In this document: one piece after another, positions 1 through 64,000 of the stretch
Layout of the letters: each line of letters starts with the position of its first letter
Numbering within the stretch: the stretch's first letter is position 1
DNA from: a virus
DNA length: 64,000 bases
Strand: one strand, 5' to 3'
IMG/VR virus record: IMGVR_UViG_3300029957_000006
Span: 60,455-124,454 of that record
Notes under the pieces: model-generated
Databases searched by the model: none
Seen by the model: the letters and a program-made list of their open reading frames with translations, nothing else
What the model was told of the DNA's origin: nothing
Program-made: the position numbers and the translations under genes

Positions 1-204
1 TTTATCCGATTCTGTTTTGCTGGTAAATTCTGGAACAATCAAGTCACCAGTAAAACCTTGCTTTTCAAATTCTTCAATAGCTGCAAATCTCCAAGAAGTT
101 AAATGTGGTTGATGACCTCTAACTGTTGGACCAGCAAGAAAAATTGATGGTTTTGAAATAGTATTTATTTCAGTTTCTGATTCTTCGTATCTATGAACCT
201 TCAT
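1..204 (-). CDS. Nucleoside 2-deoxyribosyltransferase-like protein, partial
   Basis: Only the N-terminal 68 residues lie in the window; the gene continues past base 1. After a short N-terminal tail the protein has SIFLAGPTVRG, then SWRFAAIEEFE and DLIVPEF. This matches the start of the nucleoside 2-deoxyribosyltransferase-like fold (FLAGP loop, SWR helix). The family cleaves or transfers N-glycosidic bonds of nucleosides. ATG at 204 follows the Nampt stop by five bases, so it is the next cistron after the NAD salvage gene, and a nucleotide-metabolism role is likely. The exact substrate cannot be told. Confidence 0.65.
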   Translation of the reverse strand, partial: MKVHRYEESETEINTISKPSIFLAGPTVRGHQPHLTSWRFAAIEEFEKQGFTGDLIVPEFTSKTESDK

Positions 205-209
205 ACAAA

Positions 210-1871
210 TTATTGTTTTGCTGGTGCATACTCAATCAACAATGCTTGTTTAGTTGACATGATTTCAGCACTTGCTGGATAATTGTGATTTTCTGTTGTT
301 CCAAGACTCAAAGGCATACTTGCCATTTGAGATTTAATATTTGCTTTGATAATCAAGAAGTCATCATCTTGTCCTTCACCAAATGGTTTATAAATGTTGG
401 TACCATCGAAATAAGTAACCATTGCATCTTCACCTGATTCATGTTCAAAACAAATGGTTTTCTTAGCTCCCAATGCTTCTTTACTTCTGAGCAATTTGAA
501 AGGACCTGGTAATGTTCCTTTACCAATTGTTTCGCTGAATTTCACAACTGGACGATCTTCAGAACCAACAGATGATAAAGCATATTTTGCTGATAAGTTA
601 TCACGTTTCAAATTATTACGCAACCCACCACCTTGTCCGAATAATCCCCAAGTGTAGAATGCATATCCTTTTGCAATGAGTGCATCGATTTCTTCAAGAA
701 TATCTTCGCAAGATTTTCCATCACCGTCCAAGAAGTGAAATAATGTACCACATTTCCAAGAACCAGTCTTGGTTGTCATTTCTGTGAACAGACCATTTGC
801 AACTGAAAGATCGCAAATTTCAATGATTTGATCAAGTGTTGTATATCCTTCTTTTGAAGAATCAGGACGAGCAACAACTACTTTACCATTACCTTCTTTG
901 AGACTTCTCAAAGCTAGTGGCAATAACATATTTTTTACGGAGTTTTTAGCATCATAACAATCATCAACCATTGATACAATTTCATGGTTCTTACATGAGT
1001 TATAGATCGCTTCGTAACAATCATTTTCTTTTGTATATGATTGTACGTTTCTGTGAGCAAGAGCATTTACACTTGAGAAGATGCCAATTGCTTCACCAGA
1101 ATTTTTCCATGCTTGGTAAGCACCAGAAAACGTATCTGTACCACCAAAGGTGTATAAGTGAACCATTCCAAGTTCTTCTGATTCTTCAAGTGTCATACCA
1201 GCTCTGTCACCAAAGTCAGTAATCGTAATGCTGGCCCAGAAATTAAGCATTTCTTCTGACATATCTGGATCAACTTTAAGAATGCGTTCTTTGATACGCA
1301 ATAAGAAGTGTTCATCTTGTGTAACACGTTCAGTAGTACTCCAAGTTTGGAGAATTTTAGATTCAAACCAAGCACCCAACACACCAAGTCCATCAACATC
1401 AGAGATGATTTCAATAGCTGGTTCATTTGGATAAATGACGCTTCCTTCACGCACAGCACGAATTTTAATTGGGGGACGGCCACCGAATTCATCAACAACT
1501 CTGCGCCAGATTTCTTCTGGGAATTCATATTCTTTGAATCCTTCCATTGTAACCTTAGCATGAGCTAGGAAACGGATTGTTTCATCGATCTCAGCGTGTG
1601 TGATTGGTTCGTAGAATAATTTTTCAAGAATACGTTGGAGACCAATAAAGATGATACGATTGTCAGCTTTACTGTAAATATGAGGATTAATCGTATTGAG
1701 ATTTTTTCTGAATGTTACATAATAAACCGATTTTTCTTTAGCCTCTGGGCTTTCGAATTTATTAGAACCAATGGTATAAGCATCACCAAGCAATAGACGT
1801 GGTGTTTTATAAACTTTACGTTTTGGCAATACAACCGTTTTAACTTGTTCTGTTGTTGAGACTTCGTTCAT
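210..1871 (-). CDS. nampT: Nicotinamide phosphoribosyltransferase
   Basis: Makes NMN from nicotinamide and PRPP, the first step of a two-step route back to NAD+. The 553-residue protein is a little longer than the roughly 490 of the animal and bacterial family. Family landmarks include TDFGDRAG (about 215-222), the HLYTFGGTDT stretch, VDDCYDA, the PRPP-handling VVARPDSS (about 335) and GLFGQGGGLRNNLKRD near 415-430. The partner NMN adenylyltransferase lies 2.5 kb downstream in transcript terms upstream at 4393-5349 on the same strand. Together they form the pair known in phages as the NAD+ reconstitution pathway 2 (NARP2), which rebuilds NAD+ destroyed by host immune NADases. Function as enzyme is well supported; the anti-defence role is inference. 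Confidence 0.93.
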   Translation of the reverse strand: MNEVSTTEQVKTVVLPKRKVYKTPRLLLGDAYTIGSNKFESPEAKEKSVYYVTFRKNLNTINPHIYSKADNRIIFIGLQRILEKLFYEPITHAEIDETIRFLAHAKVTMEGFKEYEFPEEIWRRVVDEFGGRPPIKIRAVREGSVIYPNEPAIEIISDVDGLGVLGAWFESKILQTWSTTERVTQDEHFLLRIKERILKVDPDMSEEMLNFWASITITDFGDRAGMTLEESEELGMVHLYTFGGTDTFSGAYQAWKNSGEAIGIFSSVNALAHRNVQSYTKENDCYEAIYNSCKNHEIVSMVDDCYDAKNSVKNMLLPLALRSLKEGNGKVVVARPDSSKEGYTTLDQIIEICDLSVANGLFTEMTTKTGSWKCGTLFHFLDGDGKSCEDILEEIDALIAKGYAFYTWGLFGQGGGLRNNLKRDNLSAKYALSSVGSEDRPVVKFSETIGKGTLPGPFKLLRSKEALGAKKTICFEHESGEDAMVTYFDGTNIYKPFGEGQDDDFLIIKANIKSQMASMPLSLGTTENHNYPASAEIMSTKQALLIEYAPAKQ

Positions 1872-1873
1872 GG

Positions 1874-2206
1874 TTATTGATTTTTAAAATTAATATACGT
1901 GATTTTGATATTGTGTTCTTGTGCAAATTTAATTTCTTCTTGTACCCCAAGTGATCCTTCCCAACCATCAACCATTAAGACATGCATTTCATTACATAGT
2001 ATAAGTAAGTCAAAACTTAATTTACACCAGAAATTAAAGTCACTTGGAAGTTCAGCATGTTGAAGGATTGTTACACCACTAGTTACTGGTGATATACAAC
2101 TGATACCATCTTTTAAAAGCTTAGCTGAGTATTGAGATATAGATTTGACTCTGTATTCAATTACAGCCTTGTTTTTATCAGAATATGGTATTGATAGAAA
2201 TATCAT
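1874..2206 (-). CDS. DUF1937 family protein (deoxyribosyltransferase-like fold)
   Basis: A 110-residue protein with the pattern of DUF1937: an N-terminal FLSIPYSD, then PVTSG, LPSDFNFW, and the C-terminal VLMVDGWEGSLGVQEEIKFA. The GWExSxGVQxE segment is the family signature. The fold is related to nucleoside 2-deoxyribosyltransferases; the biochemical role of the family is not established. It sits two bases before nampT in the same transcript and has its own promoter at 2225-2255. Confidence 0.75.
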   Translation of the reverse strand: MIFLSIPYSDKNKAVIEYRVKSISQYSAKLLKDGISCISPVTSGVTILQHAELPSDFNFWCKLSFDLLILCNEMHVLMVDGWEGSLGVQEEIKFAQEHNIKITYINFKNQ

Positions 2207-2224
2207 TTATACTTAATTACGACA

Positions 2225-2255
2225 CAAAGGTACTAAATAAATTTTAATTAAACAA
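2225..2255 (-). promoter_or_regulatory. Bacteroidetes-type promoter
   Basis: On the minus strand TACCTTTG (2225-2232) follows a TTG (2253-2255) by 20 bases. This is the TTG/TAnnTTTG Bacteroidetes consensus. It drives 2206-1874 and probably nampT and the partial gene after it. Confidence 0.75.
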
Positions 2256-2262
2256 GTTTAGT

Positions 2263-2457
2263 TTAACTTTTCTGTTTTGATCCTCTATTGTTATAATATA
2301 CCACCCTTAATTCTTCTATTTTTTCTATAACTTCCGTTAACTTTTCCTTTTCATTTTTTGATAAAAGACTTGATTTACTTAATTTAATAAGATTGCCTTT
2401 TGTACCATTAATGGAAGCATAAATATGTTTTCGATGATCTGTATATGTTTTATTCAT
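2263..2457 (-). CDS. Small charged helical protein, unknown
   Basis: 64 residues, Lys/Glu rich, predicted mainly helical (KEKLTEVIEKIEELRVVYYNN). No recognised family. Its start overlaps the 3' end of the SLOG gene by eight bases, so the two are translationally coupled. Confidence 0.55.
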   Translation of the reverse strand: MNKTYTDHRKHIYASINGTKGNLIKLSKSSLLSKNEKEKLTEVIEKIEELRVVYYNNRGSKQKS

Positions 2458-2908
2458 ATGCGTTTACCATTCTTTTATTCTGTGATTCAGCATATTGGAT
2501 GCAATTCTTGGTTCCACCACTACTCCCATCAAACATTGCCAGTAAAATATCACAATTATCAACCATCCAAATATTTCTTTTTTGCATGTATTCTACACTA
2601 TAATCATCCATACCAGACACATTAACAACCTCTTGTGCCTTATCTAAAAGGTATTGATTATAAGCTTTGCTTTTATCGCTCCAAACCTTAGCTTGATCAG
2701 TGAATGGAATTGCTGCAATGAGGGGGATTTCTAAATTGATAGCTGCTTGAGCTAGTGCTTGATCCCAACCTAAAGCCATCCCTGAGATAACCTTACTGGC
2801 TTTGAGACCCTTTAACCATTTCTCGGCTATTGTGACTAAGCGATCAAAATTGGCTTCAGTATAACCACCCAATTTATCAGGTCTATGTCCAGTGCCAGCT
2901 ATTATCAT
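2450..2908 (-). CDS. SLOG-family (YpsA-like) protein
   Basis: 152 residues with a Rossmann-like pattern: MIIAGTGHRPDKLGG at the N-terminus, VISGMALGWDQALAQAA in the middle (the G-x-A-x-GxD loop typical of YpsA/DUF1273 proteins of the SLOG superfamily), and IWMVDNCDILLAMFDGSSGGT near the end. SLOG domains bind nucleotides or nucleotide-derived signals and occur in phage and defence loci. What this one binds cannot be told. It overlaps both neighbours by a few bases, as expected in a packed operon next to NAD metabolism genes. Confidence 0.75.
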   Translation of the reverse strand: MIIAGTGHRPDKLGGYTEANFDRLVTIAEKWLKGLKASKVISGMALGWDQALAQAAINLEIPLIAAIPFTDQAKVWSDKSKAYNQYLLDKAQEVVNVSGMDDYSVEYMQKRNIWMVDNCDILLAMFDGSSGGTKNCIQYAESQNKRMVNAYE

Positions 2909-3111
2909 TCCTCACTTGAATTATATTTGAGAGAATTCTTTTCTAACAACTCAGTCATGTCACATAATTCATTTTGAATACTAGCTCTAATCGTTCCTAA
3001 TTGAAGATATTCATCCTTAGACAACTTATCAATTCCTTTTAATTCATCTCTATTTGTATGAGCAATTGCAAGACATAATTTTAAAAATGATTTTGTTGTT
3101 TTTGGTTTCAT
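2905..3111 (-). CDS. Hypothetical protein
   Basis: 68 residues, helical, no recognised domain. Overlaps the SLOG gene by four bases (ATGA-type junction) and the upstream gene by four bases, which supports translation. Confidence 0.5.
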   Translation of the reverse strand: MKPKTTKSFLKLCLAIAHTNRDELKGIDKLSKDEYLQLGTIRASIQNELCDMTELLEKNSLKYNSSEE

Positions 3112-3479
3112 CTTAACTTCTCTATTTTACTCAAAAATTTTTCATTGGAATACAATTGTCCCTCAAACCATTTAATATTTCTATGATTTGGTGTATGTTC
3201 TTTCATATATTCAATTTTCTTATTTAAATGAAGAACATTACCTTCTATATCTGTTTTAAGTTGATCAATTAAATTTTGTTTTGAATACCAATGATTAAAA
3301 TCATCTTCAGTAGGGACACTGTTTTCAAAAAATTTTTCGAAAGAATCTTTCAAAATTAATGGTATTATCTTTTCTTCTATTTTTAATTTTTGTTCTGTTA
3401 TATCAGAATTAAAATTTGATATTATTGGCTCACCTACTTTTTTTAAGTAATGAACAATATATCCTACTGAGTTTTCCAT
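3108..3479 (-). CDS. Hypothetical protein
   Basis: 123 residues, Lys/Glu/Asn rich and mostly helical. Contains a C-terminal HRNIKWFEGQLYSNEKFLSKI stretch that looks like a small phage family but no function is recognisable. Coupled by a four-base overlap to the next gene. Confidence 0.5.
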   Translation of the reverse strand: MENSVGYIVHYLKKVGEPIISNFNSDITEQKLKIEEKIIPLILKDSFEKFFENSVPTEDDFNHWYSKQNLIDQLKTDIEGNVLHLNKKIEYMKEHTPNHRNIKWFEGQLYSNEKFLSKIEKLR

Positions 3480-3491
3480 ATTTATGCAATT

Positions 3492-3671
3492 CTAATTAAG
3501 TCCAACAATAAAGTGGTTATGTAATTTACAGCTTTTGATGTTCCCAAGTGATTCAAAACAAGAAATAAGCATTGAATTAAATTCACGTCCTTCAAGTGTC
3601 TCTATTCTGAGCATTGTTGGGTCATCAAATGGTTGCCATTCAGGTCGTTTTTTCTTTTTTATTCGTTTCAT
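3492..3671 (-). CDS. Small basic protein, unknown
   Basis: 59 residues from ATG at 3671, a better start than an upstream in-frame ATA/ATG run because it opens directly with MKRIKKKKRPEW. The basic N-terminus could bind nucleic acid; no family recognised. Confidence 0.45.
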   Translation of the reverse strand: MKRIKKKKRPEWQPFDDPTMLRIETLEGREFNSMLISCFESLGNIKSCKLHNHFIVGLN

Positions 3672-3782
3672 TTTTATAATTATCAAAGAATCTAAATTAT
3701 TTTACCCAAGCTAAGTCTTTTTCACATCTAACAGATATTTATATACAAAGAAACTAAATAAATCTGAATAAAACAACTAATA

Positions 3783-4412
3783 ATGAATATTTTAATCTAC
3801 AAGCTAATTGATCCAAGGACAAATGAAATTAGATATGTTGGAAAAACTAAAAAATCTTTAACCAAAAGATTATATGAACATTTAACTAAACGTAATTTAA
3901 CACCAAAAACCCATAAAAATCATTGGATTAAACAATTATTAAACGAAAAACTTAAACCTAAAATTGAATTGATTGAAATTACTGATCAAAACAATTGGAT
4001 TGAAAGAGAAATCTTTCATATTAAAAAATTGCGAAGTGAAGGTACTTACTTGACTAACTTAACTGATGGTGGTGATGGTGCATTAGGTAGTAAACAAAGC
4101 AAAGAATCAATACAGAAAAGAATTGACACAATAAAGGAAAGATATGGTAATTTAGCTTTTAAACTATCTGATGAAACCAAAAATAATATAAGAATAGCTC
4201 ATTTAGGTAAAAAACAATCACAAGAACGAAAAGATAAAACTAGCATAAACTTACGAAAAACTCTATTCCAATATGATTTAAATAATAATTTAATTAAGGA
4301 ATGGCATGGAGTTAGAAAGTGTGCTAAAACTCTTAATATAGATTACACAACACTAAGAGTTTATATTAAATCCCAAAAACCATTAAATGGTTTTATTTGG
4401 AAATATCAATAA
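3783..4412 (+). CDS. GIY-YIG homing endonuclease (Seg-like)
   Basis: 209 residues. The N-terminal catalytic module starts NILIYKLIDPRTNEIRYVGKT (the GIY-YIG strands here are IYK and YVG), followed by RLYEHL with the conserved Arg and His, and a Glu in NWIEREI. Then comes the NLTDGGDGA linker and a C-terminal DNA-binding part with an AADH-like ERKDKTSINLRKTLFQYDL and a NUMOD1-type KEWHGVRKCAKTLNIDYTTLRVYI helix-turn-helix. One of a few plus-strand genes in a minus-strand genome, and its 3' end overlaps the convergent nadM-nudix gene by 20 bases, both typical of a mobile insert. Confidence 0.85.
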   Translation: MNILIYKLIDPRTNEIRYVGKTKKSLTKRLYEHLTKRNLTPKTHKNHWIKQLLNEKLKPKIELIEITDQNNWIEREIFHIKKLRSEGTYLTNLTDGGDGALGSKQSKESIQKRIDTIKERYGNLAFKLSDETKNNIRIAHLGKKQSQERKDKTSINLRKTLFQYDLNNNLIKEWHGVRKCAKTLNIDYTTLRVYIKSQKPLNGFIWKYQ

Positions 4413-5349
4413 CTTTATTTTTAAGTTTATCAATCAATTGTTTCATTAATGAAACATGTTCTACCATAACTAATTGCTCTATTTTTTGATGTGTGTCAAA
4501 ATCTTCAATTGCTTTCCATTCTAACATTGCAATATCATCAGATGGTTGAATGCGACCCATGATGAATTTACCAATGAAAAGAGTTGTCATGATACCATGT
4601 TCAGTACCAGCATAACGCCAGTCGTTGATTTGTTCACTGGCAACATAACGCAATCCATCAATTTCACATCCACCAGTTTCTTCAGAAAATTCACGTTTAG
4701 CAGCATCTTCCCAACGTCCATCCTTACGATCAACGAATCCACCAATGAATCGATAAAGGTCTTCATTTGGCTTTTTACCCAATAGGATTTGACCTTTTTC
4801 ATTATAAGCAACCACATCAACAGTTGGATATGTTACTGCCCATTGTGCAAACGTAGCATGAATAACACCAGCCCTGAAATCACTTGAGTTTAGAATTTCT
4901 TTTGAAACTTGATTACGGACTTCAGTTCCAGAATAATACACATCAGTGATTAATTCTACAACTGGGAATTTTCCTTTGTAATGTGGGATAAATGAATCAC
5001 GACTACCATATAATAGTGCTGTGATTTTTGAACCGAATGGAATTCGGATTTCAGAATCAAGATTGTCTGACCATCGTTGATCAGATCGTTGATCCTTATG
5101 AGGAAGGATAATTACATCTGGGTAACTTTGTTGGATCATTGCTTTGCGAGTGGCAAAATCCAATGGATTTGCTTTAGTTCCACCAACTTGTGGTATACCT
5201 AAAAATACAATAACTTTTTTGTGGTTTTCACATACTTGGTCAAGAAATTTAATATGACCTTCATGCAATTTATGTACTTGAAAACGTGCTATGATTACAC
5301 CAATTTCATAATCAGAAGGATTGAGTGCGCTTGATTTGATTTCCATCAT
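4393..5349 (-). CDS. nadM: Bifunctional NMN adenylyltransferase / Nudix hydrolase
   Basis: 318 residues. The N-terminal domain is a nicotinamide-nucleotide adenylyltransferase: VIIARFQVHKLHEGH (residues 18-32) carries the HxGH nucleotidyl-transfer motif and later LLYGSRDS the ISTTR-like region. The C-terminal domain has a Nudix box, GGFVDRKDGRWEDAAKREF then SEETGG, that hydrolyses nucleoside diphosphate derivatives such as ADP-ribose. This fusion is known from cyanobacterial and phage NadM-Nudix proteins. With nampT it can turn nicotinamide into NAD+, and the Nudix half could remove ADP-ribose left by NADases. Promoter at 5369-5399. Confidence 0.92.
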   Translation of the reverse strand: MMEIKSSALNPSDYEIGVIIARFQVHKLHEGHIKFLDQVCENHKKVIVFLGIPQVGGTKANPLDFATRKAMIQQSYPDVIILPHKDQRSDQRWSDNLDSEIRIPFGSKITALLYGSRDSFIPHYKGKFPVVELITDVYYSGTEVRNQVSKEILNSSDFRAGVIHATFAQWAVTYPTVDVVAYNEKGQILLGKKPNEDLYRFIGGFVDRKDGRWEDAAKREFSEETGGCEIDGLRYVASEQINDWRYAGTEHGIMTTLFIGKFIMGRIQPSDDIAMLEWKAIEDFDTHQKIEQLVMVEHVSLMKQLIDKLKNKVIDISK

Positions 5350-5368
5350 TTTAATATAGATTAGATTG

Positions 5369-5399
5369 CAAAGGTATGAATAATATTTGGAAGAACCAA
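5369..5399 (-). promoter_or_regulatory. Bacteroidetes-type promoter for nadM-nudix
   Basis: TACCTTTG at 5369-5376 with TTG at 5397-5399 on the minus strand, 20-base spacer, immediately upstream of the NadM start. Confidence 0.75.
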
Positions 5400-5407
5400 A
5401 TTTAATC

Positions 5408-5725
5408 TTATCGATTTGATAACATCGTAAATAATCCAGTCATTGTAAATCCAATTCCAATAACAAACATAGCATTTCTAGGTGTTTGTTTCCAAAATGG
5501 TGGTCTAACAATTGGAGCATTATAGATATTCATTGGGCTTGAATAGGTCCAATAAACATTTCGTTCAAGCAAAGCAGCACCTGTAAAGGCAATACCAGCA
5601 ATTGTAAATGTTAAACCAGTTCTAGTGTTATCATCACTGGAATAATAACGAGGTGATCGTTTAAATGATTGAGAAAATGATGTCAGCGTTGACAACATAA
5701 AGATTAATAATAGGAATTTTTTCAT
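5408..5725 (-). CDS. Small exported or membrane protein
   Basis: 105 residues from ATG 5725, chosen because it opens with a signal peptide (MKKFLLLIFMLSTLTSFSQS) ending in the SFSQ signal cleavage style of Bacteroidetes. Upstream in-frame codons are inside the promoter. Two further hydrophobic stretches (FTIAGIAFTGAALL and MFVIGIGFTMTGLFTML) could span a membrane. Function unknown; an envelope protein made during infection is likely. Confidence 0.6.
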   Translation of the reverse strand: MKKFLLLIFMLSTLTSFSQSFKRSPRYYSSDDNTRTGLTFTIAGIAFTGAALLERNVYWTYSSPMNIYNAPIVRPPFWKQTPRNAMFVIGIGFTMTGLFTMLSNR

Positions 5726-5742
5726 TTGATCATATTTTAAAA

Positions 5743-5783
5743 CAAAGGTACAAAAAATTCCCCAATAAAACAAATTATTGGGG
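5743..5783 (-). terminator. Terminator of the AAA gene, adjacent to a promoter
   Basis: A perfect nine-base-pair hairpin, CCCCAATAA/TTATTGGGG with a six-base loop at 5760-5783, follows the AAA ATPase gene and runs into a T-rich stretch on the minus strand. The next promoter (TACCTTTG 5743-5750, TTG 5771-5773 inside the hairpin) overlaps it, so termination and restart are packed into 40 bases. Confidence 0.7.
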
Positions 5784-5789
5784 ATATTT

Positions 5790-7076
5790 TTAATGTTTGG
5801 TTTGGAAACCCATTGATTGATTTTCTTTTTCTAGTTGACTTGAATAGAAACCTCTATACGATTCTTCAATAAGACTTACAGTGTCATTAACTGTCCAATC
5901 ATCTTCATCTTCTGACATTTCTTTTATGTTGTCGGCTAAATTAGCAATAAATGAACCAGTAACCTTTGCTTTCTTTCCATTTATTCTGCCATTTAATGCA
6001 TCATAAACTTCTTTAATTTGCCATTTTTCTGGTAAGTGAATATTACAAACTTGAACAATTTGATCTTCATCTAAAAAGCTATAATCTAATGTGAAATTAA
6101 ATCTACCTGGTCTTTCGGCAGCTTTATCCACCAAACCTTTATCATTAGTAGAAGCCAATAAGCTTATCTTACGTTTCTTAACACCATCAAAGAATGATAA
6201 GAATTGACCAAGTAATTGTGTGTAACTTCCGTTATCACGTGATCCTAGATATAAATCAATATCATCCATAATGATGACACCTTGATCAAATATTTCGCAT
6301 GCTTCTAATATTGAAGTTAGATCATCGGATGTCGAGAAATCTGGAATAATGAATGTGACATGTGGAATAAGTCTTCTTGCTATTTCACGAATGCATTCTG
6401 TTTTACCAGTTCCTGGTTCTCCATTCAACAAATATCTAGCATTACCACCTCTACCAACACGTTTTATAAAATGCTCAATATATCTTTTTTGAATCGCATT
6501 AAGAATTAATACATTGCTTGCAATTCCAAGATCAATTATTTCAATACCCTTGAAGCTACTCTCATGTAATTTTACCTTAATGCATTTACCTTTATATTCT
6601 GAATTATTAAAGGCAAATCCTATTAGCTTCTTATAATACTCTTCGAATTTTGTATTTAGAATACTTTTTTTAACTGATGTATTAAGTTGAATGACTAACT
6701 CATTTCGACTATCAACATACATCTTTGTTTGGAAGATAAAGTCATTATCCACACCTTCCATTCTACCAGCAAACCAAAATGAACTGGTTATTTCAAAAGG
6801 ACCACCATAGTTAACTCGTCCCAATGAATCTACTTGTCCATAAGAAGTAACTACAACATCTTTTGTCTTTCCACGAAATGATTTATATAAATAAGCATTT
6901 AAAAAAGCAAATTCAATAAAACTAATATTTTTGGATAATGATTGGGCATCATATTCCTCTGAATCATCAAGTTCATCTGGTGGAACTTCCATGTCTTCTG
7001 TTATCTCTTTAAGTAATTCTTCCTCTTGTGAATCAAATTCCTCAGATTTCTTGTTTTCAAGTTTTTTATTTCCCAT
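5790..7076 (-). CDS. AAA+ ATPase
   Basis: 428 residues. The C-terminal half is an AAA+ module: Walker A GEPGTGKT (about 218-225), Walker B VIIMDDIDLYL (about 267), sensor-1 SLLASTND, and an arginine-finger region ERPGRF. The acidic N-terminus (EEELLKEITEDMEVPPDELDD) and the middle domain are not recognised but resemble BCS1/spastin-type N-domains in position. Such phage ATPases usually remodel proteins; the target here is unknown. Confidence 0.8.
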   Translation of the reverse strand: MGNKKLENKKSEEFDSQEEELLKEITEDMEVPPDELDDSEEYDAQSLSKNISFIEFAFLNAYLYKSFRGKTKDVVVTSYGQVDSLGRVNYGGPFEITSSFWFAGRMEGVDNDFIFQTKMYVDSRNELVIQLNTSVKKSILNTKFEEYYKKLIGFAFNNSEYKGKCIKVKLHESSFKGIEIIDLGIASNVLILNAIQKRYIEHFIKRVGRGGNARYLLNGEPGTGKTECIREIARRLIPHVTFIIPDFSTSDDLTSILEACEIFDQGVIIMDDIDLYLGSRDNGSYTQLLGQFLSFFDGVKKRKISLLASTNDKGLVDKAAERPGRFNFTLDYSFLDEDQIVQVCNIHLPEKWQIKEVYDALNGRINGKKAKVTGSFIANLADNIKEMSEDEDDWTVNDTVSLIEESYRGFYSSQLEKENQSMGFQTKH

Positions 7077-7101
7077 AATTCTATTTCTCTTTTAACTCTA
7101 A

Positions 7102-7734
7102 TTAATGATGATTATTTGACGCTTTAAAGTCAATATCTTCTTTTAATTTTATTATGTCCAAATAAGAAATTGGCGCATAGTTAAATCCCATACAACCCAC
7201 ATCAATTATTCGATTTTGCTTATGAAATTCACCTTCACTTAAACTTAAATGACAATGACCATGTACATGATAACTACCATGATGTTTCTTATTCCAAGAG
7301 TATATTGGATAATGCATGCAACAAAATAATACTTCTTCATCAATAGAAGAACCATCTGGCAATACTTTTTTAAATCTTATAAATAAATCCAAATAGTCAT
7401 CAACACTGACGAATTTTTTATACTTTTTTATATCATCATATTTATCATGATTACCAATGATATAATGAATTGTTCCATTTAGATTATTAACAAGCTTCTC
7501 AACAGTAATTTTATCTTCACGTCTAGCAAAGCTGAGATCACCTAGATAAATAACAATATCTTCTGGTTTAACAACATCATTCCAAGCCTTTTCAATTTCC
7601 AAATGCATTTCATTAACATCAGTAAATGGCCTATTATCAAAGCGCAATACATTGTGGTGAAACAAGTGAAAATCAGAAGTAAAATATATATTCTTCTGAA
7701 TCTTTCCTTGTGTTAAATCAATATTTAATCTCAT
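7102..7734 (-). CDS. Calcineurin-like metallophosphoesterase
   Basis: 210 residues with the five metal-binding motifs in order: TSDFHLFHH (about 19-27), YLGDLSFARR, GNHDKYDD, CMHYPIYSW and the final VHGHCHLS. This is the pattern of phage and bacterial metallophosphoesterases that act on nucleotides, cyclic nucleotides or phosphoproteins. It overlaps the upstream P-loop gene by four bases. Substrate is unknown. Confidence 0.85.
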   Translation of the reverse strand: MRLNIDLTQGKIQKNIYFTSDFHLFHHNVLRFDNRPFTDVNEMHLEIEKAWNDVVKPEDIVIYLGDLSFARREDKITVEKLVNNLNGTIHYIIGNHDKYDDIKKYKKFVSVDDYLDLFIRFKKVLPDGSSIDEEVLFCCMHYPIYSWNKKHHGSYHVHGHCHLSLSEGEFHKQNRIIDVGCMGFNYAPISYLDIIKLKEDIDFKASNNHH

Positions 7735-8270
7735 TTATTTAATTTTATTTTAACGTCCTTAAAAATAGTTTCTAATGAATCTGGGCCAATCCCAGTAATG
7801 GTTTCATAAGAAATATTATTTTCTGACAAGAATCCTTTCAAATCTTCATCAACTTGTTTAGCACCATCTAGGTCTTGATATCTGCCTACTGTTTCATATG
7901 GAACATTTAAATCTCGTTCTATGAAATATAGAAGATTATCATATTGATTATATTCCTTTAAAACCAAAGCTTTTAAATGAGGACACTTTGTTTTATCATA
8001 AGATGGAAATAACAATAAAGGTGCATCAGTAACAATTACATCAACTTCACCAGTTAAGCTGAATAAGATAAAATGCTGTTCTGCAAAAAGCTTAACTTGA
8101 CAAGTGATCTCTTTCATTGCTTTTCGCATCAATAACTCCTTGATATATTCTGGAGCCACACTACAGGTAACACCATTTTTTTTCAATTTTGAAAATATAT
8201 CAGCAGCTAGAATTGTCTTACCGATACCTGGTCCTCCAATAAGATTGATGACTATTTGTTTAGTTTCCAT
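7731..8270 (-). CDS. P-loop NTPase, NadR-kinase/AAA_28-like
   Basis: 179 residues with Walker A NLIGGPGIGKTILAADI at the N-terminus, VDVIVTDAPLLLFPSYD in the Walker B position, and a lid with RYQDLDGA. The arrangement matches the AAA_28 / NadR ribosylnicotinamide-kinase-like family seen in many phages. A role in nicotinamide riboside phosphorylation would fit the NAD salvage genes nearby, but nucleotide kinase activity on another substrate is equally possible. Confidence 0.6.
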   Translation of the reverse strand: METKQIVINLIGGPGIGKTILAADIFSKLKKNGVTCSVAPEYIKELLMRKAMKEITCQVKLFAEQHFILFSLTGEVDVIVTDAPLLLFPSYDKTKCPHLKALVLKEYNQYDNLLYFIERDLNVPYETVGRYQDLDGAKQVDEDLKGFLSENNISYETITGIGPDSLETIFKDVKIKLNK

Positions 8271-8853
8271 CCGAATCCATTTGTTTCTTTAACTTTGATA
8301 ATACATCACTGGCATCTCCAAGTGTAAATGTTGTTACTGGATTCTTTTTTTTCATATTAACGATCTTGTTCTGAACATCAATGTCTTCAATATTTTCAGC
8401 TCGTTCAATAAATGATGTTCGTTTAATAGAACCTAATAACCAATTAATATGTTTATCACCCTTAAGTGATTTTGTGATAACCCAATTATAAAACTCCTGA
8501 AATGCTGGATAAGACATAAATGTAGTGGTATCTTTTCCAGTAACACCCATTTTCTTATCACCAATGAGCTTAGTTACTGGTGATGTCTTGTCAGCATTTT
8601 CATCAAACATGGTCTTCAAGCTCTTCATGAAGTTATCCTTGAATTCTTCTGTTTGAATTCCTTCAAAGATATCTTGTACTGAAAATAACGAATCTTTCGT
8701 AATAACACATTTAAAATCACCCTTTGGTTTATCCATAACCTTTTCAACTTTTGAAATTGGCATATATGCTCTAACAAGATGGTTGATGAACGTTTTAGAT
8801 TTTGGGTTCTCAAGCATCTTATCTAAGCTTGAATGGATTTCTTCTTGGGTCAT
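8260..8853 (-). CDS. Hypothetical protein
   Basis: 197 residues, no recognised domain; predicted mixed helix with a conserved-looking TFMSYPAFQEFYNWVI segment. Overlaps the P-loop gene by 11 bases, suggesting translational coupling. Confidence 0.55.
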   Translation of the reverse strand: MTQEEIHSSLDKMLENPKSKTFINHLVRAYMPISKVEKVMDKPKGDFKCVITKDSLFSVQDIFEGIQTEEFKDNFMKSLKTMFDENADKTSPVTKLIGDKKMGVTGKDTTTFMSYPAFQEFYNWVITKSLKGDKHINWLLGSIKRTSFIERAENIEDIDVQNKIVNMKKKNPVTTFTLGDASDVLSKLKKQMDSDGN

Positions 8854-8855
8854 TC

Positions 8856-9242
8856 TTAATTTTGTTTAATGAAAATGTAATATGCTGAAAGTAATTGTAT
8901 GTAGTGTAATACTTGATCAAAACCAACTACAACAAATCCCCAATGATAATCGTTCTTACCAAAGTATTTGCTGCTTAATCTGCTAGTACAGTAATCAGTA
9001 ATCCAGTGTGTTATAAATACAAAAGCAGCAAACTCTAAATACTGGCTAGCCATGTATTCATATGATGGTTGGAAGAAGCAAAACATCCAAGCTAAGAACG
9101 TTACTGTAGAATAAACAGCAACATGAATTGTTAACCAATAATTGCTCTTACTTTTATTTACAGCCATCTCATCTGATTGGCACATGAAGTCAGCGAAAAA
9201 ATGTATCGCTATTATCAATAAGGCTACAGGTATACTTATCAT
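8856..9242 (-). CDS. DUF3307 family membrane protein
   Basis: 128 residues with four hydrophobic segments. The pattern HFFADFMCQSDEMAVNKSKS near the N-terminus and FITHWITDYCTSR in the middle is the signature of DUF3307, a small inner-membrane protein family found in phages and plasmids. Function of the family is not known. Confidence 0.75.
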   Translation of the reverse strand: MISIPVALLIIAIHFFADFMCQSDEMAVNKSKSNYWLTIHVAVYSTVTFLAWMFCFFQPSYEYMASQYLEFAAFVFITHWITDYCTSRLSSKYFGKNDYHWGFVVVGFDQVLHYIQLLSAYYIFIKQN

Positions 9243-9243
9243 A

Positions 9244-9684
9244 CTATTTGTTTAATATTTCTTCTTGAATAACTTTAGTAACAACTTTGTTGTCAAAAGC
9301 TTTTCCTTTATTTTGTCTATTGAATGTTCCTGTAAGGAAGCCAACATTTAAAGCAATCGTTTCAGATGTATTTAACATGTTCTTGACTAAAATACGAATT
9401 TCATCTTCAGTCATTAATGTTGGTTGATATGGCTTGATGTAAGATAATTCCAATTCTTGTTCTGAAACATCTAACTTCATTGTCTTGCGACCTTCAATGT
9501 TTTCTAGAATTCCTTTTTCAAAGGATTTAATCACCTTCAAAACATTTTCATCGGTAGATGGAATCAATTGGCCTTCTTGAGTTTGTATAGCACCTTTTAA
9601 AACGCTTAAGAAATTTTTCTTTAACATGTCTTTAGCTTTGTAAGCTTCCATGAAATCAGCGTTTATTTGTTCTTTTATTGACAT
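9244..9684 (-). CDS. YqeY/GatB-tail domain protein
   Basis: 146 residues with the YqeY layout: MSIKEQINADFMEAYKAKDMLKKNFLSVLKGAI, an EEL-like central helix and a C-terminal MLNTSETIALNVGFLTGTFN stretch. YqeY resembles the tail domain of the GatB subunit that positions tRNA during transamidation. With many phage tRNAs in this window a tRNA-linked role is possible, but untested for the family. Confidence 0.8.
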   Translation of the reverse strand: MSIKEQINADFMEAYKAKDMLKKNFLSVLKGAIQTQEGQLIPSTDENVLKVIKSFEKGILENIEGRKTMKLDVSEQELELSYIKPYQPTLMTEDEIRILVKNMLNTSETIALNVGFLTGTFNRQNKGKAFDNKVVTKVIQEEILNK

Positions 9685-9689
9685 TTGTT

Positions 9690-9875
9690 TTATTTTTTTA
9701 CAACTAAATAATGGTGATAATTTTTATTACCATCAGAAGCAAAATAGCCCCATTTCAATTCACCCCTTTGTACTCGTTCACCTATTAATCTGAATTCATC
9801 TTGTGGAGCATCAGATGCTATTCGTATGTATTTCGATGGCTTTATTTCTTCTTTTTCTTCTTTCTTTTTAGCCAT
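9690..9875 (-). CDS. Small hypothetical protein
   Basis: 61 residues, Lys/Glu-rich start then a compact GERVQRGELKWGYFAS strand region. No family recognised. It follows its own promoter (TACCTTTG 9890-9897, TTG 9918-9920), so it starts the 9875-7102 transcript. Confidence 0.5.
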   Translation of the reverse strand: MAKKKEEKEEIKPSKYIRIASDAPQDEFRLIGERVQRGELKWGYFASDGNKNYHHYLVVKK

Positions 9876-9923
9876 TGTGATTCATATAACAAAGGTACTA
9901 TATTTATTTTATAAATACAAGTA

Positions 9924-10307
9924 TTATTTTTTAGGTTTTCTCCAATGATTATTAATCATAATATTAAGATTTGTAAAAGGAATATATCGGCCACCTTTCA
10001 TTCCTTTTCCAGTTCTAAAATATACATGAATACCAAAAATAGTAAACCAAGTTCCACCTATGTGTTTCCAATCACCTTTTTGAAAGGGTTTCCAACAATC
10101 AAGATTATCTGATCTTTCCTTATAGTATTCATTCATAAATCTGATCATGCTCCAAAATTGCTTCTCAGCTTCTTCTTTTGTCTTTCCATCACCATAACTT
10201 GAAAAACCTAGAATTTTTTCAGCTTCTTCTGTTGTTGAAATAAAAACTGTTTCACCCTCTTGAATCAATTCAACTGGTATGCTTATATTAATAGTTTCTG
10301 AAGTCAT
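9924..10307 (-). CDS. Hypothetical protein
   Basis: 127 residues. An N-terminal beta segment, TINISIPVELIQEGETVFIST, is followed by a helix with EEAEKQFWSMIRFMNEYY and an aromatic GGTWFTIFGIHVYFRTG region. No domain recognised. Confidence 0.5.
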   Translation of the reverse strand: MTSETINISIPVELIQEGETVFISTTEEAEKILGFSSYGDGKTKEEAEKQFWSMIRFMNEYYKERSDNLDCWKPFQKGDWKHIGGTWFTIFGIHVYFRTGKGMKGGRYIPFTNLNIMINNHWRKPKK

Positions 10308-10308
10308 A

Positions 10309-10497
10309 TTAGTATTTTTTTACTGTTCCTTGATCAGTTATTGAAACAAGAGTGTCTTTGCCATATGGCATTCCAGTTCCGTTGAAAACAACTGAGCGAT
10401 TTTGATCGATCCAACGCTTGAAAATTAATTGGCCTTTAGCATTGTAAAGGTAGAGTTCTTTACCTACGATTACTTTATTAAATGTTCCTTGTAACAT
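10309..10497 (-). CDS. Small beta-rich hypothetical protein
   Basis: 62 residues. Alternating hydrophobic strands (KVIVGKELYLYNAKGQLIF) suggest a small beta barrel. One base separates it from the next gene. No family recognised. Confidence 0.45.
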   Translation of the reverse strand: MLQGTFNKVIVGKELYLYNAKGQLIFKRWIDQNRSVVFNGTGMPYGKDTLVSITDQGTVKKY

Positions 10498-10503
10498 AAA
10501 ACT

Positions 10504-10701
10504 TTATTTATTTTTAATAGAATACTCTTTTCGTTCCAATAGTAAAGTCAAATCAGTATATGCAATCCAATCACTGAACTTATCAATGAATAAATCAATG
10601 TATCTGGATGCACCTTTGGTGTGTTCCAGATTTACGCATGAATTAATAACAGCTTCTGCTTTCTCAAATGCGATTTCTTTTGGACTTAGTTGATTATTCA
10701 T
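10504..10701 (-). CDS. Small helical hypothetical protein
   Basis: 65 residues, helical, no recognised domain. Overlaps the upstream zinc-ribbon gene by eight bases. Confidence 0.45.
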   Translation of the reverse strand: MNNQLSPKEIAFEKAEAVINSCVNLEHTKGASRYIDLFIDKFSDWIAYTDLTLLLERKEYSIKNK

Positions 10702-10927
10702 TTACCGAATAGGTTAATAGTTGTTTACATTTGTCACAGTATATTGGAGGTGCCTTTCCTAACATTGATTCAGAAATATACGGTCCTTCATTATTGCCAT
10801 TGATATCTTCAACAATATAATTTTCACCTTCTTTGCTTGATACAAAACACATTATGATGTAACATCGATTACATAAAGCAACTGGGTTACCACCATTAAA
10901 TTTTATTATTGGAGTTAGCTTTTTCAT
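10694..10927 (-). CDS. Zinc-ribbon-like small protein
   Basis: 77 residues with two Cys pairs, CNRC near residue 19 and CDKC near residue 67, spaced to hold one zinc ion. It is the first gene after a strong promoter (TACCTTTG 10930-10937, TTG 10958-10960). Function unknown. Confidence 0.55.
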   Translation of the reverse strand: MKKLTPIIKFNGGNPVALCNRCYIIMCFVSSKEGENYIVEDINGNNEGPYISESMLGKAPPIYCDKCKQLLTYSVNE

Positions 10928-11022
10928 TACAAAGGTACAAATTTATATTCATTTAACCAAATTTTATTTTAGTAGAAACAACTCTTATATAAATATTCCC
11001 TATTGCAACAATAAATTAAAAA

Positions 11023-11310
11023 TTACTTTTCTTCCTCCTTAACAGATTCATTATCAACCTCATCTTTTGGTTTTAACAAATCAGTTAAATTCTTGATGGC
11101 TTCTGTCACCATTACTTCTCTTTTGGAATAGCCATTTTGATCAGCTAAATCAATTAAAGCACATAATGCTTCACAAACACAAACTACGTCTGTATTAACT
11201 AATAATTGAGCTTCTTCGAAATTGGTTGGTGGTTTAATCTCATTTGGTTTCCCAAGAATGACCTTTTGTGGACGATCACTATCAATGTCTATTAATAATA
11301 AAGTTTTCAT
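11023..11310 (-). CDS. Hypothetical protein
   Basis: 95 residues with an acidic tail (PKDEVDNESVKEEEK). No recognised family. Promoter with a TATATTTG box at 11328-11335 and TTG at 11356-11358. Confidence 0.5.
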   Translation of the reverse strand: MKTLLLIDIDSDRPQKVILGKPNEIKPPTNFEEAQLLVNTDVVCVCEALCALIDLADQNGYSKREVMVTEAIKNLTDLLKPKDEVDNESVKEEEK

Positions 11311-11384
11311 AATATCTAGCTTTTAGGCAAATATACTATTTTTTTCGTATCAGTGCAACTATTTATATGCAAATTAAACCAATC

Positions 11385-11531
11385 ATGGCAAAACAATTGA
11401 AAACAGGTAATACCTCAACTAGAATAACCAATGCTAAAAAAAGCAGAAAAGGAATTCATGCTAAAAGCAAAGCATCAAGATCAAAAAAAGCTAAAAATTA
11501 CTTTAAACGAAATGTAGGTCAAGGTAAATAA
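11385..11531 (+). CDS. Small highly basic protein
   Basis: 48 residues on the plus strand from ATG 11385; an in-frame ATG at 11367 would add six residues. The body reads KKSRKGIHAKSKASRSKKAK then NYFKRNVGQGK, very rich in Lys, Ser and Arg. The RKG(I/V)HxK...GQGK layout resembles a small conserved protein I have seen in Bacteroidetes phages, and its composition suggests binding to RNA or DNA. Below the usual gene-calling length. Confidence 0.6.
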   Translation: MAKQLKTGNTSTRITNAKKSRKGIHAKSKASRSKKAKNYFKRNVGQGK

Positions 11532-11553
11532 AAAGGGTTTTAAAATAATTTTA

Positions 11554-12111
11554 TTATTTTAATTTGTAATTCTTTTTTGTTCCATCTGCCTTTGAGTAAA
11601 CAAATTTACTTGGTTTAATTTCAATGTCAACCATCTCTTTTAATTTTTTGATGTACTTATCTGCCATCTTAGGTTTAAGATACGCTATTGTACAGTGAGG
11701 ATGATATTTTGGATGATCATTCGTATATGGAAAATTATCTGTAAATTTTTTGTTTGCTTTATGTAAATCTTCACTTTCAACATCAAATTTCAATACATCA
11801 AATTTTGGATTTGCAAAAGAAGAAATTCCTTTAAATGCCATTTTAGGTGTCTTAAGACTATCAATTTCTTCTTCAATATCTTTATCTAAAATATTATTGT
11901 GAAGTCCAAATAAGATTGTTACATGTGGTTCAGTTTCTCTACCAAATCCAGTATCATCCTTGGGATCATATAAATCATCTTCATCGATCATATCTTGCAT
12001 TTCATTCCAGCGTTTTTGATCTGCATCTAAAAACACCATTACACAACCATATTCATTTTTGTGAGCACCTTCATTTAATAAAGCCATTCTAAGTCGTTTT
12101 CTAATATCCAT
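11554..12111 (-). CDS. 2H phosphoesterase (2'-5' RNA ligase-like)
   Basis: 185 residues with both catalytic H-x-T motifs: EPHVTILFGL near residue 63 and YHPHCTIAYLK near 140, the hallmark of the 2H phosphoesterase superfamily. Members cut 2'-5' or cyclic phosphodiester bonds in RNA or nucleotide signals; the anti-CBASS protein Acb1 is one. The N-terminus MDIRKRLRMALLNEGA resembles a T4-type capsid-targeting propeptide with an LNE|G cleavage site (see findings), so the enzyme may be injected with DNA. The substrate is not shown by sequence. Confidence 0.78.
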   Translation of the reverse strand: MDIRKRLRMALLNEGAHKNEYGCVMVFLDADQKRWNEMQDMIDEDDLYDPKDDTGFGRETEPHVTILFGLHNNILDKDIEEEIDSLKTPKMAFKGISSFANPKFDVLKFDVESEDLHKANKKFTDNFPYTNDHPKYHPHCTIAYLKPKMADKYIKKLKEMVDIEIKPSKFVYSKADGTKKNYKLK

Positions 12112-12160
12112 ATTATCCTGATTTTAATATAAATATCGTTATGAAACGACAAAAATAAAG

Positions 12161-12188
12161 AAAACCCATACAATTTGTATGGGTTTCT
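12161..12188 (-). terminator. Intrinsic terminator after mnmA
   Basis: An inverted repeat, AAACCCATACAA and TTTGTATGGGTTT, gives a stem of about 12 base pairs just after the mnmA stop codon. Confidence 0.75.
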
Positions 12189-12192
12189 TGAA

Positions 12193-13320
12193 TCATAATA
12201 CTTCATGGATATGACCACCGCCTATTACATCCGATGGGTTATTTGGGTCGTAAAAGACCGTTGATTGGCCAGCTGTTATTGTTCGAACTTGGTGAGCAAA
12301 ATCCACTCGCACCATATCATTGCCTAAGCAAGTTAAGGTAGCTAGTGTTGTCTTACCACGATATCTTACATTAGCAAGGACTTCCATTCCATCCAATGCA
12401 TCATAATCAACCTTGATAGTATTTATCTTCTTGACAATCATGTGTTGTCTCATAAGGTCCTTTTCAAGTCCTAGAGTCACTTCATTTGTCTTTGGGTTGA
12501 TATCCGTTACATAAAATGGTTCAGTGCTAGGAAGATCACCAACACCCAATCCACGTCTTTGTCCAACAGTGAAATATGGGAATCCATCATGAGTTCCAAT
12601 TATCTTACCATCCGTATCAATAAAATTACCCTTGTTGATTTCTCTCTTTCTAGAAAGAAATGCTCGGTAGTTATTATCTGGGATGAAACAGATTTCGTAG
12701 CTTTCTCCCTTCTTGGATAATGCTTCATAACCTCTATCAGCAGCCATCTTTCTTATGTCAGTCTTTTCATAACCTCCAACTGGAAAGATGGTTCTTGCAA
12801 GAACTTCTTGAGTAAGTCCCCACAATACATAAGATTGATCCTTTGTTACATCAACACCACTAGACAACATGTAACGACCATTTTCATTTCTGATAATAGC
12901 ATAGTGTCCTGTTGCGATATAATCACAATTCAATTGATCAGCAATCTTTAATAATGCACCCCACTTGATGTGAGTATTACATAGGATACATGGATTAGGT
13001 GTTCTACCTTCCATATATTCATCAATGAAATTGTTGATAACAGAATCATTGAAGCTGTTACGGATATCATAGATTGTATGTGGGATATCATTCTTAACAC
13101 AAATTTCTCTTGCATCATTAATATCATCCAATGAGCAACATCCTGTACTCTTGTTGTGTGCAATGTCAACACCAGAACTAGCATAATCCCATGTCTTCAT
13201 GGTGATCCCAATTACGTCAACTTGATCTTCTTTGAGTAAGACAGCTGATATAGTAGAATCAATACCTCCACTCATAGCACATAACACCCTCTTTCCTTTT
13301 AAATGACTATATACACCCAT
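12193..13320 (-). CDS. mnmA: tRNA-specific 2-thiouridylase MnmA
   Basis: 375 residues, full family length. The PP-loop SGGIDS is at about 16-21; the catalytic cysteines sit in PNPCILCN (about 110) and ESYEICFIPD (about 205); FPYFTVGQRRGLGVG and the C-terminal beta-barrel are also present. The enzyme thiolates U34 of tRNA-Glu, -Gln and -Lys in the cytoplasm using sulfur relayed from the host. This phage has several tRNA-Glu(TTC) genes, a natural substrate, so it may modify its own tRNAs or protect host ones from anticodon nucleases. Confidence 0.93.
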   Translation of the reverse strand: MGVYSHLKGKRVLCAMSGGIDSTISAVLLKEDQVDVIGITMKTWDYASSGVDIAHNKSTGCCSLDDINDAREICVKNDIPHTIYDIRNSFNDSVINNFIDEYMEGRTPNPCILCNTHIKWGALLKIADQLNCDYIATGHYAIIRNENGRYMLSSGVDVTKDQSYVLWGLTQEVLARTIFPVGGYEKTDIRKMAADRGYEALSKKGESYEICFIPDNNYRAFLSRKREINKGNFIDTDGKIIGTHDGFPYFTVGQRRGLGVGDLPSTEPFYVTDINPKTNEVTLGLEKDLMRQHMIVKKINTIKVDYDALDGMEVLANVRYRGKTTLATLTCLGNDMVRVDFAHQVRTITAGQSTVFYDPNNPSDVIGGGHIHEVL

Positions 13321-13411
13321 GTTTTTATATTTTATTGTACTTCTTTTTACACCAAATAAATCAGCAACGTTTTGTAATGTTAATTTTTATTACATTAACA
13401 CCATTTTAAAT

Positions 13412-13462
13412 AAAATGGGTCTTCATTACAAAGACCCATATCATTATCATAAAAGGACCAAT
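13412..13462 (-). terminator. Terminator with conserved upstream box after DGR target 1
   Basis: A GGGTCTT/AAGACCC hairpin (13417-13437) followed by a T-rich run on the minus strand. The upstream box at 13440-13460 is similar to boxes at 47440-47456 and 61895-61911. It closes the DGR transcript. Confidence 0.7.
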
Positions 13463-13464
13463 AA

Positions 13465-13905
13465 CTAATCCTCAAGAATATAATCTTTAAACAAGTCCAA
13501 AAATGTAATTCCTAAAAACTTAGCTTGATCTTCACTTTCTACATAAAGGGCCGATGGAACATCCGTATCAGTATTATTATAATAAGTATCATAAGACGAA
13601 AAACCTTGCTCCAAATCAAACCAAACTCTATATTTACGTTGATTGGTGTTAGACCAAACTGGTTTCCAATTAGTAAATGATCGGATTGCCTTAACAATTA
13701 TTTTAAGTTTTCTAAGTGCAATCTCATTCTTATCTAAACCATCAAGTTTAGAGTTGAATTGGCTTACATTGATGTTTTGTTGTTCGCAAGCCTTATCAAA
13801 GGATGTAATATCCTTGTAAGATTTAATTTTACTAGTCTGTCTAGCTATTTCAGCTAATTGTTCATCAGTTAAGGTGATTGAAACACCATTGATATCTATT
13901 TTCAT
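13465..13905 (-). CDS. DGR target protein 1
   Basis: 146 residues. The N-terminus MKIDINGVSITLTDEQLAEI is nearly the same as in the fourth target at 61936-62373. The C-terminal part has a LRKLKIIVKAIRSFTNWKPVW helix, then the variable stretch, SSYDTYYNNTDTDVPSALYV, then a constant QAKFLGITFLDLFKDYIL tail. The variable stretch is encoded by bases 13548-13607, which differ from the template repeat at 15030-15089 only at template T positions on the plus strand (adenines in the coding sense) across the aligned core. The family is common in Bacteroidetes and their phages; its function is unknown, a ligand-binding role is inferred. Promoter at 13926-13956. Confidence 0.85.
   Translation of the reverse strand: MKIDINGVSITLTDEQLAEIARQTSKIKSYKDITSFDKACEQQNINVSQFNSKLDGLDKNEIALRKLKIIVKAIRSFTNWKPVWSNTNQRKYRVWFDLEQGFSSYDTYYNNTDTDVPSALYVESEDQAKFLGITFLDLFKDYILED
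13548..13607 (-). repeat. DGR variable repeat VR1
   Basis: Aligns to the template repeat from the fixed GGTTTTTCG side to the fixed GTTCCATC side. The seven or eight differences inside the core all fall at coding-strand adenines of the template. Confidence 0.85.
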
Positions 13906-13925
13906 GTTGAGTTTTGTTTAGGACA

Positions 13926-13956
13926 CAAAGGTATGAAAAAAAATTGAAACAACCAA
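13926..13956 (-). promoter_or_regulatory. Bacteroidetes-type promoter for DGR target 1
   Basis: TACCTTTG 13926-13933 with TTG 13954-13956, 20-base spacer. Lies between the reverse transcriptase and target 1, so target 1 can be expressed separately. Confidence 0.75.
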
Positions 13957-13958
13957 AT

Positions 13959-14927
13959 TTAATTCAACATTGTTTTATTACTTAATAGTTTCTTCATTAA
14001 ATGTCTTGCATTACAATGCATTGACCAACCACTATATGCTGAAAATGATCTTATCTTTCTTCGTTTATACATCATTCTAGCAAAGCTCTTTTTGATTGAT
14101 TTTCTAAGCAATACATGAGTATGAAAGAATACATAACCAACAAAATCTATTCCTCTGATTTCAACCATAAAGACTTGATAGTTGTCTTTTATAGTCAATT
14201 TTAATTTGCTTCCAAGATACTCTCTCATTTCAGCTAACAAAGCATGCAAATAGGCTTTACTACCAGATAATATGACAATATCATCAGCATATCTAAAACA
14301 ATATTTTACACCTTTAACCTCTTTCAACCAATGATCAAAATAAGTTAGATATAAATTAGCAAAGTATTGACTTAAATAATTACCAATTGGAATACCATCA
14401 GCACTATCAATAATCTCATCTAACAACCATAACAAATCTTTATCCTTGATTTTTCGTCTAATGATTTGTTTTAATATCTCATGATCAATACTTGGATAGA
14501 ATTGTTTGATATCAATCTTCAGACAATAAGTTGTATTAGGAACATCCTTGAGTGCTTTTTTAAGGGCATTAGCTGCCCCATGAATGCCTCTTCCTTTAAT
14601 ACAGCTATAAGTATTGGAAGTAAACAAAGATGTGAAGATAGGTTCTAATTTGTTCATTATTGCATGATGAACAATCCTATCTGGATAATAAGGTAAGCTG
14701 GAAATTATTCGTTCCTTACCTTCGAAGATTTTAAACGTTTTATATGTTGAAGTTCTAAAAGTTTTATTTAATAGTGCTTCATTTAATTTTAAAATATTTA
14801 AATCTTTTTCTTTGTCATGTAAAACAACATCATATCTATTACGTTTACTCTTCCTAGCTTTTAAATCAGCCAGTTCCAAGTTTTCAATATCACAAATGTC
14901 ATTGTAAAGATTTCCTACTCTCTTCAT
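13959..14927 (-). CDS. DGR reverse transcriptase
   Basis: 322 residues. Reverse transcriptase blocks in order: RIISSLPYYPDRIVHHAI, CLKIDIKQFYPSIDH (first catalytic Asp), GIPIGNYLSQYFANLYL, and YCFRYADDIVIL (YADD catalytic box), then GIDFVGYVFFHTHVLLRKS thumb. The IGNYLSQ segment has the SQ pair that marks diversity-generating retroelement enzymes in place of SP in other reverse transcriptases. The enzyme copies the template RNA with errors at adenines and the cDNA replaces variable repeats. No Avd accessory protein is visible nearby. Confidence 0.92.
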   Translation of the reverse strand: MKRVGNLYNDICDIENLELADLKARKSKRNRYDVVLHDKEKDLNILKLNEALLNKTFRTSTYKTFKIFEGKERIISSLPYYPDRIVHHAIMNKLEPIFTSLFTSNTYSCIKGRGIHGAANALKKALKDVPNTTYCLKIDIKQFYPSIDHEILKQIIRRKIKDKDLLWLLDEIIDSADGIPIGNYLSQYFANLYLTYFDHWLKEVKGVKYCFRYADDIVILSGSKAYLHALLAEMREYLGSKLKLTIKDNYQVFMVEIRGIDFVGYVFFHTHVLLRKSIKKSFARMMYKRRKIRSFSAYSGWSMHCNARHLMKKLLSNKTMLN

Positions 14928-15029
14928 CCTTTGCTTTAATAGGAGCGTTTTCCGCAGATACTAACACCTAACTAAATTATGTAATTTTTTACCATGTTGG
15001 TAAGGTCTGTGCCGTTATGTTTAAGCAAG

Positions 15030-15089
15030 TTGCTGATGGAACATTCGTATTAGTATTATTATAATTAGTATCATAATACGAAAAACCGC
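15030..15089 (-). repeat. DGR template repeat (TR)
   Basis: A non-coding copy of the variable stretch, between the reverse transcriptase gene and target 2. Read on the minus strand it contains runs of AAT, AAC and TAT codons (asparagine- and tyrosine-like), the usual adenine-rich design that lets A-mutagenesis reach many amino acids. The wider spacer 14928-15111 is presumably transcribed as the template RNA. Confidence 0.88.
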
Positions 15090-15111
15090 ATCCGTTTGGC
15101 ACACAACCCTT

Positions 15112-15666
15112 TTATGAGTAGTATTCTTTATATTCTTCTAACGCAATTTCAATGACATATTTTGCAAGTTCTTGGCTTCTAAGACAAAGGGCCGATGGAA
15201 CAGCCGTATAAGTACTAGTAAAATGATAAGAAGCATCATAAAACGAAAAACCGCCCTTCATTCTAAAGTAATTATACCATTTCGCTTCATTTTCGTCTTT
15301 CCAGTTTGGATACCAACCTTCATTTAGGGCTTTGATAATTACCTTAAGCTTCTTAAATGCAACTTCATCAGGTGTATCATTGGAATGATAAACTTCTTTT
15401 GGGTTGAGATCGAGAACCTTGCAAGCATCCAAAAACGATTTTACTCGATCTCTAATATTTTTTGGTATTGAGAAAAATTTCTTCAAAACATTAGTTTGCT
15501 TCTCATCAGATGCTTTAAACATCTCATCAACTTCAGATTGTGTAAAAGAAATTTCATTTTCAAATGGATTTCTTTTAGCATAATCTTCAATCTTGGTTTT
15601 CCAACCAGAACAAGCAATGTTATAAATTTCTTTAAGGTTGTCTCTACTAATTGTTTGATTTTTCAT
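15112..15666 (-). CDS. DGR target protein 2
   Basis: 184 residues. Layout IRDRVKSFLDACKVLDLNP, FKKLKVIIKALNEGWYPNW, then GGFSFYDASYHFTSTYTAVP (variable) and PSALCLRSQELAKYVIEIA. The W-Y-P-N-W helix and RS.ELA tail are the core of a protein family widespread in Bacteroidetes phages. The variable stretch is at 15189-15254 and carries two extra codons relative to the template. Own promoter at 15687-15717. Function unknown. Confidence 0.82.
   Translation of the reverse strand: MKNQTISRDNLKEIYNIACSGWKTKIEDYAKRNPFENEISFTQSEVDEMFKASDEKQTNVLKKFFSIPKNIRDRVKSFLDACKVLDLNPKEVYHSNDTPDEVAFKKLKVIIKALNEGWYPNWKDENEAKWYNYFRMKGGFSFYDASYHFTSTYTAVPSALCLRSQELAKYVIEIALEEYKEYYS
15189..15254 (-). repeat. DGR variable repeat VR2 (6-base insertion)
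   Basis: 66 bases against 60 in the template. With a 6-base gap placed in the middle, every substitution falls at a template adenine in the coding sense. The insertion keeps frame. Confidence 0.8.
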
Positions 15667-15686
15667 ATTTTTCTTTTAGATGATTA

Positions 15687-15717
15687 CAAAGGTACATAAA
15701 AAATTTCAATCTACCAA
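15687..15717 (-). promoter_or_regulatory. Bacteroidetes-type promoter for DGR target 2
   Basis: TACCTTTG 15687-15694 and TTG 15715-15717, just upstream of the target 2 start and downstream of target 3. Likely also feeds the template and reverse transcriptase. Confidence 0.75.
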
Positions 15718-15720
15718 ATT

Positions 15721-16236
15721 TTATTGATAATAATCTTTATATAAATGAATAAATTTTTTGCCACAGAATACAGCCAATTTTTCAGATTTTAAATAAAGGG
15801 CCGATGGAACAGCCGTAACAGTATGACCACAATGAGTATCATAATACGAAAAACCGCCTTTGAGGTTAAAATATGGAAAGTATTTGTTTTCATTACCATC
15901 CTCCCAATTAGGATACCAACCTTCATTTAATACTTTGATAATGATTGTTAATTGATATTCAGCTAAAAATTTCTTACCATTAAAACAATCAAAATTAGGA
16001 AGTATTTTTGAAATACCTAATTTATCACAAGCATCTTCAAATGAACTAATACCAATTGATTGACCAAAGGCTTCAATTGAAGCTTCTGCAATTTTAGCTT
16101 TTTCGGTATTAGATGTTATACCAAGTATTGTTGCAACGTCATCAGCTCGACCAAGAAATTCAATATCATTATACTTAGTTGATATGATCTTGGTCCAGTT
16201 TTTAACTGTATGTGATTTAGCAAATAGTTTCAACAT
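15721..16236 (-). CDS. DGR target protein 3
   Basis: 171 residues from ATG 16236 (MLKLFAKSHTVKNW), preferred over an upstream alternative start that would overlap the previous gene. Same C-terminal architecture as targets 1, 2 and 4: LTIIIKVLNEGWYPNWEDG, GGFSYYDTHCGHTVTAVPSA (variable), then LKSEKLAVFCGKKFIHLYKDYY. The variable stretch is 15798-15857. The N-terminal region differs from the other targets. Confidence 0.82.
   Translation of the reverse strand: MLKLFAKSHTVKNWTKIISTKYNDIEFLGRADDVATILGITSNTEKAKIAEASIEAFGQSIGISSFEDACDKLGISKILPNFDCFNGKKFLAEYQLTIIIKVLNEGWYPNWEDGNENKYFPYFNLKGGFSYYDTHCGHTVTAVPSALYLKSEKLAVFCGKKFIHLYKDYYQ
15798..15857 (-). repeat. DGR variable repeat VR3
   Basis: 60 bases, same length as the template. 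About ten substitutions, all at coding-strand adenines of the template within the aligned core. Confidence 0.85.
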
Positions 16237-16237
16237 T

Positions 16238-16702
16238 TTATTTTGGATTAGTTTCAAGATATGTACCAGATAAACCATATTTGTTTAAAACGGCAAATCT
16301 AGCACCTAAAACTTTTATTGGTTTATTGGTTAAATTTTTACATACAAAAGAATCATAGTTGTATGGATTATATGTTATGATAGCTGGTAATTGTTCATTT
16401 CGTGATTCACATTCTTCAGCTGTTGTGGCCATGCCACCTTGTTTGGTTATAATGCCTTTAGCAAATGCATGTACATTCTTTTCTTTCGTTTGTCTGACAC
16501 GTTTATTTCCAACTTTAGATACTACAAATTTTACATCACGTAGCATGATACAATCAGTATGTCCAACTACTACAGAATTCTGTAATATAGAATAAACAAC
16601 ACCTTTTCGTGTTAGACATCGATAAACACAAACTGGCTTATCCAAGTTTATTTCTCTATCCTTATAGGGAGTAATTCGATTACCCAAGCCATAGTTTCTC
16701 AT
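16238..16702 (-). CDS. Hypothetical protein upstream of DGR targets
   Basis: 154 residues from ATG 16702. Beta-rich, with an ITYNPYNYDSFVCKNL segment near the C-terminus. No family recognised. Ends one base before target 3 and starts after a promoter (TA.CTTTG 16723-16730, TTG 16751-16753), so it heads the transcript that carries target 3. Confidence 0.55.
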   Translation of the reverse strand: MRNYGLGNRITPYKDREINLDKPVCVYRCLTRKGVVYSILQNSVVVGHTDCIMLRDVKFVVSKVGNKRVRQTKEKNVHAFAKGIITKQGGMATTAEECESRNEQLPAIITYNPYNYDSFVCKNLTNKPIKVLGARFAVLNKYGLSGTYLETNPK

Positions 16703-16757
16703 CAATTGATTTTGTTAATTAACAAAGGTAATGAATTTTTTTCATATAACCAAATTA

Positions 16758-16991
16758 TTAATTTCTAAAACTAACTTTACAATTTTTACAAGACATAAAT
16801 TCAAATAAGATAGATGTTCCTTTAACAGTATTCCAATGATTACACTGGGCACAATAAATATCACAACCCATTCGATCACCAGAATAAGTTAAGTCTTCAC
16901 TCCATGTACCAATGAATTCACGATACTGACCTTTAGCACCATGTATTGGTTTAGGTTCTGTTATATTTTCAAAGTACTCCATCTTGTTCAA
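16758..16991 (-). CDS. Small zinc-binding protein
   Basis: 77 residues with CDIYCAQC and a C-terminal MSCKNCK: two Cys pairs that fit one zinc ribbon. The last gene of its operon before the DGR promoter; overlaps the upstream gene by 23 bases. Confidence 0.5.
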   Translation of the reverse strand: MNKMEYFENITEPKPIHGAKGQYREFIGTWSEDLTYSGDRMGCDIYCAQCNHWNTVKGTSILFEFMSCKNCKVSFRN

Positions 16992-17475
16992 TGCTATTTA
17001 AATTTGACAATAGATTCTCTTTTATCATTATATGAAGATGAGGGTTATCAATTATTTCTTTTCTTAATTGATCAGGATTTGATCTTCTGGTTTTAATATC
17101 AAATACAGGTTGATCACCATAATGAAAATCTACAATATTGCCATTTTCCCATTCTACACGAACATCACCCCATCTATAATCCAATTCAATAGGATCATAA
17201 TAAGTATGATAACTAAGATACATTTCATGTACTTTACGAGTTTTTATATCACAGTATGTAGAAACTCGTCTATCAATCTTATATAGTTGTTTAACCTTAT
17301 ATTGCATATTACGAATCAAGTGTATATATTGAGAATCAATACACTGAATTCCATATGCCGTATAAGCAGAACTTATCCTACGATCAGCAACATCAGTTAT
17401 GAAAATAGATTGATCGATATAAATCTTATCAAAATCTATTCCTTCTTCAAATTCTAATTCATATTGCATATCCAT
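16969..17475 (-). CDS. Hypothetical protein
   Basis: 168 residues, acidic N-terminus, beta-rich centre (RWGDVRVEWENGNIVDFHYG). No domain recognised. Four bases separate it from the small membrane protein upstream. Confidence 0.5.
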   Translation of the reverse strand: MDMQYELEFEEGIDFDKIYIDQSIFITDVADRRISSAYTAYGIQCIDSQYIHLIRNMQYKVKQLYKIDRRVSTYCDIKTRKVHEMYLSYHTYYDPIELDYRWGDVRVEWENGNIVDFHYGDQPVFDIKTRRSNPDQLRKEIIDNPHLHIMIKENLLSNLNSIEQDGVL

Positions 17476-17478
17476 GAG

Positions 17479-17589
17479 TTAATGTATTTGTGTTGACAAA
17501 CCTAATACAACCAAAAAAAGAAATATTAGATACCAAAAGAAAAATTTATCTCCATCAAACTTTCTTTTTATTTTTTTAAAATAAACCAT
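17479..17589 (-). CDS. Tiny single-pass membrane protein
   Basis: 36 residues: a basic head (MVYFKKIKRKFDGDK) then one hydrophobic helix, FFFWYLIFLFLVVLGL, and a short tail. Too short for ordinary gene calling, but it fills the gap exactly between two genes (stop four bases before one start, start six bases after the previous stop), which argues for translation. Could act in the host inner membrane. Confidence 0.55.
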   Translation of the reverse strand: MVYFKKIKRKFDGDKFFFWYLIFLFLVVLGLSTQIH

Positions 17590-17595
17590 TTATTT

Positions 17596-18729
17596 TTATG
17601 AATTAATTTCATTAATTATCACATGTGCTTCATCTAACAATGGTGGTTCTAGTTTTGTAATCATCTTTTCAATTGCAACCAAAGGAACCATTGCTTCTCG
17701 ATTTCTATTTTGACTCACTAGTGTTTTATAAGGAACCTCAATATAGATGATCTTTACTCGTCCACCATATGATCTGAATAAGTCAATTAATTGACCTCTC
17801 ATGTCTTTTGTTATATTTGTTGCGTTCCAAACGAAGTTTTGTTTTTTACGCATGAATTCTTTTGCTCGTTCTTTTGCAATTTGAATTACAGTACCATTTG
17901 CTTTCTTATCTGTTGGTTTAACCTTAAGCTCAACCCTGATACCATCAAGACTTACAATTCCATATCCATCAAGATGCTTACCAATATAAGTATCCTTTCC
18001 AGAACCTGGCAAGGCTGACATCATCACAACTTCAAACTTAGTTTCATCAAATGGTTCATAATTCAAATAACCACCTTCTGATAAATAAGTGAATCTACTT
18101 AATTCACTGGTAAACTTTCTTGGACCATACAAACACTCTAAATCAGCTGCATACAATTTGAAGTATTCAATCTTTTCCAATTGCTCAGCTTCATCATTAC
18201 ATATCCGACCAAGAATATCAGCCTTAGATAACATAGCTAACCAATGTATTGGTAATTGCATTGAAATACTAACTATGCTTCTTTCCACTCCAGAATCAGT
18301 AAGACTGTATAGAGGCTTGCCATGCCATCTAACCATCTTGCAAATAATTTCTCTCGTTTCAAAAGGACACTCATATTCTTTGTACAAAAGAATTCTAGCT
18401 GTGAATTCTCCACGCTTTGCATGTCTTGGTGCTGTGATACATATTCGTCCATCACGTTCTTCTTCCATCGTTGTTGAACGCTTTTCGATATCATGCATCA
18501 ATGCACTCGTGAATACAATGTGCTTACTAGCTTCATTCAGTTCAATAAACTCTGGTAGCTTAATGAGTGCTTCACATACCATCTTGGTATGAATTTGAAC
18601 ATCACCTTCAGCATGCCAGATAGCATCTTGTGGAATAGCTTTCATATCACGAAACCACTCACAGTTCTTCTCTATGGCTTCCCAATTGGGTCCAGTATTT
18701 ACATCGTAATATTTAAATTTCCAACTCAT
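17596..18729 (-). CDS. HD-domain / polynucleotide kinase fusion
   Basis: 377 residues. The N-terminal half is an HD phosphohydrolase: HTKMVCEALI, ALMHDIEKR with the HD pair, CKMVRWHGKP and LLSKADILGR. The C-terminal half is a kinase of the T4 Pnkp type: Walker A MSALPGSGKDTYI (about 230-240), VSLDGIRVEL, FVWNATNITKDMR and RNREAMVP. A kinase plus a phosphate-removing domain heals RNA ends with 5'-OH and 2',3'-cyclic phosphate. The RNA ligase at 19779-20492 would then seal them. In T4 this pair repairs tRNA cut by anticodon nuclease; the same job is inferred here. Confidence 0.85.
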   Translation of the reverse strand: MSWKFKYYDVNTGPNWEAIEKNCEWFRDMKAIPQDAIWHAEGDVQIHTKMVCEALIKLPEFIELNEASKHIVFTSALMHDIEKRSTTMEEERDGRICITAPRHAKRGEFTARILLYKEYECPFETREIICKMVRWHGKPLYSLTDSGVERSIVSISMQLPIHWLAMLSKADILGRICNDEAEQLEKIEYFKLYAADLECLYGPRKFTSELSRFTYLSEGGYLNYEPFDETKFEVVMMSALPGSGKDTYIGKHLDGYGIVSLDGIRVELKVKPTDKKANGTVIQIAKERAKEFMRKKQNFVWNATNITKDMRGQLIDLFRSYGGRVKIIYIEVPYKTLVSQNRNREAMVPLVAIEKMITKLEPPLLDEAHVIINEINS

Positions 18730-18732
18730 AAA

Positions 18733-18963
18733 TTATGTATATAATGCACCATAATCTTTAACTTCAACTACAATGAAATCATATTTCTTTTTAACCCAGT
18801 TAATTACTTGTTTCTTTGTTAATCGTTTGTAATTTGGATCAACACCATCATATACTAATTCATTATCTTTCCATACTCGATAACAAACAGCACTACCATA
18901 TCTAGCTGGTACATGATATGGTATTCTCCATTTTTTTACTATTTTAGCAACAGCTATATTCAT
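18733..18963 (-). CDS. Hypothetical protein
   Basis: 76 residues, small alpha/beta protein with CYRVWKDNELVYDGVDPNYK. No family recognised. Four-base overlap with the upstream HNH gene. Confidence 0.5.
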   Translation of the reverse strand: MNIAVAKIVKKWRIPYHVPARYGSAVCYRVWKDNELVYDGVDPNYKRLTKKQVINWVKKKYDFIVVEVKDYGALYT

Positions 18964-19286
18964 AATTCATTACTTTTTTCAAATGCTAATTCTTTTGAAC
19001 TTTCAATCATTTTATAAAGATCATCTGGATGTAAACCTTCATTCCATTCTAATCCACCACTAATATGAAACCGTTCACACTTCATGTGACATTCATCTTT
19101 ACAAAGCGTAATACCATTTTCCTTTACATATCCACCATTTGGCATTTCACTCCGATCTGTAATATGATGAGCATCCAATTCTTCAGTATCTGTATGTTTC
19201 TTTTTACAGACCTGACAAATATTTTTATCTCTTTTAAAAACAGCTGTTCTAAACTGCTCTCTTATTTGTTTCTTATTAGTCATCAT
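18960..19286 (-). CDS. HNH endonuclease
   Basis: 108 residues: FRTAVFKRDKNICQVCKKKH (zinc-binding Cys pair), EELDAHHITDRSE (the HH of the HNH motif), NGITLCKDECHMKCE (Asn, second Cys pair and final His). A compact McrA-type HNH. Coupled by overlaps on both sides inside the RNA repair operon. Could be a homing nuclease or a phage DNA-processing enzyme. Confidence 0.8.
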   Translation of the reverse strand: MMTNKKQIREQFRTAVFKRDKNICQVCKKKHTDTEELDAHHITDRSEMPNGGYVKENGITLCKDECHMKCERFHISGGLEWNEGLHPDDLYKMIESSKELAFEKSNEL

Positions 19287-19777
19287 CCGAATTCAATCAT
19301 TCCATTTGGATACTCATTCCAAAATTTAGTTAGTGCTTGTATTGTGTCTTCTTCTGACATATGAAATGCTAAAGCATTTTTATTATCCGATATATACTTT
19401 AGTGTTTGATCTAATGAAAATAATTGTACTTCAGTATATTTACTTCTAAAAATATCATGAGGTAATTTACCATTATCAGCAAATAATCCTTTACCAACTA
19501 CATAACGATATAAAATATTTTCATCATCTGGTTGTTTATTAAACACAGCTTGCATACAGAAGCCATTTTCAACAAGTCTCAATTGTCTTTTTCTAACTTC
19601 TAGATGATAATCACAATATTCTTGTGACCAATTGTATGTAACTCTTGCATGATCATTTGGATTATCACAAATCTCTTTCCATTTATCCATCCATTTTTTA
19701 TGATCATTAATCCAAATTTTTCGTGCTTCTTCAGCTGTACGTTCTATTTTAGTAAAGAACCAAGTATGACATCCCAT
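19283..19777 (-). CDS. Phage hypothetical protein (MGCHTWF type)
   Basis: 164 residues starting MGCHTWFFTKIERT, a start that recurs in unannotated phage proteins. Contains HLEVRKRQLRLVENGFC and a conserved-looking GLFADNGKLPHDIFR. Function unknown. Confidence 0.55.
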   Translation of the reverse strand: MGCHTWFFTKIERTAEEARKIWINDHKKWMDKWKEICDNPNDHARVTYNWSQEYCDYHLEVRKRQLRLVENGFCMQAVFNKQPDDENILYRYVVGKGLFADNGKLPHDIFRSKYTEVQLFSLDQTLKYISDNKNALAFHMSEEDTIQALTKFWNEYPNGMIEFG

Positions 19778-19778
19778 A

Positions 19779-20492
19779 TTATTTATTTTTTGCTTCCAAT
19801 TCGTGTTTAAGAACTGCTCGTGTTATTGTTTTGCTCCAATGCACATCTGTTTGTACATGATTTTTTCGTACATATTTAAATACATTCTTAGCAAACGCAT
19901 CAACATCATATTCTTCAATGTTTCTACTTACAATTCCTTCACGTGTACAATCCATTGGTGGATTGGTATTATTTTGAATTGATCCAAATACACTTGGCTT
20001 GCTAGCTAAATCCAATACCGTTTGTTTAATAAGATCAGTATCTTGAGTACCTTGAATTAATAACTCTGGAACAACTGGCAAGTCAAACATGGTAGCATAC
20101 CATTTTGTTTCTTCCCATGATAACCATTTATCTAGTATCCTAACTCCAAAGACATAAAAGTGTTCTTCTAATCGTGGATAAATAATTGAATGAATAGCAT
20201 ATAAGTTTTCACCAAATATTTCAAGATTATTTTCTTTCAAATCAGTTGCCATAACACTTTGTTTTATCTTTAGGTGATTGGCCCAAGGATGAAGTGTTGG
20301 TGCAGCATGTGATCGAGCAAATACACCTAATGGTGATAAACAAGTGTTTTCACCATCCATCTTTTCAGTATGAAGTATGGTCTTAAATGATTTCACTTCT
20401 TCACGCCAATTACGATTTATCCGATCATCGGAGGTCGTACCAGGACTGAAGTCATAGTGATAGGTTCTTCCATATTTTGTTGATATACTCAT
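19779..20492 (-). CDS. RNA ligase (Rnl2-like)
   Basis: 237 residues. The nucleotidyl-transfer motif I is ILHTEKMDGENTCL near residue 40-50, with Lys as the adenylated residue in KMDG. Motif III/IIIa-like HFYVFGVRILDKWLSW and motif IV-like TREGIVSRN follow, then VFKYVRKNHVQTD as motif V. The enzyme seals RNA ends using ATP. It lies in the same operon as the HD-polynucleotide kinase at 17596-18729, giving a complete end-healing and sealing pair. Confidence 0.85.
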   Translation of the reverse strand: MSISTKYGRTYHYDFSPGTTSDDRINRNWREEVKSFKTILHTEKMDGENTCLSPLGVFARSHAAPTLHPWANHLKIKQSVMATDLKENNLEIFGENLYAIHSIIYPRLEEHFYVFGVRILDKWLSWEETKWYATMFDLPVVPELLIQGTQDTDLIKQTVLDLASKPSVFGSIQNNTNPPMDCTREGIVSRNIEEYDVDAFAKNVFKYVRKNHVQTDVHWSKTITRAVLKHELEAKNK

Positions 20493-20839
20493 ATTTGTCT
20501 TCCTAATGCTGATGGGTTAGGAACATACTCATCAGCGTTTTCATTATTCATTTCCCAATAAAAAATCTCCCAGTATCCAGACAAAGAGTAACCCATGTCA
20601 CGATACATTTGTCGCATAACTTCTGAGTTCTTAGTATAACCCATTGCATTAAACAATATCCAAATATCGTTTAAATTAAGTTTGCCACCAATTAAATCCC
20701 TAACAGTTGGATTAGCTTTCCAACGATAAGTACCATGTTCGTCTTCAATTATTTCGTGTTTATGATGCTTTTCTTTTTTAAGCATTTCACGATAATCTTT
20801 GCTGGCTTTACCAACTTCTGTTCTAGTTAATGTTTTCAT
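20489..20839 (-). CDS. Hypothetical protein
   Basis: 116 residues, helical, Lys-rich start. Contains LNDIWILFNAMGYTKNSEVMRQMYRDMGYS. No known family. Coupled to the RNA ligase by a four-base overlap. Confidence 0.5.
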   Translation of the reverse strand: MKTLTRTEVGKASKDYREMLKKEKHHKHEIIEDEHGTYRWKANPTVRDLIGGKLNLNDIWILFNAMGYTKNSEVMRQMYRDMGYSLSGYWEIFYWEMNNENADEYVPNPSALGRQI

Positions 20840-21152
20840 TTTTGTGTTTTAAGATTACATCATCTGATATCTTGTAAGCAAGTATTGCCAATTGATTGTA
20901 ATAAGTCATAGTTAAATCAATGATCTTATCAATATCACTCTTGGTGCAATAAATGCGTACTGGAATCATTCGTTCAGCATGAAGTTCACCTATTGGTGAA
21001 ATCCATTGTCCCTTTGCTGGAGTAAGTATTGTCAAGCCATTGGCTAATGCTCTTACCTTAGCATCCCATACTCTGTGATATCGGGTTCTATAAGGCTTAC
21101 CTTCATTAGATATGGTTGGGACAAGAATTTCCCAGAGACTCTTTGGTTCCAT
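20823..21152 (-). CDS. Phage hypothetical protein
   Basis: 109 residues with VWDAKVRALANGLTILTPAKG, GQWISPIGELHAERMIPVRI and a final helix. The GxWxSPxGELxxERMIPVRI stretch looks like a recurrent, unnamed phage family. First gene after the promoter TACCTTTG 21157-21164 / TTG 21185-21187, so it leads the RNA repair operon. Confidence 0.6.
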   Translation of the reverse strand: MEPKSLWEILVPTISNEGKPYRTRYHRVWDAKVRALANGLTILTPAKGQWISPIGELHAERMIPVRIYCTKSDIDKIIDLTMTYYNQLAILAYKISDDVILKHKNENIN

Positions 21153-21156
21153 AGAA

Positions 21157-21187
21157 CAAAGGTACTAAAAAAAATCTGAATAAACAA
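21157..21187 (-). promoter_or_regulatory. Bacteroidetes-type promoter of the RNA repair operon
   Basis: TACCTTTG 21157-21164 and TTG 21185-21187 on the minus strand. It follows the tRNA-Thr gene directly and would drive 21152 down to about 16758. Confidence 0.75.
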
Positions 21188-21197
21188 ATTGGATTTG

Positions 21198-21270
21198 AGC
21201 TCCCACCCAAATTCGAATTGGGGCTTCTACCTTACCAAGGTAGTGTACTAACCGACTATACTACAGGAGC
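21198..21270 (-). tRNA. tRNA-Thr(GGT)
   Basis: 73 bases. Acceptor GCTCCTG pairs with TGGGAGC; anticodon stem CTACC/GGTAG with loop TTGGTAA, anticodon GGT; T-arm with TTCGAAT. The 5' ten bases overlap the 3' end of the M23 peptidase gene, so the tRNA is cut out of that mRNA. Confidence 0.85.
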
Positions 21271-21743
21271 ATTTTTAAAAGACTTGTTGGATCAGCCAAG
21301 TTAACTGGTTGGGATTCACCTAATGACCATAAGGCCCAATCACCTTCATATTTATTATAGAGTTCCAAGTGAAGCATACTAGTTGATGGGACCTTGCCTT
21401 TGTCTTTTAAAAGAACTGGGACCACCTTACCTAATAAATATCCTTCATTTACTATATCACCAACCTTCAGTGTTTCGTTGGCAATAACTTCACCATAGTT
21501 GATCGTTCCAGACCTACTTTTGATTGCAATTGCTTGTGTATTATTCCACCAAGGCATTTGAACCTTTTCACCAGTAAACCATTCAATTGCTACAACTTCA
21601 CCATCTTCTATTGCGAAAACTTCATCACCTTCATTGCAATAAAGATCAACACCAGTATGTATATCGTGTTTACGAGTAACACCAAAGGCACCTAATTCAT
21701 TCCCAATTGGAATTTCGTATTTATAGTTCTTAAGCGGAAACAT
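21261..21743 (-). CDS. M23 family peptidase-like protein
   Basis: 160 residues with the M23/LytM pattern: GVTRKHDIHTGVDLYC (first zinc His and Asp), EGDEVFAIEDGEVVAI, KVGDIVNEGYLLGKV and SMLHLELYNK (second HxH-like segment, here HLE so the canonical HxH pair is incomplete). The family cuts peptidoglycan cross-links; the variant may be a weakened or re-purposed peptidase. No signal peptide. Its stop codon lies inside the tRNA-Thr gene. Confidence 0.75.
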   Translation of the reverse strand: MFPLKNYKYEIPIGNELGAFGVTRKHDIHTGVDLYCNEGDEVFAIEDGEVVAIEWFTGEKVQMPWWNNTQAIAIKSRSGTINYGEVIANETLKVGDIVNEGYLLGKVVPVLLKDKGKVPSTSMLHLELYNKYEGDWALWSLGESQPVNLADPTSLLKMLL

Positions 21744-22398
21744 TGTAACCTTTTACTGATTCAAGCAAATCTCTTTCTTCTTTCAATTTGATCTTTTTAT
21801 TCTCATGCTTACGATACCATTTAGGATAATTATTTCCAGTCCAAGGATGACCATTAGCAACTTGATAAAGCATCTTTTCATTCTCAGCATCCATTTGATA
21901 AAGAACACCATCATGTTCTCTTCTATGTGTGATAAATGATTTAGTTATCTTCACAACCAATTCATATGATAAGGTACAGATATATGATTTGTCAGTATAA
22001 CCATATCTCCAGTATCTTCTTTCTTTAGATGTATCCTCGTAGAAGAACTTCTTAGCTGTTGCTGAAAGATTATCATAAGTCATCTTATTGATCTTCTTCA
22101 ATTTTGGCTTAATGATTTCCCAACGCTTGGTTTTACGATTCTTGTATTTGAAGTCTGGGTTCTTGGACCAGATTCTATCGTTACAAGTATTTAAAGCCTC
22201 TTTATACGCAGCTGAATCATCACGTCTTAAGATATCATCACGAAGGGTCCATTCAGCATTATAGCCATGATGAATAGGTTCTTCCAATTCAACCCAACCT
22301 TGATTGCGGATAGAATCACGGATTTGATCGGCATTCATTTTAAGACGAATGATCTCTTTTTCCTTGAAGAAGAATTTATTGCGTTTTTTTCTACTCAT
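21730..22398 (-). CDS. Hypothetical basic protein
   Basis: 222 residues, strongly basic (MSRKKRNKFFFKEKEIIRLK), with aromatic clusters such as WRYGYTDKSYICTLSYEL and NNYPKWYRKHENKK. No domain recognised; nucleic-acid binding is plausible from charge. Overlaps the M23 gene by 14 bases. Confidence 0.5.
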   Translation of the reverse strand: MSRKKRNKFFFKEKEIIRLKMNADQIRDSIRNQGWVELEEPIHHGYNAEWTLRDDILRRDDSAAYKEALNTCNDRIWSKNPDFKYKNRKTKRWEIIKPKLKKINKMTYDNLSATAKKFFYEDTSKERRYWRYGYTDKSYICTLSYELVVKITKSFITHRREHDGVLYQMDAENEKMLYQVANGHPWTGNNYPKWYRKHENKKIKLKEERDLLESVKGYNVSA

Positions 22399-22429
22399 TT
22401 AAATAAATATACTACAATATGTTTAAAAA

Positions 22430-22741
22430 TCAATATTTAATTTTACTTAAATCTATCCAACCGATAACCTTAAAATCTGGTTCTTTAACTTGTGGTTTAA
22501 ATGTTATTTGTTGTTTTTTTAATTTTTCTCGATCCTTCTCTTTTATTTCTTTTCCATTTCGCCCTAAATGGTATTTATGACAAACCTTACATCGATATGG
22601 AACAACTTTATTGATTCTATGATCTAAACTGTTTAAGGCTTTTGCTGCTTCAATAGCTTCATCTTGAGTATTAAAAACCTTTTTTGGTTTCCATACCTTA
22701 CGTCCATCAGGCTCTATTCTAACTAATGTGTTACAATCCAT
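22430..22741 (-). CDS. Small zinc-finger-like protein
   Basis: 103 residues. A central KVVPYRCKVCHKYHLGR stretch has the CxxC...H..H-like arrangement of a small zinc site often found in phage proteins; the tail is Lys-rich. Promoter at 22746-22775 (TACCTTTG, TTG). Confidence 0.55.
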   Translation of the reverse strand: MDCNTLVRIEPDGRKVWKPKKVFNTQDEAIEAAKALNSLDHRINKVVPYRCKVCHKYHLGRNGKEIKEKDREKLKKQQITFKPQVKEPDFKVIGWIDLSKIKY

Positions 22742-22779
22742 ATCGCAAAGGTAATGAAAAAAATTATTAATTCAAACAA

Positions 22780-23175
22780 TTACATGTTAAATTTCATTAT
22801 AGATACATATCCATCATCCTCAATAACTAGTTCTTGTCTTAGTTTTAATCTTTCCCAAAGAGCTTTACTAAACTTATTCATTGATATGTTGGAACAAGAA
22901 ATAGCTTTAGTATGCTTGTTTTCAATTAGAAAAGAAAGAGCTTCAATAAGAAAATCTTCACCAAGATTTTTACCAATGAAATCTTTTGTTAGACCATAAC
23001 CCATGATTGATGAAATCCCATCTGAATCGTTTGGATTTGAATAAAAGAATCCTATTTTTTCACCAGTAATTCTATTTGAGAATTCTAGGATATAAACATC
23101 AAACCAATCACCCATTTTTAAGAATGATAATGATGATCTACATTCTCCAATAGAAATGTCAAACAAATTATTCAT
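22780..23175 (-). CDS. GNAT-family acetyltransferase-like protein
   Basis: 131 residues, the length of a minimal GNAT domain. Features: IGFFYSNPNDSDGISSIMGYGL (beta strands 2-4), FIGKNLGEDFLIEALSFLIEN in the acetyl-CoA-binding position, and NKFSKALWERLKL near the end. The usual QxxGxG/A loop is degenerate (FIGKNLG). Substrate unknown. Confidence 0.6.
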   Translation of the reverse strand: MNNLFDISIGECRSSLSFLKMGDWFDVYILEFSNRITGEKIGFFYSNPNDSDGISSIMGYGLTKDFIGKNLGEDFLIEALSFLIENKHTKAISCSNISMNKFSKALWERLKLRQELVIEDDGYVSIMKFNM

Positions 23176-23176
23176 G

Positions 23177-23300
23177 AGCTGCTCACAGGATTCGAACCTG
23201 TACTACTTCACCTAACGCCAGTTGCAGCTGACTCGGTTCTCTTTCCGCTGGGATTTGCGGTGTTCTAGCCAATCGCACTAACCAACTGTGCTACCTCCCC
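23177..23300 (-). tRNA. tRNA-like element, non-canonical, 124 bases
   Basis: The 5' part looks like a tRNA (GGGGAGG, TA, D-arm GCAC/GTGC) and the 3' part has a perfect T-arm (ACAGG TTCGAAT CCTGT) and acceptor-like GAGCAGC. The two ends do not pair with each other and about 60 bases with a CCGC/GCGG hairpin lie between. It may be two fused tRNA remnants, a tRNA with an insertion, or a structured decoy. No anticodon can be assigned. Confidence 0.4.
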
Positions 23301-23422
23301 AATTTAGTTGTGAGATTAATCCAGAATCACTGGTCACAACCACCATTTCCGCTGTAATGCACCCCAAGGTCTTATTCCAAAGACAAACACAAGTGTTCGG
23401 GCCAATACGGTTGAATTTCCAG

Positions 23423-23495
23423 TGGTAACGGCTAGAATCGAACTAGCGACACATAGATTTTCAGTCTATTGCTCTACCAACTGAGCTACATCACC
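23423..23495 (-). tRNA. tRNA-Phe(GAA)
   Basis: 73 bases. Acceptor GGTGATG/CGTTACC, D-arm GCTC/GAGC, anticodon stem-loop AGA CTGAAAA TCT with anticodon GAA, T-arm CTAG TTCGATT CTAG, discriminator A. Fully canonical. First of two Phe tRNAs in the window. Confidence 0.88.
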
Positions 23496-24418
23496 ATTTG
23501 CTGACCATTTACATCAGCCCCAGAAGTCTCTGTTTTTTTAGTTTATTGCTACTAATGGGATGGCTACCTCCACCATAAACTATTCCAAGATGTATCTTAG
23601 AACGTATCACCGCTGAAACAATACGAGGGCCATGGACAGCCCGAATACACTAGGTTTACTATACTCTCTCATCTTTTTTCTACTCTTGAGAGTTCCATTC
23701 CGCTAAGACTGGATTTGTTTCATATCACTCCGTAAAAGCTACGTGAATACTACTATTATTATAAACCTTGTTTTTTTTGATTGCAGATGCTCCGAACATC
23801 TTTACGTCTCATTGCTGAGTTAACGTTTGTTTTACAATCGTAGTTGGCTAATCGGTGTATTTCCCCGAAAATTTAAAGAGTGTGAAAACTTACAATCACT
23901 CTGCCAATTTTAAAACAGATTCATGGTGGCTTATGAGCAGTCGCATTGCTTTTCGTGGAGTATTTGAAGTCTTGCCTCATAACTTTGTTCCACAGTAGTT
24001 ATACACCATGTCTCCCCTTACGTTATCCTTTCGTGCTATCACGCACAGCCAACTTAACGGCAAGTTCCCTTATCAGTTTGTTTTATTTCAGATTCATGTT
24101 CATATTGATGTGGACTAAACATCCAAGAACAGATTGTGGCCTCCGTACAACGTATTTTTTAGGGCCGAGAGTCTACCTCGTTTGACCAACCCCTTAGCTT
24201 CCGCTAATATTTTACGCCACTGGGAACGCATGATATTCGTGCTTATTGCTAAGCTTTACCTACCTCAGTACTCAGAATATGAATTAACATATCCCTGTCT
24301 GATAATCATGCTGTCGCTATTCGAATTACCGAGAGATCGCTACCTTAGGACCGTTATAGTTTCTAATTGCAGAAATGAATCTTTATTATTTTTAATTGCT
24401 AAAATGTCAATGAACTAG
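23496..24418 (-). ncRNA. ORF-free RNA region with a 23S rRNA helix 69/71 segment
   Basis: About 920 bases without a credible gene, between tRNA-like sequences and downstream of a strong promoter. At 24337-24361 the minus strand reads a 25-base exact match, as I recall it, to the universally conserved 23S rRNA segment (helix 69 into helix 71), whose core is CGGTCCTAAGGTAGCGA. Weaker look-alikes to later 23S parts follow in the right order: CCCTAAAAAATACG..ACGGAGGC near 24160-24135, TAAGGGAACTTG near 24072-24060 and CTGGGGCTGA near 23523-23514. A divergent, partial rRNA-like transcript or a decoy is inferred; RNase P RNA and tmRNA were considered and do not fit. Confidence 0.5.
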
Positions 24419-24488
24419 TGGGGGATGATGGGTTCTAACCACCGACCTGTATTACTACTGCTCTAACCAAATTCTGAGCTAATCCCCC
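24419..24488 (-). tRNA. tRNA-like sequence with shortened anticodon arm (probable pseudo-tRNA)
   Basis: 70 bases. Acceptor GGGGGAT/ATCCCCC and D-arm GCTC/GAGC are perfect and the T-arm is GGTGG..CCATC, but the T-loop is TTAGAAC instead of TTCGAAC and the anticodon arm has lost several bases (only GTA GTAA TAC can pair). It cannot decode normally. It is the first element after the promoter at 24501-24531. Confidence 0.55.
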
Positions 24489-24500
24489 ATATTTACTTTG

Positions 24501-24531
24501 CAAAGTTACTAACTAAATTACGCTTTGTCAA
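24501..24531 (-). promoter_or_regulatory. Promoter of the tRNA/rRNA-like region
   Basis: TAACTTTG at 24501-24508 and TTGAC at 24527-24531 on the minus strand. Both boxes match the Bacteroidetes consensus and the start would fall about ten bases before the tRNA-like element, as for a stable RNA gene. Confidence 0.75.
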
Positions 24532-24620
24532 GTATTATTTTTTAATATTTTTGAGGAACCAAATGCTCCTCTAACAGAGCACAAAGGTACAAAAGATTTT
24601 TGAATCTACCAAATTTATTT

Positions 24621-24770
24621 TTAATCCAAATAGATTTCAAAATAACTGATACAAAAATCATTAAACCAAACACCTCTATCGTAATAAAAAGCTAGAAGTT
24701 CTGGATCGGTGGCTTCTTCCACTCGTTTCACCATCTTATTGGCGATCTTTTGAAGGATTTTCTTTTTCAT
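24621..24770 (-). CDS. Small hypothetical protein
   Basis: 49 residues (MKKKILQKIANKMVKRVEEA, then TDPELLAFYYDRGVWFNDF). It lies right after a promoter (TACCTTTG 24775-24782, TTG 24803-24805) and uses codons like its neighbours. No family assigned. A second promoter (24582-24612) follows it, and the 24489-24581 stretch between holds an imperfect GAGGA/TCCTC hairpin. Confidence 0.55.
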   Translation of the reverse strand: MKKKILQKIANKMVKRVEEATDPELLAFYYDRGVWFNDFCISYFEIYLD

Positions 24771-24806
24771 GAAACAAAGGTACTAAATAATTTTCGAATA
24801 AACAAA

Positions 24807-27128
24807 TTAATATCGTATAAGCTTCTTGATCCTATTAACTTGTTCAAAAAGCTTATGATTGGTAAAATAACTCGGTATATCCTTGATAGGTATATAACCC
24901 TCACGTGATTCACCGTGTTGTTTATCTGTGAATTTAATAAAAACCTTACCATCTAATTGAAATTTCTTTCTATCAATTTCAATTATCGCTATTTCGTTTT
25001 CAATTCTACTACTGGTTGGGTCTTGACCCAATCGTTTTAATGTATCATTTAATAAAAGAATTATTTGACTCTTTAATTTAACCAACTTAGTTTCTTCTTC
25101 TGAATCACCATCATTCGTTTCATCACTTGAATCATCATCTGAAGATAATTCTTCGAGTGCATTATCTACCTCTTTTTCAATTGAATTATAAATGGAGTCA
25201 TTATCGATTTCCATGTTATTATTCCCAGTTTCACTTATTTCTTCCCACACACTTTCATAATTTGTTGGAACATCATAACCTTCAAGTATTTCATCTGCTA
25301 GTGAAATAAGGTTATCAATAAATAATTGCTTATCAGTACTAAAGATATTTTCTTTAGTTAATGCCATGATAAATGGACCTATTCTTAGATTTAAATCAGT
25401 ATCATCATTATCCAAATACATGATCGCTTTTATGCTATTACGAATTTTATCCCAAGCTTTTTCCTCTCCTTCATCTTTAGCTTCAGAATATTTAGAATCT
25501 ATTTCACCTTTAATTTCATCAACTTTTTTATAACTTTCCAATAAATCCTTAAGACTTTCTTTATCCCATCCTAAACCATATGCTTTAAATTGATCCGCAA
25601 ATTCATTATGATTAGTTATAAATGTTTCAAGATAATATTCATAATCTTCATCTAATCTATCACTATCACCATCATAATAACTATAATTATATCCATTGCT
25701 ATTCCAAGTATCATAATCTAATTTTTCCAATAATTCATATACTGATGAATCCATATGTTTTTTCAAATAACTACCATAACTTGATGTATCAAAAGTTATA
25801 TAACCATTATAAAATGTCACATCAACATCTTCTGGTATCATTGATTTTATTTTCTCATACGCTTCTTCATTACCATTATTAGCTAGTTTCAATAAATTTC
25901 CTATTGATTTATGTTCTTCTGTGAATTTATTTGGTAAGTGTTTTTGCAAAAATTCAAGCTTGTCTTCACCAAAGGTATGAACAAAGGCATTTATTTCTTT
26001 TTGATCTAGACTCTCTAAATATGATCTAATATCTTCATCAGATAAAATTATCAATTCAGTAAAATTCATCTTAAGTTGTCTTCTCTCTCTACCATCTCTT
26101 TTAAGATACTCTTCCAATTTCTTTTTACTGATTTGCGTATAGCGTTTTAAGATATCTTTTTTAGGTTTAATAAATTCAAATTGTTTATCATCCAATCCAA
26201 TACCAAAAGAAACATATAAGTTTAATAAATCATCTGGTAAATTAGTCAATTGACGAAAAGTAATTGGTCTTGCAATTGTAGGATAGATATCTAAGTAGCT
26301 TCGTTTATCTTCATAACTAAGCTTCGCAAATTCTTGATCACTAATACCATTTTTAAATCTTTCATTCTTTTCTCTTTCTTCTGGTGTAAATGGTTTAGGT
26401 ACCAACACATCTCTAATAACTTTAAGCTTAGGGTTTATTCCTAGAATCTCATTCCAGCTTAATTGCTTATCACCATCATTATTTGCCGATGTAACAAAAT
26501 ATTGTTGTGTTTCTAAATCATCCATCTTTGCATTCTTTGGAACTTGAATAACGAAAAAGTGATATGGATATTTGAATTGACCTTTAAATACATTCTTAGT
26601 CATATTCCAAACACCAAATTCTTTCTCAGCAAGCTTTAAATTCTTGACAAAATAAAACGCTGGTTCATATGGCTTGAATCTGTATGTATAAAACATATTG
26701 GATGAATCTGATCTAGCTACACACCAAGAATAAGGAAATTTACCCTTATATTTTATACAAGCTCTTGGTGTATCAGCATAATACACTTCAAAATTTTCAT
26801 CTTTATAAACTGGCTTGGCATCAATTTCTATTTGTTCATTTCCACTACCAAAGGTTGATACACCTTGTCTACGTCCACCAACATAATCAACTAATTGTTC
26901 TAGATCATGAAAATCTGTGTAAGAATCGATATTGTTTCTTTTATCTGGAGCAACAGAAATATCTAAATCTGTATCAAACATTTCTTTGAACTTCTTATCT
27001 CTGATATGCTTAAACTTGTCAACGTAATTTTTAACCACTTCTGGATCGATACCTTGTTTTATAAACTTGGCACTTTGTGATTTAAAATCCTCATTAAGTA
27101 TTTCTTGAAATATGTGGCTAATCTTCAT
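24807..27128 (-). CDS. Large phage protein, unknown; possible packaged protein
   Basis: 773 residues from ATG 27128 (MKISHIFQEILNEDFKSQ), preferred because this start gives a T4-like capsid-targeting propeptide ending LNE. A middle segment, KGKFPYSWCVARSDSSNMFYT, recurs in large unannotated phage proteins. The C-terminal 300 residues are very acidic and Asp/Glu/Ser-rich (ELSSDDDSSDETNDGDSEEE). No enzyme domain recognised. If the propeptide is real the protein is an internal head protein. Confidence 0.6.
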   Translation of the reverse strand: MKISHIFQEILNEDFKSQSAKFIKQGIDPEVVKNYVDKFKHIRDKKFKEMFDTDLDISVAPDKRNNIDSYTDFHDLEQLVDYVGGRRQGVSTFGSGNEQIEIDAKPVYKDENFEVYYADTPRACIKYKGKFPYSWCVARSDSSNMFYTYRFKPYEPAFYFVKNLKLAEKEFGVWNMTKNVFKGQFKYPYHFFVIQVPKNAKMDDLETQQYFVTSANNDGDKQLSWNEILGINPKLKVIRDVLVPKPFTPEEREKNERFKNGISDQEFAKLSYEDKRSYLDIYPTIARPITFRQLTNLPDDLLNLYVSFGIGLDDKQFEFIKPKKDILKRYTQISKKKLEEYLKRDGRERRQLKMNFTELIILSDEDIRSYLESLDQKEINAFVHTFGEDKLEFLQKHLPNKFTEEHKSIGNLLKLANNGNEEAYEKIKSMIPEDVDVTFYNGYITFDTSSYGSYLKKHMDSSVYELLEKLDYDTWNSNGYNYSYYDGDSDRLDEDYEYYLETFITNHNEFADQFKAYGLGWDKESLKDLLESYKKVDEIKGEIDSKYSEAKDEGEEKAWDKIRNSIKAIMYLDNDDTDLNLRIGPFIMALTKENIFSTDKQLFIDNLISLADEILEGYDVPTNYESVWEEISETGNNNMEIDNDSIYNSIEKEVDNALEELSSDDDSSDETNDGDSEEETKLVKLKSQIILLLNDTLKRLGQDPTSSRIENEIAIIEIDRKKFQLDGKVFIKFTDKQHGESREGYIPIKDIPSYFTNHKLFEQVNRIKKLIRY

Positions 27129-27171
27129 TTTAAATGGTATTTCACTATAAATATCACTTAAAAGGTTAAAA

Positions 27172-27459
27172 TTACCAAGATTTTGAACCCAATTTCCGAT
27201 AAATTCTATTATTAAAATCATTTAATAATGATTCTGGTATGATTATACCGTTTTTTGAAAATTCTTCAAGAATTTCTCTTTTACTGAATGAACCTTCAAC
27301 AATTCCATCACTCCATTCATTTACCCAAAGACCCCAAGATTTTTTACCAATTATAACACTTCTAACTATGTTAGGGTGTCTGGTTTTAATAACGATATTG
27401 TCTTTGTAATTTCCATTGTCGTATTTTCTGAATACGTTTTTACCTTCAATTTCATTCAC
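27172..27459 (-). CDS. Conserved phage protein with unclear start (open frame to 27663)
   Basis: The GTG at 27459 gives 95 residues including VIIGKKSWGLWVNEWSDGIV and PESLLNDFNNRIYRK, a strongly conserved-looking core. However the frame stays open 68 more codons upstream to 27663 (NDKSRGQQLGRTKQQRIELR.., RKGILTFCGSDINPIQFDV) with no ATG, GTG or TTG, and that part also looks like protein. So the real N-terminus is upstream. It may be reached by a +1 frameshift at the end of the 27829-27659 gene, by a rare start codon, or a point deletion may have moved the ATG out of frame. Confidence 0.6.
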   Translation of the reverse strand: MNEIEGKNVFRKYDNGNYKDNIVIKTRHPNIVRSVIIGKKSWGLWVNEWSDGIVEGSFSKREILEEFSKNGIIIPESLLNDFNNRIYRKLGSKSW

Positions 27460-27658
27460 ATCAAATTGAATTGGATTTATATCACTACCACAAAAAGTAA
27501 GAATACCTTTTCGATGTGATTGTATAAAGAAGATGAAGATTTGATTAAATCCTTGTGAGTATTTTTGAAGCTTTCTTTCATGCTTCGATCCTATTTGTAG
27601 CTTACGTAATTCTATACGTTGCTGCTTGGTGCGTCCAAGCTGTTGCCCCCTTGACTTA

Positions 27659-27829
27659 TCATTTTAATAGAGTTAATTCTTTTCGTAATTCACTTATCTT
27701 TCTTTGTGTTCCAGCAACATCAATTTCCTTAGTAGTGGAAGTCTTTTTAGTTAGAGCTGAAATCATTTCATTTTCTAAATATTGGATTCTTTCTTGAAGC
27801 TTGGCTTTCTTTTTTTCTAACTTTCCCAT
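27659..27829 (-). CDS. Small coiled-coil protein
   Basis: 56 residues (MGKLEKKKAKLQERIQYLEN, then EMISALTKKTSTTKEIDVAG, QRKISELRKELTLLK). Heptad-like pattern in both halves suggests a helical hairpin. This type of small protein recurs in Bacteroidetes phages. Its TGA stop overlaps the upstream end of the open frame described at 27172-27663. Confidence 0.6.
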   Translation of the reverse strand: MGKLEKKKAKLQERIQYLENEMISALTKKTSTTKEIDVAGTQRKISELRKELTLLK

Positions 27830-27858
27830 TACTAGGTATTTTAATCATGTGTTATTTG

Positions 27859-27970
27859 CAGTGGTGCTAGGAATCGAACCTAGAATTCTGGCGTGAGAGG
27901 CTAGTTTAATTGCTGAACGTAATCTTAACAGATTAGCTTTTACATTGTGATACCATTTCACTACACCACT
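27859..27970 (-). tRNA. tRNA-Glu(CTC)-like with about 40-base insertion
   Basis: 112 bases. Acceptor AGTGGTG/CACCACT and T-arm CTAGG/CCTAG are perfect; D-arm GTGA/TCAC fits. The anticodon-like stem CTAGC/GCCAG holds loop CTCTCAC, anticodon CTC (Glu), with one A-C mismatch. About 40 extra bases sit between the D-arm and this stem and form a TAATC/GATTA hairpin whose loop contains GTT, like an Asn anticodon. Intron, second anticodon arm or decay are all possible. Confidence 0.5.
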
Positions 27971-27972
27971 AG

Positions 27973-28045
27973 TTGAGAGAGCGAGTTTCGAACTCGACTT
28001 TTCCACCCGTCTAGGTGGCGTACTAACCAATTATACTATCTCCCA
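27973..28045 (-). tRNA. tRNA, anticodon unclear (6-base anticodon loop)
   Basis: 73 bases. Acceptor TGGGAGA/TCTCTCA, D-arm GTAT/GTAC and T-arm TCGAG TTCGAAA CTCGC are good. The anticodon stem CCACC/GGTGG encloses only six bases, TAGACG, so the reading triplet is ambiguous. Confidence 0.6.
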
Positions 28046-28050
28046 ATTTT

Positions 28051-28133
28051 GCAGTCATAGTTGGATTCGAACCCAACCTAGAGGAAGAATCGAACTTCCA
28101 TCTCACTTAGTTCCTACTACCATTCGGAAACTT
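28051..28133 (-). tRNA. Degenerate tRNA sequence with tandem T-arms
   Basis: Two T-arm motifs in a row, GGAAG TTCGATT CTTCC (28084-28100) and GTTGG GTTCGAA TCCAAC (28057-28076), preceded by a truncated 5' part. No acceptor pairing or anticodon can be drawn. Probably the remains of two tRNA genes. Confidence 0.4.
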
Positions 28134-28150
28134 TTGTATTTGTTAATTTG

Positions 28151-28223
28151 CGGATGTGACGAGAGTTGAACTCGCTCCATACTGCGTGACAAGCAGACAT
28201 CTTAACCGTTTGACCTCACATCC
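28151..28223 (-). tRNA. tRNA-Asp(GTC)
   Basis: 73 bases. Acceptor GGATGTG/CACATCC, anticodon stem CTGC/GCAG with loop TTGTCAC, anticodon GTC, T-loop TTCAACT, discriminator G as expected for Asp. Part of tRNA operon 1. Confidence 0.8.
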
Positions 28224-28285
28224 ATTTTAATAACAAGAACCACTCATTGACTAGACGAGTGTTTGGTTGTCAACCATCCTTTTAG

Positions 28286-28360
28286 TGGAGCGTAAGGGAA
28301 TTGAACCCTGTTTTTCAGAATATCTTGCAAGGATATTTGGCTGCGCCTGTGCAACACCCC
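28286..28360 (-). tRNA. tRNA-Ala(TGC)
   Basis: 75 bases. Acceptor GGGGTGT/ACGCTCC, anticodon stem ATATC/GATAT with loop CTTGCAA, anticodon TGC, T-arm CAGGG TTCAATT CCCTT, discriminator A. The D-arm is unusually short. Part of tRNA operon 1. Confidence 0.75.
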
Positions 28361-28373
28361 ATTTTAATTTTGG

Positions 28374-28449
28374 CGGTTCTAGAGGGAGTTGAACCCTCAT
28401 TCTTCCTAGATCGACAATCTAGTTCCCAACCCAGTGGGCTCATAGAACC
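28374..28449 (-). tRNA. tRNA-Asp(GTC), second copy
   Basis: 76 bases. Acceptor GGTTCTA/TAGAACC, anticodon stem CTAGA/TCTAG with loop TTGTCGA, T-arm GAGGG TTCAACT CCCTC, discriminator G. The D region is atypical. Part of tRNA operon 1. Confidence 0.7.
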
Positions 28450-28452
28450 AAG

Positions 28453-28526
28453 CGGAGAGTACGGGATTCGAACCCGTGGCCTTTTGCGTGACAGGCAAAT
28501 ATTGTAACCAGCTCTACTAACTCTCC
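28453..28526 (-). tRNA. tRNA-Asp(GTC), third copy
   Basis: 74 bases. Acceptor GGAGAGT/ACTCTCC, anticodon stem TTTGC/GCAAA with loop CTGTCAC, T-arm ACGGG TTCGAAT CCCGT, discriminator G. Canonical. Part of tRNA operon 1. Confidence 0.82.
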
Positions 28527-28583
28527 ATTTAATCCGATTACGTTGATTTTTTACTGCTCGGATTGACACAACAAAAACACTTG

Positions 28584-28655
28584 TAAGATGTACGAGACTC
28601 GAACTCGTGTTTGCCCCTTCAACGGGGCTGTCCTAGGCCACTAGACGAACATCTC
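28584..28655 (-). tRNA. tRNA, anticodon unclear (6-base anticodon loop)
   Basis: 72 bases. Acceptor GAGATGT/ACATCTT, D-arm GTCT/GGAC, T-arm ACGAG TTCGAGT CTCGT. The anticodon stem GCCCC/GGGGC encloses GTTGAA, six bases only, so Phe (GAA) or another reading cannot be settled. Its D-arm is like those of the Glu tRNAs nearby. Confidence 0.6.
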
Positions 28656-28724
28656 TGACCACTAGAACATCTACAAATGCTTTTCATGGCCTCTACTTTG
28701 ATCATTGTAGTGATCTCCATATAG

Positions 28725-28809
28725 TACTGCGTATGGGATTCGAACCCATGATACTCTTACGAGTTCCACCTTGAAAGGATGGCGACCTAGACCGCTAGTC
28801 AAACGCAGC
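28725..28809 (-). tRNA. tRNA-Glu(TTC) with long variable arm
   Basis: 85 bases. Acceptor GCTGCGT/ACGCAGT, D-arm GACT/GGTC, anticodon stem CCATC/GGTGG with loop CTTTCAA, anticodon TTC, T-arm ATGGG/CCCAT. The variable region is about 16 bases with an ACTC/GAGT hairpin, odd for Glu. The 5' 15 bases overlap the end of the DUF4031 gene. Confidence 0.72.
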
Positions 28810-29013
28810 ATTTTTAATTATTGCAAGTATTTCTCTTGGTGTTATTACTTCACACTTAGATTGTATCTCAACAATTCTTTTCTTTGGTATATCATAGTGA
28901 TCTTTATGAAACCAACATTTTTTTATTCCTAATTCCTTAGCCATTTCATGTAAGTTCTCGATTGAATACGGAACACATACTAGATGGCGTTTATTATCAC
29001 ATTTGTATTTCAT
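28795..29013 (-). CDS. DUF4031 family protein
   Basis: 72 residues from ATG 29013 (MKYKCDNKRHLVCVPYSIEN). The CWFHKDHYDIPKKRIVEI stretch and the final VITPREILAIIK match DUF4031, a small phage family with a conserved Asp/His-containing helix pair. Function unknown. The 3' end overlaps a tRNA-Glu gene, so processing of that tRNA would cut this mRNA. Confidence 0.72.
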   Translation of the reverse strand: MKYKCDNKRHLVCVPYSIENLHEMAKELGIKKCWFHKDHYDIPKKRIVEIQSKCEVITPREILAIIKNAAFD

Positions 29014-29028
29014 AATTATAAATACTTG

Positions 29029-29100
29029 TACTCCCAAGGAGAATTGAACTCCTGTTTTTTGGTTGAAAACCAAACGAACTAACCACTATTCGATGGGAGC
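29029..29100 (-). tRNA. tRNA-Glu(TTC)
   Basis: 72 bases. Acceptor GCTCCCA/TGGGAGT, D-arm GAAT/GTTC, anticodon stem TTTGG/CCAAA with loop TTTTCAA, T-arm AGGAG/CTCCT, discriminator A. Canonical. Part of tRNA operon 1 and a likely MnmA substrate. Confidence 0.85.
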
Positions 29101-29118
29101 ATTTAATAGTCTTTCCTA

Positions 29119-29346
29119 TTAGTCTTTAAATGGGTTATGAATATATTCATTAGGAAATTCCTTGATAAATAACTTCCTCAATTTAGAATATCTTAAATTA
29201 CCTAATTCCTTTAGATTATATTGAGGTAAATTTTCTAATTCTTGTATCCAATGTATTCTAACAAGAAGTATATGAAATCTAATATGTCTACGTTTAACAA
29301 TCCATCTTGAATATTTCCATTTCAATAATATTAAAAATTTCTTCAT
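29119..29346 (-). CDS. Hypothetical basic protein
   Basis: 75 residues, Lys/Arg/Ile-rich (MKKFLILLKWKYSRWIVKRR), with a C-terminal KLRKLFIKEFPNEYIHNPF. No family recognised. Lies inside tRNA operon 1. Confidence 0.45.
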   Translation of the reverse strand: MKKFLILLKWKYSRWIVKRRHIRFHILLVRIHWIQELENLPQYNLKELGNLRYSKLRKLFIKEFPNEYIHNPFKD

Positions 29347-29356
29347 AATTCTTTAG

Positions 29357-29998
29357 TTATTTTCTTCCTTTAATCCATCCTTGTTCTATAAACGAATTAA
29401 TATATTCTTTTTTTATTTTTTTATGTTCACCTTCTTTCGTAATCCAACAGGTATCATATTGAGAATTTTTATTTCCATTATGTTTACCTTTATGTGATTC
29501 AGACATCAATTCAATTGTTTCAATACTATGATTTTTCCCTGTCATGGTATCATACTTAATTTTACCATTTTTATGAGCAATTTTCACATTCTCCAACAAA
29601 GTTTTTTTTATTCTATTTCCAAATAATTTATCCTTTTTAAATCTTATAGCGAAATTTTTAGGACCATCTGATGTAATAAATTTATGTTTATGTTCTTCAT
29701 TAACAAATCCACCATCTCCACCTTCCTTCAAATTCATACATAAATCTTCACCAATCAACTCTTTTGTCACTAATTCCTTCTCTCTGTTTTTCAATAATTC
29801 TCTTGTTGGTAACCACTCAAGTATTTCCTTAGTATGATTCTTTTTACCATGATAGTTAATACTAAACCAAAGTCGTTTTCCACTACCAAAATAACCATCA
29901 TTCAAGTTATCTGTTGAGTGCATTCCTATGTAATATCTATTTGTTACATTACATGTAATTTTATAGATGTAATGATATTTTCTTTCTTGTCTTGCCAT
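29357..29998 (-). CDS. GIY-YIG homing endonuclease
   Basis: 213 residues. GIY-YIG module at the N-terminus: YHYIYKITCNVTNRYYIGMH, then STDNLNDGYFGSG and the NREKELV segment with the catalytic Glu. The linker NLKEGGDGGFVNEEH is shared with the endonuclease at 3783-4412, and the C-terminus has NUMOD-like ETIELMSESHKGKHNGN repeats. Inserted between tRNA-Glu genes of operon 1, on the same strand. Mobile element by family. Confidence 0.85.
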   Translation of the reverse strand: MARQERKYHYIYKITCNVTNRYYIGMHSTDNLNDGYFGSGKRLWFSINYHGKKNHTKEILEWLPTRELLKNREKELVTKELIGEDLCMNLKEGGDGGFVNEEHKHKFITSDGPKNFAIRFKKDKLFGNRIKKTLLENVKIAHKNGKIKYDTMTGKNHSIETIELMSESHKGKHNGNKNSQYDTCWITKEGEHKKIKKEYINSFIEQGWIKGRK

Positions 29999-30034
29999 AT
30001 ACTAAATATACGGCAAGGTACAAAAAAGTCAAGG

Positions 30035-30107
30035 TCATCCCTACGGAATTTGAATCCGTGTTACCGCCTTGAAAGGGCAGTGTCCTAGACCACTAGACGA
30101 AAGGATG
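30035..30107 (-). tRNA. tRNA-Glu(TTC)
   Basis: 73 bases. Acceptor CATCCTT/AGGGATG, D-arm GTCT/GGAC, anticodon stem CTGCC/GGCGG with loop CTTTCAA, T-arm ACGGA/TCCGT, discriminator A. Canonical. Part of tRNA operon 1. Confidence 0.85.
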
Positions 30108-30112
30108 ATTAG

Positions 30113-30186
30113 TGGAACTTCCAGTTATCGAAGCTGGGACGCAGACCCTAACTGGGTCTCGCTCTACCATTCTGAGCTAAAGTTCC
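30113..30186 (-). tRNA. tRNA-Asn(GTT)-like with A33
   Basis: 74 bases. Acceptor GGAACTT/AAGTTCC and D-arm GCTC/GAGC perfect. Anticodon stem AGACC/GGTCT with loop CAGTTAG: the triplet GTT is in place but position 33, nearly always T, is A. T-loop TTCGATA. Part of tRNA operon 1. Confidence 0.7.
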
Positions 30187-30216
30187 TTAAATCCAATATG
30201 TCAAATAACGTTGTTG

Positions 30217-30289
30217 TGGACCTTCCCAGTTTCGAACTGGGCTCTCATGTTCTTCAGACATGCGCTTTCACCAGATTAGCTTAAAGTCC
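30217..30289 (-). tRNA. tRNA-Phe(GAA), second copy
   Basis: 73 bases. Acceptor GGACTTT/AAGGTCC, anticodon stem CATGT/ACATG with loop CTGAAGA, T-arm CCCAG TTCGAAA CTGGG, discriminator A. First tRNA of operon 1 after the attenuator. Its 5' nine bases overlap the end of the HNH gene. Confidence 0.85.
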
Positions 30290-30679
30290 ATTTATTTCTT
30301 TTTCAATTAAATCATTACTATGTCCATTGTTATACAAATCAATTATTATTTGTATCATTTCCTTTGTAATATGACCTCTTGATTGATTTTTCATGTTTTC
30401 TAGATGTGTTACCCATCTTAAATTTTCAATTCTATTATCATTTTTTACCCTATTAATATGATCAATAAATGGTTTATTATCTGGATTTTCAATAAACGCT
30501 TCACCTATCAATCTATGAAGAATACAAGTTTTTCGTTTTCCATTGAAGTACAAACCAACTATTTTATATCCTTTACTATCATTATGTATTTTAACTAATT
30601 TTCCTGTTTTAATGTTTTTAAGATTACCAAGAGTTGAAACCTCGTAATTACCTTCTTTTATTTTTTTCCATTTTTCCAT
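30281..30679 (-). CDS. NUMOD4-HNH homing endonuclease
   Basis: 132 residues from ATG 30679. The longer open frame upstream runs through the terminator and leader, so this start is taken. NUMOD4 motif MEKWKKIKEGNYEVSTLGNL at the N-terminus, then the HNH core CILHRLIGEAFI and PFIDHINRVKNDNRIENLRW (HNH with the NR.ENLRW signature), then a C-terminal helix. It lies between the attenuator terminator and the first tRNA of operon 1 and its stop codon is inside tRNA-Phe. Likely an inserted mobile gene now regulated with the tRNAs. Confidence 0.85.
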   Translation of the reverse strand: MEKWKKIKEGNYEVSTLGNLKNIKTGKLVKIHNDSKGYKIVGLYFNGKRKTCILHRLIGEAFIENPDNKPFIDHINRVKNDNRIENLRWVTHLENMKNQSRGHITKEMIQIIIDLYNNGHSNDLIEKEINGL

Positions 30680-30689
30680 TGCAATATAT

Positions 30690-30722
30690 GTAAAAAAAAA
30701 AGGTTGACTTCGGCCAACCTTT
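30690..30722 (-). terminator. Attenuator terminator of tRNA operon 1
   Basis: On the minus strand AAGGTTGGC, a CGAA tetraloop and GTCAACCTT form nine base pairs, followed by ten T residues. It lies 28 bases after the leader ORF stop and before all genes of operon 1. The 5' arm GTTGGCC can instead pair with GGTCAAC inside the leader ORF. Confidence 0.88.
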
Positions 30723-30749
30723 CTTATCAAATTAATTATAACGTTTTCG

Positions 30750-30839
30750 TTAACTTTTGACAATAGTTGACCTTCCTTGGCTTTTATCGGCCTCGGCTGC
30801 AAAAAATGCAAAATCAAATATGTTGTTAACTGTTTTCAT
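30750..30839 (-). CDS. Leader peptide of tRNA operon 1
   Basis: 29 residues, ATG 30839 to TAA 30750. After MKTV comes the core NNIFDFAFFAAEAD (codons 5-18), then a tail. Thirteen of these 14 residues are Asn, Phe, Asp, Ala or Glu, the set of tRNAs found downstream in the operon (Phe, Asn, Glu, Asp, Ala). Codons are AAC x2, TTT x4, GAT x2, GCA/GCC x4 and GAG. The GGTCAAC in codons 22-25 can pair with the 5' arm of the terminator. The peptide itself probably has no function; its translation senses charged tRNAs. Confidence 0.8.
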   Translation of the reverse strand: MKTVNNIFDFAFFAAEADKSQGRSTIVKS

Positions 30840-30902
30840 TGTTTTTAGTCTTGTGGGTTTCCCCTTGTCTTAATAAATATGTCGTTTCTTTTAAATGTTA
30901 CA

Positions 30903-30933
30903 CAAAGGTACTAACTATTTTATTAAAAAGCAA
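30903..30933 (-). promoter_or_regulatory. Promoter of tRNA operon 1
   Basis: TACCTTTG 30903-30910 and TTG 30931-30933 on the minus strand. Gives a leader of about 60 bases before the leader ORF, and would drive the operon to about 27172 if the terminator is read through. Confidence 0.8.
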
Positions 30934-30952
30934 GTCTTTTGGCAATTTTTTT

Positions 30953-31180
30953 TTAGTTAGAAGAATAAGTCTTGATCAAAGAAGTAAATTCTGTGTAAGT
31001 TTCTCTACTAACATTTTTGTTTTTGTAGTTAGCTTTAACTCTTGCTTTGATGTCAGAAACATAATTTCTTCCGAAGTTAGCTTTTCTTGAAGCTTCTGAT
31101 AATGAGATTTTTTGTTTAATGGCAGTCTTGATGATTTTGATACCATTTTTAACACTGGTTTCTGTTTTGGTGTTTGTCAT
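30953..31180 (-). CDS. Small HTH-like basic protein
   Basis: 75 residues from ATG 31180 (MTNTKTETSVKNGIKIIKTA). The centre, ISLSEASRKANFGRNYVSDI, resembles a helix-turn-helix. Basic overall. Promoter with TATATTTG at 31211-31218 and TTG at 31239-31241. It lies directly upstream of the operon 1 promoter; a regulatory role is possible but unproven. Confidence 0.55.
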   Translation of the reverse strand: MTNTKTETSVKNGIKIIKTAIKQKISLSEASRKANFGRNYVSDIKARVKANYKNKNVSRETYTEFTSLIKTYSSN

Positions 31181-31250
31181 AAATTTTGGTTTTTGTTTTT
31201 TGTTATATTGCAAATATACTAAATTATTTTATATCTAGCAAGCTTTTTAT

Positions 31251-32132
31251 TTAATTAGTCTTAACATAGAGTCTCAGCTTATCTTGATTCAAGAGTCCTT
31301 TCATACCATATCCTTCATCATAAGAAGCAAAGATATCTGAAAAATTATCAGCTGAGAATTTTCTAAACCATCCACCAGTTAAATTTGTTGAGACTCTTAC
31401 CAACGCATACTTGAAAGCATCTTTATGTGTAAAGGCTGGAATATTTGACTCTCCTTTAATAAGAGGATAAAGACATCTTTCCAAAGCAATTACATAACAC
31501 TCTTCAAGAACTTGTTTAATCTTGTCCTCATGAGATAGAGATTCAAAAAGAGACTTATGACATTCAACTGTTTCGTCAATCTTTGTTCTCAAATACATTG
31601 GTTTATCATAATGAGCCATTATCTCATGAATTGAGTCATGTTCATAATAATATTTAACCTTATCAGTGAAAAATACCGTACTATCTTTACCTTTTAATTT
31701 AGGTAAATGAAGTCGTTTAAGTTCAGCTTCGTTAAAGGATAGAATAAATTCTTCTCCCCAACTTTTTGATAGCTCAGTAAGTTCTGGTGTTAATTTAGTG
31801 ATCTTAAGTAGCTCTGAATAATCCATCAAGTGTTTAAATGATTTTCTAAACTTGCCTCGATAAATATACTTGTGACTATTCTTGATACTTAAAACAACAT
31901 CTAATGGTGCAACTACCTCAGAGGTAGTTGCATTACAATAGTTTAAATAACGTTCTCCAGTTGAATTGGGATGAGCGACAAATATATCAGTTCTTTTTCC
32001 ATCTTTTATAACTGAATAAAATCTATCAGTTGCCTCAACACCTGTTAATTTAGATGTTTCAAATGGAGTAGCGATGACATCTAAGTCTTCTGGCTCTCTT
32101 AACTTACTTGCTGTTGATCCTATTATTAGCAA
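31251..32132 (-). CDS. Nucleotidyltransferase-fold protein
   Basis: 293 residues opening MLIIGSTASKLREPEDLDVI: a GS...LDVI nucleotidyltransferase (Pol beta-like) motif, followed by KRTDIFVAHP as the third carboxylate strand. The C-terminal two thirds are helical (HDSIHEIMAHYDKPMYLR). Similar layout to phage proteins of unknown role. Which nucleotide or acceptor it uses is unknown. Overlaps the upstream small gene by seven bases. Confidence 0.6.
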   Translation of the reverse strand: MLIIGSTASKLREPEDLDVIATPFETSKLTGVEATDRFYSVIKDGKRTDIFVAHPNSTGERYLNYCNATTSEVVAPLDVVLSIKNSHKYIYRGKFRKSFKHLMDYSELLKITKLTPELTELSKSWGEEFILSFNEAELKRLHLPKLKGKDSTVFFTDKVKYYYEHDSIHEIMAHYDKPMYLRTKIDETVECHKSLFESLSHEDKIKQVLEECYVIALERCLYPLIKGESNIPAFTHKDAFKYALVRVSTNLTGGWFRKFSADNFSDIFASYDEGYGMKGLLNQDKLRLYVKTN

Positions 32133-32353
32133 TTTGAGTTTTCGTCAAAGTTAGCATATTCATCAGTCATTGCTTCGATGATACAAACTGATGCTTTTGT
32201 ATTCAAGTTTTCGAATTCACCATTAAGTGATTCAATTGCATTTTCTCCAGCACGTGCTGTCAATTCGCCATCTTGTACTTTTACAAGGATTTCATTTAAG
32301 CGAACATAGTATTTCTTTTGTTCTGCTTTCTTTTCTTCTGCTGTCATTTTCAT
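32126..32353 (-). CDS. Hypothetical protein
   Basis: 75 residues, helical, Glu/Ala-rich (AEEKKAEQKKYYVRLNEILV). No family recognised. Coupled to the nucleotidyltransferase-like gene. Confidence 0.5.
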   Translation of the reverse strand: MKMTAEEKKAEQKKYYVRLNEILVKVQDGELTARAGENAIESLNGEFENLNTKASVCIIEAMTDEYANFDENSNC

Positions 32354-32421
32354 TTTTGTGAATTTTAAGTGTTAATTTTTATTTTTACAAAACTACACCT
32401 AATTTTTGAAACCTACAAGTT

Positions 32422-32739
32422 TTATTTTTGATTATTTCTAAAATGTTCTTTAAGTTTCTTTTGTCCAAGTAATTCCAACAACACATCACCATGACAGGGT
32501 TCTGGTTTACAAAAACAACCAAGTACCTTTCCTTCAAGCTCATCTAATGCTTCCATTAATTCTGGACTAGCAAGGATGTGTTCTTTATACTTAGCAAGAG
32601 CTTCTTCTTTTGATCCAACTACTTCTTTAGCTAGTGTTGGCCGATCTTTAATTATTGTAAAAGGACAACCCCATTTACTACCTCTGCCAATATACACATC
32701 ATATGGATCATGTTTAAGATTTACCAGTTTAGTTACCAT
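32422..32739 (-). CDS. DUF4326 family protein
   Basis: 105 residues with the DUF4326 signature: VNLKHDPYDVYIGRGSKWG near the start and GCFCKPEPCHGDVLLELL near the end. The conserved Cys and His residues could bind metal. Widespread in phages; function unknown. Overlaps the next gene upstream by 11 bases. Confidence 0.82.
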   Translation of the reverse strand: MVTKLVNLKHDPYDVYIGRGSKWGCPFTIIKDRPTLAKEVVGSKEEALAKYKEHILASPELMEALDELEGKVLGCFCKPEPCHGDVLLELLGQKKLKEHFRNNQK

Positions 32740-33223
32740 ACTTCAATTTCCAATATCCTTGTTTATTTAATCTGAAAAATGTTACATATTCCTTAGGTAC
32801 ATCAATGAATTCTTCTTTATAAATATCAGCATCATATAATTCAAATGCTTCAGTGCAATACACACTAACTGGTTTATCTGTAAATTTACTGATATCAGAC
32901 ATCTTAATCAAACCAACTTCAGTATAGTCAAGACCCCAAACGAAATAATAATCACATTGTGAATTCCTTTTCCTTATTGGAATATGAACAGTTGAGTAGA
33001 TATCTCGAATTTTTTTAAAATTACCCCGATATTCATTTTCAACACTTATTACTTCACCTTTATCATTCTTGAATATTAAATCATATTTTTTGAAGTGTTC
33101 TTTTTCAACATCACCTATTAATTCGTAGCCTCTATTTTTCATAAGTGATATAGCAGCTTTTTTTGCACTCATATCACACTGTCTATATATATGAATATCA
33201 AATTCTCTTTTTGCTTCACTCAT
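32729..33223 (-). CDS. Hypothetical protein, possible nuclease fold
   Basis: 164 residues. The order of a helix (KKAAISLMKNRGYELIGD), YDLIFKNDKGEVISVENEYRG with a D..E...E pattern, and a strand CDYYFVWGLD hints at a PD-(D/E)XK nuclease-like core, but the match is weak. No close family recognised. Confidence 0.45.
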   Translation of the reverse strand: MSEAKREFDIHIYRQCDMSAKKAAISLMKNRGYELIGDVEKEHFKKYDLIFKNDKGEVISVENEYRGNFKKIRDIYSTVHIPIRKRNSQCDYYFVWGLDYTEVGLIKMSDISKFTDKPVSVYCTEAFELYDADIYKEEFIDVPKEYVTFFRLNKQGYWKLKYGN

Positions 33224-33255
33224 ATCAATTAAAAACGAATAATTTCTTTATCATA

Positions 33256-33453
33256 TTAATTAACAGTAATGGTTATTCCTAATGACATACCTAACCATAG
33301 AAGACTTAAATTATATGACATTGGTCCAAAATGTCTAAATTCTTTTTTATGACCAAATCTACTAGGTATTAATGTTGGTATAAGTGCTAGTTCACTATTA
33401 TATTTAGTAAAAGATACTGAATATTTTTTTGTTAATGTTAATGTTGTTCTCAT
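33256..33453 (-). CDS. Small hypothetical protein
   Basis: 65 residues from ATG 33453 (MRTTLTLTKKYSVSFTKYNS). An upstream in-frame ATG overlaps the promoter -7 box TATATTTG (33458-33465; TTG 33486-33488), so the mRNA may be nearly leaderless. C-terminal hydrophobic stretch LSLLWLGMSLGITITV could be a membrane anchor. Confidence 0.5.
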   Translation of the reverse strand: MRTTLTLTKKYSVSFTKYNSELALIPTLIPSRFGHKKEFRHFGPMSYNLSLLWLGMSLGITITVN

Positions 33454-33473
33454 ATTACAAATATACATAAAAA

Positions 33474-33503
33474 AAGCCGAACAATCAAGTTCAGCTTTTA
33501 GAT
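33474..33503 (-). terminator. Intrinsic terminator after the HNH gene
   Basis: AGCTGAAC/GTTCGGCT hairpin with a TTGATT loop followed by a run of seven T on the minus strand. It ends tRNA operon 2 after the HNH gene and overlaps the promoter of the next gene. Confidence 0.75.
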
Positions 33504-33509
33504 AAAAAT

Positions 33510-33947
33510 TTAGGTAGTTTTCTTCTTTCTGAAAGTTGGAGTTTGGCTATGACAATTAGGGCAAAGAATTCTAAGGTTTTCTAATCTATTGTCATTACTA
33601 TCACCATTGATATGATCCAATTCAAGTGTCATTGGTTTACCATTCCACTCACCAGTATTACCACAACTTAAACATTTATTCTCTAATAATCCAGTAAATA
33701 TTAATCGTCTTTTTAGATGAGGTGAATCAAATGTTACTTTATTAGCTAAGATATCCTCCATCTTAACCTTACTCTTAAGTATTCCCTTACCAGACATATT
33801 CCCAACATAAATAATATCCATTTTTTTTAAGTAGATATTAAGTGTATCTTGTTTACATCCAAGTTCTTTTGATATGAAAGATTTAGGTTTATTTTCTGAA
33901 ATCCAAATTAAAATTTCGTCTTTTCGTTTAATTATATCTTTTCTCAT
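33510..33947 (-). CDS. HNH endonuclease
   Basis: 145 residues. N-terminal helix-turn-helix (FISKELGCKQDTLNIYLKKM), then CLSCGNTGEWNGKPMTLELDHINGDSND and NRLENLRILCPNCHSQ, a complete zinc-bound HNH of the LELDHINGDNxDNRxENLR type. Likely a homing endonuclease placed at the end of tRNA operon 2, next to tRNA-Leu(AAG). Confidence 0.85.
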   Translation of the reverse strand: MRKDIIKRKDEILIWISENKPKSFISKELGCKQDTLNIYLKKMDIIYVGNMSGKGILKSKVKMEDILANKVTFDSPHLKRRLIFTGLLENKCLSCGNTGEWNGKPMTLELDHINGDSNDNRLENLRILCPNCHSQTPTFRKKKTT

Positions 33948-34003
33948 ATATTAAATATATGGTAGACATGTGAAAAGTACACAATACGTGTTAAAACATT
34001 TTG

Positions 34004-34077
34004 TAGCCCTCGTGAGATTCGAACTCACACTGGATGGCTTCTTAGACCATTGCCTCTACCAATTGGGCTAGAGGGCC
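34004..34077 (-). tRNA. tRNA with anticodon AAG (Leu CTT)
   Basis: 74 bases. Acceptor GGCCCTC/GAGGGCT, anticodon stem ATGGT/GCCAT with loop CTAAGAA, T-arm GTGAG TTCGAAT CTCAC. The AAG triplet reads CTT (Leu), which occurs in leader 2, but the variable arm is short, unlike bacterial Leu tRNAs. Last tRNA of operon 2. Confidence 0.7.
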
Positions 34078-34083
34078 AAGTTC

Positions 34084-34160
34084 AAGATGGTTGTATGGAA
34101 TTGAACCACTGATTTATTTTTGAGATAAATTTTTAACCTGTTACTTTGCTGTAACCATCT
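34084..34160 (-). tRNA. tRNA-Leu(CAA)-like, aberrant
   Basis: 77 bases. Acceptor AGATGGT/ACCATCT and anticodon stem ATTTAT/ATAAAT with loop CTCAAAA (anticodon CAA) are good, but the D region forms a GTTAC/GTAAC hairpin and the T-stem has extra bases. Possibly non-functional. Part of tRNA operon 2. Confidence 0.55.
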
Positions 34161-34164
34161 TTTG

Positions 34165-34246
34165 TGAGAGTGGTGGGACTCGAACCCACAAGCCTTTCGG
34201 CCTCCGTTTCTAAGACGGAGCTGTATGCCAATTCCAGCACACTCCC
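34165..34246 (-). tRNA. tRNA-Leu(TAG)
   Basis: 82 bases. Acceptor GGGAGTG/CACTCTC, anticodon stem TCCGT/ACGGA with loop CTTAGAA, long variable arm GGCCGAAAGGCTT, T-arm GTGGG/CCCAC. Canonical class II tRNA. Part of operon 2. Confidence 0.87.
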
Positions 34247-34403
34247 ATAAATACTAATAGCTGAATGTATCCCAGTTTACCATTGACTTACTTTGACCAA
34301 TCCCAATCTTAGTTGTTGTTGGTTTTAAGAGCTTGGACTTATTTCATTGCCAAGATAAACACGCAAATATTTCAATTTACGTAGTAAGCACTATTAATAT
34401 TTG

Positions 34404-34485
34404 TAGCCTAGAACGGACTCGAACCGTTACGTCTTGCGACACCAGATTTTGAGTCTGGCGTGTCTACCAATTTCACCACAAGGCC
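34404..34485 (-). tRNA. tRNA-Leu(CAA)
   Basis: 82 bases. Acceptor GGCCTTG/CTAGGCT with one mismatch, anticodon stem CAGA/TCTG with loop CTCAAAA, long variable arm GTCGCAAGAC, T-arm AACGG/CCGTT. Part of operon 2. The gap 34247-34403 holds no gene I can support. Confidence 0.85.
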
Positions 34486-34500
34486 ATTGTGATCATGTTG

Positions 34501-34576
34501 TAGCCCAAGTGGGATTCGAACCCACAGTTGTACAGATTTTAAGTCTGTTGTGTCTAACCAGTTGCACCACTGGGCC
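34501..34576 (-). tRNA. tRNA-Leu(TAA) with short variable arm
   Basis: 76 bases. Acceptor GGCCCAG/TTGGGCT, anticodon stem ACAGA/TCTGT with loop CTTAAAA, T-arm GTGGG TTCGAAT CCCAC. Anticodon TAA is Leu, but the variable loop is only about six bases. Part of operon 2. Confidence 0.78.
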
Positions 34577-34582
34577 ATCTAG

Positions 34583-34664
34583 TAGGGAAAAACGGACTCG
34601 AACCGTTACGCCTTACGGCAAGGGATTTTAAGTCCCTCGTGTCTACCAATTTCACCATATCCCC
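34583..34664 (-). tRNA. tRNA-Leu(TAA)
   Basis: 82 bases. Acceptor GGGGATA/TTTCCCT with one mismatch, anticodon stem AGGGA/TCCCT with loop CTTAAAA, long variable arm TGCCGTAAGGCGT, T-arm AACGG/CCGTT. Canonical class II tRNA. Part of operon 2. Confidence 0.86.
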
Positions 34665-34680
34665 ATAAGAACATATGTTC

Positions 34681-34857
34681 TTATTCATTTTCTTTCCATT
34701 GAGAATTTCGATATCCTTTCCAAGAGAGGCTGTGATTATCTCTATTTCTATTACAACCTCTGTTAGGTGGACAAATCGGGCAACCCATGTTTTGTCTTAA
34801 AGCCTTGTTATACACTTGGCTATTCATTGTGTGTTTCAGTGTCTTTTTTTCTCTCAT
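34681..34857 (-). CDS. Small Cys-rich phage protein
   Basis: 58 residues from ATG 34857; an internal ATG at 34827 would give 48. The body is MGCPICPPNRGCNRNRDN then SLSWKGYRNSQWKENE. The GCPxCPPxxGCNxN...SWKxxRxxQW pattern is one I recognise from small unnamed proteins of Bacteroidetes phages; three Cys suggest metal binding. It sits between tRNA-Leu(TAA) and 34913-35167 in operon 2. Confidence 0.65.
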   Translation of the reverse strand: MREKKTLKHTMNSQVYNKALRQNMGCPICPPNRGCNRNRDNHSLSWKGYRNSQWKENE

Positions 34858-34912
34858 GTTTCACTGTGCTTTATTATGCACTAGGTGAAACCATCCGCTT
34901 TTAAATTCATCA

Positions 34913-35167
34913 TTATACTTTTTCTTCTTTAATGGTTGATGACTTGCAACATTCAAATAATTTAGCTAATTCTGGTTTAATTTTACCTTTCAATCCATTT
35001 AAAAGACCAGAATCTTCCCAAGCTTTTGTGACTTTTTTGATCTTATCTTCTTCTATTTTTTTCTTAAGATCACTTAAACAAGCTGAGTGAGCAAAGTGTG
35101 TTTTATCAACAACAATTGCCATGCAACTAATTGGTTTTTCGCAGTATGAGCATGTAAAGTAAATCAT
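34913..35167 (-). CDS. Small zinc-binding protein
   Basis: 84 residues from ATG 35167 (MIYFTCSYCEKPISCMAIVV). A Cys pair TCSYC and a THFAHSACLSDLKKK stretch make a treble-clef-like zinc site; the rest is helical. The longer open frame upstream runs through tRNA-Val and is rejected. Part of operon 2. Confidence 0.55.
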   Translation of the reverse strand: MIYFTCSYCEKPISCMAIVVDKTHFAHSACLSDLKKKIEEDKIKKVTKAWEDSGLLNGLKGKIKPELAKLFECCKSSTIKEEKV

Positions 35168-35190
35168 GTTATTTTGTATTAAATTTTTAG

Positions 35191-35261
35191 TAGCCCCTGA
35201 CGGAATCGAACCATCTACGCTTGCATGTAAGGCAAGTACACATCCATTGTGAATAAGGGCC
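35191..35261 (-). tRNA. tRNA-Val(TAC)
   Basis: 71 bases. Acceptor GGCCCTT/AGGGGCT, D-arm CACA/TGTG, anticodon stem CTTGC/GCAAG with loop CTTACAT, T-arm GATGG TTCGATT CCGTC. Part of operon 2. Confidence 0.82.
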
Positions 35262-35266
35262 ATTTG

Positions 35267-35339
35267 TTGGACTTGAGAATTTTGAAATCTCGACTTCTAC
35301 CATGTCATAGTAGCACTCTAGCCTCTGAGTTAAAGTCCA
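35267..35339 (-). tRNA. tRNA-Val(GAC)
   Basis: 73 bases. Acceptor TGGACTT/AAGTCCA, D-arm ACTC/GAGT, anticodon stem CTACT/GGTAG with loop ATGACAT, anticodon GAC, T-loop TTCAAAA. Reads GTC, a codon used in leader 2. Part of operon 2. Confidence 0.8.
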
Positions 35340-35351
35340 ATTTTTGAGTAG

Positions 35352-35479
35352 AGCAAAAGGTAGGGATCGAACCTACATTACAGTCAACCAGACATCCTGA
35401 TGAGAACCATCAGGTAGAGGATTGATGACTATTCCTCCGTTTAAAAAGCTAGCGTGTATACCACTTTCACCACCTCTGC
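35352..35479 (-). tRNA. Leu-type tRNA-like element with long insertion, 128 bases
   Basis: Acceptor GCAGAGG/CTTTTGC pairs fully, D-arm is of the tRNA-Leu type (GTGAAAGTGGTATACAC) and the T-arm GTAGG TTCGATC CCTAC is perfect. Between them lie about 80 bases holding two strong hairpins, GAGGA/TCCTC and CCTGATG/CATCAGG, instead of a normal anticodon and variable arm. An intron or a structured tRNA mimic is possible. Confidence 0.5.
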
Positions 35480-35503
35480 ACTACTCAATATTTTAAAGAA
35501 CTG

Positions 35504-35578
35504 TGGGAATGACAGGGTTCGAACCTGTGACCCTCTGCTTGTAAGGCAGATGCTCTGAACCAGCTGAGCTACACTCCC
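35504..35578 (-). tRNA. tRNA-Val(TAC), second copy
   Basis: 75 bases, fully canonical. Acceptor GGGAGTG/CATTCCC, D-arm GCTC/GAGC, anticodon stem TCTGC/GCAGA with loop CTTACAA, T-arm ACAGG/CCTGT, discriminator A. Part of operon 2. Confidence 0.9.
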
Positions 35579-35587
35579 ATGATAGGA

Positions 35588-35980
35588 TTAACCTACCTTT
35601 ATAAATTCACCAGCATCAATCGCTTTTTGAATCCATCTGATTAATTCTGATCCTTTTACTTCGGCACCAAATGGTGTTGATCCTAAATCAGAAGAAAGCT
35701 TATCGAATTTAATTTCTTCAAAATCATCCATTCCATCAACAGGTTCTTTTATTTTTGTAACTAATTTTCCTTCAAATTTATAATGAAAATTAGTAGCATC
35801 ATAAATACCAGATGTTACAACATCATCCAATTTAACTTTATCAAGTGTTGAAATAGGGAACTGAAATTTACCTTCATTAATTTCAACAGTATAATATAAA
35901 TTACCAGATTGGTAATGGCTAAATACTGCAAAGTTTTTTGACTTGTATAAGTCTTTTTTTATTTCATTCTTGTCAACCAT
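35588..35980 (-). CDS. Hypothetical protein
   Basis: 130 residues from ATG 35980 (MVDKNEIKKDLYKSKNFAVF). Beta-rich with ISTLDKVKLDDVVTSGIYD and a C-terminal ELIRWIQKAIDAGEF helix. No family recognised. Part of operon 2, ten bases before tRNA-Val. Confidence 0.5.
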   Translation of the reverse strand: MVDKNEIKKDLYKSKNFAVFSHYQSGNLYYTVEINEGKFQFPISTLDKVKLDDVVTSGIYDATNFHYKFEGKLVTKIKEPVDGMDDFEEIKFDKLSSDLGSTPFGAEVKGSELIRWIQKAIDAGEFIKVG

Positions 35981-36093
35981 CTTAAACAATTTTTTCTTTT
36001 GTATATTTTTTTTGCTCTGATTTTTATTTCTTTTTCTTTTAAAGCATTTTCAAATAATATTGCTTCAATTTCTTTTTTCACTTGATTAGGCAT
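35959..36093 (-). CDS. Small basic helical protein
   Basis: 44 residues from ATG 36093 (MPNQVKKEIEAILFENALKE, then KEIKIRAKKIYKRKNCLRWL). This start overlaps the previous gene's stop by eight bases, the usual coupling here. No family recognised. Confidence 0.45.
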   Translation of the reverse strand: MPNQVKKEIEAILFENALKEKEIKIRAKKIYKRKNCLRWLTRMK

Positions 36094-36409
36094 ATCCGTT
36101 TTCTCGTTTCCATTTTTCATGCATTTGATGAATGGTATCACCCACACTTGCACCTTGTCCTTCGACTATATTATCAAATCCATTTTCTTTTGTGATCATG
36201 GATTCTTCTGCTTTGATGGCACCTTTGAATTTCATTCCATAAGCACCTTCCATTTGTTTGGTTGCTGGATTTACATCACCCCAACCAACTCTCCAATTTC
36301 TTGGTTCAATATATTCAACGAAATATCTTTTACCAGTTTCTGGATAAAAATAAATCTCTCGTCCTGTTTCATCCCTATCAATAAGGAAATCTTTTTTAAT
36401 GTCTGTCAT
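36086..36409 (-). CDS. Hypothetical protein
   Basis: 107 residues from ATG 36409 (MTDIKKDFLIDRDETGREIY). Compact domain with RYFVEYIEPRNWRVGWGDVN. No family recognised. The longer frame upstream is a read-through of tRNA-Cys. First protein gene of operon 2. Confidence 0.5.
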   Translation of the reverse strand: MTDIKKDFLIDRDETGREIYFYPETGKRYFVEYIEPRNWRVGWGDVNPATKQMEGAYGMKFKGAIKAEESMITKENGFDNIVEGQGASVGDTIHQMHEKWKRENGYA

Positions 36410-36436
36410 AAAACTATTTTTACTCTTTGTTATTTT

Positions 36437-36509
36437 GAGTTCCCAACTGGATTCGAACCAATGTAGGAGGATTTGCAATCCTCAGCCTAGCCACTCGACC
36501 ATGGAAACT
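36437..36509 (-). tRNA. tRNA-Cys(GCA)
   Basis: 73 bases. Acceptor AGTTTCC/GGGAACT, anticodon stem GAGGA/TCCTC with loop TTGCAAA, T-arm ATTGG TTCGAAT CCAGT. Discriminator reads C, unusual for Cys (normally T). Part of operon 2. Confidence 0.82.
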
Positions 36510-36524
36510 TATTTTCATTACTTG

Positions 36525-36599
36525 AGCACATGATAGGATTCGAACCTATGGTTGTACAGTTTTGCAGACTGCTGCTTTGGACCACTCAGCCACATGTGC
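36525..36599 (-). tRNA. tRNA-Cys(GCA), second copy
   Basis: 75 bases. Acceptor GCACATG/CATGTGC, anticodon stem GCAGT/ACTGT with loop CTGCAAA, T-arm ATAGG/CCTAT, discriminator T as expected. First tRNA after the attenuator of operon 2. Confidence 0.87.
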
Positions 36600-36602
36600 A
36601 TT

Positions 36603-36633
36603 AAAAAAGCCCACCTTGTTGGAGATGGGCTTT
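36603..36633 (-). terminator. Attenuator terminator of tRNA operon 2
   Basis: On the minus strand AAAGCCCATC, loop TCCAACAA, GGTGGGCTTT form ten base pairs (two G-T), then six T. It lies 20 bases after the leader ORF stop and five bases before tRNA-Cys. The 5' arm GCCCATC is fully complementary to GATGGGC inside the leader ORF. Confidence 0.88.
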
Positions 36634-36652
36634 CATGTTTAAGTATCATAAC

Positions 36653-36727
36653 TTAACAAGCATAGCCCATCCTGTCTAGCACTAGACATAACAATAAAAG
36701 GACTGATGTGTTGTTAATGTTTTTCAT
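36653..36727 (-). CDS. Leader peptide of tRNA operon 2
   Basis: 24 residues, ATG 36727 to TAA 36653. The core SVLLLLCLVLD (codons 8-18) and the final Cys contain six Leu, two Val and two Cys. Codons are CTT, TTA, TTG, TTA, CTA, CTA for Leu, GTC and GTG for Val, TGT for Cys. Downstream the operon has tRNA-Leu with anticodons AAG, TAA, CAA and TAG, tRNA-Val GAC and TAC, and tRNA-Cys GCA: each leader codon type has a matching tRNA. GATGGGC in codons 19-21 can pair with the terminator 5' arm. The peptide is a sensor, not expected to have its own function. Confidence 0.8.
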   Translation of the reverse strand: MKNINNTSVLLLLCLVLDRMGYAC

Positions 36728-36771
36728 TTTGTTTTTCTTATCGAATTTCTTCGTTGTTTAATAAATATAAG

Positions 36772-36802
36772 CAAAGGTACTAAAAGTTTTGGTAATTGTC
36801 AA
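36772..36802 (-). promoter_or_regulatory. Promoter of tRNA operon 2
   Basis: TACCTTTG 36772-36779 and TTG 36800-36802 with a 20-base spacer. Start about 40 bases before the leader ORF. Drives the Cys/Val/Leu tRNA operon down to the terminator at 33474. Confidence 0.8.
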
Positions 36803-36843
36803 GTTTTTTGTTGTTTATTTTGATATTTATGATAAAATAAGTC

Positions 36844-37413
36844 ATGATCAAAGAACTTCTTAGGAAATATTTATTGGAATATGCTATTACTGAGGCTGAA
36901 CCCACTGGTCATTTTGGTGATAGAGTTAACGAAGTTATTAACAATATAGTGTCAATTCAAATTCCTCCTACTGCTTATTTACCCAATATTCCTAAAGAAA
37001 AACAAGACGCTTGGATTATAAGTCAGATACAAACACAACTTAGAAATAAAATTAATGCTGTAAAAGAAAAACAATACCCAGAAGGTAATTCTGGAATTTG
37101 TGTCTTGGTTCCTTTAGGTCTTATAAAAATACAACCAATGAATGGTGTTGCATCAAATATTATAGTAACAGCAAAAAGAACAGAAGGATTAATGAGTGGA
37201 TTTAATTATTATATAGCAATTTATGATAATCGTATGCCATCTATCGTATTAGCTGACCCTAAGAATCCAAATAATTCATCGCCTGGTAATCAATTGTTAG
37301 CTCATATGAATAACAATATTAAAAGAGGGGATAATGTTAATAAAGCTAAATCTTTCGTTGATAAAAGCTTTATGAATAATATTGTTGTTAATATGAGAGA
37401 CTTTAAAGCTTAA
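36844..37413 (+). CDS. Unknown protein with possible capsid-targeting N-terminus
   Basis: 189 residues on the plus strand. N-terminus MIKELLRKYLLEYAITEAEP resembles a T4-type propeptide with an ITE|A site. The rest is an unrecognised alpha/beta protein (GICVLVPLGLIKIQPMNG). Convergent with the next gene, overlapping by four bases. Candidate head-packaged protein by analogy with the plus-strand ADP-ribosyltransferase that follows. Confidence 0.55.
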   Translation: MIKELLRKYLLEYAITEAEPTGHFGDRVNEVINNIVSIQIPPTAYLPNIPKEKQDAWIISQIQTQLRNKINAVKEKQYPEGNSGICVLVPLGLIKIQPMNGVASNIIVTAKRTEGLMSGFNYYIAIYDNRMPSIVLADPKNPNNSSPGNQLLAHMNNNIKRGDNVNKAKSFVDKSFMNNIVVNMRDFKA

Positions 37414-37709
37414 TACTTATAAGCCCAATCATCATTCCAATAATCATCATTCCCAACAAATTCAATATAAACACGTATATTATTCTTATGCTTCTTAACA
37501 GTAAATTGTTTAACTTCTCCTGTGTTAGCTTTTACGATTTGTTCAGCTTCATCAAGATTAAGTGTAGTTAAATTTCCATTATAAAACGTGATAATGGCAT
37601 CAACTGGCTCATTTGTCTTGTTATTGATAATACTATTAACCTTAAACGAGCTAACACCATATTTAGCTACCAAAGCTAAAAAAAGACCAGTTAAATTTAC
37701 GTTTTTCAT
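37410..37709 (-). CDS. Hypothetical protein
   Basis: 99 residues. Contains VTFYNGNLTTLNLDEAEQIV and an acidic, aromatic C-terminus (NDDYWNDDWAYKY). No family recognised. Own promoter at 37732-37762; a lone minus-strand gene between plus-strand genes. Confidence 0.5.
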   Translation of the reverse strand: MKNVNLTGLFLALVAKYGVSSFKVNSIINNKTNEPVDAIITFYNGNLTTLNLDEAEQIVKANTGEVKQFTVKKHKNNIRVYIEFVGNDDYWNDDWAYKY

Positions 37710-37781
37710 AGTATTATTTTTGATTACGAAGCAAAGGTAGGTAAATATTTCAATATTTCCAAATATTTATATGTGAATCTT

Positions 37782-38540
37782 ATGAAAATTCTAGAAATCT
37801 ATAAAAATCTACTAATTGAAGCTGAAGTCGAAGCTTGTGTCAAAAAATTTGGTCATGAACTATTCGGACATGAATTAGGTGGAACTGAGGCTAATACAGG
37901 TATTGAAAATTCATATGTTAGGGATATTTCAGACTTTACAGATAATAAATATGGTGAAGAGATAACACCAGAATTTGTACGTGCTGTTAGAACACTAAGT
38001 AGTTGTATGAAACAATATCCAGAAGTGCTTATTCCAGAAAAAACAAAGGTTTATAGAGGTTTAACCATTCCAGTTAAATATTTCATAGAAAAAGGTCAAC
38101 CAATTGACATTAAAACTCCATTTCCATACACTTATAAAGCAAAAAATCAAATTCAAAGCTGGACCAATGATTTTGATGCTGCATCTACATTTGGCAATCA
38201 TGACACCTTGAATGAAGTTGCTAGGAATATCAATTTTAATGATTATAATTCACCACAAGCAAGAAAAGAGTTATTACATGATATGATTAATGAAGAATTA
38301 AGAATGGCTTTTGTTTTAGAATATACAACCAATTCAAAAGAATTTATCTTCAAATCTAAATATTTTAAAATGTTATCAATGGCCCATCATGAAAATGAAC
38401 TTATTAGAATAGATAATAAACCAATCAAGGTAATTGCTAAGTTCAATGATCATTCTGATGTATTTTTAACTGGTAAGGGTCTCACTTTACTTAAGTATAT
38501 CAATCAAGCAATACTAGAATCAAAAAGCTTGACTAAATAA
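37782..38540 (+). CDS. ADP-ribosyltransferase (Alt/ART-like)
   Basis: 252 residues from ATG 37782. An R-S-E type ADP-ribosyltransferase core: KTKVYRGLTIPV supplies the Arg, IQSWTNDFDAASTFGNH the S-T-x motif, and HHENELIRID the ExE-like catalytic Glu pair. These enzymes move ADP-ribose from NAD+ to host proteins, as T4 Alt does to RNA polymerase. The N-terminus MKILEIYKNLLIEAEV looks like a T4 capsid-targeting propeptide with cleavage at LIE|A, so like Alt it may be packaged and injected. Target protein unknown. Confidence 0.72.
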   Translation: MKILEIYKNLLIEAEVEACVKKFGHELFGHELGGTEANTGIENSYVRDISDFTDNKYGEEITPEFVRAVRTLSSCMKQYPEVLIPEKTKVYRGLTIPVKYFIEKGQPIDIKTPFPYTYKAKNQIQSWTNDFDAASTFGNHDTLNEVARNINFNDYNSPQARKELLHDMINEELRMAFVLEYTTNSKEFIFKSKYFKMLSMAHHENELIRIDNKPIKVIAKFNDHSDVFLTGKGLTLLKYINQAILESKSLTK

Positions 38541-38566
38541 TAATTTTTCATTATTATTGTAAAATT

Positions 38567-38890
38567 ATGGGATATGTATATCTATTTCTGGAAGTTGATG
38601 CAATAGGTAAGGAAACTTACAAGATTGGTATTACCAAAAATAATCCAAATAAACGCATCAAACAATTACAAACAGGTAATCCTAGAAAGATAAGTCTTAT
38701 TAAATATTATCAATCAGAAAATTATTTGAAAGTGGAAAGATGGTTGCATAAAAAATACTTAATAAAAACAGAAGCTGAAAATGAATGGCGTAATCCAAGT
38801 GATGAAGAAATAATTTCATTTAATGAAGATTGCAAAAAAGCTGATGAAATTATAACTATGATGTTAAAGGAAAACCCCTTTTATAAATAA
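38567..38890 (+). CDS. GIY-YIG-related protein (T5orf172/Mug113 type)
   Basis: 107 residues: YVYLFLEVDAIGKETYKIGITKN gives the two GIY-YIG strands (YLF and KIG), then KRIKQLQTGNPRKISLIKYY, a conserved segment of the T5orf172 subfamily, and ERWLHKKYL with the catalytic-site Glu and His. Stand-alone nuclease-like proteins of this type occur in many phages. Convergent with the gene at 38891. Confidence 0.78.
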   Translation: MGYVYLFLEVDAIGKETYKIGITKNNPNKRIKQLQTGNPRKISLIKYYQSENYLKVERWLHKKYLIKTEAENEWRNPSDEEIISFNEDCKKADEIITMMLKENPFYK

Positions 38891-39097
38891 TTAAGCTGAA
38901 CCATAACGGTATGATGCCCAACAATCATGTTCATCATTCCAGAAAAAACCTAAGGTATCTAATTCATCTTTATCTTCTTGTGATACTTGATCTTGAGTAA
39001 CTCCCATGATCATTAGAACATCATGTTCACAATGTGTTGGAGAATTGCAATCATTATATTTTAAAAATATTATCAGTGCTTTAATAAGATTTTTCAT
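38891..39097 (-). CDS. Hypothetical protein
   Basis: 68 residues with several Cys/His (NDCNSPTHCEHDVLMIMG). No family recognised. Overlaps the YfbR-like gene by 17 bases. Confidence 0.5.
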   Translation of the reverse strand: MKNLIKALIIFLKYNDCNSPTHCEHDVLMIMGVTQDQVSQEDKDELDTLGFFWNDEHDCWASYRYGSA

Positions 39098-39602
39098 ATT
39101 CTTTAGTTGTTAATTCATAATACATTTTCAAGAATTTTCTTTTGGCTTTTTTCTGAGACCAACATTTGAATTTTTTATTATTATTGTTGACAAGATTCTC
39201 CCATTCCAAATGAATCATTATCTTGTCAATTTTTTTAACTTCTTTATCAAAAGGATATTGAATTTTGAATTTGCTTGCAATAGCAAGCATTAATACTCGT
39301 TCAAACTCCTTGTACTCTGGCATTCTAGCCTTAATTGGACTAGGCATATCCAAAATAAAAGCTTCAGTGCTATCATGTAAAAGAGTTGCCAATTTATTTT
39401 TCTTTTTAGCCATTCTAGCAGCTAATACACTATGTTGTGCAACTGAATAATGTCTATTTAGATGACCAGCAAATCTAGGCTGTGCAGCTAAAGAATGTGC
39501 AATATCTTCAATACAAAACATTTCAGGTGTTGGATTAAAAATATTCATGAAAATACCAGAATTAGTTCTGATACAATCTTTAGGTAAATCTTCTAGGTTC
39601 AT
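39081..39602 (-). CDS. HD-domain phosphohydrolase (YfbR-like)
   Basis: 173 residues. Motifs: IEDIAHSLAAQPRFAGHLNR, YSVAQHSVLAARMA (first His), ATLLHDSTEAFILDMPSPIK (HD pair plus the E..D..SP segment of YfbR-like enzymes). The family removes phosphate from deoxynucleoside monophosphates in the cytoplasm; a role in nucleotide pools during phage growth is likely. Confidence 0.85.
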   Translation of the reverse strand: MNLEDLPKDCIRTNSGIFMNIFNPTPEMFCIEDIAHSLAAQPRFAGHLNRHYSVAQHSVLAARMAKKKNKLATLLHDSTEAFILDMPSPIKARMPEYKEFERVLMLAIASKFKIQYPFDKEVKKIDKIMIHLEWENLVNNNNKKFKCWSQKKAKRKFLKMYYELTTKEYEKSY

Positions 39603-39606
39603 GTTT

Positions 39607-40620
39607 TTAAGGTTTTAAATATAACTCAAAATCTTTATATATGTCTTCAATACTATGATTTATAATATAATCATCATAAGTTTCATCTTTAAAAATACTA
39701 TCAATTGTTTTTTTGAACCCAGACATTGCATCACCAAGTTCTTTACCTTTTAGATCATATTTACGCATTACATCACCACCATTGAACTTAGCTTTTATAT
39801 ACAACTTCTTACACTCTTCATATTCAAGTCGTCTAATTTCAGTCATTACTCTTGCTTCTGGAAAATGTTCATCAATAACATCAATATAAGCATCTTTGTT
39901 ATCCAAATAAGTATCCTTAAAAATATATTTATGATCATCATCTGCAACGTTATGATCCATCCATTCAAGAAATGACATATATGATTTTCGTTTCAAATTT
40001 CTATCTCTATTGATCTTGTTCAATTTATCCAATTGAAACATTTCCCAATTGAAATAAGGACTCGTTGCTATATATACAAATATATCTTCCAATTCATCAA
40101 AACCAGCTTCCCATCTTTCATAAGATAATCCAAGAAATTTAAAAATTTCTTTATAATTCTTTGATATTGGAATACGACCAATATTCATACCCTTATAATA
40201 GTGTTCATACCAAAGACCTTCTTGACCATATTTTAACCCAAAACCTTGTGCTATTCTGCCAATAAAGTTTCCAAGATCATTATATGATAAATACATTTCA
40301 TTGGAATCGAAGTGTTCTTGTGCAAGTGTTATAAGATCAATTTGCAATTCCTTATAATCAAAAGAATAACAATTCCCATTGTGAAAAATTTCGATTGGAT
40401 TGAAGGTTTCAACTATATAATCTCTAACATTACGATCAAAACCTTCCATTGATACAATTAAATCAGCATCACCAAATGATTTCTTATTGCTATAAAATAA
40501 TGGCATTGCAACACGCTTAAAGTCTTTCCTTAATGTATCAATAAGTTCCTTGCTGATAATATCAAATTCAGCTCGTTCATATCTACGTGTATGTGCTTTT
40601 TTAAGTGCTAATCCACCCAT
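39607..40620 (-). CDS. Nucleotidyltransferase-like protein
   Basis: 337 residues. NKKSFGDADLIVSMEGFDRN contains a G-D-x-D-like nucleotidyltransferase motif, and YKELQIDLITLAQE the third acidic strand. The C-terminal part, LYIKAKFNGGDVMRKYDLKG..ELGDAMSGFK, resembles the helical tail of tRNA nucleotidyltransferases. Could add nucleotides to RNA ends or act on tRNA; not proven. Confidence 0.6.
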   Translation of the reverse strand: MGGLALKKAHTRRYERAEFDIISKELIDTLRKDFKRVAMPLFYSNKKSFGDADLIVSMEGFDRNVRDYIVETFNPIEIFHNGNCYSFDYKELQIDLITLAQEHFDSNEMYLSYNDLGNFIGRIAQGFGLKYGQEGLWYEHYYKGMNIGRIPISKNYKEIFKFLGLSYERWEAGFDELEDIFVYIATSPYFNWEMFQLDKLNKINRDRNLKRKSYMSFLEWMDHNVADDDHKYIFKDTYLDNKDAYIDVIDEHFPEARVMTEIRRLEYEECKKLYIKAKFNGGDVMRKYDLKGKELGDAMSGFKKTIDSIFKDETYDDYIINHSIEDIYKDFELYLKP

Positions 40621-40624
40621 ATTT

Positions 40625-40861
40625 TTATAATACTTTAATTTCTGTTATACTATCAAATGTTTTGGATGCTCCATTTGTGAATTTTATCAAATAGGTTTTC
40701 CAATCCTGAGTTTCACCCCACCAGTCATTTTCAGCTGTATCTGGAGTGATTTGTCTTGAATGGTGTTGTGGGATGACTTCTTTGATTTCAAGTTCTACCT
40801 CAACCTTCAAATCAGTCATAATTTTCATCTTTTTACCAACTAATAATTGTAATACATCCAT
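40625..40861 (-). CDS. Hypothetical protein
   Basis: 78 residues, beta-rich with NDWWGETQDWKTYLIKF. No family recognised. Four bases from each neighbour. Confidence 0.5.
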   Translation of the reverse strand: MDVLQLLVGKKMKIMTDLKVEVELEIKEVIPQHHSRQITPDTAENDWWGETQDWKTYLIKFTNGASKTFDSITEIKVL

Positions 40862-40865
40862 GATT

Positions 40866-41318
40866 TTATTTATTTACCATTTCAAATCTTGAAGGATGAC
40901 ACCAATGAATTGTTTCACCATTAGGTAATTGTTCTTTAGTTTCCCAGCTTCTAACATAATTTAATTCTGACACAAGACCAACATCTAAGTGTTGATTGCC
41001 TTGACTATCCAGAATTATTTGTTTAATTGTATAAATCTTATCCAATTCAAGTGCTGGTGCTTTATCATTTCCAGCTAGTGGAGCGATATTAATCGCTTTA
41101 ACTTCTGTTCCTTCTTCAAAAATTATTTTCATATTTGTTTTATCTTCTGTTTCGTAATGTGCTTTAAATCGTTTGTTATCTTCATCAGATACATCATTAC
41201 CTTCCCAATCAAGAATTCCTAACATTTTATCAATATCCCATTGTTGTTGCATTGGTAATTTAAAAAAGTTCTTAGGACGTAAGAACGATAACTCAAACAT
41301 TTCTTTTTCAGTCTTCAT
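40866..41318 (-). CDS. Hypothetical protein
   Basis: 150 residues. C-terminal half beta-rich (VKAINIAPLAGNDKAPALEL, then WCHPSRFEMVNK), a style seen in small phage beta-barrel proteins. No family recognised. Confidence 0.5.
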   Translation of the reverse strand: MKTEKEMFELSFLRPKNFFKLPMQQQWDIDKMLGILDWEGNDVSDEDNKRFKAHYETEDKTNMKIIFEEGTEVKAINIAPLAGNDKAPALELDKIYTIKQIILDSQGNQHLDVGLVSELNYVRSWETKEQLPNGETIHWCHPSRFEMVNK

Positions 41319-41614
41319 TTATTCTTATTTTTAAAATTTATTCTAATTAAATGTATTTTTTCTTTAAACCAAATAAATAATAATTTTTGTTGAAACCAAT
41401 TTAACTTTTTACCGTTTTTCCACGTTTTAGCTGATTCATTAAAAAATGACTTATCTAGCATTGGATATTTTTCAAGAATTTCTGAGGCTCTTTGATTAAA
41501 GATAGGTGTTTTTTCAATCCAATCTCTATCCATCTTGTAATTCTTATCTGCTGGTATACTACCCCAAATAAGTTCACAAACAAAACGCATTTGTTTATCA
41601 GTTAACTTTTCCAT
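41315..41614 (-). CDS. Hypothetical protein
   Basis: 99 residues, helical with a basic aromatic C-terminus (WFQQKLLFIWFKEKIHLIR). No family recognised. One-to-four-base overlaps with both neighbours. Confidence 0.45.
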   Translation of the reverse strand: MEKLTDKQMRFVCELIWGSIPADKNYKMDRDWIEKTPIFNQRASEILEKYPMLDKSFFNESAKTWKNGKKLNWFQQKLLFIWFKEKIHLIRINFKNKNK

Positions 41615-41928
41615 TATTTAGCTGGTGTGAAAACAAAGTATTCATCAAAATTCTGATCTCTATCAGGTGATTGATAATTAACATGCCATCCATTCTTTCT
41701 AAAAATAGGTTCAAAATCCATCCAGTTATTATCAAATAATTTATCTCTTGTGATTGTATTATCCAATTTGATTATTTCAGATACAATGGCTTTTTGTGTT
41801 ATAGATATGGACTTACCAACAAATTCTTTTTTTAAAAGATTATTTACTGCTTCAATAACAACACTAGGAATAACATTTTCAATGTTATCTTTTAAATCTG
41901 TTGGACTAAGTGGTTTTACATTTTCCAT
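41614..41928 (-). CDS. Hypothetical protein
   Basis: 104 residues from ATG 41928 (MENVKPLSPTDLKDNIENVI); the earlier TTG lies in the promoter (TACCTTTG 41950-41957, TTG 41978-41980). Contains a winged-helix-like SIGQKAIVSEI pattern region (KSISITQKAIVSEIIKLDNT) and a C-terminal FRKNGWHVNYQSPDRDQNF strand pair, common in small phage proteins of unknown role. Confidence 0.5.
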   Translation of the reverse strand: MENVKPLSPTDLKDNIENVIPSVVIEAVNNLLKKEFVGKSISITQKAIVSEIIKLDNTITRDKLFDNNWMDFEPIFRKNGWHVNYQSPDRDQNFDEYFVFTPAK

Positions 41929-41985
41929 GTTTATTGGCTTAGGTACAAACAAAGGTACTGATAATAAATGATATATGCAAGTTAA

Positions 41986-42225
41986 TTAACGTTTACCTTC
42001 CTTAAAGGCTGATTTCGTTTTGTCAGAAAATCGCTTTAAATCACCAAGATTTAAATGATATTGTTTTGCATATTCTTCAATTGCACCAATCAAATCACTT
42101 AATTCACACATGATAAGAATTTTATCACATTGATCATAAGCATCTGTAAGTTCTTCAAATTCTTCTCGTATCTTTGAGAATTCTCCTATCTCACCTTTAG
42201 TGATTTCTCGTTTATGATATCCCAT
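41986..42225 (-). CDS. MazG-like or small helical protein
   Basis: 79 residues. FSKIREEFEELTDAYDQCDKI and ELSDLIGAIEEYAKQYHLNL give an E-EE..D / E..D pattern like MazG-type nucleotide pyrophosphohydrolases (EExxE...ExxD). A short version of the all-alpha NTP-PPase fold is likely; substrate not known. Confidence 0.62.
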   Translation of the reverse strand: MGYHKREITKGEIGEFSKIREEFEELTDAYDQCDKILIMCELSDLIGAIEEYAKQYHLNLGDLKRFSDKTKSAFKEGKR

Positions 42226-42760
42226 AGAGTTTAATTAATGACGATGTTCTAGGTTCAGCACAACCAGTAGCATATATCCAATCAAGGAATTCACAACTTC
42301 TGATTCCATAACTACCCAATTCCTTACCATATATTTCAATATCAAAACCGATATCAGTTGTAAGAACCTTTAGTCCTTCTTTAAAATACTGTTCATAAAA
42401 ACTTAATGCTTTCTCAACAATATTAGTCAGCTCCAATTGAGTTATAGTATCGGTTTTTATCAATTCATTCTTCATGAAATATTTTGTATGTGTGAAGTCA
42501 AAAGCTTCAAATCTAAAACATGGTGTTATAGTTTGATATTGTCCCTTAGGTAAAAATCCTTTCAAATATAAATATAAAAAAGACTGCTCACCAGATGCTA
42601 CTAAGCATTTATTGTTATGCTTAAGCTGAAAGGAAATACGATCACTTGGTTTTGTGATATTATCAACCTGTTCTGAGACTGTCCAAGGACTTTCTACTCG
42701 TTGGAAACCTCTTGCTTCATAAAAATTAATAGAGTCGTCTAATAGCTTATAATTGATCAT
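42212..42760 (-). CDS. Class II aminoacyl-tRNA-synthetase-like protein, minimal
   Basis: 182 residues, far shorter than a full synthetase and lacking an anticodon-binding domain. It has motif-2-like YQTITPCFRFEAFDFTHTKY followed by FMKNELIKTD, and a later YGKELGSYGIRSCEFLDWIY in the motif 3 neighbourhood. The order fits the class II catalytic fold, as in paralogues such as HisZ or AsnA. A role in charging or sensing the many phage tRNAs is attractive but unproven. Confidence 0.6.
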   Translation of the reverse strand: MINYKLLDDSINFYEARGFQRVESPWTVSEQVDNITKPSDRISFQLKHNNKCLVASGEQSFLYLYLKGFLPKGQYQTITPCFRFEAFDFTHTKYFMKNELIKTDTITQLELTNIVEKALSFYEQYFKEGLKVLTTDIGFDIEIYGKELGSYGIRSCEFLDWIYATGCAEPRTSSLIKLYGIS

Positions 42761-43281
42761 GTTGTTATAAAACCTTTTTTAATTAAATCATGAATATATA
42801 TACTATGGAAGATATTTTTTTCATTAGCATAGCCAATACTCATATGAAGACCCCAAAATGGTCGGCCAAGACCTAATTCTGCTCGAATGCTATGAAGCAA
42901 CTCACGTTCATCTTGTGGAATATTCAACCACCAGATTCTATCATCTGTTTTTGGATTTAAATCTAGTGTAATTGGAATTACTTGGTTATGCCATTTAAGC
43001 TTTACAGCTTCCCATGTTGCATCAATCTGTTCAATGGTTTTAGTGCCATTGATGCTTAGGTCCTTGATACTATCATTAATGAATGATATGTGACCACCAC
43101 GAAGTGGTTTATTAAGAATCAAATTATAACGCTTGTTAACAAACCATGCATAATAATCTGTTACATCACCATCAAGATGAACCATAGCCATTCGTTTCCA
43201 CGATGACTGTACATTATGTTTCTTTGTCTTGTTCTCGACTTCAAATGCTATTTTACCCGTAAGTGTTATTTGGTCAGACAT
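42757..43281 (-). CDS. 2H phosphoesterase-like protein
   Basis: 174 residues with two H-x-S motifs at the right distance: LRGGHISFIND near residue 82 and WGLHMSIGYANEKN near 145. This is the pattern of 2'-5' RNA ligase/2H phosphoesterases, with Ser replacing Thr. Substrate unknown. First gene after promoter TACCTTTG 43286-43293 / TTG 43314-43316 and coupled to the synthetase-like gene by a four-base overlap. Confidence 0.65.
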   Translation of the reverse strand: MSDQITLTGKIAFEVENKTKKHNVQSSWKRMAMVHLDGDVTDYYAWFVNKRYNLILNKPLRGGHISFINDSIKDLSINGTKTIEQIDATWEAVKLKWHNQVIPITLDLNPKTDDRIWWLNIPQDERELLHSIRAELGLGRPFWGLHMSIGYANEKNIFHSIYIHDLIKKGFITT

Positions 43282-43356
43282 ATTACAAAGGTACTAACTT
43301 TTTTTATGGTTTCCAAATATCTTTACATTTTCATATAAAACAATATATTTTTAAGT

Positions 43357-43884
43357 ATGACACTAGAAGAGCGAATAAATTATAATAGAGCTTACGGTAA
43401 AGCATATCGTAAGAATAATAAGAAAAAATTGGTTGCTAAACAAAAAGAATGGAAGAAAAATAATCCATTAAATGTTAAAATATCTGAGAAGAAATGGCGA
43501 GATAATAATCCACTATATAAACGAAACTACATTAAAAAAAGAAAAGAATTAGACCCTCTTTATAAATTAACTTCTAATATTAGAAGTTTAATTAGACAAT
43601 CGTTCAGATATCGTGGAATTAAGAAAAATACATTATCTGAACAAATACTTGGATGTTCTTTTATTATCTTTAAAGAATATTTAGAATCAAAATTTCTTCC
43701 TTGGATGAATTGGGATAACTATGGTAAATATAATGGTGAATTAAACTATGGTTGGGATATTGACCACATTATTCCATTAAATACAGCTACTTGTGAAGAT
43801 GACATTATAAAACTTAACCATCATACTAATCTTCAACCATTATGTAGTAGAACAAATAGAAATATTAAGATGGGTGGTTTTTAA
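43357..43884 (+). CDS. HNH homing endonuclease
   Basis: 175 residues. Basic, helix-rich N-terminus (NRAYGKAYRKNNKKKLVAKQ), central LSEQILGCSFIIFKEYLESK, then MNWDNYGKYNGELNYGWDID and HIIPLNTATCEDDI and HHTNLQPLCSRTNRNI: the WDIDHIIPL..NLQPL HNH subfamily. Plus-strand insert, convergent with the next gene and overlapping it by 20 bases. Relative of the nuclease at 63102-63830. Confidence 0.85.
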   Translation: MTLEERINYNRAYGKAYRKNNKKKLVAKQKEWKKNNPLNVKISEKKWRDNNPLYKRNYIKKRKELDPLYKLTSNIRSLIRQSFRYRGIKKNTLSEQILGCSFIIFKEYLESKFLPWMNWDNYGKYNGELNYGWDIDHIIPLNTATCEDDIIKLNHHTNLQPLCSRTNRNIKMGGF

Positions 43885-44434
43885 TCCAATCTTGCCAGAA
43901 AGTGTTATTCTTTCGCTCATTGATTATATCGTTATGTGTCATAGATATAAAATATTTCCTAGGTGTGAATGTTTCAACATCATACATTAACAATGATGTT
44001 TCATAACCAACACATTTAACTAAGCTTAAAAATTCATCATATGTTTTTACTTTTGTTTTTAATTCATAAAGTATTTCTGAATTAATTTCCTTTGATATTT
44101 CTTCAGTAATAGCAGCAATTAAATTTTCCTCTGCATTTACAACACCATAAGCTTGTAAATCTTGTATCATTTCTGGTACCCATGTTGCTTTTAATTTATG
44201 TGACTGATAAGCTGTTTCCCACTGATCATTAGTTATTCCTTCAGCGTATGCCCATTTTGAAAACTCAGATTCACATAAAACAATATTAAAAGAAAAGATA
44301 ATTGATAGTGATTCTACTATCTTACAACCCCATTCATGAATATCATTATATTTTGTAAAGAACTTACCATCCTTGAATTGATAATTCTTATCAAGGTAAT
44401 TTAATATTTGTATTTGTTTTTCTCTATTTTCCAC
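43865..44434 (-). CDS. Hypothetical protein
   Basis: 189 residues. KWAYAEGITNDQWETAYQSH and GYETSLLMYDVETFTPRKYF look like conserved parts but no family is recognised. Confidence 0.5.
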   Translation of the reverse strand: MENREKQIQILNYLDKNYQFKDGKFFTKYNDIHEWGCKIVESLSIIFSFNIVLCESEFSKWAYAEGITNDQWETAYQSHKLKATWVPEMIQDLQAYGVVNAEENLIAAITEEISKEINSEILYELKTKVKTYDEFLSLVKCVGYETSLLMYDVETFTPRKYFISMTHNDIINERKNNTFWQDWIKNHPS

Positions 44435-44470
44435 ATAACAATAATACGAAAAATAATAGAAAAATAAAGA

Positions 44471-45172
44471 TTATGCCAATCTAAGAGTTTTTAAATACTC
44501 TCTTAAAAATGCATTTCTTTCACCACCAATCTTCTCAAGCCAGTGAACATAATTTCTATTGTTTTTCAATTCTAGTTCAGCCAATTGATCTTCGCTTGGC
44601 TTTCTTCTACCCCATGGAAGTGTTTCTGGAATAAAATCTGGATAAAGAGTCTTATCAAAAACCCTTTCATCTACTAAAAAACAAATAGCTGTTAATTGAT
44701 CACCTAAATCTGGTTCATAAAATGATTGTATTTGAACTCCTAGATTTTCTAGTGTAATTAAATGTTTATTTAGTGTTCCAAGACGTTCTGGATTGTTATT
44801 GGTTGTACCACCATTAAGAATGATAAATGTTTCATATTTATCAGCCCATCGATTATATGTTTCTTCAATAATACCAATACCTCTTACTGATCTACCATAT
44901 CTAACAACAGCATGACCAAATTGGATTCCTTGTTGAATTGGACTCAAGTTATATGGAACCATACCATACATACGAGTAATCAAATACTTGTCAGTTTTAC
45001 GTGGTTGAGAATTTGGCTTTACTGTGCATTCACTAATGAATTTCACAAATAAATCCTTATCGATTTTATCTGTAAAATAACCGTCTTCACCTACTGGCCA
45101 TTCTTTTAAATCCAATACTCTCATATTAGATTCTAGGCACCATTCATATCCTGTTTTTTTTATCGTTTCCAT
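44471..45172 (-). CDS. Peptidyl-tRNA hydrolase 2-like protein
   Basis: 233 residues. After an extra N-terminal region, TRMYGMVPYNLSPIQQGIQF followed by GHAVVRYGR resembles the Pth2 core (K..Q.AHA), and LITLENLGVQIQSFYEPDLG followed by DQLTAICFL matches the Pth2 beta strand/loop order (..G.....F.D.D.T...T). Pth2 frees tRNA from stalled peptidyl-tRNA. A divergent relative; activity is not shown. Confidence 0.5.
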   Translation of the reverse strand: METIKKTGYEWCLESNMRVLDLKEWPVGEDGYFTDKIDKDLFVKFISECTVKPNSQPRKTDKYLITRMYGMVPYNLSPIQQGIQFGHAVVRYGRSVRGIGIIEETYNRWADKYETFIILNGGTTNNNPERLGTLNKHLITLENLGVQIQSFYEPDLGDQLTAICFLVDERVFDKTLYPDFIPETLPWGRRKPSEDQLAELELKNNRNYVHWLEKIGGERNAFLREYLKTLRLA

Positions 45173-45181
45173 ATCATTTAT

Positions 45182-45370
45182 TTACCAACAACTAACGTCA
45201 GTTATATCTTTTTCAATTCCGTAGTCATCAAATCTAATCTTAACAACGGTACCAATACCTGTTGCTTGAAAGAGAAACGTTTCTTCACCGACTTTACCAT
45301 GAAGTGTTTTCAATGCTGATCGCAATTCATTTAGAGCTGCTAATTCTTTTTCGTTTAGTTCAAATTTCAT
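45182..45370 (-). CDS. Small hypothetical protein
   Basis: 62 residues from ATG 45370 (MKFELNEKELAALNELRSAL). Helix then beta pair (EETFLFQATGIGTVVKIRFD). No family recognised. Two bases after the PARP-like gene, so co-expressed. Confidence 0.5.
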   Translation of the reverse strand: MKFELNEKELAALNELRSALKTLHGKVGEETFLFQATGIGTVVKIRFDDYGIEKDITDVSCW

Positions 45371-45372
45371 AT

Positions 45373-46638
45373 TTAGTTCAGTTCCAACAGATGACTGATG
45401 GTACATTGTTTTGTATTGTAAAGCACATATTCATTATTGATAAGATCATAACCACCCTTAGCGAATACACTGTCATATCCTTCTCTTTTTAATTGACTTT
45501 CACAAAGCGAATAACAACTTGATGTATGATGAAGGATTTCTTTTTGATTTCCTAAATGAGAATCATATAGTGCTATATAACCTTTGTTTGAACTTCCTTT
45601 GGTCCAATATGAACCTTTTAATGATGAATAACCACGTGCCTTTTGTGCTTTATCAGCAAGGTAAATTCCATCACCAAACATACTGCCAGTATGAACTGCT
45701 CCAGCTGGTCGAATTAGTATTCCTGATTGAAGTAAGTTGAACCAATTTTCATTTCTTGAACCATGAAAATAAAGTCGTTTCTTTTTAACTTTTGCATTTG
45801 TGACAAACTTATCAAATGTATCCTTTGTCTTCGGATTATTAACTCTGAAGATACGTTTAACTTGATCTTTACTAGAACCCAATAACTTATAAATAAGTTC
45901 AAGCATCTTAGGGTCTTTTTCAACTTCAATACTCACACCCATTTGATCAAGAATGGTTGATCCAGCATTATTAGTTTTATTAACTAGTGTTGCCTTTTGT
46001 TTCAAAAGCTTTACCTGACCAGCCATTGTATCTAACGTGTCCTGTTCATTTCCAATTAATTCTTTTGCTATTTTAAGGGTATTAGAATTAGTGATTGGCT
46101 CAAATAGATGATCACGTACATCTTTCATCTTTCTAGGGATGGTGATGTAAAGTTTCATTAACAAATCATTCAATATTTTCAAATCAACACCAACCTTCAA
46201 AATTTTATTGATTGAATCGATAACATCTTGAGCTGTATTAACTTGTTGTTCAGATACTGCTTCTTGTGTTACCTTATAGTTTTGTTGAATAGATTTATTT
46301 GCAAAATTCATCAAATCTTCAATCAAAGCTCTTACATCCTTGTCTTGAATATCAACAGTCTTGCTACCATTGGCATTGTTGACTGGTTCAACCATCAAAT
46401 CAGTTACATCAGTATAACCTTTAGTCTTACTAAGCTTCTGTTTGTAAACTGAATCCCATTTGGATTTATCCTTGTATTCAGTTGTTAGTTCTTTTCCAAC
46501 ACGCCCATAATCACAACGAATTCTTCCATCTGGAAGTTCTTCCATTATGTAAACCTTATTACTATTGCCTGTCTTACCATTATCAACACTGACATGAATA
46601 AGCTTAGCATATCTTAAACCGTTTTCTTTGAGGATCAT
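45373..46638 (-). CDS. WGR-domain poly(ADP-ribose) polymerase-like protein
   Basis: 421 residues with the architecture of a eukaryotic-type PARP. WGR-like domain at the N-terminus (KVYIMEELPDGRIRCDYGRV), a helical regulatory-like middle (DLLMKLYITIPRKMKDVRDH), and a catalytic domain: LYFHGSRNENWFNLLQSGI (His of the H-Y-E triad), MFGDGIYLADKAQKARGYS (Tyr), and C-terminal INNEYVLYNTKQ (Glu in NEYV position). NAD+ is the donor; the acceptor may be protein or DNA/RNA ends. Unusual in a phage. Works against or alongside the NAD+ rebuilding genes. Confidence 0.82.
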   Translation of the reverse strand: MILKENGLRYAKLIHVSVDNGKTGNSNKVYIMEELPDGRIRCDYGRVGKELTTEYKDKSKWDSVYKQKLSKTKGYTDVTDLMVEPVNNANGSKTVDIQDKDVRALIEDLMNFANKSIQQNYKVTQEAVSEQQVNTAQDVIDSINKILKVGVDLKILNDLLMKLYITIPRKMKDVRDHLFEPITNSNTLKIAKELIGNEQDTLDTMAGQVKLLKQKATLVNKTNNAGSTILDQMGVSIEVEKDPKMLELIYKLLGSSKDQVKRIFRVNNPKTKDTFDKFVTNAKVKKKRLYFHGSRNENWFNLLQSGILIRPAGAVHTGSMFGDGIYLADKAQKARGYSSLKGSYWTKGSSNKGYIALYDSHLGNQKEILHHTSSCYSLCESQLKREGYDSVFAKGGYDLINNEYVLYNTKQCTISHLLELN

Positions 46639-46640
46639 GA

Positions 46641-46835
46641 TTACTCAGTCATATAAGTTTGAATAGTATGAACACCAGTTTTAAGCTCAATCAAATCTGA
46701 TGTCTTAACATCATTATGTCCAGCTTCTTTAAGCAATTTCTTAGCTGAAACCTTATTAATTGCAATTACAATAATTTCTGTATCTGTAATTGCCCAAGGA
46801 TCAGTATTTTTGATCGTATAATGAAATGTTTTCAT
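46641..46835 (-). CDS. Small hypothetical protein
   Basis: 64 residues (MKTFHYTIKNTDPWAITDTE). Small alpha/beta protein, no family recognised. First gene of the PARP operon after promoter TACCTTTG 46853-46860 / TTG 46881-46883. Confidence 0.5.
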   Translation of the reverse strand: MKTFHYTIKNTDPWAITDTEIIVIAINKVSAKKLLKEAGHNDVKTSDLIELKTGVHTIQTYMTE

Positions 46836-46874
46836 GATTGTTTATTAATGTACAAAGGTAGTAAAAAAAATTCA

Positions 46875-47156
46875 TTAAACCAAACCTTTTTTCATACTAT
46901 CCAGATATGGCTTACATATATCAGCTGGACCTTCATTAAAAAAATTCATATTTGGTGTAATCGTTTTTATCGGTTCATCTCTGAAATTAACTTCTTTTTT
47001 TGGTAATGGTTTAGGTTCTTCTTTTTTATCCGAACCCTTAAGCATTTCTGGTCTGTTCTCTTGCACCCAAGCAAGATAAGATGGTTGATTATTCAACAAC
47101 CACCCAATTGTCTTACCAGCATGCTTACCACTCCTTAAAACAAATTCATTATTCAT
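46875..47156 (-). CDS. ExoX C-terminal-like domain protein
   Basis: 93 residues. The N-terminal FVLRSGKHAGKTIGWLLNNQPSYLAWVQ segment (given here in parts: LRSGKHAGKTIGWLL, PSYLAWVQEN) fits the small F.fGK.kG....v...dp.Yl.W domain found at the end of exonuclease X-type proteins and alone in phages. The rest is a Lys/Pro/Glu linker. May bind nucleic acid. Confidence 0.5.
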   Translation of the reverse strand: MNNEFVLRSGKHAGKTIGWLLNNQPSYLAWVQENRPEMLKGSDKKEEPKPLPKKEVNFRDEPIKTITPNMNFFNEGPADICKPYLDSMKKGLV

Positions 47157-47163
47157 TTTATTC

Positions 47164-47367
47164 CTACCAATTCTTAGTTACATCATCAAAAAGGTTAGGA
47201 TTCTTTATGATCCAATTATAAAAAAGAGATTGCATTTCTGGTGGTACCATGTTTCCATTAATATATACCACATCAGTTACAATCTCAATTTCTTGATGAG
47301 CTGGAAGGGGCATTCCTTTACCTACTTCAGCAGCTTCTTTTAATCTATACACTCTATTTGTTATCAT
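47164..47367 (-). CDS. Small hypothetical protein
   Basis: 67 residues, no domain recognised. Promoter TATATTTG 47372-47379 / TTG 47400-47402. Confidence 0.5.
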   Translation of the reverse strand: MITNRVYRLKEAAEVGKGMPLPAHQEIEIVTDVVYINGNMVPPEMQSLFYNWIIKNPNLFDDVTKNW

Positions 47368-47410
47368 ATTGCAAATATACTAATAAAATAATTCATTTGC
47401 AACTATTAAA

Positions 47411-47502
47411 CAAAAAGAGCCCTATCAAGGACTCAAATTGTTATCAGCAAAGGGACCGATAATTATTAATACAAAGATACTACTTTTTTATTAATCTAGC
47501 AA
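47411..47502 (-). ncRNA. Stand-alone promoter, conserved box and terminator (small RNA?)
   Basis: A promoter (TATCTTTG 47472-47479, TTG 47500-47502) is followed by a 17-base box (47440-47456) identical to one at 61895-61911 after DGR target 4, then a GAGTCC/GGGCTC hairpin and five T. No ORF fits. The transcript would be about 60 bases. It is either a small RNA or the relic of a lost DGR target gene. Confidence 0.5.
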
Positions 47503-47529
47503 TTTTATTTTTCAAAGATGGTTAAGTTT

Positions 47530-48416
47530 TATTAAATTCCTATATGGAGTTATAAAATAAATAATCAAAATGGTGTCAAAACGCCATAGTAATAGTTGTG
47601 ATTCCCTTTTAGAAGAATAAAAAAAACGTCACAATAAGCAGAAAGATCAAGGTGGGTGTTGTGATTCCTTTATGGAATTATAGAATAATTAATTCATCTG
47701 TGATAAAAGCAGATGTATTACCATTGTGATTCCAATATGGATTAATATAATTACTAACTAGTCTTAATTGTCAAATTCAAATACTAGCATTGTGATTCCC
47801 TACGGAATAATATAATTACTAACAAATTACCCTTAGATTCATCAAATCGATTGTTGTGATTCCCCTACAGAACGATATAATTACCAACTTTTATTAATCT
47901 AGGAACTTGGATTAATCTGTTGTGATTCCTCTACGGAATGATATAATTATCAACTTTAACAACTGGAACTACAATTACAATTGGGTTGTGATTCCCCTAT
48001 GGAATGATATAATTATCAACTACTGTTAAGAACTAATTCAGAACTCTGAAGTTGTGATTCCCTTACGGAATAATATAATTACCAACTAGATTAGAGTGAG
48101 TGTCAAGGTAATCCTTGTTGTGATTCCCTTACGGAATAATATAATTACCAACTAAACCAATTGATGTATGGGAGGCTTATTAGTTGTGATTCCCTTACGG
48201 AATAATATAATTACCAACCTTTTTGTTTTAAACGTTGAATCGATTTGTGTTGTGATTCCCTTACGGAATAATATAATTACCAACTATTGGTTTCCATTTG
48301 TTGAGTGTTGCTAAGTTGTGATTCCCTTACGGAATAATATAATTACCAACAGCGTTTTGAAATAATTGCTTAAGCCTTTTGTTGTGATTCCCTTACGGAA
48401 TAATATAATTACCAAC
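47530..48416 (-). CRISPR. CRISPR array, about 13 repeats with decaying trailer end
   Basis: Repeats of 36 bases beginning GTTGTGATTCCC and ending ATAATTACCAAC on the plus strand, at 48381, 48315, 48249, 48183, 48117, 48051, 47985, 47919, 47853, 47789, 47723, 47658 and 47595 (starts), with a very degenerate fourteenth near 47530. Spacers are 30 bases (two or three of 29). The six nearest the cas genes are identical; those further away accumulate changes, so the leader is at the 48417-48494 side and transcription is on the minus strand. The ATTCC/GGAAT hairpin is kept even in decayed repeats. Spacer targets cannot be named without a search. Confidence 0.95.
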
Positions 48417-48494
48417 CTATCTCAAGTTAAATATTTGATATTAATTGATTTAGGTTATTTTATTAAAAATAATATGTCAAAGAACTTGTATAAA

Positions 48495-49199
48495 TTAGTC
48501 TAGTTTATACAATTTATGATTTTCAGTTTTATATATTGTACCAAATCCAGAACCAGTTGATTGACCTATGCCAATATTATATAAAAGCTCGGCAACCTTC
48601 TTGTTTGTATAAATACTAATATGACACGAATTAGCAGAATTAATTACGTTTTTAACTAAAATTCGTTTAATTTTATGACTATCATTAATAGGTATTTTAA
48701 TTTCAAAATCTGTTAAATCTAAACTAGTATCGATCTTAGTTAATTTATTAATTAAATAATGTTTTATTTGATTCTCAAAATCAGTATCATTAAGGGTAAT
48801 AAAAGAATAGTTTTTCTTATCTATATATTTTTTTATTATAAATGGTGATAATGTAGCAAAATGATTCCATCCATTATTAAAATATTCATTAATATGATCA
48901 ACACCACAAAAAGTCATACCAGCCATTAATGATGGATTATTGATGACACCAATTAATATATTATTAATGAATTCATTATTTTTAGACGAAACAATAATAT
49001 ATCCACCATTATCAAAAGATAAATGTTTAGATTCTAAATTTAATTTACCACCATATAAATGAGAAATATTATAATCATTTTTAGCATCATGATAAATATT
49101 ATTTCTACCTAAACATTTATGAATATAAGAATTCAACATTGCTTGATTGCTTATTGGAATTTCACTAGTATTTTTTGAAAAATTTATTTTGATTCTCAT
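48495..49199 (-). CDS. cas6: Cas6-family crRNA endonuclease
   Basis: 234 residues. MRIKINFSKN at the start, MLNSYIHKCLGRN, FTFC-like MAGMTFCGVDHINEYF in the middle and the glycine-rich loop LYNIGIGQSTGSGFGTIYK at the C-terminus, the hallmark of Cas6. Catalytic His candidates are in the first ferredoxin fold (SYIHK). It cuts the array transcript within the repeat hairpin to make crRNAs. Last gene of the cas operon, 79 bases before the array. Confidence 0.85.
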   Translation of the reverse strand: MRIKINFSKNTSEIPISNQAMLNSYIHKCLGRNNIYHDAKNDYNISHLYGGKLNLESKHLSFDNGGYIIVSSKNNEFINNILIGVINNPSLMAGMTFCGVDHINEYFNNGWNHFATLSPFIIKKYIDKKNYSFITLNDTDFENQIKHYLINKLTKIDTSLDLTDFEIKIPINDSHKIKRILVKNVINSANSCHISIYTNKKVAELLYNIGIGQSTGSGFGTIYKTENHKLYKLD

Positions 49200-49200
49200 A

Positions 49201-50043
49201 TTATTGTTTTTCTAAACTTATTTCACTAACTCTTGTAAACCCTTCTGTTGTAATTATATTACCAGATTTAACACCTTTAATATAGATAAAACCATTATCA
49301 AGTATAGTAGCACAACCTTTATTGGTTTTAATTTTCTCTATATCTTTATCAGATACTGGAACAATTATTTGACCACTAAGTCTTATAATTTTATCTAAAC
49401 CTGTTAAAACTGTTAATTGTGTTCTATTGTTCATATTAATACTTGTATTAGTTGTTGTTTGCCCATAAATACTATCAAAAACGGGTGTTTTACCTTTTGA
49501 TTTCAACATTTTAAATAATTCATCAATACGCTTATCTGGTCTTGATAGAATCAATTCTTTAACCTTATTAAAAGATGTGATATTAATATCTATTTTATAA
49601 ACACTTGTTAATATATCAATGAACTCTTTATATAGTTCATCACCTAATAAATTATTTATACGTTTCCAATAAACAAATGATTGAGTACTCCAAGAATTTC
49701 CGATTGATTTTTTAGTTTGTATTGTTTCACTTTGAAAATTACCCTTACTATCCTTATAAGAATCAATTCTTAAATACGATTCTAAAGCTTTATTAAAGAG
49801 ATATGGTATGTTATTATATACTGTATCTCGATTAATTGGCTTAGGTCGTTCACCAAACAATACATGAAGCATATTTGATATTTGGTGAACAGTTATGGGT
49901 TCAATGAATTCAGTTTCAGTTTTACGGTCTCTCCTTCCACACATGTCAAACATTTTATCTTTGGTATTTCTATGTTTTCTGAATAACCCTGCATTTCTAA
50001 ATTCTAATACTAGAAATTTAGTCATTTGATTCGGTTGTGACAT
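49201..50043 (-). CDS. Putative Cas5-like subunit
   Basis: 280 residues between the Cas7 candidate and Cas6. N-terminal strand KFLVLEFRNAGLFRKHRNTK could be the first RRM strand of Cas5; a glycine-containing TTTNTSINMNNRTQLTVLTG region and IYIKGVKSGNIITTEGF end the protein. The call relies mainly on position in a cas3-cas7-cas5-cas6 order and on size; sequence likeness is weak. It starts inside the 3' end of the previous gene (26-base overlap). Confidence 0.5.
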   Translation of the reverse strand: MSQPNQMTKFLVLEFRNAGLFRKHRNTKDKMFDMCGRRDRKTETEFIEPITVHQISNMLHVLFGERPKPINRDTVYNNIPYLFNKALESYLRIDSYKDSKGNFQSETIQTKKSIGNSWSTQSFVYWKRINNLLGDELYKEFIDILTSVYKIDINITSFNKVKELILSRPDKRIDELFKMLKSKGKTPVFDSIYGQTTTNTSINMNNRTQLTVLTGLDKIIRLSGQIIVPVSDKDIEKIKTNKGCATILDNGFIYIKGVKSGNIITTEGFTRVSEISLEKQ

Positions 50044-51106
50044 CAGTTTCGGTTTTAGATGATTTCGATTTCTTAATAGCTTCTTTCTTATCTGCCTTCT
50101 TTTTCTTACTTTCTAATTTACGAGACTCGTAATCAGCTTCAATCATCGCTCTTTTTTCCTTCGCCATTTCAGTATTTTCTTGAATATAAAAATCTTCAGT
50201 TTCAAATACGATGTTTGTTAAATCATTCCTATTAGAAATTCTAATCCAACCATCTTCATTAACAAAAGTATCCTCAAACACATCATAAACTATTTTATAT
50301 TCTAATTCTGATATTTCAACATAAGACCCCTTTCTTTTGATATTGAATTTCAATAGACGTTCAAATAATTCTCTAACAAGTATTTGAATATTATCATTAC
50401 TCATTTTAAATCCATATTCAGCTATTTCAACAAGACTATTTTTAATTTGATAGTAACCCAATTCACTGTCAAAGGATGGCATCTTAGCTTTTAAAAATTG
50501 TTTGTAGATATTAAACATATCAGGATTAAAAGAAAATCTATCAAAAATTTGATCACAACTAATAAATTGTAATTGCATCAAATCAATATTACCAATTGTT
50601 GCATATTCAATTTCACCGACAACTTCTTTTTTATAAAATGAATTATCTGTTTTCTCAGCATCGGTATTTTTAAAACCACTTCTTGAAAAGGTTTCAATTG
50701 AGCTTACAGCATTACATGTCTGTTCTGCATCTGTAATACATAAAACACCTTTTCGTTTGAGGGTTTCTGTTTCGTTAGCGAATAAATAGCCTCTGATAAT
50801 TGATGCTGGGGAAGCAATAAATGAATATAATAAATGTTCGTTATTAATAACGTTTGGTGATTGAAATAGAACATCTTCTTTGAATATATCGTGTCTAATA
50901 CAATCAGATGAAATACTAATTTTATATGATGTTTTATCACCATCTCTATAAAATTTCTTCTTAGCATAAGATGTATTATCATGCATTGTTTTCATATTTA
51001 CAAGATTTGTACCATTAAACATGAATTTCTGATCAGAACTATCAAAGTTAACAACTCCATTACCTTTTAATTTCATTCTGAATAATATGTTTTTAGCTTT
51101 TTTCAT
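50018..51106 (-). CDS. Putative Cas7-like backbone subunit
   Basis: 362 residues. The LLYSFIASPASIIRGYLF segment followed by ETLKRKGVLCITDAEQTC resembles the RAMP strand and thumb-like loop of Cas7 proteins, and AVSSIETFSRSGFKNTD the central part. A highly charged Lys/Glu tail (ESKKKKADKKEAIKKSKSSK) is added. Position after cas3 and before the Cas5 candidate supports Cas7, the crRNA-binding filament. Subtype cannot be assigned. Confidence 0.6.
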   Translation of the reverse strand: MKKAKNILFRMKLKGNGVVNFDSSDQKFMFNGTNLVNMKTMHDNTSYAKKKFYRDGDKTSYKISISSDCIRHDIFKEDVLFQSPNVINNEHLLYSFIASPASIIRGYLFANETETLKRKGVLCITDAEQTCNAVSSIETFSRSGFKNTDAEKTDNSFYKKEVVGEIEYATIGNIDLMQLQFISCDQIFDRFSFNPDMFNIYKQFLKAKMPSFDSELGYYQIKNSLVEIAEYGFKMSNDNIQILVRELFERLLKFNIKRKGSYVEISELEYKIVYDVFEDTFVNEDGWIRISNRNDLTNIVFETEDFYIQENTEMAKEKRAMIEADYESRKLESKKKKADKKEAIKKSKSSKTETDVTTESND

Positions 51107-51142
51107 TTTTTTGTATTTAAATTGTTATTTGTTTTAAATATA

Positions 51143-53404
51143 TTAATAATTTTTAAGTGTTGATAATCTTTCTGGTGAAATCTCCCCATAAATTGGATGA
51201 TATATTTTATCAAATCTAATATATGGTGTATTTGATTTTTTACCTAATTTTCTGATAATATCAAGCGTTGCATATTTTTTATTGGAGATAATTTCATTAT
51301 AATCGAAACGATCATCATTGGTGTCTCTGAGAATTTTCATTGTACCAATCATTCTTTTAAATGTTCCTTCATCTTCATGAAATTCTTCAGTAAAATTGTT
51401 TTCCCTAACACTGATACTAAATGGATTAGTAAATTTATCGCTATTGAAATACTTACAGATGACAAATACCTCAAAACTACTTGAACGTAATTTATTACCA
51501 CCAGCTGTCTTATTATCGCTTTTTCTAATATTAAAAAATTTAACTGGATAAATGAATTGAAGAGACTCTGAACTTGTATTATATTCATCACTTAAATATG
51601 CAAATAAGGTTTTTTCGTGATTCATCTCGAAATCATTGTAAATTATATATATTTCATCAAGGGTTAATTTCTGGTTATTAAATTTGGAAATATATTCAAA
51701 CCACGAATTGGATAAATTATTTGTGTACAACAAATCACGCATACTAGTTTCAGCTTTATTGACTAGTCTGACAATATTGATGGTAGATTCACCTAAATAA
51801 TCACCCCATCTGTCACATCTACCGATACGTTGTAATGAGCTTTGAGGAGATAACACAGATTCATATAAATTATTAAACGAAACATCTAAACTAGCTTGTA
51901 TAATATGTGTACCAACTACATTTGGTTTTATTATATTACGATCACTTTGTTTACCGTAAAAACGATATAATTGATTCACATTAAAATCTTTATCCAAGTC
52001 TTCAAATTTACTATGAAGAAGTAATCCAGCATCTAATGTACTTTTATGTATTTGGGCAGTACCAATGGAATTTAAGACAATTAAATTATTATCATCAATT
52101 TTGATCAATTTGATCTCAGATTCAGTTTTTAACAAATATTTCTTATTATGAGGTGCTGAATAATGTTTACCAATACTTGGCAAAATTAATGTTTTCTGTA
52201 ATTGAGAATCCCATAAACGATACATGTGAGTTCCAGTTGCTGATAATAATAACGTATTGCTATTGGTAAGAGTATTTCTTGTTTTCATTATATTAATAAA
52301 ACAAGCAAATAAAGCTGTGTCACCAACTAATTCATGATATTCATCAAATACAACATCTGCATTGATAATGGTATATAGACGACTACCATGTCTATTATCC
52401 ACACTAGGTGATAAATAATTATCAATATTTGTAACAATAATGTCTGATGAGAAATCACTTTCGAATAATGGGTTACAAGCTTTAACTTCGCCTCCAGTAT
52501 ATAATTCAACTGATAGATAATCAATACCAAAATTATCTATTTCTTCTAGAATTGATTTGTAAACTGATTCAGCAACTATATTTCTAGGACAAACCCAGAT
52601 TAATTTTCTATTAGTCTTAAAATTCCATAATAATCCAAGAATTGTTTTACCAAATCCAGCTGGTGCATTAATTTGCGTTGTTCTTTCAACATTAAGAACA
52701 ATGTTTTCTTGTTGATTGAAGCGGTCATTACCATAAAATTTGTGTTTAGTAATATCAATATCACAACATCTTATATTGGCGTTTTTAATCATTTCTTCAA
52801 TTTCAATATCGCTTATATCAAGATTATCAATACTAGATGCTAATCTATCAGCAGATATTAAACAAGTTCTGGTTAACAAACGAAAAGAATTTATTTCATC
52901 TGCTTCATCACCTGTTACATAATATTTAGGTGCTTTTTTAGGTTTATATTCCTTTTCATGAACGTGTAATTCACCAACAATACTAATTAAATAATTTAAC
53001 ATTATTTTAGTATCTGATTCAGATATTTTTACATCAGTGTCATTATAACCACATAATTTATTAGAAATTCCATGATGCCAATATACACTATCAAGAATTA
53101 TAGATAATTGTTTTTTTGGTAAATCTAAATATCTGCTTAAAAATGCCCAACCAACTTCATTATGACGATATTTTAATTTTGCTTCTAAATTATTTTCATC
53201 AATATTTATAATACCTAATTTTTTTTGGAATTGAGAAGTGCATTTCCCAATATCATGTAATAATCCTGATAATCTGATAGTTTCAATTAATTCATCATCT
53301 TTAACCAATAAAGATTGATTTGCTATTTCAACAGCAAATCTTGAAACTAAAAGCGAATGATCAACTAAGGTTATTCCATTAGTTTTTGCTAGTATTTGAC
53401 CCAT
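51143..53404 (-). CDS. cas3: Cas3 HD-nuclease/helicase
   Basis: 753 residues. HD nuclease first: LVDHSLLVSRFAVEIANQ, GLLHDIGKCTSQFQ (HD pair near 50) and YRHNEVGWAFLSRYL, SVYWHHG. Then a superfamily 2 helicase: Walker A NAPAGFGKTILGLLW (about 245), DEYH box VFDEYHELVGD, SAT motif LLSATGTHMYR, HIIQASLDVSFNNLYE and LQRIGRCDRWGD as motifs V and VI. All catalytic motifs are intact, so target DNA shredding is expected. Promoter at 53409-53439. Confidence 0.93.
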   Translation of the reverse strand: MGQILAKTNGITLVDHSLLVSRFAVEIANQSLLVKDDELIETIRLSGLLHDIGKCTSQFQKKLGIINIDENNLEAKLKYRHNEVGWAFLSRYLDLPKKQLSIILDSVYWHHGISNKLCGYNDTDVKISESDTKIMLNYLISIVGELHVHEKEYKPKKAPKYYVTGDEADEINSFRLLTRTCLISADRLASSIDNLDISDIEIEEMIKNANIRCCDIDITKHKFYGNDRFNQQENIVLNVERTTQINAPAGFGKTILGLLWNFKTNRKLIWVCPRNIVAESVYKSILEEIDNFGIDYLSVELYTGGEVKACNPLFESDFSSDIIVTNIDNYLSPSVDNRHGSRLYTIINADVVFDEYHELVGDTALFACFINIMKTRNTLTNSNTLLLSATGTHMYRLWDSQLQKTLILPSIGKHYSAPHNKKYLLKTESEIKLIKIDDNNLIVLNSIGTAQIHKSTLDAGLLLHSKFEDLDKDFNVNQLYRFYGKQSDRNIIKPNVVGTHIIQASLDVSFNNLYESVLSPQSSLQRIGRCDRWGDYLGESTINIVRLVNKAETSMRDLLYTNNLSNSWFEYISKFNNQKLTLDEIYIIYNDFEMNHEKTLFAYLSDEYNTSSESLQFIYPVKFFNIRKSDNKTAGGNKLRSSSFEVFVICKYFNSDKFTNPFSISVRENNFTEEFHEDEGTFKRMIGTMKILRDTNDDRFDYNEIISNKKYATLDIIRKLGKKSNTPYIRFDKIYHPIYGEISPERLSTLKNY

Positions 53405-53408
53405 ATTG

Positions 53409-53439
53409 CAAACATACGAATTATTAACAAAATAAACAA
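53409..53439 (-). promoter_or_regulatory. Promoter of the cas operon
   Basis: TATGTTTG 53409-53416 and TTG 53437-53439 on the minus strand, just before the Cas3 start. No second promoter is visible between cas3 and cas6. Confidence 0.7.
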
Positions 53440-53478
53440 GTATTGACTAAAATTGTTTTAATAATTATATTTATACTT

Positions 53479-53634
53479 ATGAAAGACAATAAACACATAA
53501 GTATTGCCATTGATCCAGATATCATTAAACTATTAGATAAAGGTGACTATAATAAATCCAAGCTTATTGATGGATTATTGACTAAGTACTTTAAAAATAA
53601 AAATCGCCAAAAAGCGACTTTTTCTAAAAAGTAA
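53479..53634 (+). CDS. Ribbon-helix-helix protein, copy A1
   Basis: 51 residues: MKDNKHISIAIDPDIIKLLD, then KGDYNKSKLIDGLLTKYFKN. Strand (HISIAID) followed by two helices is the ribbon-helix-helix plan of phage Arc/Mnt-type regulators. Nearly the same protein is encoded at 62764-62919. A TCGC/GCGA hairpin lies in the last codons. Upstream TTG...TATATTTA resembles a promoter. Confidence 0.7.
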   Translation: MKDNKHISIAIDPDIIKLLDKGDYNKSKLIDGLLTKYFKNKNRQKATFSKK

Positions 53635-53664
53635 CATATTTATTAGTATATAAACAATACTAAT

Positions 53665-53820
53665 ATGGGACGAAACAAAAAGTCAAAAGAAGAAAAGAAA
53701 GGTAAATTAAGCATATCCATCTCCACCATCAATTTCCAACAAATGGAACAGGATGGAATTAATAAGTCACGACTAATTAATTGGTTGTTAGAACAGCATT
53801 TTAATGATATTAAAAAGTAA
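53665..53820 (+). CDS. Ribbon-helix-helix-like protein, copy A2
   Basis: 51 residues: a Lys-rich head (MGRNKKSKEEKKGK), strand LSISISTINFQQMEQDGI, helix NKSRLINWLLEQHF. Same plan as the gene before it, and about 90 percent identical to 62951-63112. The last base of its stop codon is the A of the next ATG. Confidence 0.68.
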   Translation: MGRNKKSKEEKKGKLSISISTINFQQMEQDGINKSRLINWLLEQHFNDIKK

Positions 53821-54548
53821 TGTTTTATACCGTATATAAAACCACCAATATAATCAATAATAAGATTTATATTGGTCTTCATGAAACTGAAGACCTTGAT
53901 GATTCTTATTTAGGTTCTGGTATCTTATTAAAACAATCCATCAAGAAATACGGTTCTAATAACTTTAAAAAAGAAATTCTATTTGTTTATAATAACAAAA
54001 CAGAAATGATTAATAAAGAGAAAGAACTGGTCTCAGAAGCTTTTATTAACAGACGAGATACATATAATCTATCTAAGGGTGGGTTTGGTATGTCTACGTT
54101 ACCAGAACACGTTAAAATGAAAGCAATTGCTAAAATGAAAAGAACGAAACAATCACAAGACTTAACTATTATATCTGAAAAGAGAATCAAGACCATGTTA
54201 GCCGAAGACCCAGATTGTTTTAGTAAGTTAGCTGCTAAATCAGCTACCAAACAAAAAGATAATTATTTAAAAGGTTATGTTAATCCTAAACAAAGATTAG
54301 ATGATGTTATTATCTATAATCAATATGATGAAGTTATGTACCAATGTCAACGTATTGATTTAACAACGTTATGTACTAAACATGATTTACCTATTCGTGT
54401 TCTTATTAAATCAATACAGAATAAAGGCTTACCATTATATACAACACAAGCTCCTAGAAAAGAAGCTTATGTTAAATATACAGGTTGGTATGCAATTTAC
54501 GGAAACGATTTAACTAAACCTTTTCTTGGTCAAAGAAATAACGTCTAG
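53820..54548 (+). CDS. GIY-YIG homing endonuclease
   Basis: 242 residues. FYTVYKTTNIINNKIYIGLH starts the GIY-YIG domain, followed by DDSYLGSGILLKQSIKKYG and NKEKELVSEAFI (catalytic Glu), then NLSKGGFGMSTLPEHVKMKA and a NUMOD-like tail. Directly coupled to two ribbon-helix-helix genes; the same pair precedes an HNH enzyme at 62764-63830. Convergent with the RNA ligase, 35-base overlap. Confidence 0.85.
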   Translation: MFYTVYKTTNIINNKIYIGLHETEDLDDSYLGSGILLKQSIKKYGSNNFKKEILFVYNNKTEMINKEKELVSEAFINRRDTYNLSKGGFGMSTLPEHVKMKAIAKMKRTKQSQDLTIISEKRIKTMLAEDPDCFSKLAAKSATKQKDNYLKGYVNPKQRLDDVIIYNQYDEVMYQCQRIDLTTLCTKHDLPIRVLIKSIQNKGLPLYTTQAPRKEAYVKYTGWYAIYGNDLTKPFLGQRNNV

Positions 54549-55578
54549 CTATTTCAGACACATATTTAGATACATCTTTTGGTTCTAAACCAGCTTCAAC
54601 TAAGATATCTAAATCTTCTTTAAGCACATCATCCATAACCAACTTAAGATATATACCTAACTTAGCTCTATCAAGTTCACCACCATTCATTAAATCACAT
54701 GATTTTTCAATCATTTGATCAAGTCTCCAATTTGGTGTTACTTTATCAGCAATCTCTCTAGCTTTTGTTATTTTAACATCATCAACTTTACTTAGTGTTT
54801 TTACTTTAGATTTAGCAGCATGAAGTGATCCCTTTACTTTGAATCTATGAACGACTCCATTGAATTCACAAGCCCATACAATACCTTCACCAACACCAGA
54901 AAAACCAAATGCTTTCGCAACAGGACATTCTTCTTCCACTTCAAGCGTTAATTCGCCTAACTTGTTTTGAACCATTTCTGGATAATTGAAATCGATCTCA
55001 ATGCTGAAGGTTTTGTAATCACTGATATTGTAAACCTTATTTGCTGGTGATTTTAAATAAGTATGATCAACCCAGTATGCTACTGGTGGTTTTTCATTTA
55101 CTGCTAATTCTTCACCAACAAAGTGTGGTGTAATCTTAACACCAAAGATGAAAAATGATTTTTCAAGATTGCAAATTCCAACACCTTTTTGAATGTTACC
55201 ACCACACCATTCTCCATAAATAGAAATAGTATTTTGATCCATATCAAGATTGTTTTTAACCATGATTTCAGCCATTAAGGTTGAAAATACACCTTGATTA
55301 GATACAACAAAAAATGCAAATCCAGCATTATCTTGTTCTGGCGTAATAATGTTCTCACGTGATTGAATCCAAAGACCATCAATACGATTGTAACAAATAC
55401 TAGCGTTGGTTCCATGAAGCTTTACACTACCAGTAAAGGTAAGCTTAGGCTTAATCTTATTATGATCATAGATAGCATCACCATTGTCATCTAATCCAAC
55501 AAAATTAAATTGTCGGTTGATATTGGTAACAACATTTCTGAATTGTTCGATACTTGGGAAGCTAATGTGCTTTTTCAT
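54514..55578 (-). CDS. RNA ligase (Rnl2/gp24.1-like)
   Basis: 354 residues. Motif I LTFTGSVKLHGTNASICYN has the reactive Lys in KLHGTN, the form used by T4 Rnl2-like ligases. IYGEWCGGNIQKGVGI, SFFIFGVKI, GEGIVWACEF (motif IV) and RFKVKGSLH (motif V) follow, then a helical C-terminal domain. Second RNA ligase in the window. Joins nicked or broken RNA; probably works with the kinase at 17596-18729. Confidence 0.88.
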   Translation of the reverse strand: MKKHISFPSIEQFRNVVTNINRQFNFVGLDDNGDAIYDHNKIKPKLTFTGSVKLHGTNASICYNRIDGLWIQSRENIITPEQDNAGFAFFVVSNQGVFSTLMAEIMVKNNLDMDQNTISIYGEWCGGNIQKGVGICNLEKSFFIFGVKITPHFVGEELAVNEKPPVAYWVDHTYLKSPANKVYNISDYKTFSIEIDFNYPEMVQNKLGELTLEVEEECPVAKAFGFSGVGEGIVWACEFNGVVHRFKVKGSLHAAKSKVKTLSKVDDVKITKAREIADKVTPNWRLDQMIEKSCDLMNGGELDRAKLGIYLKLVMDDVLKEDLDILVEAGLEPKDVSKYVSEIARRYFFDQEKV

Positions 55579-55644
55579 TGTAATATTTATTAAATGTTTT
55601 TTTGAATATTGGTTGATATTCTTTTAATTGTTCTTTCACTGGTT

Positions 55645-56241
55645 TCAAATCTTTATCATTAATGAATCAATCAAATAGGCATGCAATTCATCCATATGAA
55701 CAGCTTTATTATAACCCATTTTTTTAAAACAAATAAACGCCTTTTTTCTTAGTGTTAAAGGTATTGATTTGAGTAATTTAATCATGGCATCATGATAGTC
55801 TTTATTTGTGCTATAAAAACCATGTGCCATTTCATGTTTTATAGTTGCCGTATCACCTTTTTTAACTCCAATCAAATAAAATGGTTTTAATGAAATACCA
55901 TTTATTCTCTTGACAATATTAAACATTTCGTGATCATAAATGTTTAAACAAATTGTATCTGAATCGTATGATAATATTTCGTATATTACATCACTTGGAA
56001 TATTGAAACCTCTCCAATCTTCAGCATATGTAAATTTGTTTTTATTTTTTCTAGAATAAAAACGAATATAATCAAACATATTAAATACCTTACCCTTAAT
56101 TCCAGTAAATGGTGATTCATAAAATTCTTGATAACGGCAAAATAACATTGCTAAATCAAATGAATCATCACATTCTACTAACCAAATACTAGGAGCAACT
56201 TCTTTTAATGTATACTTGATCTTATCGTATATTCTAACCAT
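55645..56241 (-). CDS. Possible zinc metallopeptidase
   Basis: 198 residues. ATIKHEMAHGFYSTN has a perfect HExxH motif, and DELHAYLIDSL further on could supply the third ligand. Surrounding sequence is not a recognised peptidase family. A substrate cannot be named. Confidence 0.55.
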   Translation of the reverse strand: MVRIYDKIKYTLKEVAPSIWLVECDDSFDLAMLFCRYQEFYESPFTGIKGKVFNMFDYIRFYSRKNKNKFTYAEDWRGFNIPSDVIYEILSYDSDTICLNIYDHEMFNIVKRINGISLKPFYLIGVKKGDTATIKHEMAHGFYSTNKDYHDAMIKLLKSIPLTLRKKAFICFKKMGYNKAVHMDELHAYLIDSLMIKI

Positions 56242-56243
56242 AG

Positions 56244-56702
56244 TTAAAAATTAAGGGTAATCGCTGGTGTTAAATAATTCGCACCATCCCAATTGGAAAA
56301 TGTTACACCATACCCAAGTTTTCCTTGTGATAGAGAAGCACCAAAACCATATTCAATAAAATTGTGTCTAGTATTACAAAATTCACCATAACCAAAAATC
56401 AAGCTACCTGTTACAGGTCCAATTGGAAAATAAATACTTGTTTTACATTCAAAATAATAATTTTGAATAACATCACCTGTTTTCCAAATACCAAGCAAAT
56501 TACCACGGCCAATTACAAGACCATAAGCTAAGTTTTTAGGTATGATACCTAGTTCAATAGAAGGGTATGATGAGAATTTAAAATTATTTGAATTTGTCAC
56601 CGAAATGCCAATAGAGGCATAAGGATGTAAATTACATGAATCTGTTTGTGCGTTAACTACAAAGGTTAAGCAAATCAAGGCAAGTGTAAAAAATTTTTTC
56701 AT
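56244..56702 (-). CDS. Exported protein, possibly outer-membrane barrel
   Basis: 152 residues with a signal peptide (MKKFFTLALICLTFVVNAQT). The mature part alternates strands rich in Gly and aromatics (LAYGLVIGRGNLLGIWKTGD, FGASLSQGKLGYGVTFSNW) and ends LNF, the usual aromatic end of an outer-membrane beta-barrel. A role in changing the host surface is possible. Confidence 0.6.
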   Translation of the reverse strand: MKKFFTLALICLTFVVNAQTDSCNLHPYASIGISVTNSNNFKFSSYPSIELGIIPKNLAYGLVIGRGNLLGIWKTGDVIQNYYFECKTSIYFPIGPVTGSLIFGYGEFCNTRHNFIEYGFGASLSQGKLGYGVTFSNWDGANYLTPAITLNF

Positions 56703-56741
56703 TTTTATTTTTTAGTTTGTATTAATAGATTAATTCAGGTA

Positions 56742-58172
56742 TTACGCAGTTGTTAATGATTTAACCATGTTCTCAATCGATTTGATTGATTCAAGACTAT
56801 CACAAGTATCTTTATCGTCACGCAAAGACACAAAAGCTGGGTACATCAATGAATATTCACCACTTGAATTGCTTGAAAGACCATTGCATTTAACTTGAAC
56901 CACCTTGCCAAGCCAAGTAGCTTGATTATCCGTAATCTCTTGCATTTTAGCTTCAGTAATACCCTGTGGACGAGTCTTTACCAATCCATCAGAAGATTCA
57001 CAGCTTAAACTAGAAATCACATGTTCGTTTTTTGAACCCTTTGTTCCAAAGTTAAATCCTACAATTCGTAAATCCACATCCATTTCAAGTTTCATCTTGA
57101 TTTGCCATGTTGGTTTACCATCTTTCCATTCTCCATCCATTGATTTGAGAATGGTTCCTTCTTGAGGTACACCATCAACTTCAGTTGCAAGAACTTCTTG
57201 AAAGTGTTCCATTGCCTCAGCATAAGAACCAACCACTTTAGATTCAATTAATCGAACCATAGTTGCTCTTGAATTGCTGATAAGCTCCTTAGCATTATCT
57301 AAACGAATGTAATAAGGAGTTTTTGATTCTTTATCAAAGTATTCATCAACAGTAATAGTATCCCATACCGTATAACGAATTTTATTTAATGCTTCTTCAA
57401 AGTTTCCGTGTTTTTTCTCAAAAACTTCAAGTTTCTTAGCATGTTCTTTTTCTGTACGTTCAGCTTTCTTACCACAGATATCAATGATTGACGCAATCAT
57501 TCCGTTACTTTCATAACGAGGTACACCATCCATTGTCAATTCACCGTTCAATACACAATCATCAAACTTAGCAAGCTCAGCTAAAAATTTAGCACCAGCA
57601 ACAGCTGTCGTTTCACCACTACGACTTTCCAATTCAACATCACCATTACGAATAATAGCATTGCAGTATCGGCCATCCATCTTAATTTGGGAAACACCTT
57701 TTTTACCACCTTTAAAAACTTCACGTGCTTTCTTTTCATCAAATGAAATAGCACCCATATATGGAGTATCTTCAATCAAGTCTGGAGTCTTTTTATCAAC
57801 CTTATAAACCTTGTTGATAAAAGTAGTTCCCATACCAATCTTAGGGTCCTTGTCAATGATACGTTCAATGATATATGCATCATCTTCATTTAACGATGTA
57901 AGTATTGATTTCAAATAACCAGTTGCTTCACTACCTGTTACTTTTCGACTAGATAATGCATCTAATCCAATGATTGCCATATCTAATGAATGACCACCAT
58001 TTGGCGTATATTCTGGTAATTGTTTAATGTAAAATTTTACACGTTTAGACTTACACAAATAAAGCACACGCTTCAAAAGCTTATTATCCTTATGCTTAGC
58101 TAGAACAGCCATCTTATCTTTATCGCCAGATACAGCGTTAATCTCATCGAAAATATTTTTAATGCTCATCAT
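56742..58172 (-). CDS. ATP-dependent DNA ligase
   Basis: 476 residues, the size of T4 gp30. Motif I VSQIKMDGRYCNAI has the adenylated Lys in KMDGR; ESRSGE (motif Ia), LNGELTMDG (motif III), TILKSMDGEWKDG (motif IV) and WQIKMKLEMDVDL (motif V) are in order, followed by an OB fold (LGKVVQVKCNGLS). Seals nicks in phage DNA. Promoter TACCTTTG 58194-58201 / TTG 58222-58224. Confidence 0.92.
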   Translation of the reverse strand: MMSIKNIFDEINAVSGDKDKMAVLAKHKDNKLLKRVLYLCKSKRVKFYIKQLPEYTPNGGHSLDMAIIGLDALSSRKVTGSEATGYLKSILTSLNEDDAYIIERIIDKDPKIGMGTTFINKVYKVDKKTPDLIEDTPYMGAISFDEKKAREVFKGGKKGVSQIKMDGRYCNAIIRNGDVELESRSGETTAVAGAKFLAELAKFDDCVLNGELTMDGVPRYESNGMIASIIDICGKKAERTEKEHAKKLEVFEKKHGNFEEALNKIRYTVWDTITVDEYFDKESKTPYYIRLDNAKELISNSRATMVRLIESKVVGSYAEAMEHFQEVLATEVDGVPQEGTILKSMDGEWKDGKPTWQIKMKLEMDVDLRIVGFNFGTKGSKNEHVISSLSCESSDGLVKTRPQGITEAKMQEITDNQATWLGKVVQVKCNGLSSNSSGEYSLMYPAFVSLRDDKDTCDSLESIKSIENMVKSLTTA

Positions 58173-58206
58173 CAAGTATTTAGTTTATTATTGCAAAGGT
58201 AAGTAT

Positions 58207-59472
58207 TTATTCTGACATCTCCAAATCTTTTAATCCAAGATAAACCTTCTCAAAACCAGAGGTTGATTTATTCAGATCAAAATTATTTGTGATAAAGTCA
58301 ATTACTTCTTTAGGGTCAATTGAATCATTGAAGACGATATTAGGCCCATGATTATCCAACATAACACAATACAGGTTGCCAAATTTGCCTAAACCATTAG
58401 CCGTATTTTCACCACATTGGTGAGAACCACATTCGTATTCTCTTTGTGAAACGATTGGAATGTTATTGACATTGCCTTCTTTTAATGGACAATGGAAGTG
58501 AACAATTGAATTGCAATCATTATAACGATTGAAAATTATTCGTTGTGATTGTCCACCAACTGATGGTTTTGAACCATAAGCAATTACATTGTCATCACCA
58601 TCAGTTTCAACCAATACCATTCCATTTTTATCAATGTTATTGAAATTGGTTTTACGAATTGAAGTCAGAAATTTATTTGATTCAAGCTTAACTGCAAAGT
58701 GACCCGTAGTTGCTCCATTGAATTCTTTATAAGCGTTATGTTCAACACACCAGTTAATTACTGTTCGTAACGTTGCTGGGATTCGTTCATCACTCCATGA
58801 AACTGGATTACCTTTTACCACCGTTGATCGTGTAAAGGTCAAATGAGTACGATAATAAGTGATATCAACCAATTCGACTAAACACTCATCTCGTGTCATG
58901 TCTTTACCATAAACACCTTCTTCTGGTGTGATGATAAAATTACTTCTTGTTACAACATCATTTGCCAATACAATATTCGCTGAACTCTTCTTCAAGAGAT
59001 TTAATCCATCGCTGAATTGTTCTTGTTTTGTTGCATTGGATGTAGTTTTGAAACCAACCAAGAAGATATCTTTTCTGTTAGCTCGTATCTTATTAATGAT
59101 CTTGGCTGCTGGTGAAATATAAATGAAAGCATCACCTTCAAGTGTCTTTAATCTCTCAGCATACTTGCCAGATTCAATTCCATTGATCTTACCATCGAAA
59201 TCACATAATGCAACATTAAAGAAAATAGCTTTAACAGTGTTATCATTGATAAGCTTATCAACCAAATTAGATACATCTTCGTTGGTGACGATTTTAGATG
59301 TTGAATCAGCCATCTTTGTCAGAATCAATTCAACATCCATATTGGTGAACTTTTCTTTACATTTTTCATATAAAGATTTTGCTGTTTCACCAAATGCTGG
59401 TGTTGCTAGGGCCAAATGTGTTCTAAGATGTGAAAATGTTCCACCACCTAGTATTACAATTTTCTTATTCAT
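58207..59472 (-). CDS. CoaB-like / class II aldolase fusion
   Basis: 421 residues. The N-terminal half has the phosphopantothenoylcysteine synthetase pattern: KIVILGGGTFSHLR..LATPAFGE, FFNVALCDFDG, GFKTTSNATKQEQ and SSANIVLANDVV. The C-terminal half is class II aldolase-like: GATTGHFAVKL, NSIVHFHCPLKEGN (zinc HxH pair), YECGSHQCGENTAN and LDNHGPNIVF. This fusion is unusual. A role in coenzyme A or sugar-phosphate metabolism is possible; the CoaB half lacks parts I would expect of a full enzyme. Confidence 0.7.
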   Translation of the reverse strand: MNKKIVILGGGTFSHLRTHLALATPAFGETAKSLYEKCKEKFTNMDVELILTKMADSTSKIVTNEDVSNLVDKLINDNTVKAIFFNVALCDFDGKINGIESGKYAERLKTLEGDAFIYISPAAKIINKIRANRKDIFLVGFKTTSNATKQEQFSDGLNLLKKSSANIVLANDVVTRSNFIITPEEGVYGKDMTRDECLVELVDITYYRTHLTFTRSTVVKGNPVSWSDERIPATLRTVINWCVEHNAYKEFNGATTGHFAVKLESNKFLTSIRKTNFNNIDKNGMVLVETDGDDNVIAYGSKPSVGGQSQRIIFNRYNDCNSIVHFHCPLKEGNVNNIPIVSQREYECGSHQCGENTANGLGKFGNLYCVMLDNHGPNIVFNDSIDPKEVIDFITNNFDLNKSTSGFEKVYLGLKDLEMSE

Positions 59473-59480
59473 AAGTGAAT

Positions 59481-60104
59481 TTATTTTAATGTCTCTAAAT
59501 GTTTTTCATTTAGTGCTAAATACAATTGAATTTGATTAGTCATGATAAATTTAATGTTCTCATAGACACCTTCTTGATGTGGGAAATTACGTCTTGCCAA
59601 TTTAAGCATTGGAATTGTAAATTCTTTTGTTTCTTGAATGTAAGACATTCTTTTTTCTGGCTTAAAGCCATTCAGCATGGACATAAGATTATGAACTCGA
59701 TCAAATCCCTTACAGACACTTGTGATTTCACACTCAGCCATTGCTGGATAGTATTGTTCATTAGGGACTTTAACACCTTGATAAACCTTAGTCATCAATC
59801 TAACTGCATTGGTTACCCTTTCACCAAAACGTTGATTGATTTCTTCAAATGATATTCCTTTATCTTCACATATATCATGAAGAAAGATTACAATGAAAAC
59901 TTCTTCTTTAAAATTGAAATGATGAACGAGTGTTCTAGCTAAATTTGCTTGAGAAACTTGATGGGAAAATTCATGCTGACCATCTTTACGAGTTCCATTA
60001 TGAAACTTTTCAGCAAAAGCCATAGCTTCAGCTGCTTTGTAATATCCTCTACCCATTAACCAATAGCGTAAAGCTATCTTCATTTTTTCGTAGTCTTCTT
60101 TCAT
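59481..60104 (-). CDS. HD-domain alarmone-hydrolase-like protein (MESH1/SpoT type)
   Basis: 207 residues. EAMAFAEKFHNGTRKDGQHEF..HQV, FIVIFLHDICEDKGIS (HDxxED motif), FGERVTNAVRLMTKVYQG and CKGFDRVHNLMSML with the later Asp match the (p)ppGpp hydrolase HD domain of MESH1 and SpoT. It could lower host alarmone levels during infection. Activity on another nucleotide cannot be excluded. Promoter 60109-60139. Confidence 0.75.
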   Translation of the reverse strand: MKEDYEKMKIALRYWLMGRGYYKAAEAMAFAEKFHNGTRKDGQHEFSHQVSQANLARTLVHHFNFKEEVFIVIFLHDICEDKGISFEEINQRFGERVTNAVRLMTKVYQGVKVPNEQYYPAMAECEITSVCKGFDRVHNLMSMLNGFKPEKRMSYIQETKEFTIPMLKLARRNFPHQEGVYENIKFIMTNQIQLYLALNEKHLETLK

Positions 60105-60144
60105 GATACAAAGGTAGTAAAACTATTTGGTTAATCCAAATAAA

Positions 60145-60465
60145 TTATAATGTAGGTATTTCTTGAGTTGTGTTCCAAACTGCTTTGCCAATCAACAAAG
60201 AAGCATCTTGGCCTTCATAATAACCATCTGATTCTCGAAGAACATAAATTGGTTCACCGATTTCAGCTGCAACTGCTTTCAATGCTTCACCATGCTTGGT
60301 TAAATCCAAATCACCCCACCAAACCTTTCCTTCTTTTAGTGTTATAACATTAGCATTAAAAACACAAACACTCTTCGGATTAGCATCTCTATACATTGTT
60401 TTTGATATGGATATCATATTACCCATATATAGTGATTGATTCTTAAATGATTCTTTTATATTCAT
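60145..60465 (-). CDS. Hypothetical protein
   Basis: 106 residues. VITLKEGKVWWGDLDLTKHG followed by ALKAVAAEIGEPIYVLRESD looks like a conserved small phage domain; no family named. Confidence 0.55.
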   Translation of the reverse strand: MNIKESFKNQSLYMGNMISISKTMYRDANPKSVCVFNANVITLKEGKVWWGDLDLTKHGEALKAVAAEIGEPIYVLRESDGYYEGQDASLLIGKAVWNTTQEIPTL

Positions 60466-60506
60466 ACTTTATATTGAGATTTCAATCTTTATTAATACAA
60501 AATTAA

Positions 60507-61058
60507 TTATTTGATGAACTTAATTAATTCAGCTTTCTTTGCATCATATTCAGCCTGTGTAATCAATCCTAAATCAAGTTTATCTTTCCATTTTTTAAGT
60601 TCAGCAAGTGCTTCATCACTTGTCATTCCAAATGATTTAATCTCACCATTTTCAATTGCTATTTCAAATTTTGAAGAATAATTACCTGTTAGAGCACCAT
60701 AATATCCTTTACTTCTAACAGATACATAAAACCCACTTTTTTTAGTACCAACAACATCAAATCGTTTAATTATTGTTTTATCACCACTAGCTGAAGCAAA
60801 TAATGGTGTTATTGGTGTAATCAAACCATCACCCTGAGTAATATATGCAAATGTTTTATTTGATGAGGGAACACCAATTGTTAATGTATCGCCAATTTTA
60901 TAAATTGAACCATCTTTTGCTTGGTAGACTGTGAATTCTGTTGTTGTTTTTGGTCGAATACTCCCTTGAAGATCGGAATATTTTAATGTGTCTTGTCCAA
61001 AAACTGTCAACGTAAAACACATTATAAGTGCTATTATAATAAATCTAATATTTTTCAT
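60507..61058 (-). CDS. Exported protein with SHOCT-like tail
   Basis: 183 residues with a signal peptide (MKNIRFIIIALIMCFTLTVF GQ). Beta-rich mature part (VYQAKDGSIYKIGDTLTIG), then a C-terminal LKKWKDKLDLGLITQAEYDA helix pair that fits the SHOCT oligomerisation motif. Envelope location expected; function unknown. Confidence 0.62.
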   Translation of the reverse strand: MKNIRFIIIALIMCFTLTVFGQDTLKYSDLQGSIRPKTTTEFTVYQAKDGSIYKIGDTLTIGVPSSNKTFAYITQGDGLITPITPLFASASGDKTIIKRFDVVGTKKSGFYVSVRSKGYYGALTGNYSSKFEIAIENGEIKSFGMTSDEALAELKKWKDKLDLGLITQAEYDAKKAELIKFIK

Positions 61059-61116
61059 TATTTGTTTTATTTTGTGATTACTCTTTAAAGGATTTTCATC
61101 TCAACCCCTATATTTA

Positions 61117-61743
61117 TTAAAAATTAAATCCAGCCAATAAAACAACCCCTTTTGGATTAAAATCATAACCTAATCCAAATGAAAAGTGACTTTTTTCAGC
61201 TAAAACACCAAAAGTGAAATTTGCTTTTGTTTCAGATGTTGATGATGAACCATTATTCACCCAATAATATCCTAAAACATTATAACCAGAGCTGACATCT
61301 TCTGCTTCTAAAAACTTATCTGTTGTAGATGATCTTTTTGTTACACCAACACCAATATATGGTCTTACAAAAAAATTATTTTTATGATATACCGCATAAC
61401 CCATACCAAAATCAATTCTAAATATATTATTTGTTGTATAAAAAGCTGATTTACCAGTGGCAACATTACCCCAAGTTCCTATTTGATAAACTCCACTATT
61501 ATCATAAGCAACAATGCTTCCATCTCCAGAATATGAAGTACCACCTTTTATTGTTGTAAAAAAAGATAGTTCTTTAGCATGAATAAACACACCACCACCA
61601 GCTGGTAATGATGGTAAATTTCCAGTATATAAAATTGAACAAATTGGAGAGTGCTCTTTTTGAATATCAGTGCTTGTTTGTCCAAAAATCATGATGGACA
61701 TACATGTCATCATTACAATCATAATAGTTTTAAAATTTTTCAT
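61117..61743 (-). CDS. Exported outer-membrane barrel-like protein
   Basis: 208 residues. Signal peptide MKNFKTIMIVMMTCMSIMIF GQ, then alternating Gly/aromatic strands (FRIDFGMGYAVYHKNNFFVR, SHFSFGLGYDFNPKGVVLLA) and a final GFNF. Outer-membrane protein style of Bacteroidetes. Promoter TACCTTTG 61808-61815 / TTG 61836-61838. May alter the host surface, for instance superinfection exclusion (inference). Confidence 0.62.
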   Translation of the reverse strand: MKNFKTIMIVMMTCMSIMIFGQTSTDIQKEHSPICSILYTGNLPSLPAGGGVFIHAKELSFFTTIKGGTSYSGDGSIVAYDNSGVYQIGTWGNVATGKSAFYTTNNIFRIDFGMGYAVYHKNNFFVRPYIGVGVTKRSSTTDKFLEAEDVSSGYNVLGYYWVNNGSSSTSETKANFTFGVLAEKSHFSFGLGYDFNPKGVVLLAGFNF

Positions 61744-61863
61744 TTTATTTTTAGTTAAATATCCCTACTCTTATTACCATTTTCGGGTTACTGGTATTAT
61801 TTTAATACAAAGGTATGATTATTATTTGAAATTACCAAATTTAATTATAGTTTTACTTAAAAC

Positions 61864-61912
61864 AAAAAGAGTCTCCATTACAAAGACTCAATCTGTTATC
61901 AGCAAAGGGACT
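61864..61912 (-). terminator. Terminator with conserved upstream box after DGR target 4
   Basis: GAGTCT/AGACTC hairpin (61869-61889) followed by five T on the minus strand, preceded by a 17-base box identical to that at 47440-47456. Similar to the element after target 1. Confidence 0.72.
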
Positions 61913-61935
61913 GAATGTGGTTAAGGTCTGTTAAA

Positions 61936-62373
61936 TTATTTTTCGTTTAAAAGGTAATCCTTAAACAAGTCCAAAAATGTAATACCCAAAAATTTAGCTT
62001 GATCATCGCTTTCTACATAAAGGGCCGATGGAACATACGTATTAGTATTAAAATAACTAGTATCATAATACGAAAAACCGCAGTCAACTTTAAACCAAGT
62101 AAACCATTTTGATTGATTCCTATCACTAAAATTTGGTGTCCAATTGGTAAATGATCTAATGGCTTCAACCACTACTTCAAGATGCCTTAATGCTATTTCA
62201 CGTTTACGTAAACTGGTATTAGTATAATCTGGTAGTGTTTTACCTAAGTGTTTATAGGCATCTTCAAGTGTTTTGATGTCTTTATAAGACCTGAATTTGT
62301 TGGTTTGTCTAGCTATTTCAGCTAACTGTTCATCAGTTAAGGTGATACTTACACCATTGATATCGATTTTCAT
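61936..62373 (-). CDS. DGR target protein 4 (remote)
   Basis: 145 residues, a close relative of target 1 with the same MKIDINGVSITLTDEQLAEI start and QAKFLGITFLDLFKDYLL end. Variable stretch GFSYYDTSYFNTNTYVPSA is encoded at 62022-62081. It lies about 47 kb from the template repeat, with its own promoter (62399-62429) and the same kind of terminator as target 1. Every difference from the template in the aligned core is at a coding-strand adenine, so it is an active or recent target. Confidence 0.85.
   Translation of the reverse strand: MKIDINGVSITLTDEQLAEIARQTNKFRSYKDIKTLEDAYKHLGKTLPDYTNTSLRKREIALRHLEVVVEAIRSFTNWTPNFSDRNQSKWFTWFKVDCGFSYYDTSYFNTNTYVPSALYVESDDQAKFLGITFLDLFKDYLLNEK
62022..62081 (-). 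repeat. DGR variable repeat VR4
   Basis: 60 bases aligned end to end with the template at 15030-15089. Only a handful of changes in the core, all at template adenines in coding sense, the least diverged of the four. Confidence 0.85.
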
Positions 62374-62436
62374 ATTTGTATATTTTAAGATTATGATGCA
62401 AAGGTATGAATAATAATTGAATTTACCAAATCTATA

Positions 62437-62679
62437 TCAATATTTATTTCTAATAAGAACTTTAATTTGACTATTATTAATTATATCTCTTACTTCTTTC
62501 CTAGTTTTAGCTAAACGTAAACGATTAAAGCAGATACCATATTCAACTCTCTTATGCCACATATCTGGTCTTTCCTTTAGCTTTTCAACCATAAGATATA
62601 ATTGTACATATCGTCTACATTTATAGAGGAAGAAACTTCTACCCCATTTTGTTTTTAAATCAGCACACTCTTTTTCCAT
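62437..62679 (-). CDS. Small basic hypothetical protein
   Basis: 80 residues, Arg/Lys-rich with YKCRRYVQLYLMVEKLKERP and LRLAKTRKEVRDIINNSQI. No family recognised. Confidence 0.5.
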   Translation of the reverse strand: MEKECADLKTKWGRSFFLYKCRRYVQLYLMVEKLKERPDMWHKRVEYGICFNRLRLAKTRKEVRDIINNSQIKVLIRNKY

Positions 62680-62763
62680 GTTTTTAGTCTAAAGATACTA
62701 AAAACGCAATAAAATGTCAATGAAAACTTTGTTTTTATTTTTATATTACTATATTTATAACCT

Positions 62764-62919
62764 ATGAAAGACTCTAAACATATCAGTATTGCTATTGATC
62801 CAAATATCCTTAAACAATTAGATGAAGGCAACTATAATAAGTCTAAATTGGTTGATTCACTGCTTACTGAACACTTTAAAAATAAAAATCGCCAAAAAGC
62901 GAACTTTACTAAAAAGTAA
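62764..62919 (+). CDS. Ribbon-helix-helix protein, copy B1
   Basis: 51 residues, about 80 percent identical to the protein at 53479-53634 (HISIAIDPNILKQLDEGNYN). Same strand-helix-helix plan and the same TCGC/GCGA hairpin in the final codons. Upstream TTG and TATATTTA promoter-like boxes are also similar. Confidence 0.7.
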   Translation: MKDSKHISIAIDPNILKQLDEGNYNKSKLVDSLLTEHFKNKNRQKANFTKK

Positions 62920-62950
62920 GATATTTATTAGTATATAAACACATACTAAT

Positions 62951-63112
62951 ATGGGACGAAACAAAAAACCAAAAGAAGAGAAAAAGGGTAAATTAAGCAT
63001 ATCTATCTCAACCATTAATTTTCAGCAAATGGAACAGGATGACATTAATAAGTCACAACTAATTAATTGGTTATTGGAACAGCATTTTAACTCTATTAAC
63101 AATGGAAAATAA
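62951..63112 (+). CDS. Ribbon-helix-helix-like protein, copy B2
   Basis: 53 residues, nearly identical to the protein at 53665-53820 but with a different last few residues (SINNGK). Its end overlaps the start of the HNH gene by 11 bases. Confidence 0.68.
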   Translation: MGRNKKPKEEKKGKLSISISTINFQQMEQDDINKSQLINWLLEQHFNSINNGK

Positions 63113-63830
63113 AATCTGTACTAAATGTGGTAATGAAAAACCTATTAGCGAATATCATACCTCAAATGGTAAACATATTAGTATTTGTAAAATTTGCAAA
63201 AATAATACTAATAAAAAGTACCGAAATAATAACAAAAACTATTTTAAGACTTATATTAAAAATTATCAAATAGAAAATAAAGGAAAATTATCTGAGTATA
63301 GAAAAGAATTTTATAAAGAATATAATAAAGGTGGTAAATTTGAAACTAGAAGAACTGAAACCTTAGAAAGAAATAAGGATAAAATATCTAATAATAAAAA
63401 AAATTATAGAACTAAAAATAAAGACAAAATAAAAGACTATATGAAAAGATATGGTCAAATAAATCGTGAAAAATTAAACAAATATAAAAAGAAATATAAT
63501 AAAGAAAAACCACATATTAAAATATGGATTAGTGTATTAACTAATACTCTCAAAAGATTTGGTAAAAATAAAGAAAATAAAACTATCGATTTATTAGGGT
63601 ATTCACCTACTGATCTTAAAAATCATATTGAAAACTTGTTTACTGATGGAATGAATTGGGATAACTATGGTGAATGGCATATAGACCATATTAATCCAGT
63701 TATTAGTTTTGATAATAATACTAATATAATGGTTGTAAACGCACTCAGCAATCTACAACCATTATGGGCTACAACAAGAGAAATAAATGGGGTTATTTAT
63801 ATTGGTAATCTAAATAAAAACAAATATTAA
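63102..63830 (+). CDS. HNH homing endonuclease
   Basis: 242 residues. N-terminal zinc knuckle ICTKCGNEKPISEYHTSNG..CKICK, a long basic helical linker, then TDLKNHIENLFTDGMNWDNY and GEWHIDHINPVISFDNN and LSNLQPLWATT: the same HNH subfamily as 43357-43884. Coupled to two ribbon-helix-helix genes. Convergent with the partial gene at the window end, three-base overlap. Confidence 0.85.
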   Translation: MENKICTKCGNEKPISEYHTSNGKHISICKICKNNTNKKYRNNNKNYFKTYIKNYQIENKGKLSEYRKEFYKEYNKGGKFETRRTETLERNKDKISNNKKNYRTKNKDKIKDYMKRYGQINREKLNKYKKKYNKEKPHIKIWISVLTNTLKRFGKNKENKTIDLLGYSPTDLKNHIENLFTDGMNWDNYGEWHIDHINPVISFDNNTNIMVVNALSNLQPLWATTREINGVIYIGNLNKNKY

Positions 63831-64000
63831 AGCAAACGATAAAGTGCTTTATCATCATAGTTAAACATAAAGTCTTCTACAGAGGCAATCTTACCATCAG
63901 CAAGACCAAAATATAATCCAGTAAATATTTTGATATCGTGTTTTCCACAAACTTCAAATACTGCTTGAGCAAACTTTTTCTTTTCAGCTGGCATGATATT
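63827..64000 (-). CDS. Hypothetical protein, C-terminal part
   Basis: 57 codons of a minus-strand gene that begins beyond the window: NIMPAEKKKFAQAVFEVCGK, FTGLYFGLADGKIASVEDF and DDKALYRLL before the stop. No family recognised. Confidence 0.6.
   Translation of the reverse strand, partial: NIMPAEKKKFAQAVFEVCGKHDIKIFTGLYFGLADGKIASVEDFMFNYDDKALYRLL

Follow-up and report, generated by a model that had tools for sequence, protein, structure and literature searches.

Large phages can carry dozens of tRNAs, and candidate reasons for this include codon-usage compensation, the replacement of degraded host tRNAs, and the evasion of tRNA-cleaving defence. When are such tRNA genes transcribed? The question is raised by a 64,000-nt stretch of viral DNA (the window), in which two tRNA operons are each headed by a short leader ORF. 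We computed the anatomy of these operons, the match of leader to tRNA set, the covariation between region 2 and terminator arm, and the recurrence of the arrangement. We conclude, with a probability of roughly 0.9, that the leaders act as ribosome-mediated transcription attenuators, each tying a phage tRNA operon to the supply of its charged tRNAs.

Anatomy of the leader and its tRNA operon

The original prediction placed a promoter, a 24-codon leader, a terminator, and Cys, Val, and Leu tRNAs in operon 2, and the sequence bears out all of these (Table 1). The promoter is upstream of a short leader ORF that is rich in codons for the amino acids of the operon's products, and an intrinsic terminator separates the leader from the first gene. 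Regulatory codons 9-17 are GTC CTT TTA TTG TTA TGT CTA GTG CTA, and the anticodons of the operon can read every one of them, as had been claimed for its Leu, Val, and Cys codons. ARAGORN calls Cys(gca) twice, Val(tac, gac, tac), and five Leu tRNAs (taa, taa, caa, tag, aag). Thus, the predicted two Cys and three Val tRNAs stand, and the six Leu tRNAs are reduced to five clear ones. A further predicted Leu-type element barely reaches the Rfam threshold (29.1 bits) and is not called by ARAGORN. A third attenuator in the same genome, suggested by a second BLAST match (L002), was rejected as a promoter match only.

Table 1. Features of the two leader-headed tRNA operons, in window coordinates.
Feature	Position	Strand	Remarks
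Operon 2, Bacteroidota-type promoter	36772..36802	-	TTGACAATTACCAAAACTTTTAGTACCTTTG; form TTG-N-TAnnTTTG; TTGACA...TACCTTTG, start at 36802
Operon 2, 24-codon leader ORF	36653..36727	-	Product MKNINNTSVLLLLCLVLDRMGYAC; stop TAA
Regulatory codons 9-17	36677..36703	-	Val, Leu, Cys only
Putative region 1, 5' half of 1:2 protector hairpin	36700..36718	-	AUUAACAACACAUCAGUCC; MFE fold
Region 2, antiterminator	36664..36672	-	GGATGGGCT; within leader ORF; 9-bp complement of terminator 5' arm
Intrinsic terminator of leader	36603..36633	-	AAAGCCCATC...GGTGGGCTTTTTT (36633-36603); T-run after 3' arm
Terminator 5' arm (region 3)	36631-36623	-	
Terminator 3' arm (region 4)	36615-36608	-	
tRNA-Cys(gca)	36524..36599	-	ARAGORN; Rfam 66.1 bits
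tRNA-Cys(gca), second	36437..36508	-	ARAGORN, Rfam
tRNA-Val(tac)	35503..35578	-	ARAGORN, Rfam
Degenerate Leu-type tRNA-like element, borderline	35352..35479	-	Rfam tRNA 29.1 bits (gathering 29)
tRNA-Val(gac)	35266..35339	-	ARAGORN
tRNA-Val(tac), second	35190..35261	-	ARAGORN, Rfam
tRNA-Leu(taa)	34582..34664	-	ARAGORN, Rfam
tRNA-Leu(taa), second	34500..34576	-	ARAGORN, Rfam
tRNA-Leu(caa)	34403..34485	-	ARAGORN, Rfam
tRNA-Leu(tag)	34164..34246	-	ARAGORN, Rfam
tRNA-Leu(aag)	34003..34077	-	ARAGORN, Rfam
Operon 2, likely end terminator	33472..33499	-	
Operon 1, promoter	30903..30933	-	
Operon 1, leader	30750..30839	-	MKTVNNIFDFAFFAAEADKSQGRSTIVKS; Phe, Asp, Ala, Glu
Operon 1, terminator of leader	30696..30725	-	

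Antiterminator and terminator

A segment of the operon 2 leader can pair with the terminator 5' arm, which would exclude the terminator. The predicted complementarity holds as a 9-bp helix (GGATGGGCT:AGCCCATCT), and the pairing of the 3' part of the leader with the terminator arm beats 300 of 300 shuffles of that part. Covariation of leader and terminator arm in homologues, which the original prediction had proposed to examine, was found in 12 operon-2 orthologues. Here, leader elements pair with their own arm at -14.6 kcal/mol vs -10.3 kcal/mol with the arms of orthologues (permutation p <= 5e-5). In the leader set overall, the own 2:3 helix reaches -10.4 vs -7.1 kcal/mol for mismatched pairs (p <= 5e-5). 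Over the seven closest operon-2 orthologues, 94% of the 2:3 helix is paired, far above slid controls; a column shuffle was not beaten in these seven, which hold too few double changes. The terminator stem covaries in seven operon-2 orthologues.

The terminator 5' arm is sequestered at 0.74 with a stalled ribosome vs 0.15 with the ribosome at the stop codon, and in aggregate this sequestration exceeds that of dinucleotide shuffles. The sequestration test used a single fixed stall position and penalised leaders with an early antiterminator, and the permutation test of covariation is preferable to it. A 1:2 protector hairpin, which would block the antiterminator when the leader is not translated, is present in the MFE fold of operon 2; only 19 of 63 leaders score above shuffles (p<0.05), and the operon 2 leader alone gives p=0.24. 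Covariation of antiterminator and terminator arm was not detected in the operon-1 type (p=0.63) or the Pro/Asp/Gln type (p=0.99).

Recurrence in related phages

Related phages hold 76 distinct pairs of leader and tRNA operon, LR745206 and LR756502 (about 640 kb) being among these phages. Up to seven leader-headed tRNA operons are found in one phage, each leader fitting its own tRNA set. The leader HKNFSKSHKWF is followed by His/Phe/Trp/Lys tRNAs, SSRSRSS by Arg/Ser tRNAs, and QQQQQ by Gln tRNAs, and four leaders with their operons jointly cover all 20 amino acids in one 362-kb phage. For operon 2, 11 more distinct orthologous leaders are known. The promoter form of operon 2 is also upstream of most leaders in relatives. 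A blind scan for promoter, short ORF, and terminator gave 42 matches, 39 of them directly ahead of tRNAs. Similarly, all 14 viral contigs matched by a DNA pattern for the operon-1 core FDFAxxAAEAD have such a leader ahead of tRNAs.

The same core pattern matched bacterial genomes eight times, always in stretches of 48-66% GC and with no tRNA operon nearby, and there is therefore no evidence for the system outside phages. Bacteroides phage DAC19, an isolate, carries three tRNAs and no such leader, and G016, a phage with the synthetase that lies outside the two clades, has tRNA clusters without such leaders. In INPHARED, megablast with the operon region returned tRNA matches only and no close relatives, and tblastn with the leader peptide returned no match.

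Match of leader to tRNA set

Among the 76 distinct leaders, 233 of 242 amino acids of operon tRNAs (96%) are present in the leader core. Permutation gives an expected recall of 48% globally (maximum 60% of 5000) and 54% within genomes (maximum 71%). The fraction of own-set residues in leaders is 0.50 vs 0.20, the former reached in none of 20000 within-genome permutations. For all 20 amino acids, leaders whose operon has the tRNA are enriched in that amino acid, by 1.9- to 28-fold. For the HFWK and EY/G operons, the leader composition had been expected from the tRNA sets before the leaders were read. Once relatives are included, the match is far beyond chance, as the original prediction had argued from two operons. 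A changed tRNA set goes with a changed leader; the refuting case that it had named, an altered tRNA set with an unaltered leader, occurs in only 9 of the 242 pairings of amino acid and operon, most of them one additional tRNA; a few such tRNAs have no matching codon in the leader.

A match "codon by codon" was also claimed. It can be demonstrated in part. The match is clear in the codon boxes of Arg, where AGR/CGN tracks the isoacceptor (22 matched, 5 not), and Ile (ATA/ATY, 22 matched to 7 not); overall, readability by operon anticodons is modestly raised, 91% vs 87% under a synonymous-codon null. Rare-codon tuning of leaders was dropped. Rare codons make up 38% of cognate vs 31% of non-cognate codons (p=0.06), and because they are nearly as enriched among the latter, their excess in leaders is not readable as tuning.

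These matches bear on two other readings. Leader translation could attenuate in a general way, through ribosome occupancy or initiation rate, with the amino-acid content a by-product and the terminator a constitutive dampener. The weak antiterminator signal in some operon types would fit this, but it leaves unexplained both the recall in the leader core and the Arg codon box that tracks the isoacceptor, and we regard it as very unlikely. Even less probable is a function of the leader products as small peptides, such as hydrophobic LLLLCLVL membrane peptides, with a terminator that does no more than insulate the tRNA operon. The operon-2 leader is indeed hydrophobic, and the leader ORFs are conserved, with change in the operon-1 core biased to third positions (pairwise differences 165 at the third position vs 71 at the first and 60 at the second). 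However, other leaders (QQQQQQ, SSRSRSS, KHKHFSKLNKW) share no common chemistry, in each operon the composition tracks the tRNAs that follow, and the 3' part of the leader pairs with the terminator arm. Direct sensing of uncharged tRNA by a T-box-like or other RNA element would likewise tie regulation to tRNA charging, but it is scarcely credible for a leader of about 120 nt that is mostly ORF and matches no regulatory Rfam family, T-box included (an Rfam scan of the window for Stem I/specifier loop and antiterminator found no T-box, only tRNAs and one DUF805b elsewhere), and one T-box has one specifier codon while phage leaders carry 1-8 amino acids.

Proposed mechanism

For ribosome-mediated attenuation, we infer the in vivo events, namely stalling, the direction of the response, and its benefit to the phage, as follows. 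RNA polymerase would start at the Bacteroidota promoter and a ribosome would follow it into the leader. With all cognate charged tRNAs plentiful, the ribosome would reach the stop codon and cover region 2, the terminator (3:4) would form, and transcription would end ahead of the tRNAs. Scarcity of a single cognate charged tRNA (Val, Leu, or Cys in operon 2) would stall the ribosome on codons 9-17, and region 2, left free, would capture the terminator 5' arm so that the tRNA operon is transcribed. The leader peptides are spelled with the amino acids of the downstream tRNAs; therefore, replacement tRNAs are apparently made only on shortage. Several such operons per phage, each sensing its own amino-acid set, may provide replacement tRNAs as needed, either during host shut-off or upon tRNA cleavage by host defences. 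The chances are about even that the operons jointly form a code-wide controller of viral tRNA supply, covering all or nearly all 20 amino acids, with each operon on only at its own aminoacyl-tRNA shortage, so that the phage replaces, group by group, host tRNAs lost to shut-off or tRNA-cleaving immunity.

Comparison with known systems

Huge phages with up to 67 tRNAs per genome have been described, and all five genomes over 634 kb have Bacteroidetes hosts (Al-Shayeb et al., 2020; PMC7162821). These >634-kb phages were published as Bacteroidota-infecting Mahaphages, and LR745206 and LR756502 appear to be members of this uncultured group. Attenuation is nowhere mentioned in the text of that paper, and the proposed regulation of the arrays is what the present analysis adds. 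Our literature searches found no paper that joins phage tRNA operons with leader-peptide attenuation. The type of mechanism is classical; in the literature searched, we found no precedent for tRNA genes as its target, for leaders with several amino acids, or for a code shared out among operons.

By naming the amino acids of the tRNAs that follow, a leader records the signal that the virus would sense, namely which group of amino acids is short of charged tRNA. This match renders the role of phage tRNAs directly testable with reporter constructs. The many natural leaders with differing codon combinations are a resource for attenuation studies and tRNA-charging sensors.

T-box riboswitches are alike in placing translation-related genes under the control of tRNA charging. 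They differ in that the phage leaders have no T-box features or Rfam match, and sensing is apparently by the translating ribosome. The enterobacterial attenuators of amino-acid operons (trp, his, leu, ilv, thr, pheST) are alike in the promoter, the short leader rich in regulatory codons, the overlapping antiterminator and terminator RNA structures, and the terminator ahead of the first gene. They control enzymes or a synthetase, whereas the phage leaders would control tRNA genes, which would extend ribosome-mediated attenuation beyond amino-acid biosynthesis and synthetase genes and into viruses. Unlike the enterobacterial attenuators, the leaders, all of them from phage contigs in this analysis, would each respond to 1 to 8 amino acids together, and several operons in one virus split the code.

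Organization of the two tRNA operons

The full virus record is 124,454 bp long and the window is its 60455-124454 stretch. Promoters of the record have the form TTG-N17-22-TAnnTTTG, which is of the Bacteroidota type. Operon 2, on the minus strand, runs from a promoter through a leader of 24 codons and a terminator to tRNAs for Cys (two), Val (three) and Leu (five), with one degenerate Leu-type element. The original prediction of this layout stands for the promoter, leader, terminator and Cys/Val tRNAs, but its six Leu tRNAs become five in the calls of ARAGORN, which misses some degenerate phage tRNAs. Codons 9-17 of the leader (GTC CTT TTA TTG TTA TGT CTA GTG CTA) specify Val, Leu and Cys only. 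All 9/9 core codons are cognate and each is readable by anticodons of its own operon. The leader of operon 1, the sister tRNA operon, is MKTVNNIFDFAFFAAEADKSQGRSTIVKS and its tRNA set is Phe/Asn/Glu/Asp/Ala. Regulatory leader codons match the operon product, which here is tRNA.

Features of the source virus record (G000) and of a relative (G002); window coordinates unless prefixed
Feature	Coordinates	Strand
Operon 2 promoter	36802-36772	minus
Operon 2 leader ORF	36727-36653	minus
Operon 2 terminator	36633-36603	minus
Operon 1 leader	30750..30839	minus
Operon 1 promoter	30903..30933	minus
Orphan leader, locus L015	G002:C1:40388-40800	
Giant RNA candidate	24531-23180	minus
CRISPR locus	47530-53404	
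Further protein of CRISPR locus	49201-50043	
MnmA-type enzyme	12193-13320	
Glutaminyl-tRNA synthetase	G000:35514-37130	
NAMPT/NadV-like enzyme	210-1871	
PARP-domain ADP-ribosyltransferase	45373-46638	
Reverse transcriptase (RVT_1)	13959-14927	
Regular promoters	G000:C1:1-60454 and window	mostly minus

Leaders and tRNA sets in related phages

Relatives were reached with neighbour genes and the phage glutaminyl-tRNA synthetase as queries. They include one near-identical contig, diverged contigs, about 40 IMG/VR contigs and the huge phages LR745206 and LR756502 (634,780 and 642,428 bp), whose operons have tRNA sets quite unlike those of the window. The first two leaders read in the LR phages are MTTMNLNMTMNLTLNVVNITLCNIRP..., which precedes Asn/Arg/Leu/Val/Ile/Thr/Met tRNAs, and MKTINVNIAPVNPQPQDQDP..., which precedes Pro/Asp/Gln tRNAs and then the glutaminyl-tRNA synthetase gene. 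From two more tRNA sets, His/Phe/Trp/Lys-rich and Glu/Tyr/Gly-rich leaders were expected before any was read; those then read are MTTNSTHKNFSKSHKWFSNQSF..., MRTINKHKHFSKLNKWFSNHRF..., MNTITNIASYESYYEEG... and MNRFTNIETIGYTGYEGAYSE....

An automatic scan of fetched sequence for a tRNA cluster, terminator and short ORF then divided these sets more finely, into operons for Arg/Ser (leader MKTTIKNTSSRSRSSKSGEVRLYS), Ile/Gly/Ala, Leu/Met and Gln (leader MTTSFQQQQQQQINRTD). In the 362-kb phage G004, four leader-headed operons jointly cover all 20 amino acids: {Trp Ser His Asn Arg Ile Met} with MMTMHIHMISISNWRRNSS..., {Cys Val Leu Met} with MNNFVNIVLLNSVLCLLVLE..., {Phe Glu Asp Ala, Gln} with MKTVNNIFDFAFEAAEAD... 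and {Pro Gln Tyr Thr Gly Lys} with MNLTFVTYQPKQYTQGGKP.... The window phage, whose record is a fragment, has the second and third types. A degenerate DNA pattern for FDFAxxAAEAD matched 14 viral contigs, and 14/14 have the leader ahead of tRNAs. Across 12 clade genomes, leader-headed operons hold 86% of all tRNAs. A blind promoter, ORF and terminator scan returned 42 elements, 39 of them directly upstream of tRNAs. The 40th is an orphan leader of the Pro/Gln/Tyr/Thr/Gly/Lys type (MRTTTTYTGKQYPQGKQKPTG...) with promoter and terminator; 3' of it lies nothing but an apparent decayed tRNA remnant, and it seems to have outlived its operon. In another relative, G006, two operons have leaders that look truncated, and the promoter regions ahead of them are near-identical; misassembly is a possible cause.

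After duplicate removal (n=76 leaders), 233/242 operon-tRNA amino acids are present in the leader core; recall is 48% (maximum 60% of 5000) when sets are permuted among leaders and 54% (maximum 71%) within genomes. The own-set share of core residues is 0.50 vs 0.20, reached by 0/20000 within-genome permutations. All 20/20 amino acids are singly enriched in leaders whose operon has the cognate tRNA. The p values for this are naive, since the leaders include orthologues, which do not count as independent observations; most weight should go to the permutations made within genomes and between types. Leader codons also track the operon isoacceptor, for the Arg box (22 matched, 5 not) and for Ile ATA/ATY (22 matched, 7 not). 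Cognate core codons are readable by their own operon's anticodons in 91% of cases vs 87% when synonymous codons are drawn at random (p=0.0005).

Antiterminator and terminator pairing

Region 2 of operon 2, the antiterminator segment, is GGATGGGCT (codons 19-22) and could pair over 9 bp with AGCCCATCT, the 5' arm of the terminator. The corresponding pairs are GGATGGGTT/AACCCATCT (L137), GTTCGAGCT/AGCTCGAAC (G004), GTGTCGGGCT/AGTCCGATAC (L136) and GGCTGGG/CCCAGCC (L132) in related loci. Across all leaders the own duplex averages -10.4 vs -7.1 kcal/mol mismatched (p <= 5e-5). The check proposed earlier, covariation of leader and terminator arms in relatives, bears out the pairing: in operon 2 orthologues (n=12) the values are -14.6 and -10.3 kcal/mol (p <= 5e-5). 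When the seven closest orthologues are aligned, covariation is seen in the terminator stem (4/500 shuffles), and the helix of region 2 with the arm is 94% paired vs 27-54% when slid, with just one double change. Covariation of antiterminator with arm was not detected for the operon-1 and Pro/Asp/Gln types. In silico, sequestration of the arm is 0.74 when the ribosome is stalled and 0.15 when it stands at the stop codon; the aggregate score is 0.53 for real leaders vs 0.36 for dinucleotide shuffles. A putative protector hairpin of regions 1 and 2 is suggested.

Other genes, promoters and RNA of the phage

The phage CRISPR array (repeats GTTGTGATTCCCTTACGGAATAATATAATTACCAAC, 66-bp spacing) adjoins Cas6, a Cas7fv-like protein, a further protein and Cas3; Cas8 was not recognised among the proteins of the locus, which is a compact type I-like system. 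A phage-encoded MnmA-type tRNA-modifying enzyme (2-thiouridylase family) and the glutaminyl-tRNA synthetase suggest wider phage control of decoding. The same phage has a NAMPT/NadV-like NAD salvage enzyme and a PARP-domain ADP-ribosyltransferase, and its stand-alone reverse transcriptase is possibly diversity-generating or retron-like. Dozens of promoters are very regular. Towards the left of the record most start TTGGTGG/TTGGTAG and carry TAnnTTTG. Promoters ahead of the tRNA operons differ from this form, a hint that there is more than one promoter class. A non-coding RNA candidate of ~1.3 kb has its own promoter, a tRNA-like fold at its 5' start, and, at its 3' end, a tRNA-Phe plus a tRNA-like element carrying a long insert. 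It includes a conserved 23S rRNA stretch, AACTATAACGGTCCTAAGGTAGCGA, the I-CeuI site. Some blocks of the candidate are kept in related phages (L169, L136, G001), tRNA alone fits among Rfam families, and the whole could represent a new kind of giant phage RNA.

Proposed mechanism and known systems

Judged from sequence, leader and operon are built like a ribosome-mediated transcription attenuator, and the whole case is comparative. The simplest logic would be negative feedback on charged tRNA supply. A shortage of any cognate charged tRNA would stall the ribosome in the leader; in operon 2, region 2 would be covered by a ribosome that has reached the stop codon but left free by one stalled early in codons 9-17. 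With region 2 free, termination would be prevented and more of those tRNAs made. The phage could benefit in that tRNAs can become limiting after host shut-off. Phage tRNAs counter defence systems that cleave tRNAs, such as PARIS (PMC12409363), and regulated tRNAs may serve counter-defence.

The 2020 huge-phage paper places five of five genomes >634 kb in the Mahaphage clade with Bacteroidetes hosts; it catalogues tRNAs and synthetases, and attenuation is absent from its text (PMC7162821). Searches of open-access papers turned up no account of tRNA operons, phage or bacterial, controlled by leader-peptide attenuation. The kind of mechanism is already known; new, as far as can be told, are its tRNA-gene target, its multi-amino-acid leaders and the way the code is divided among operons.
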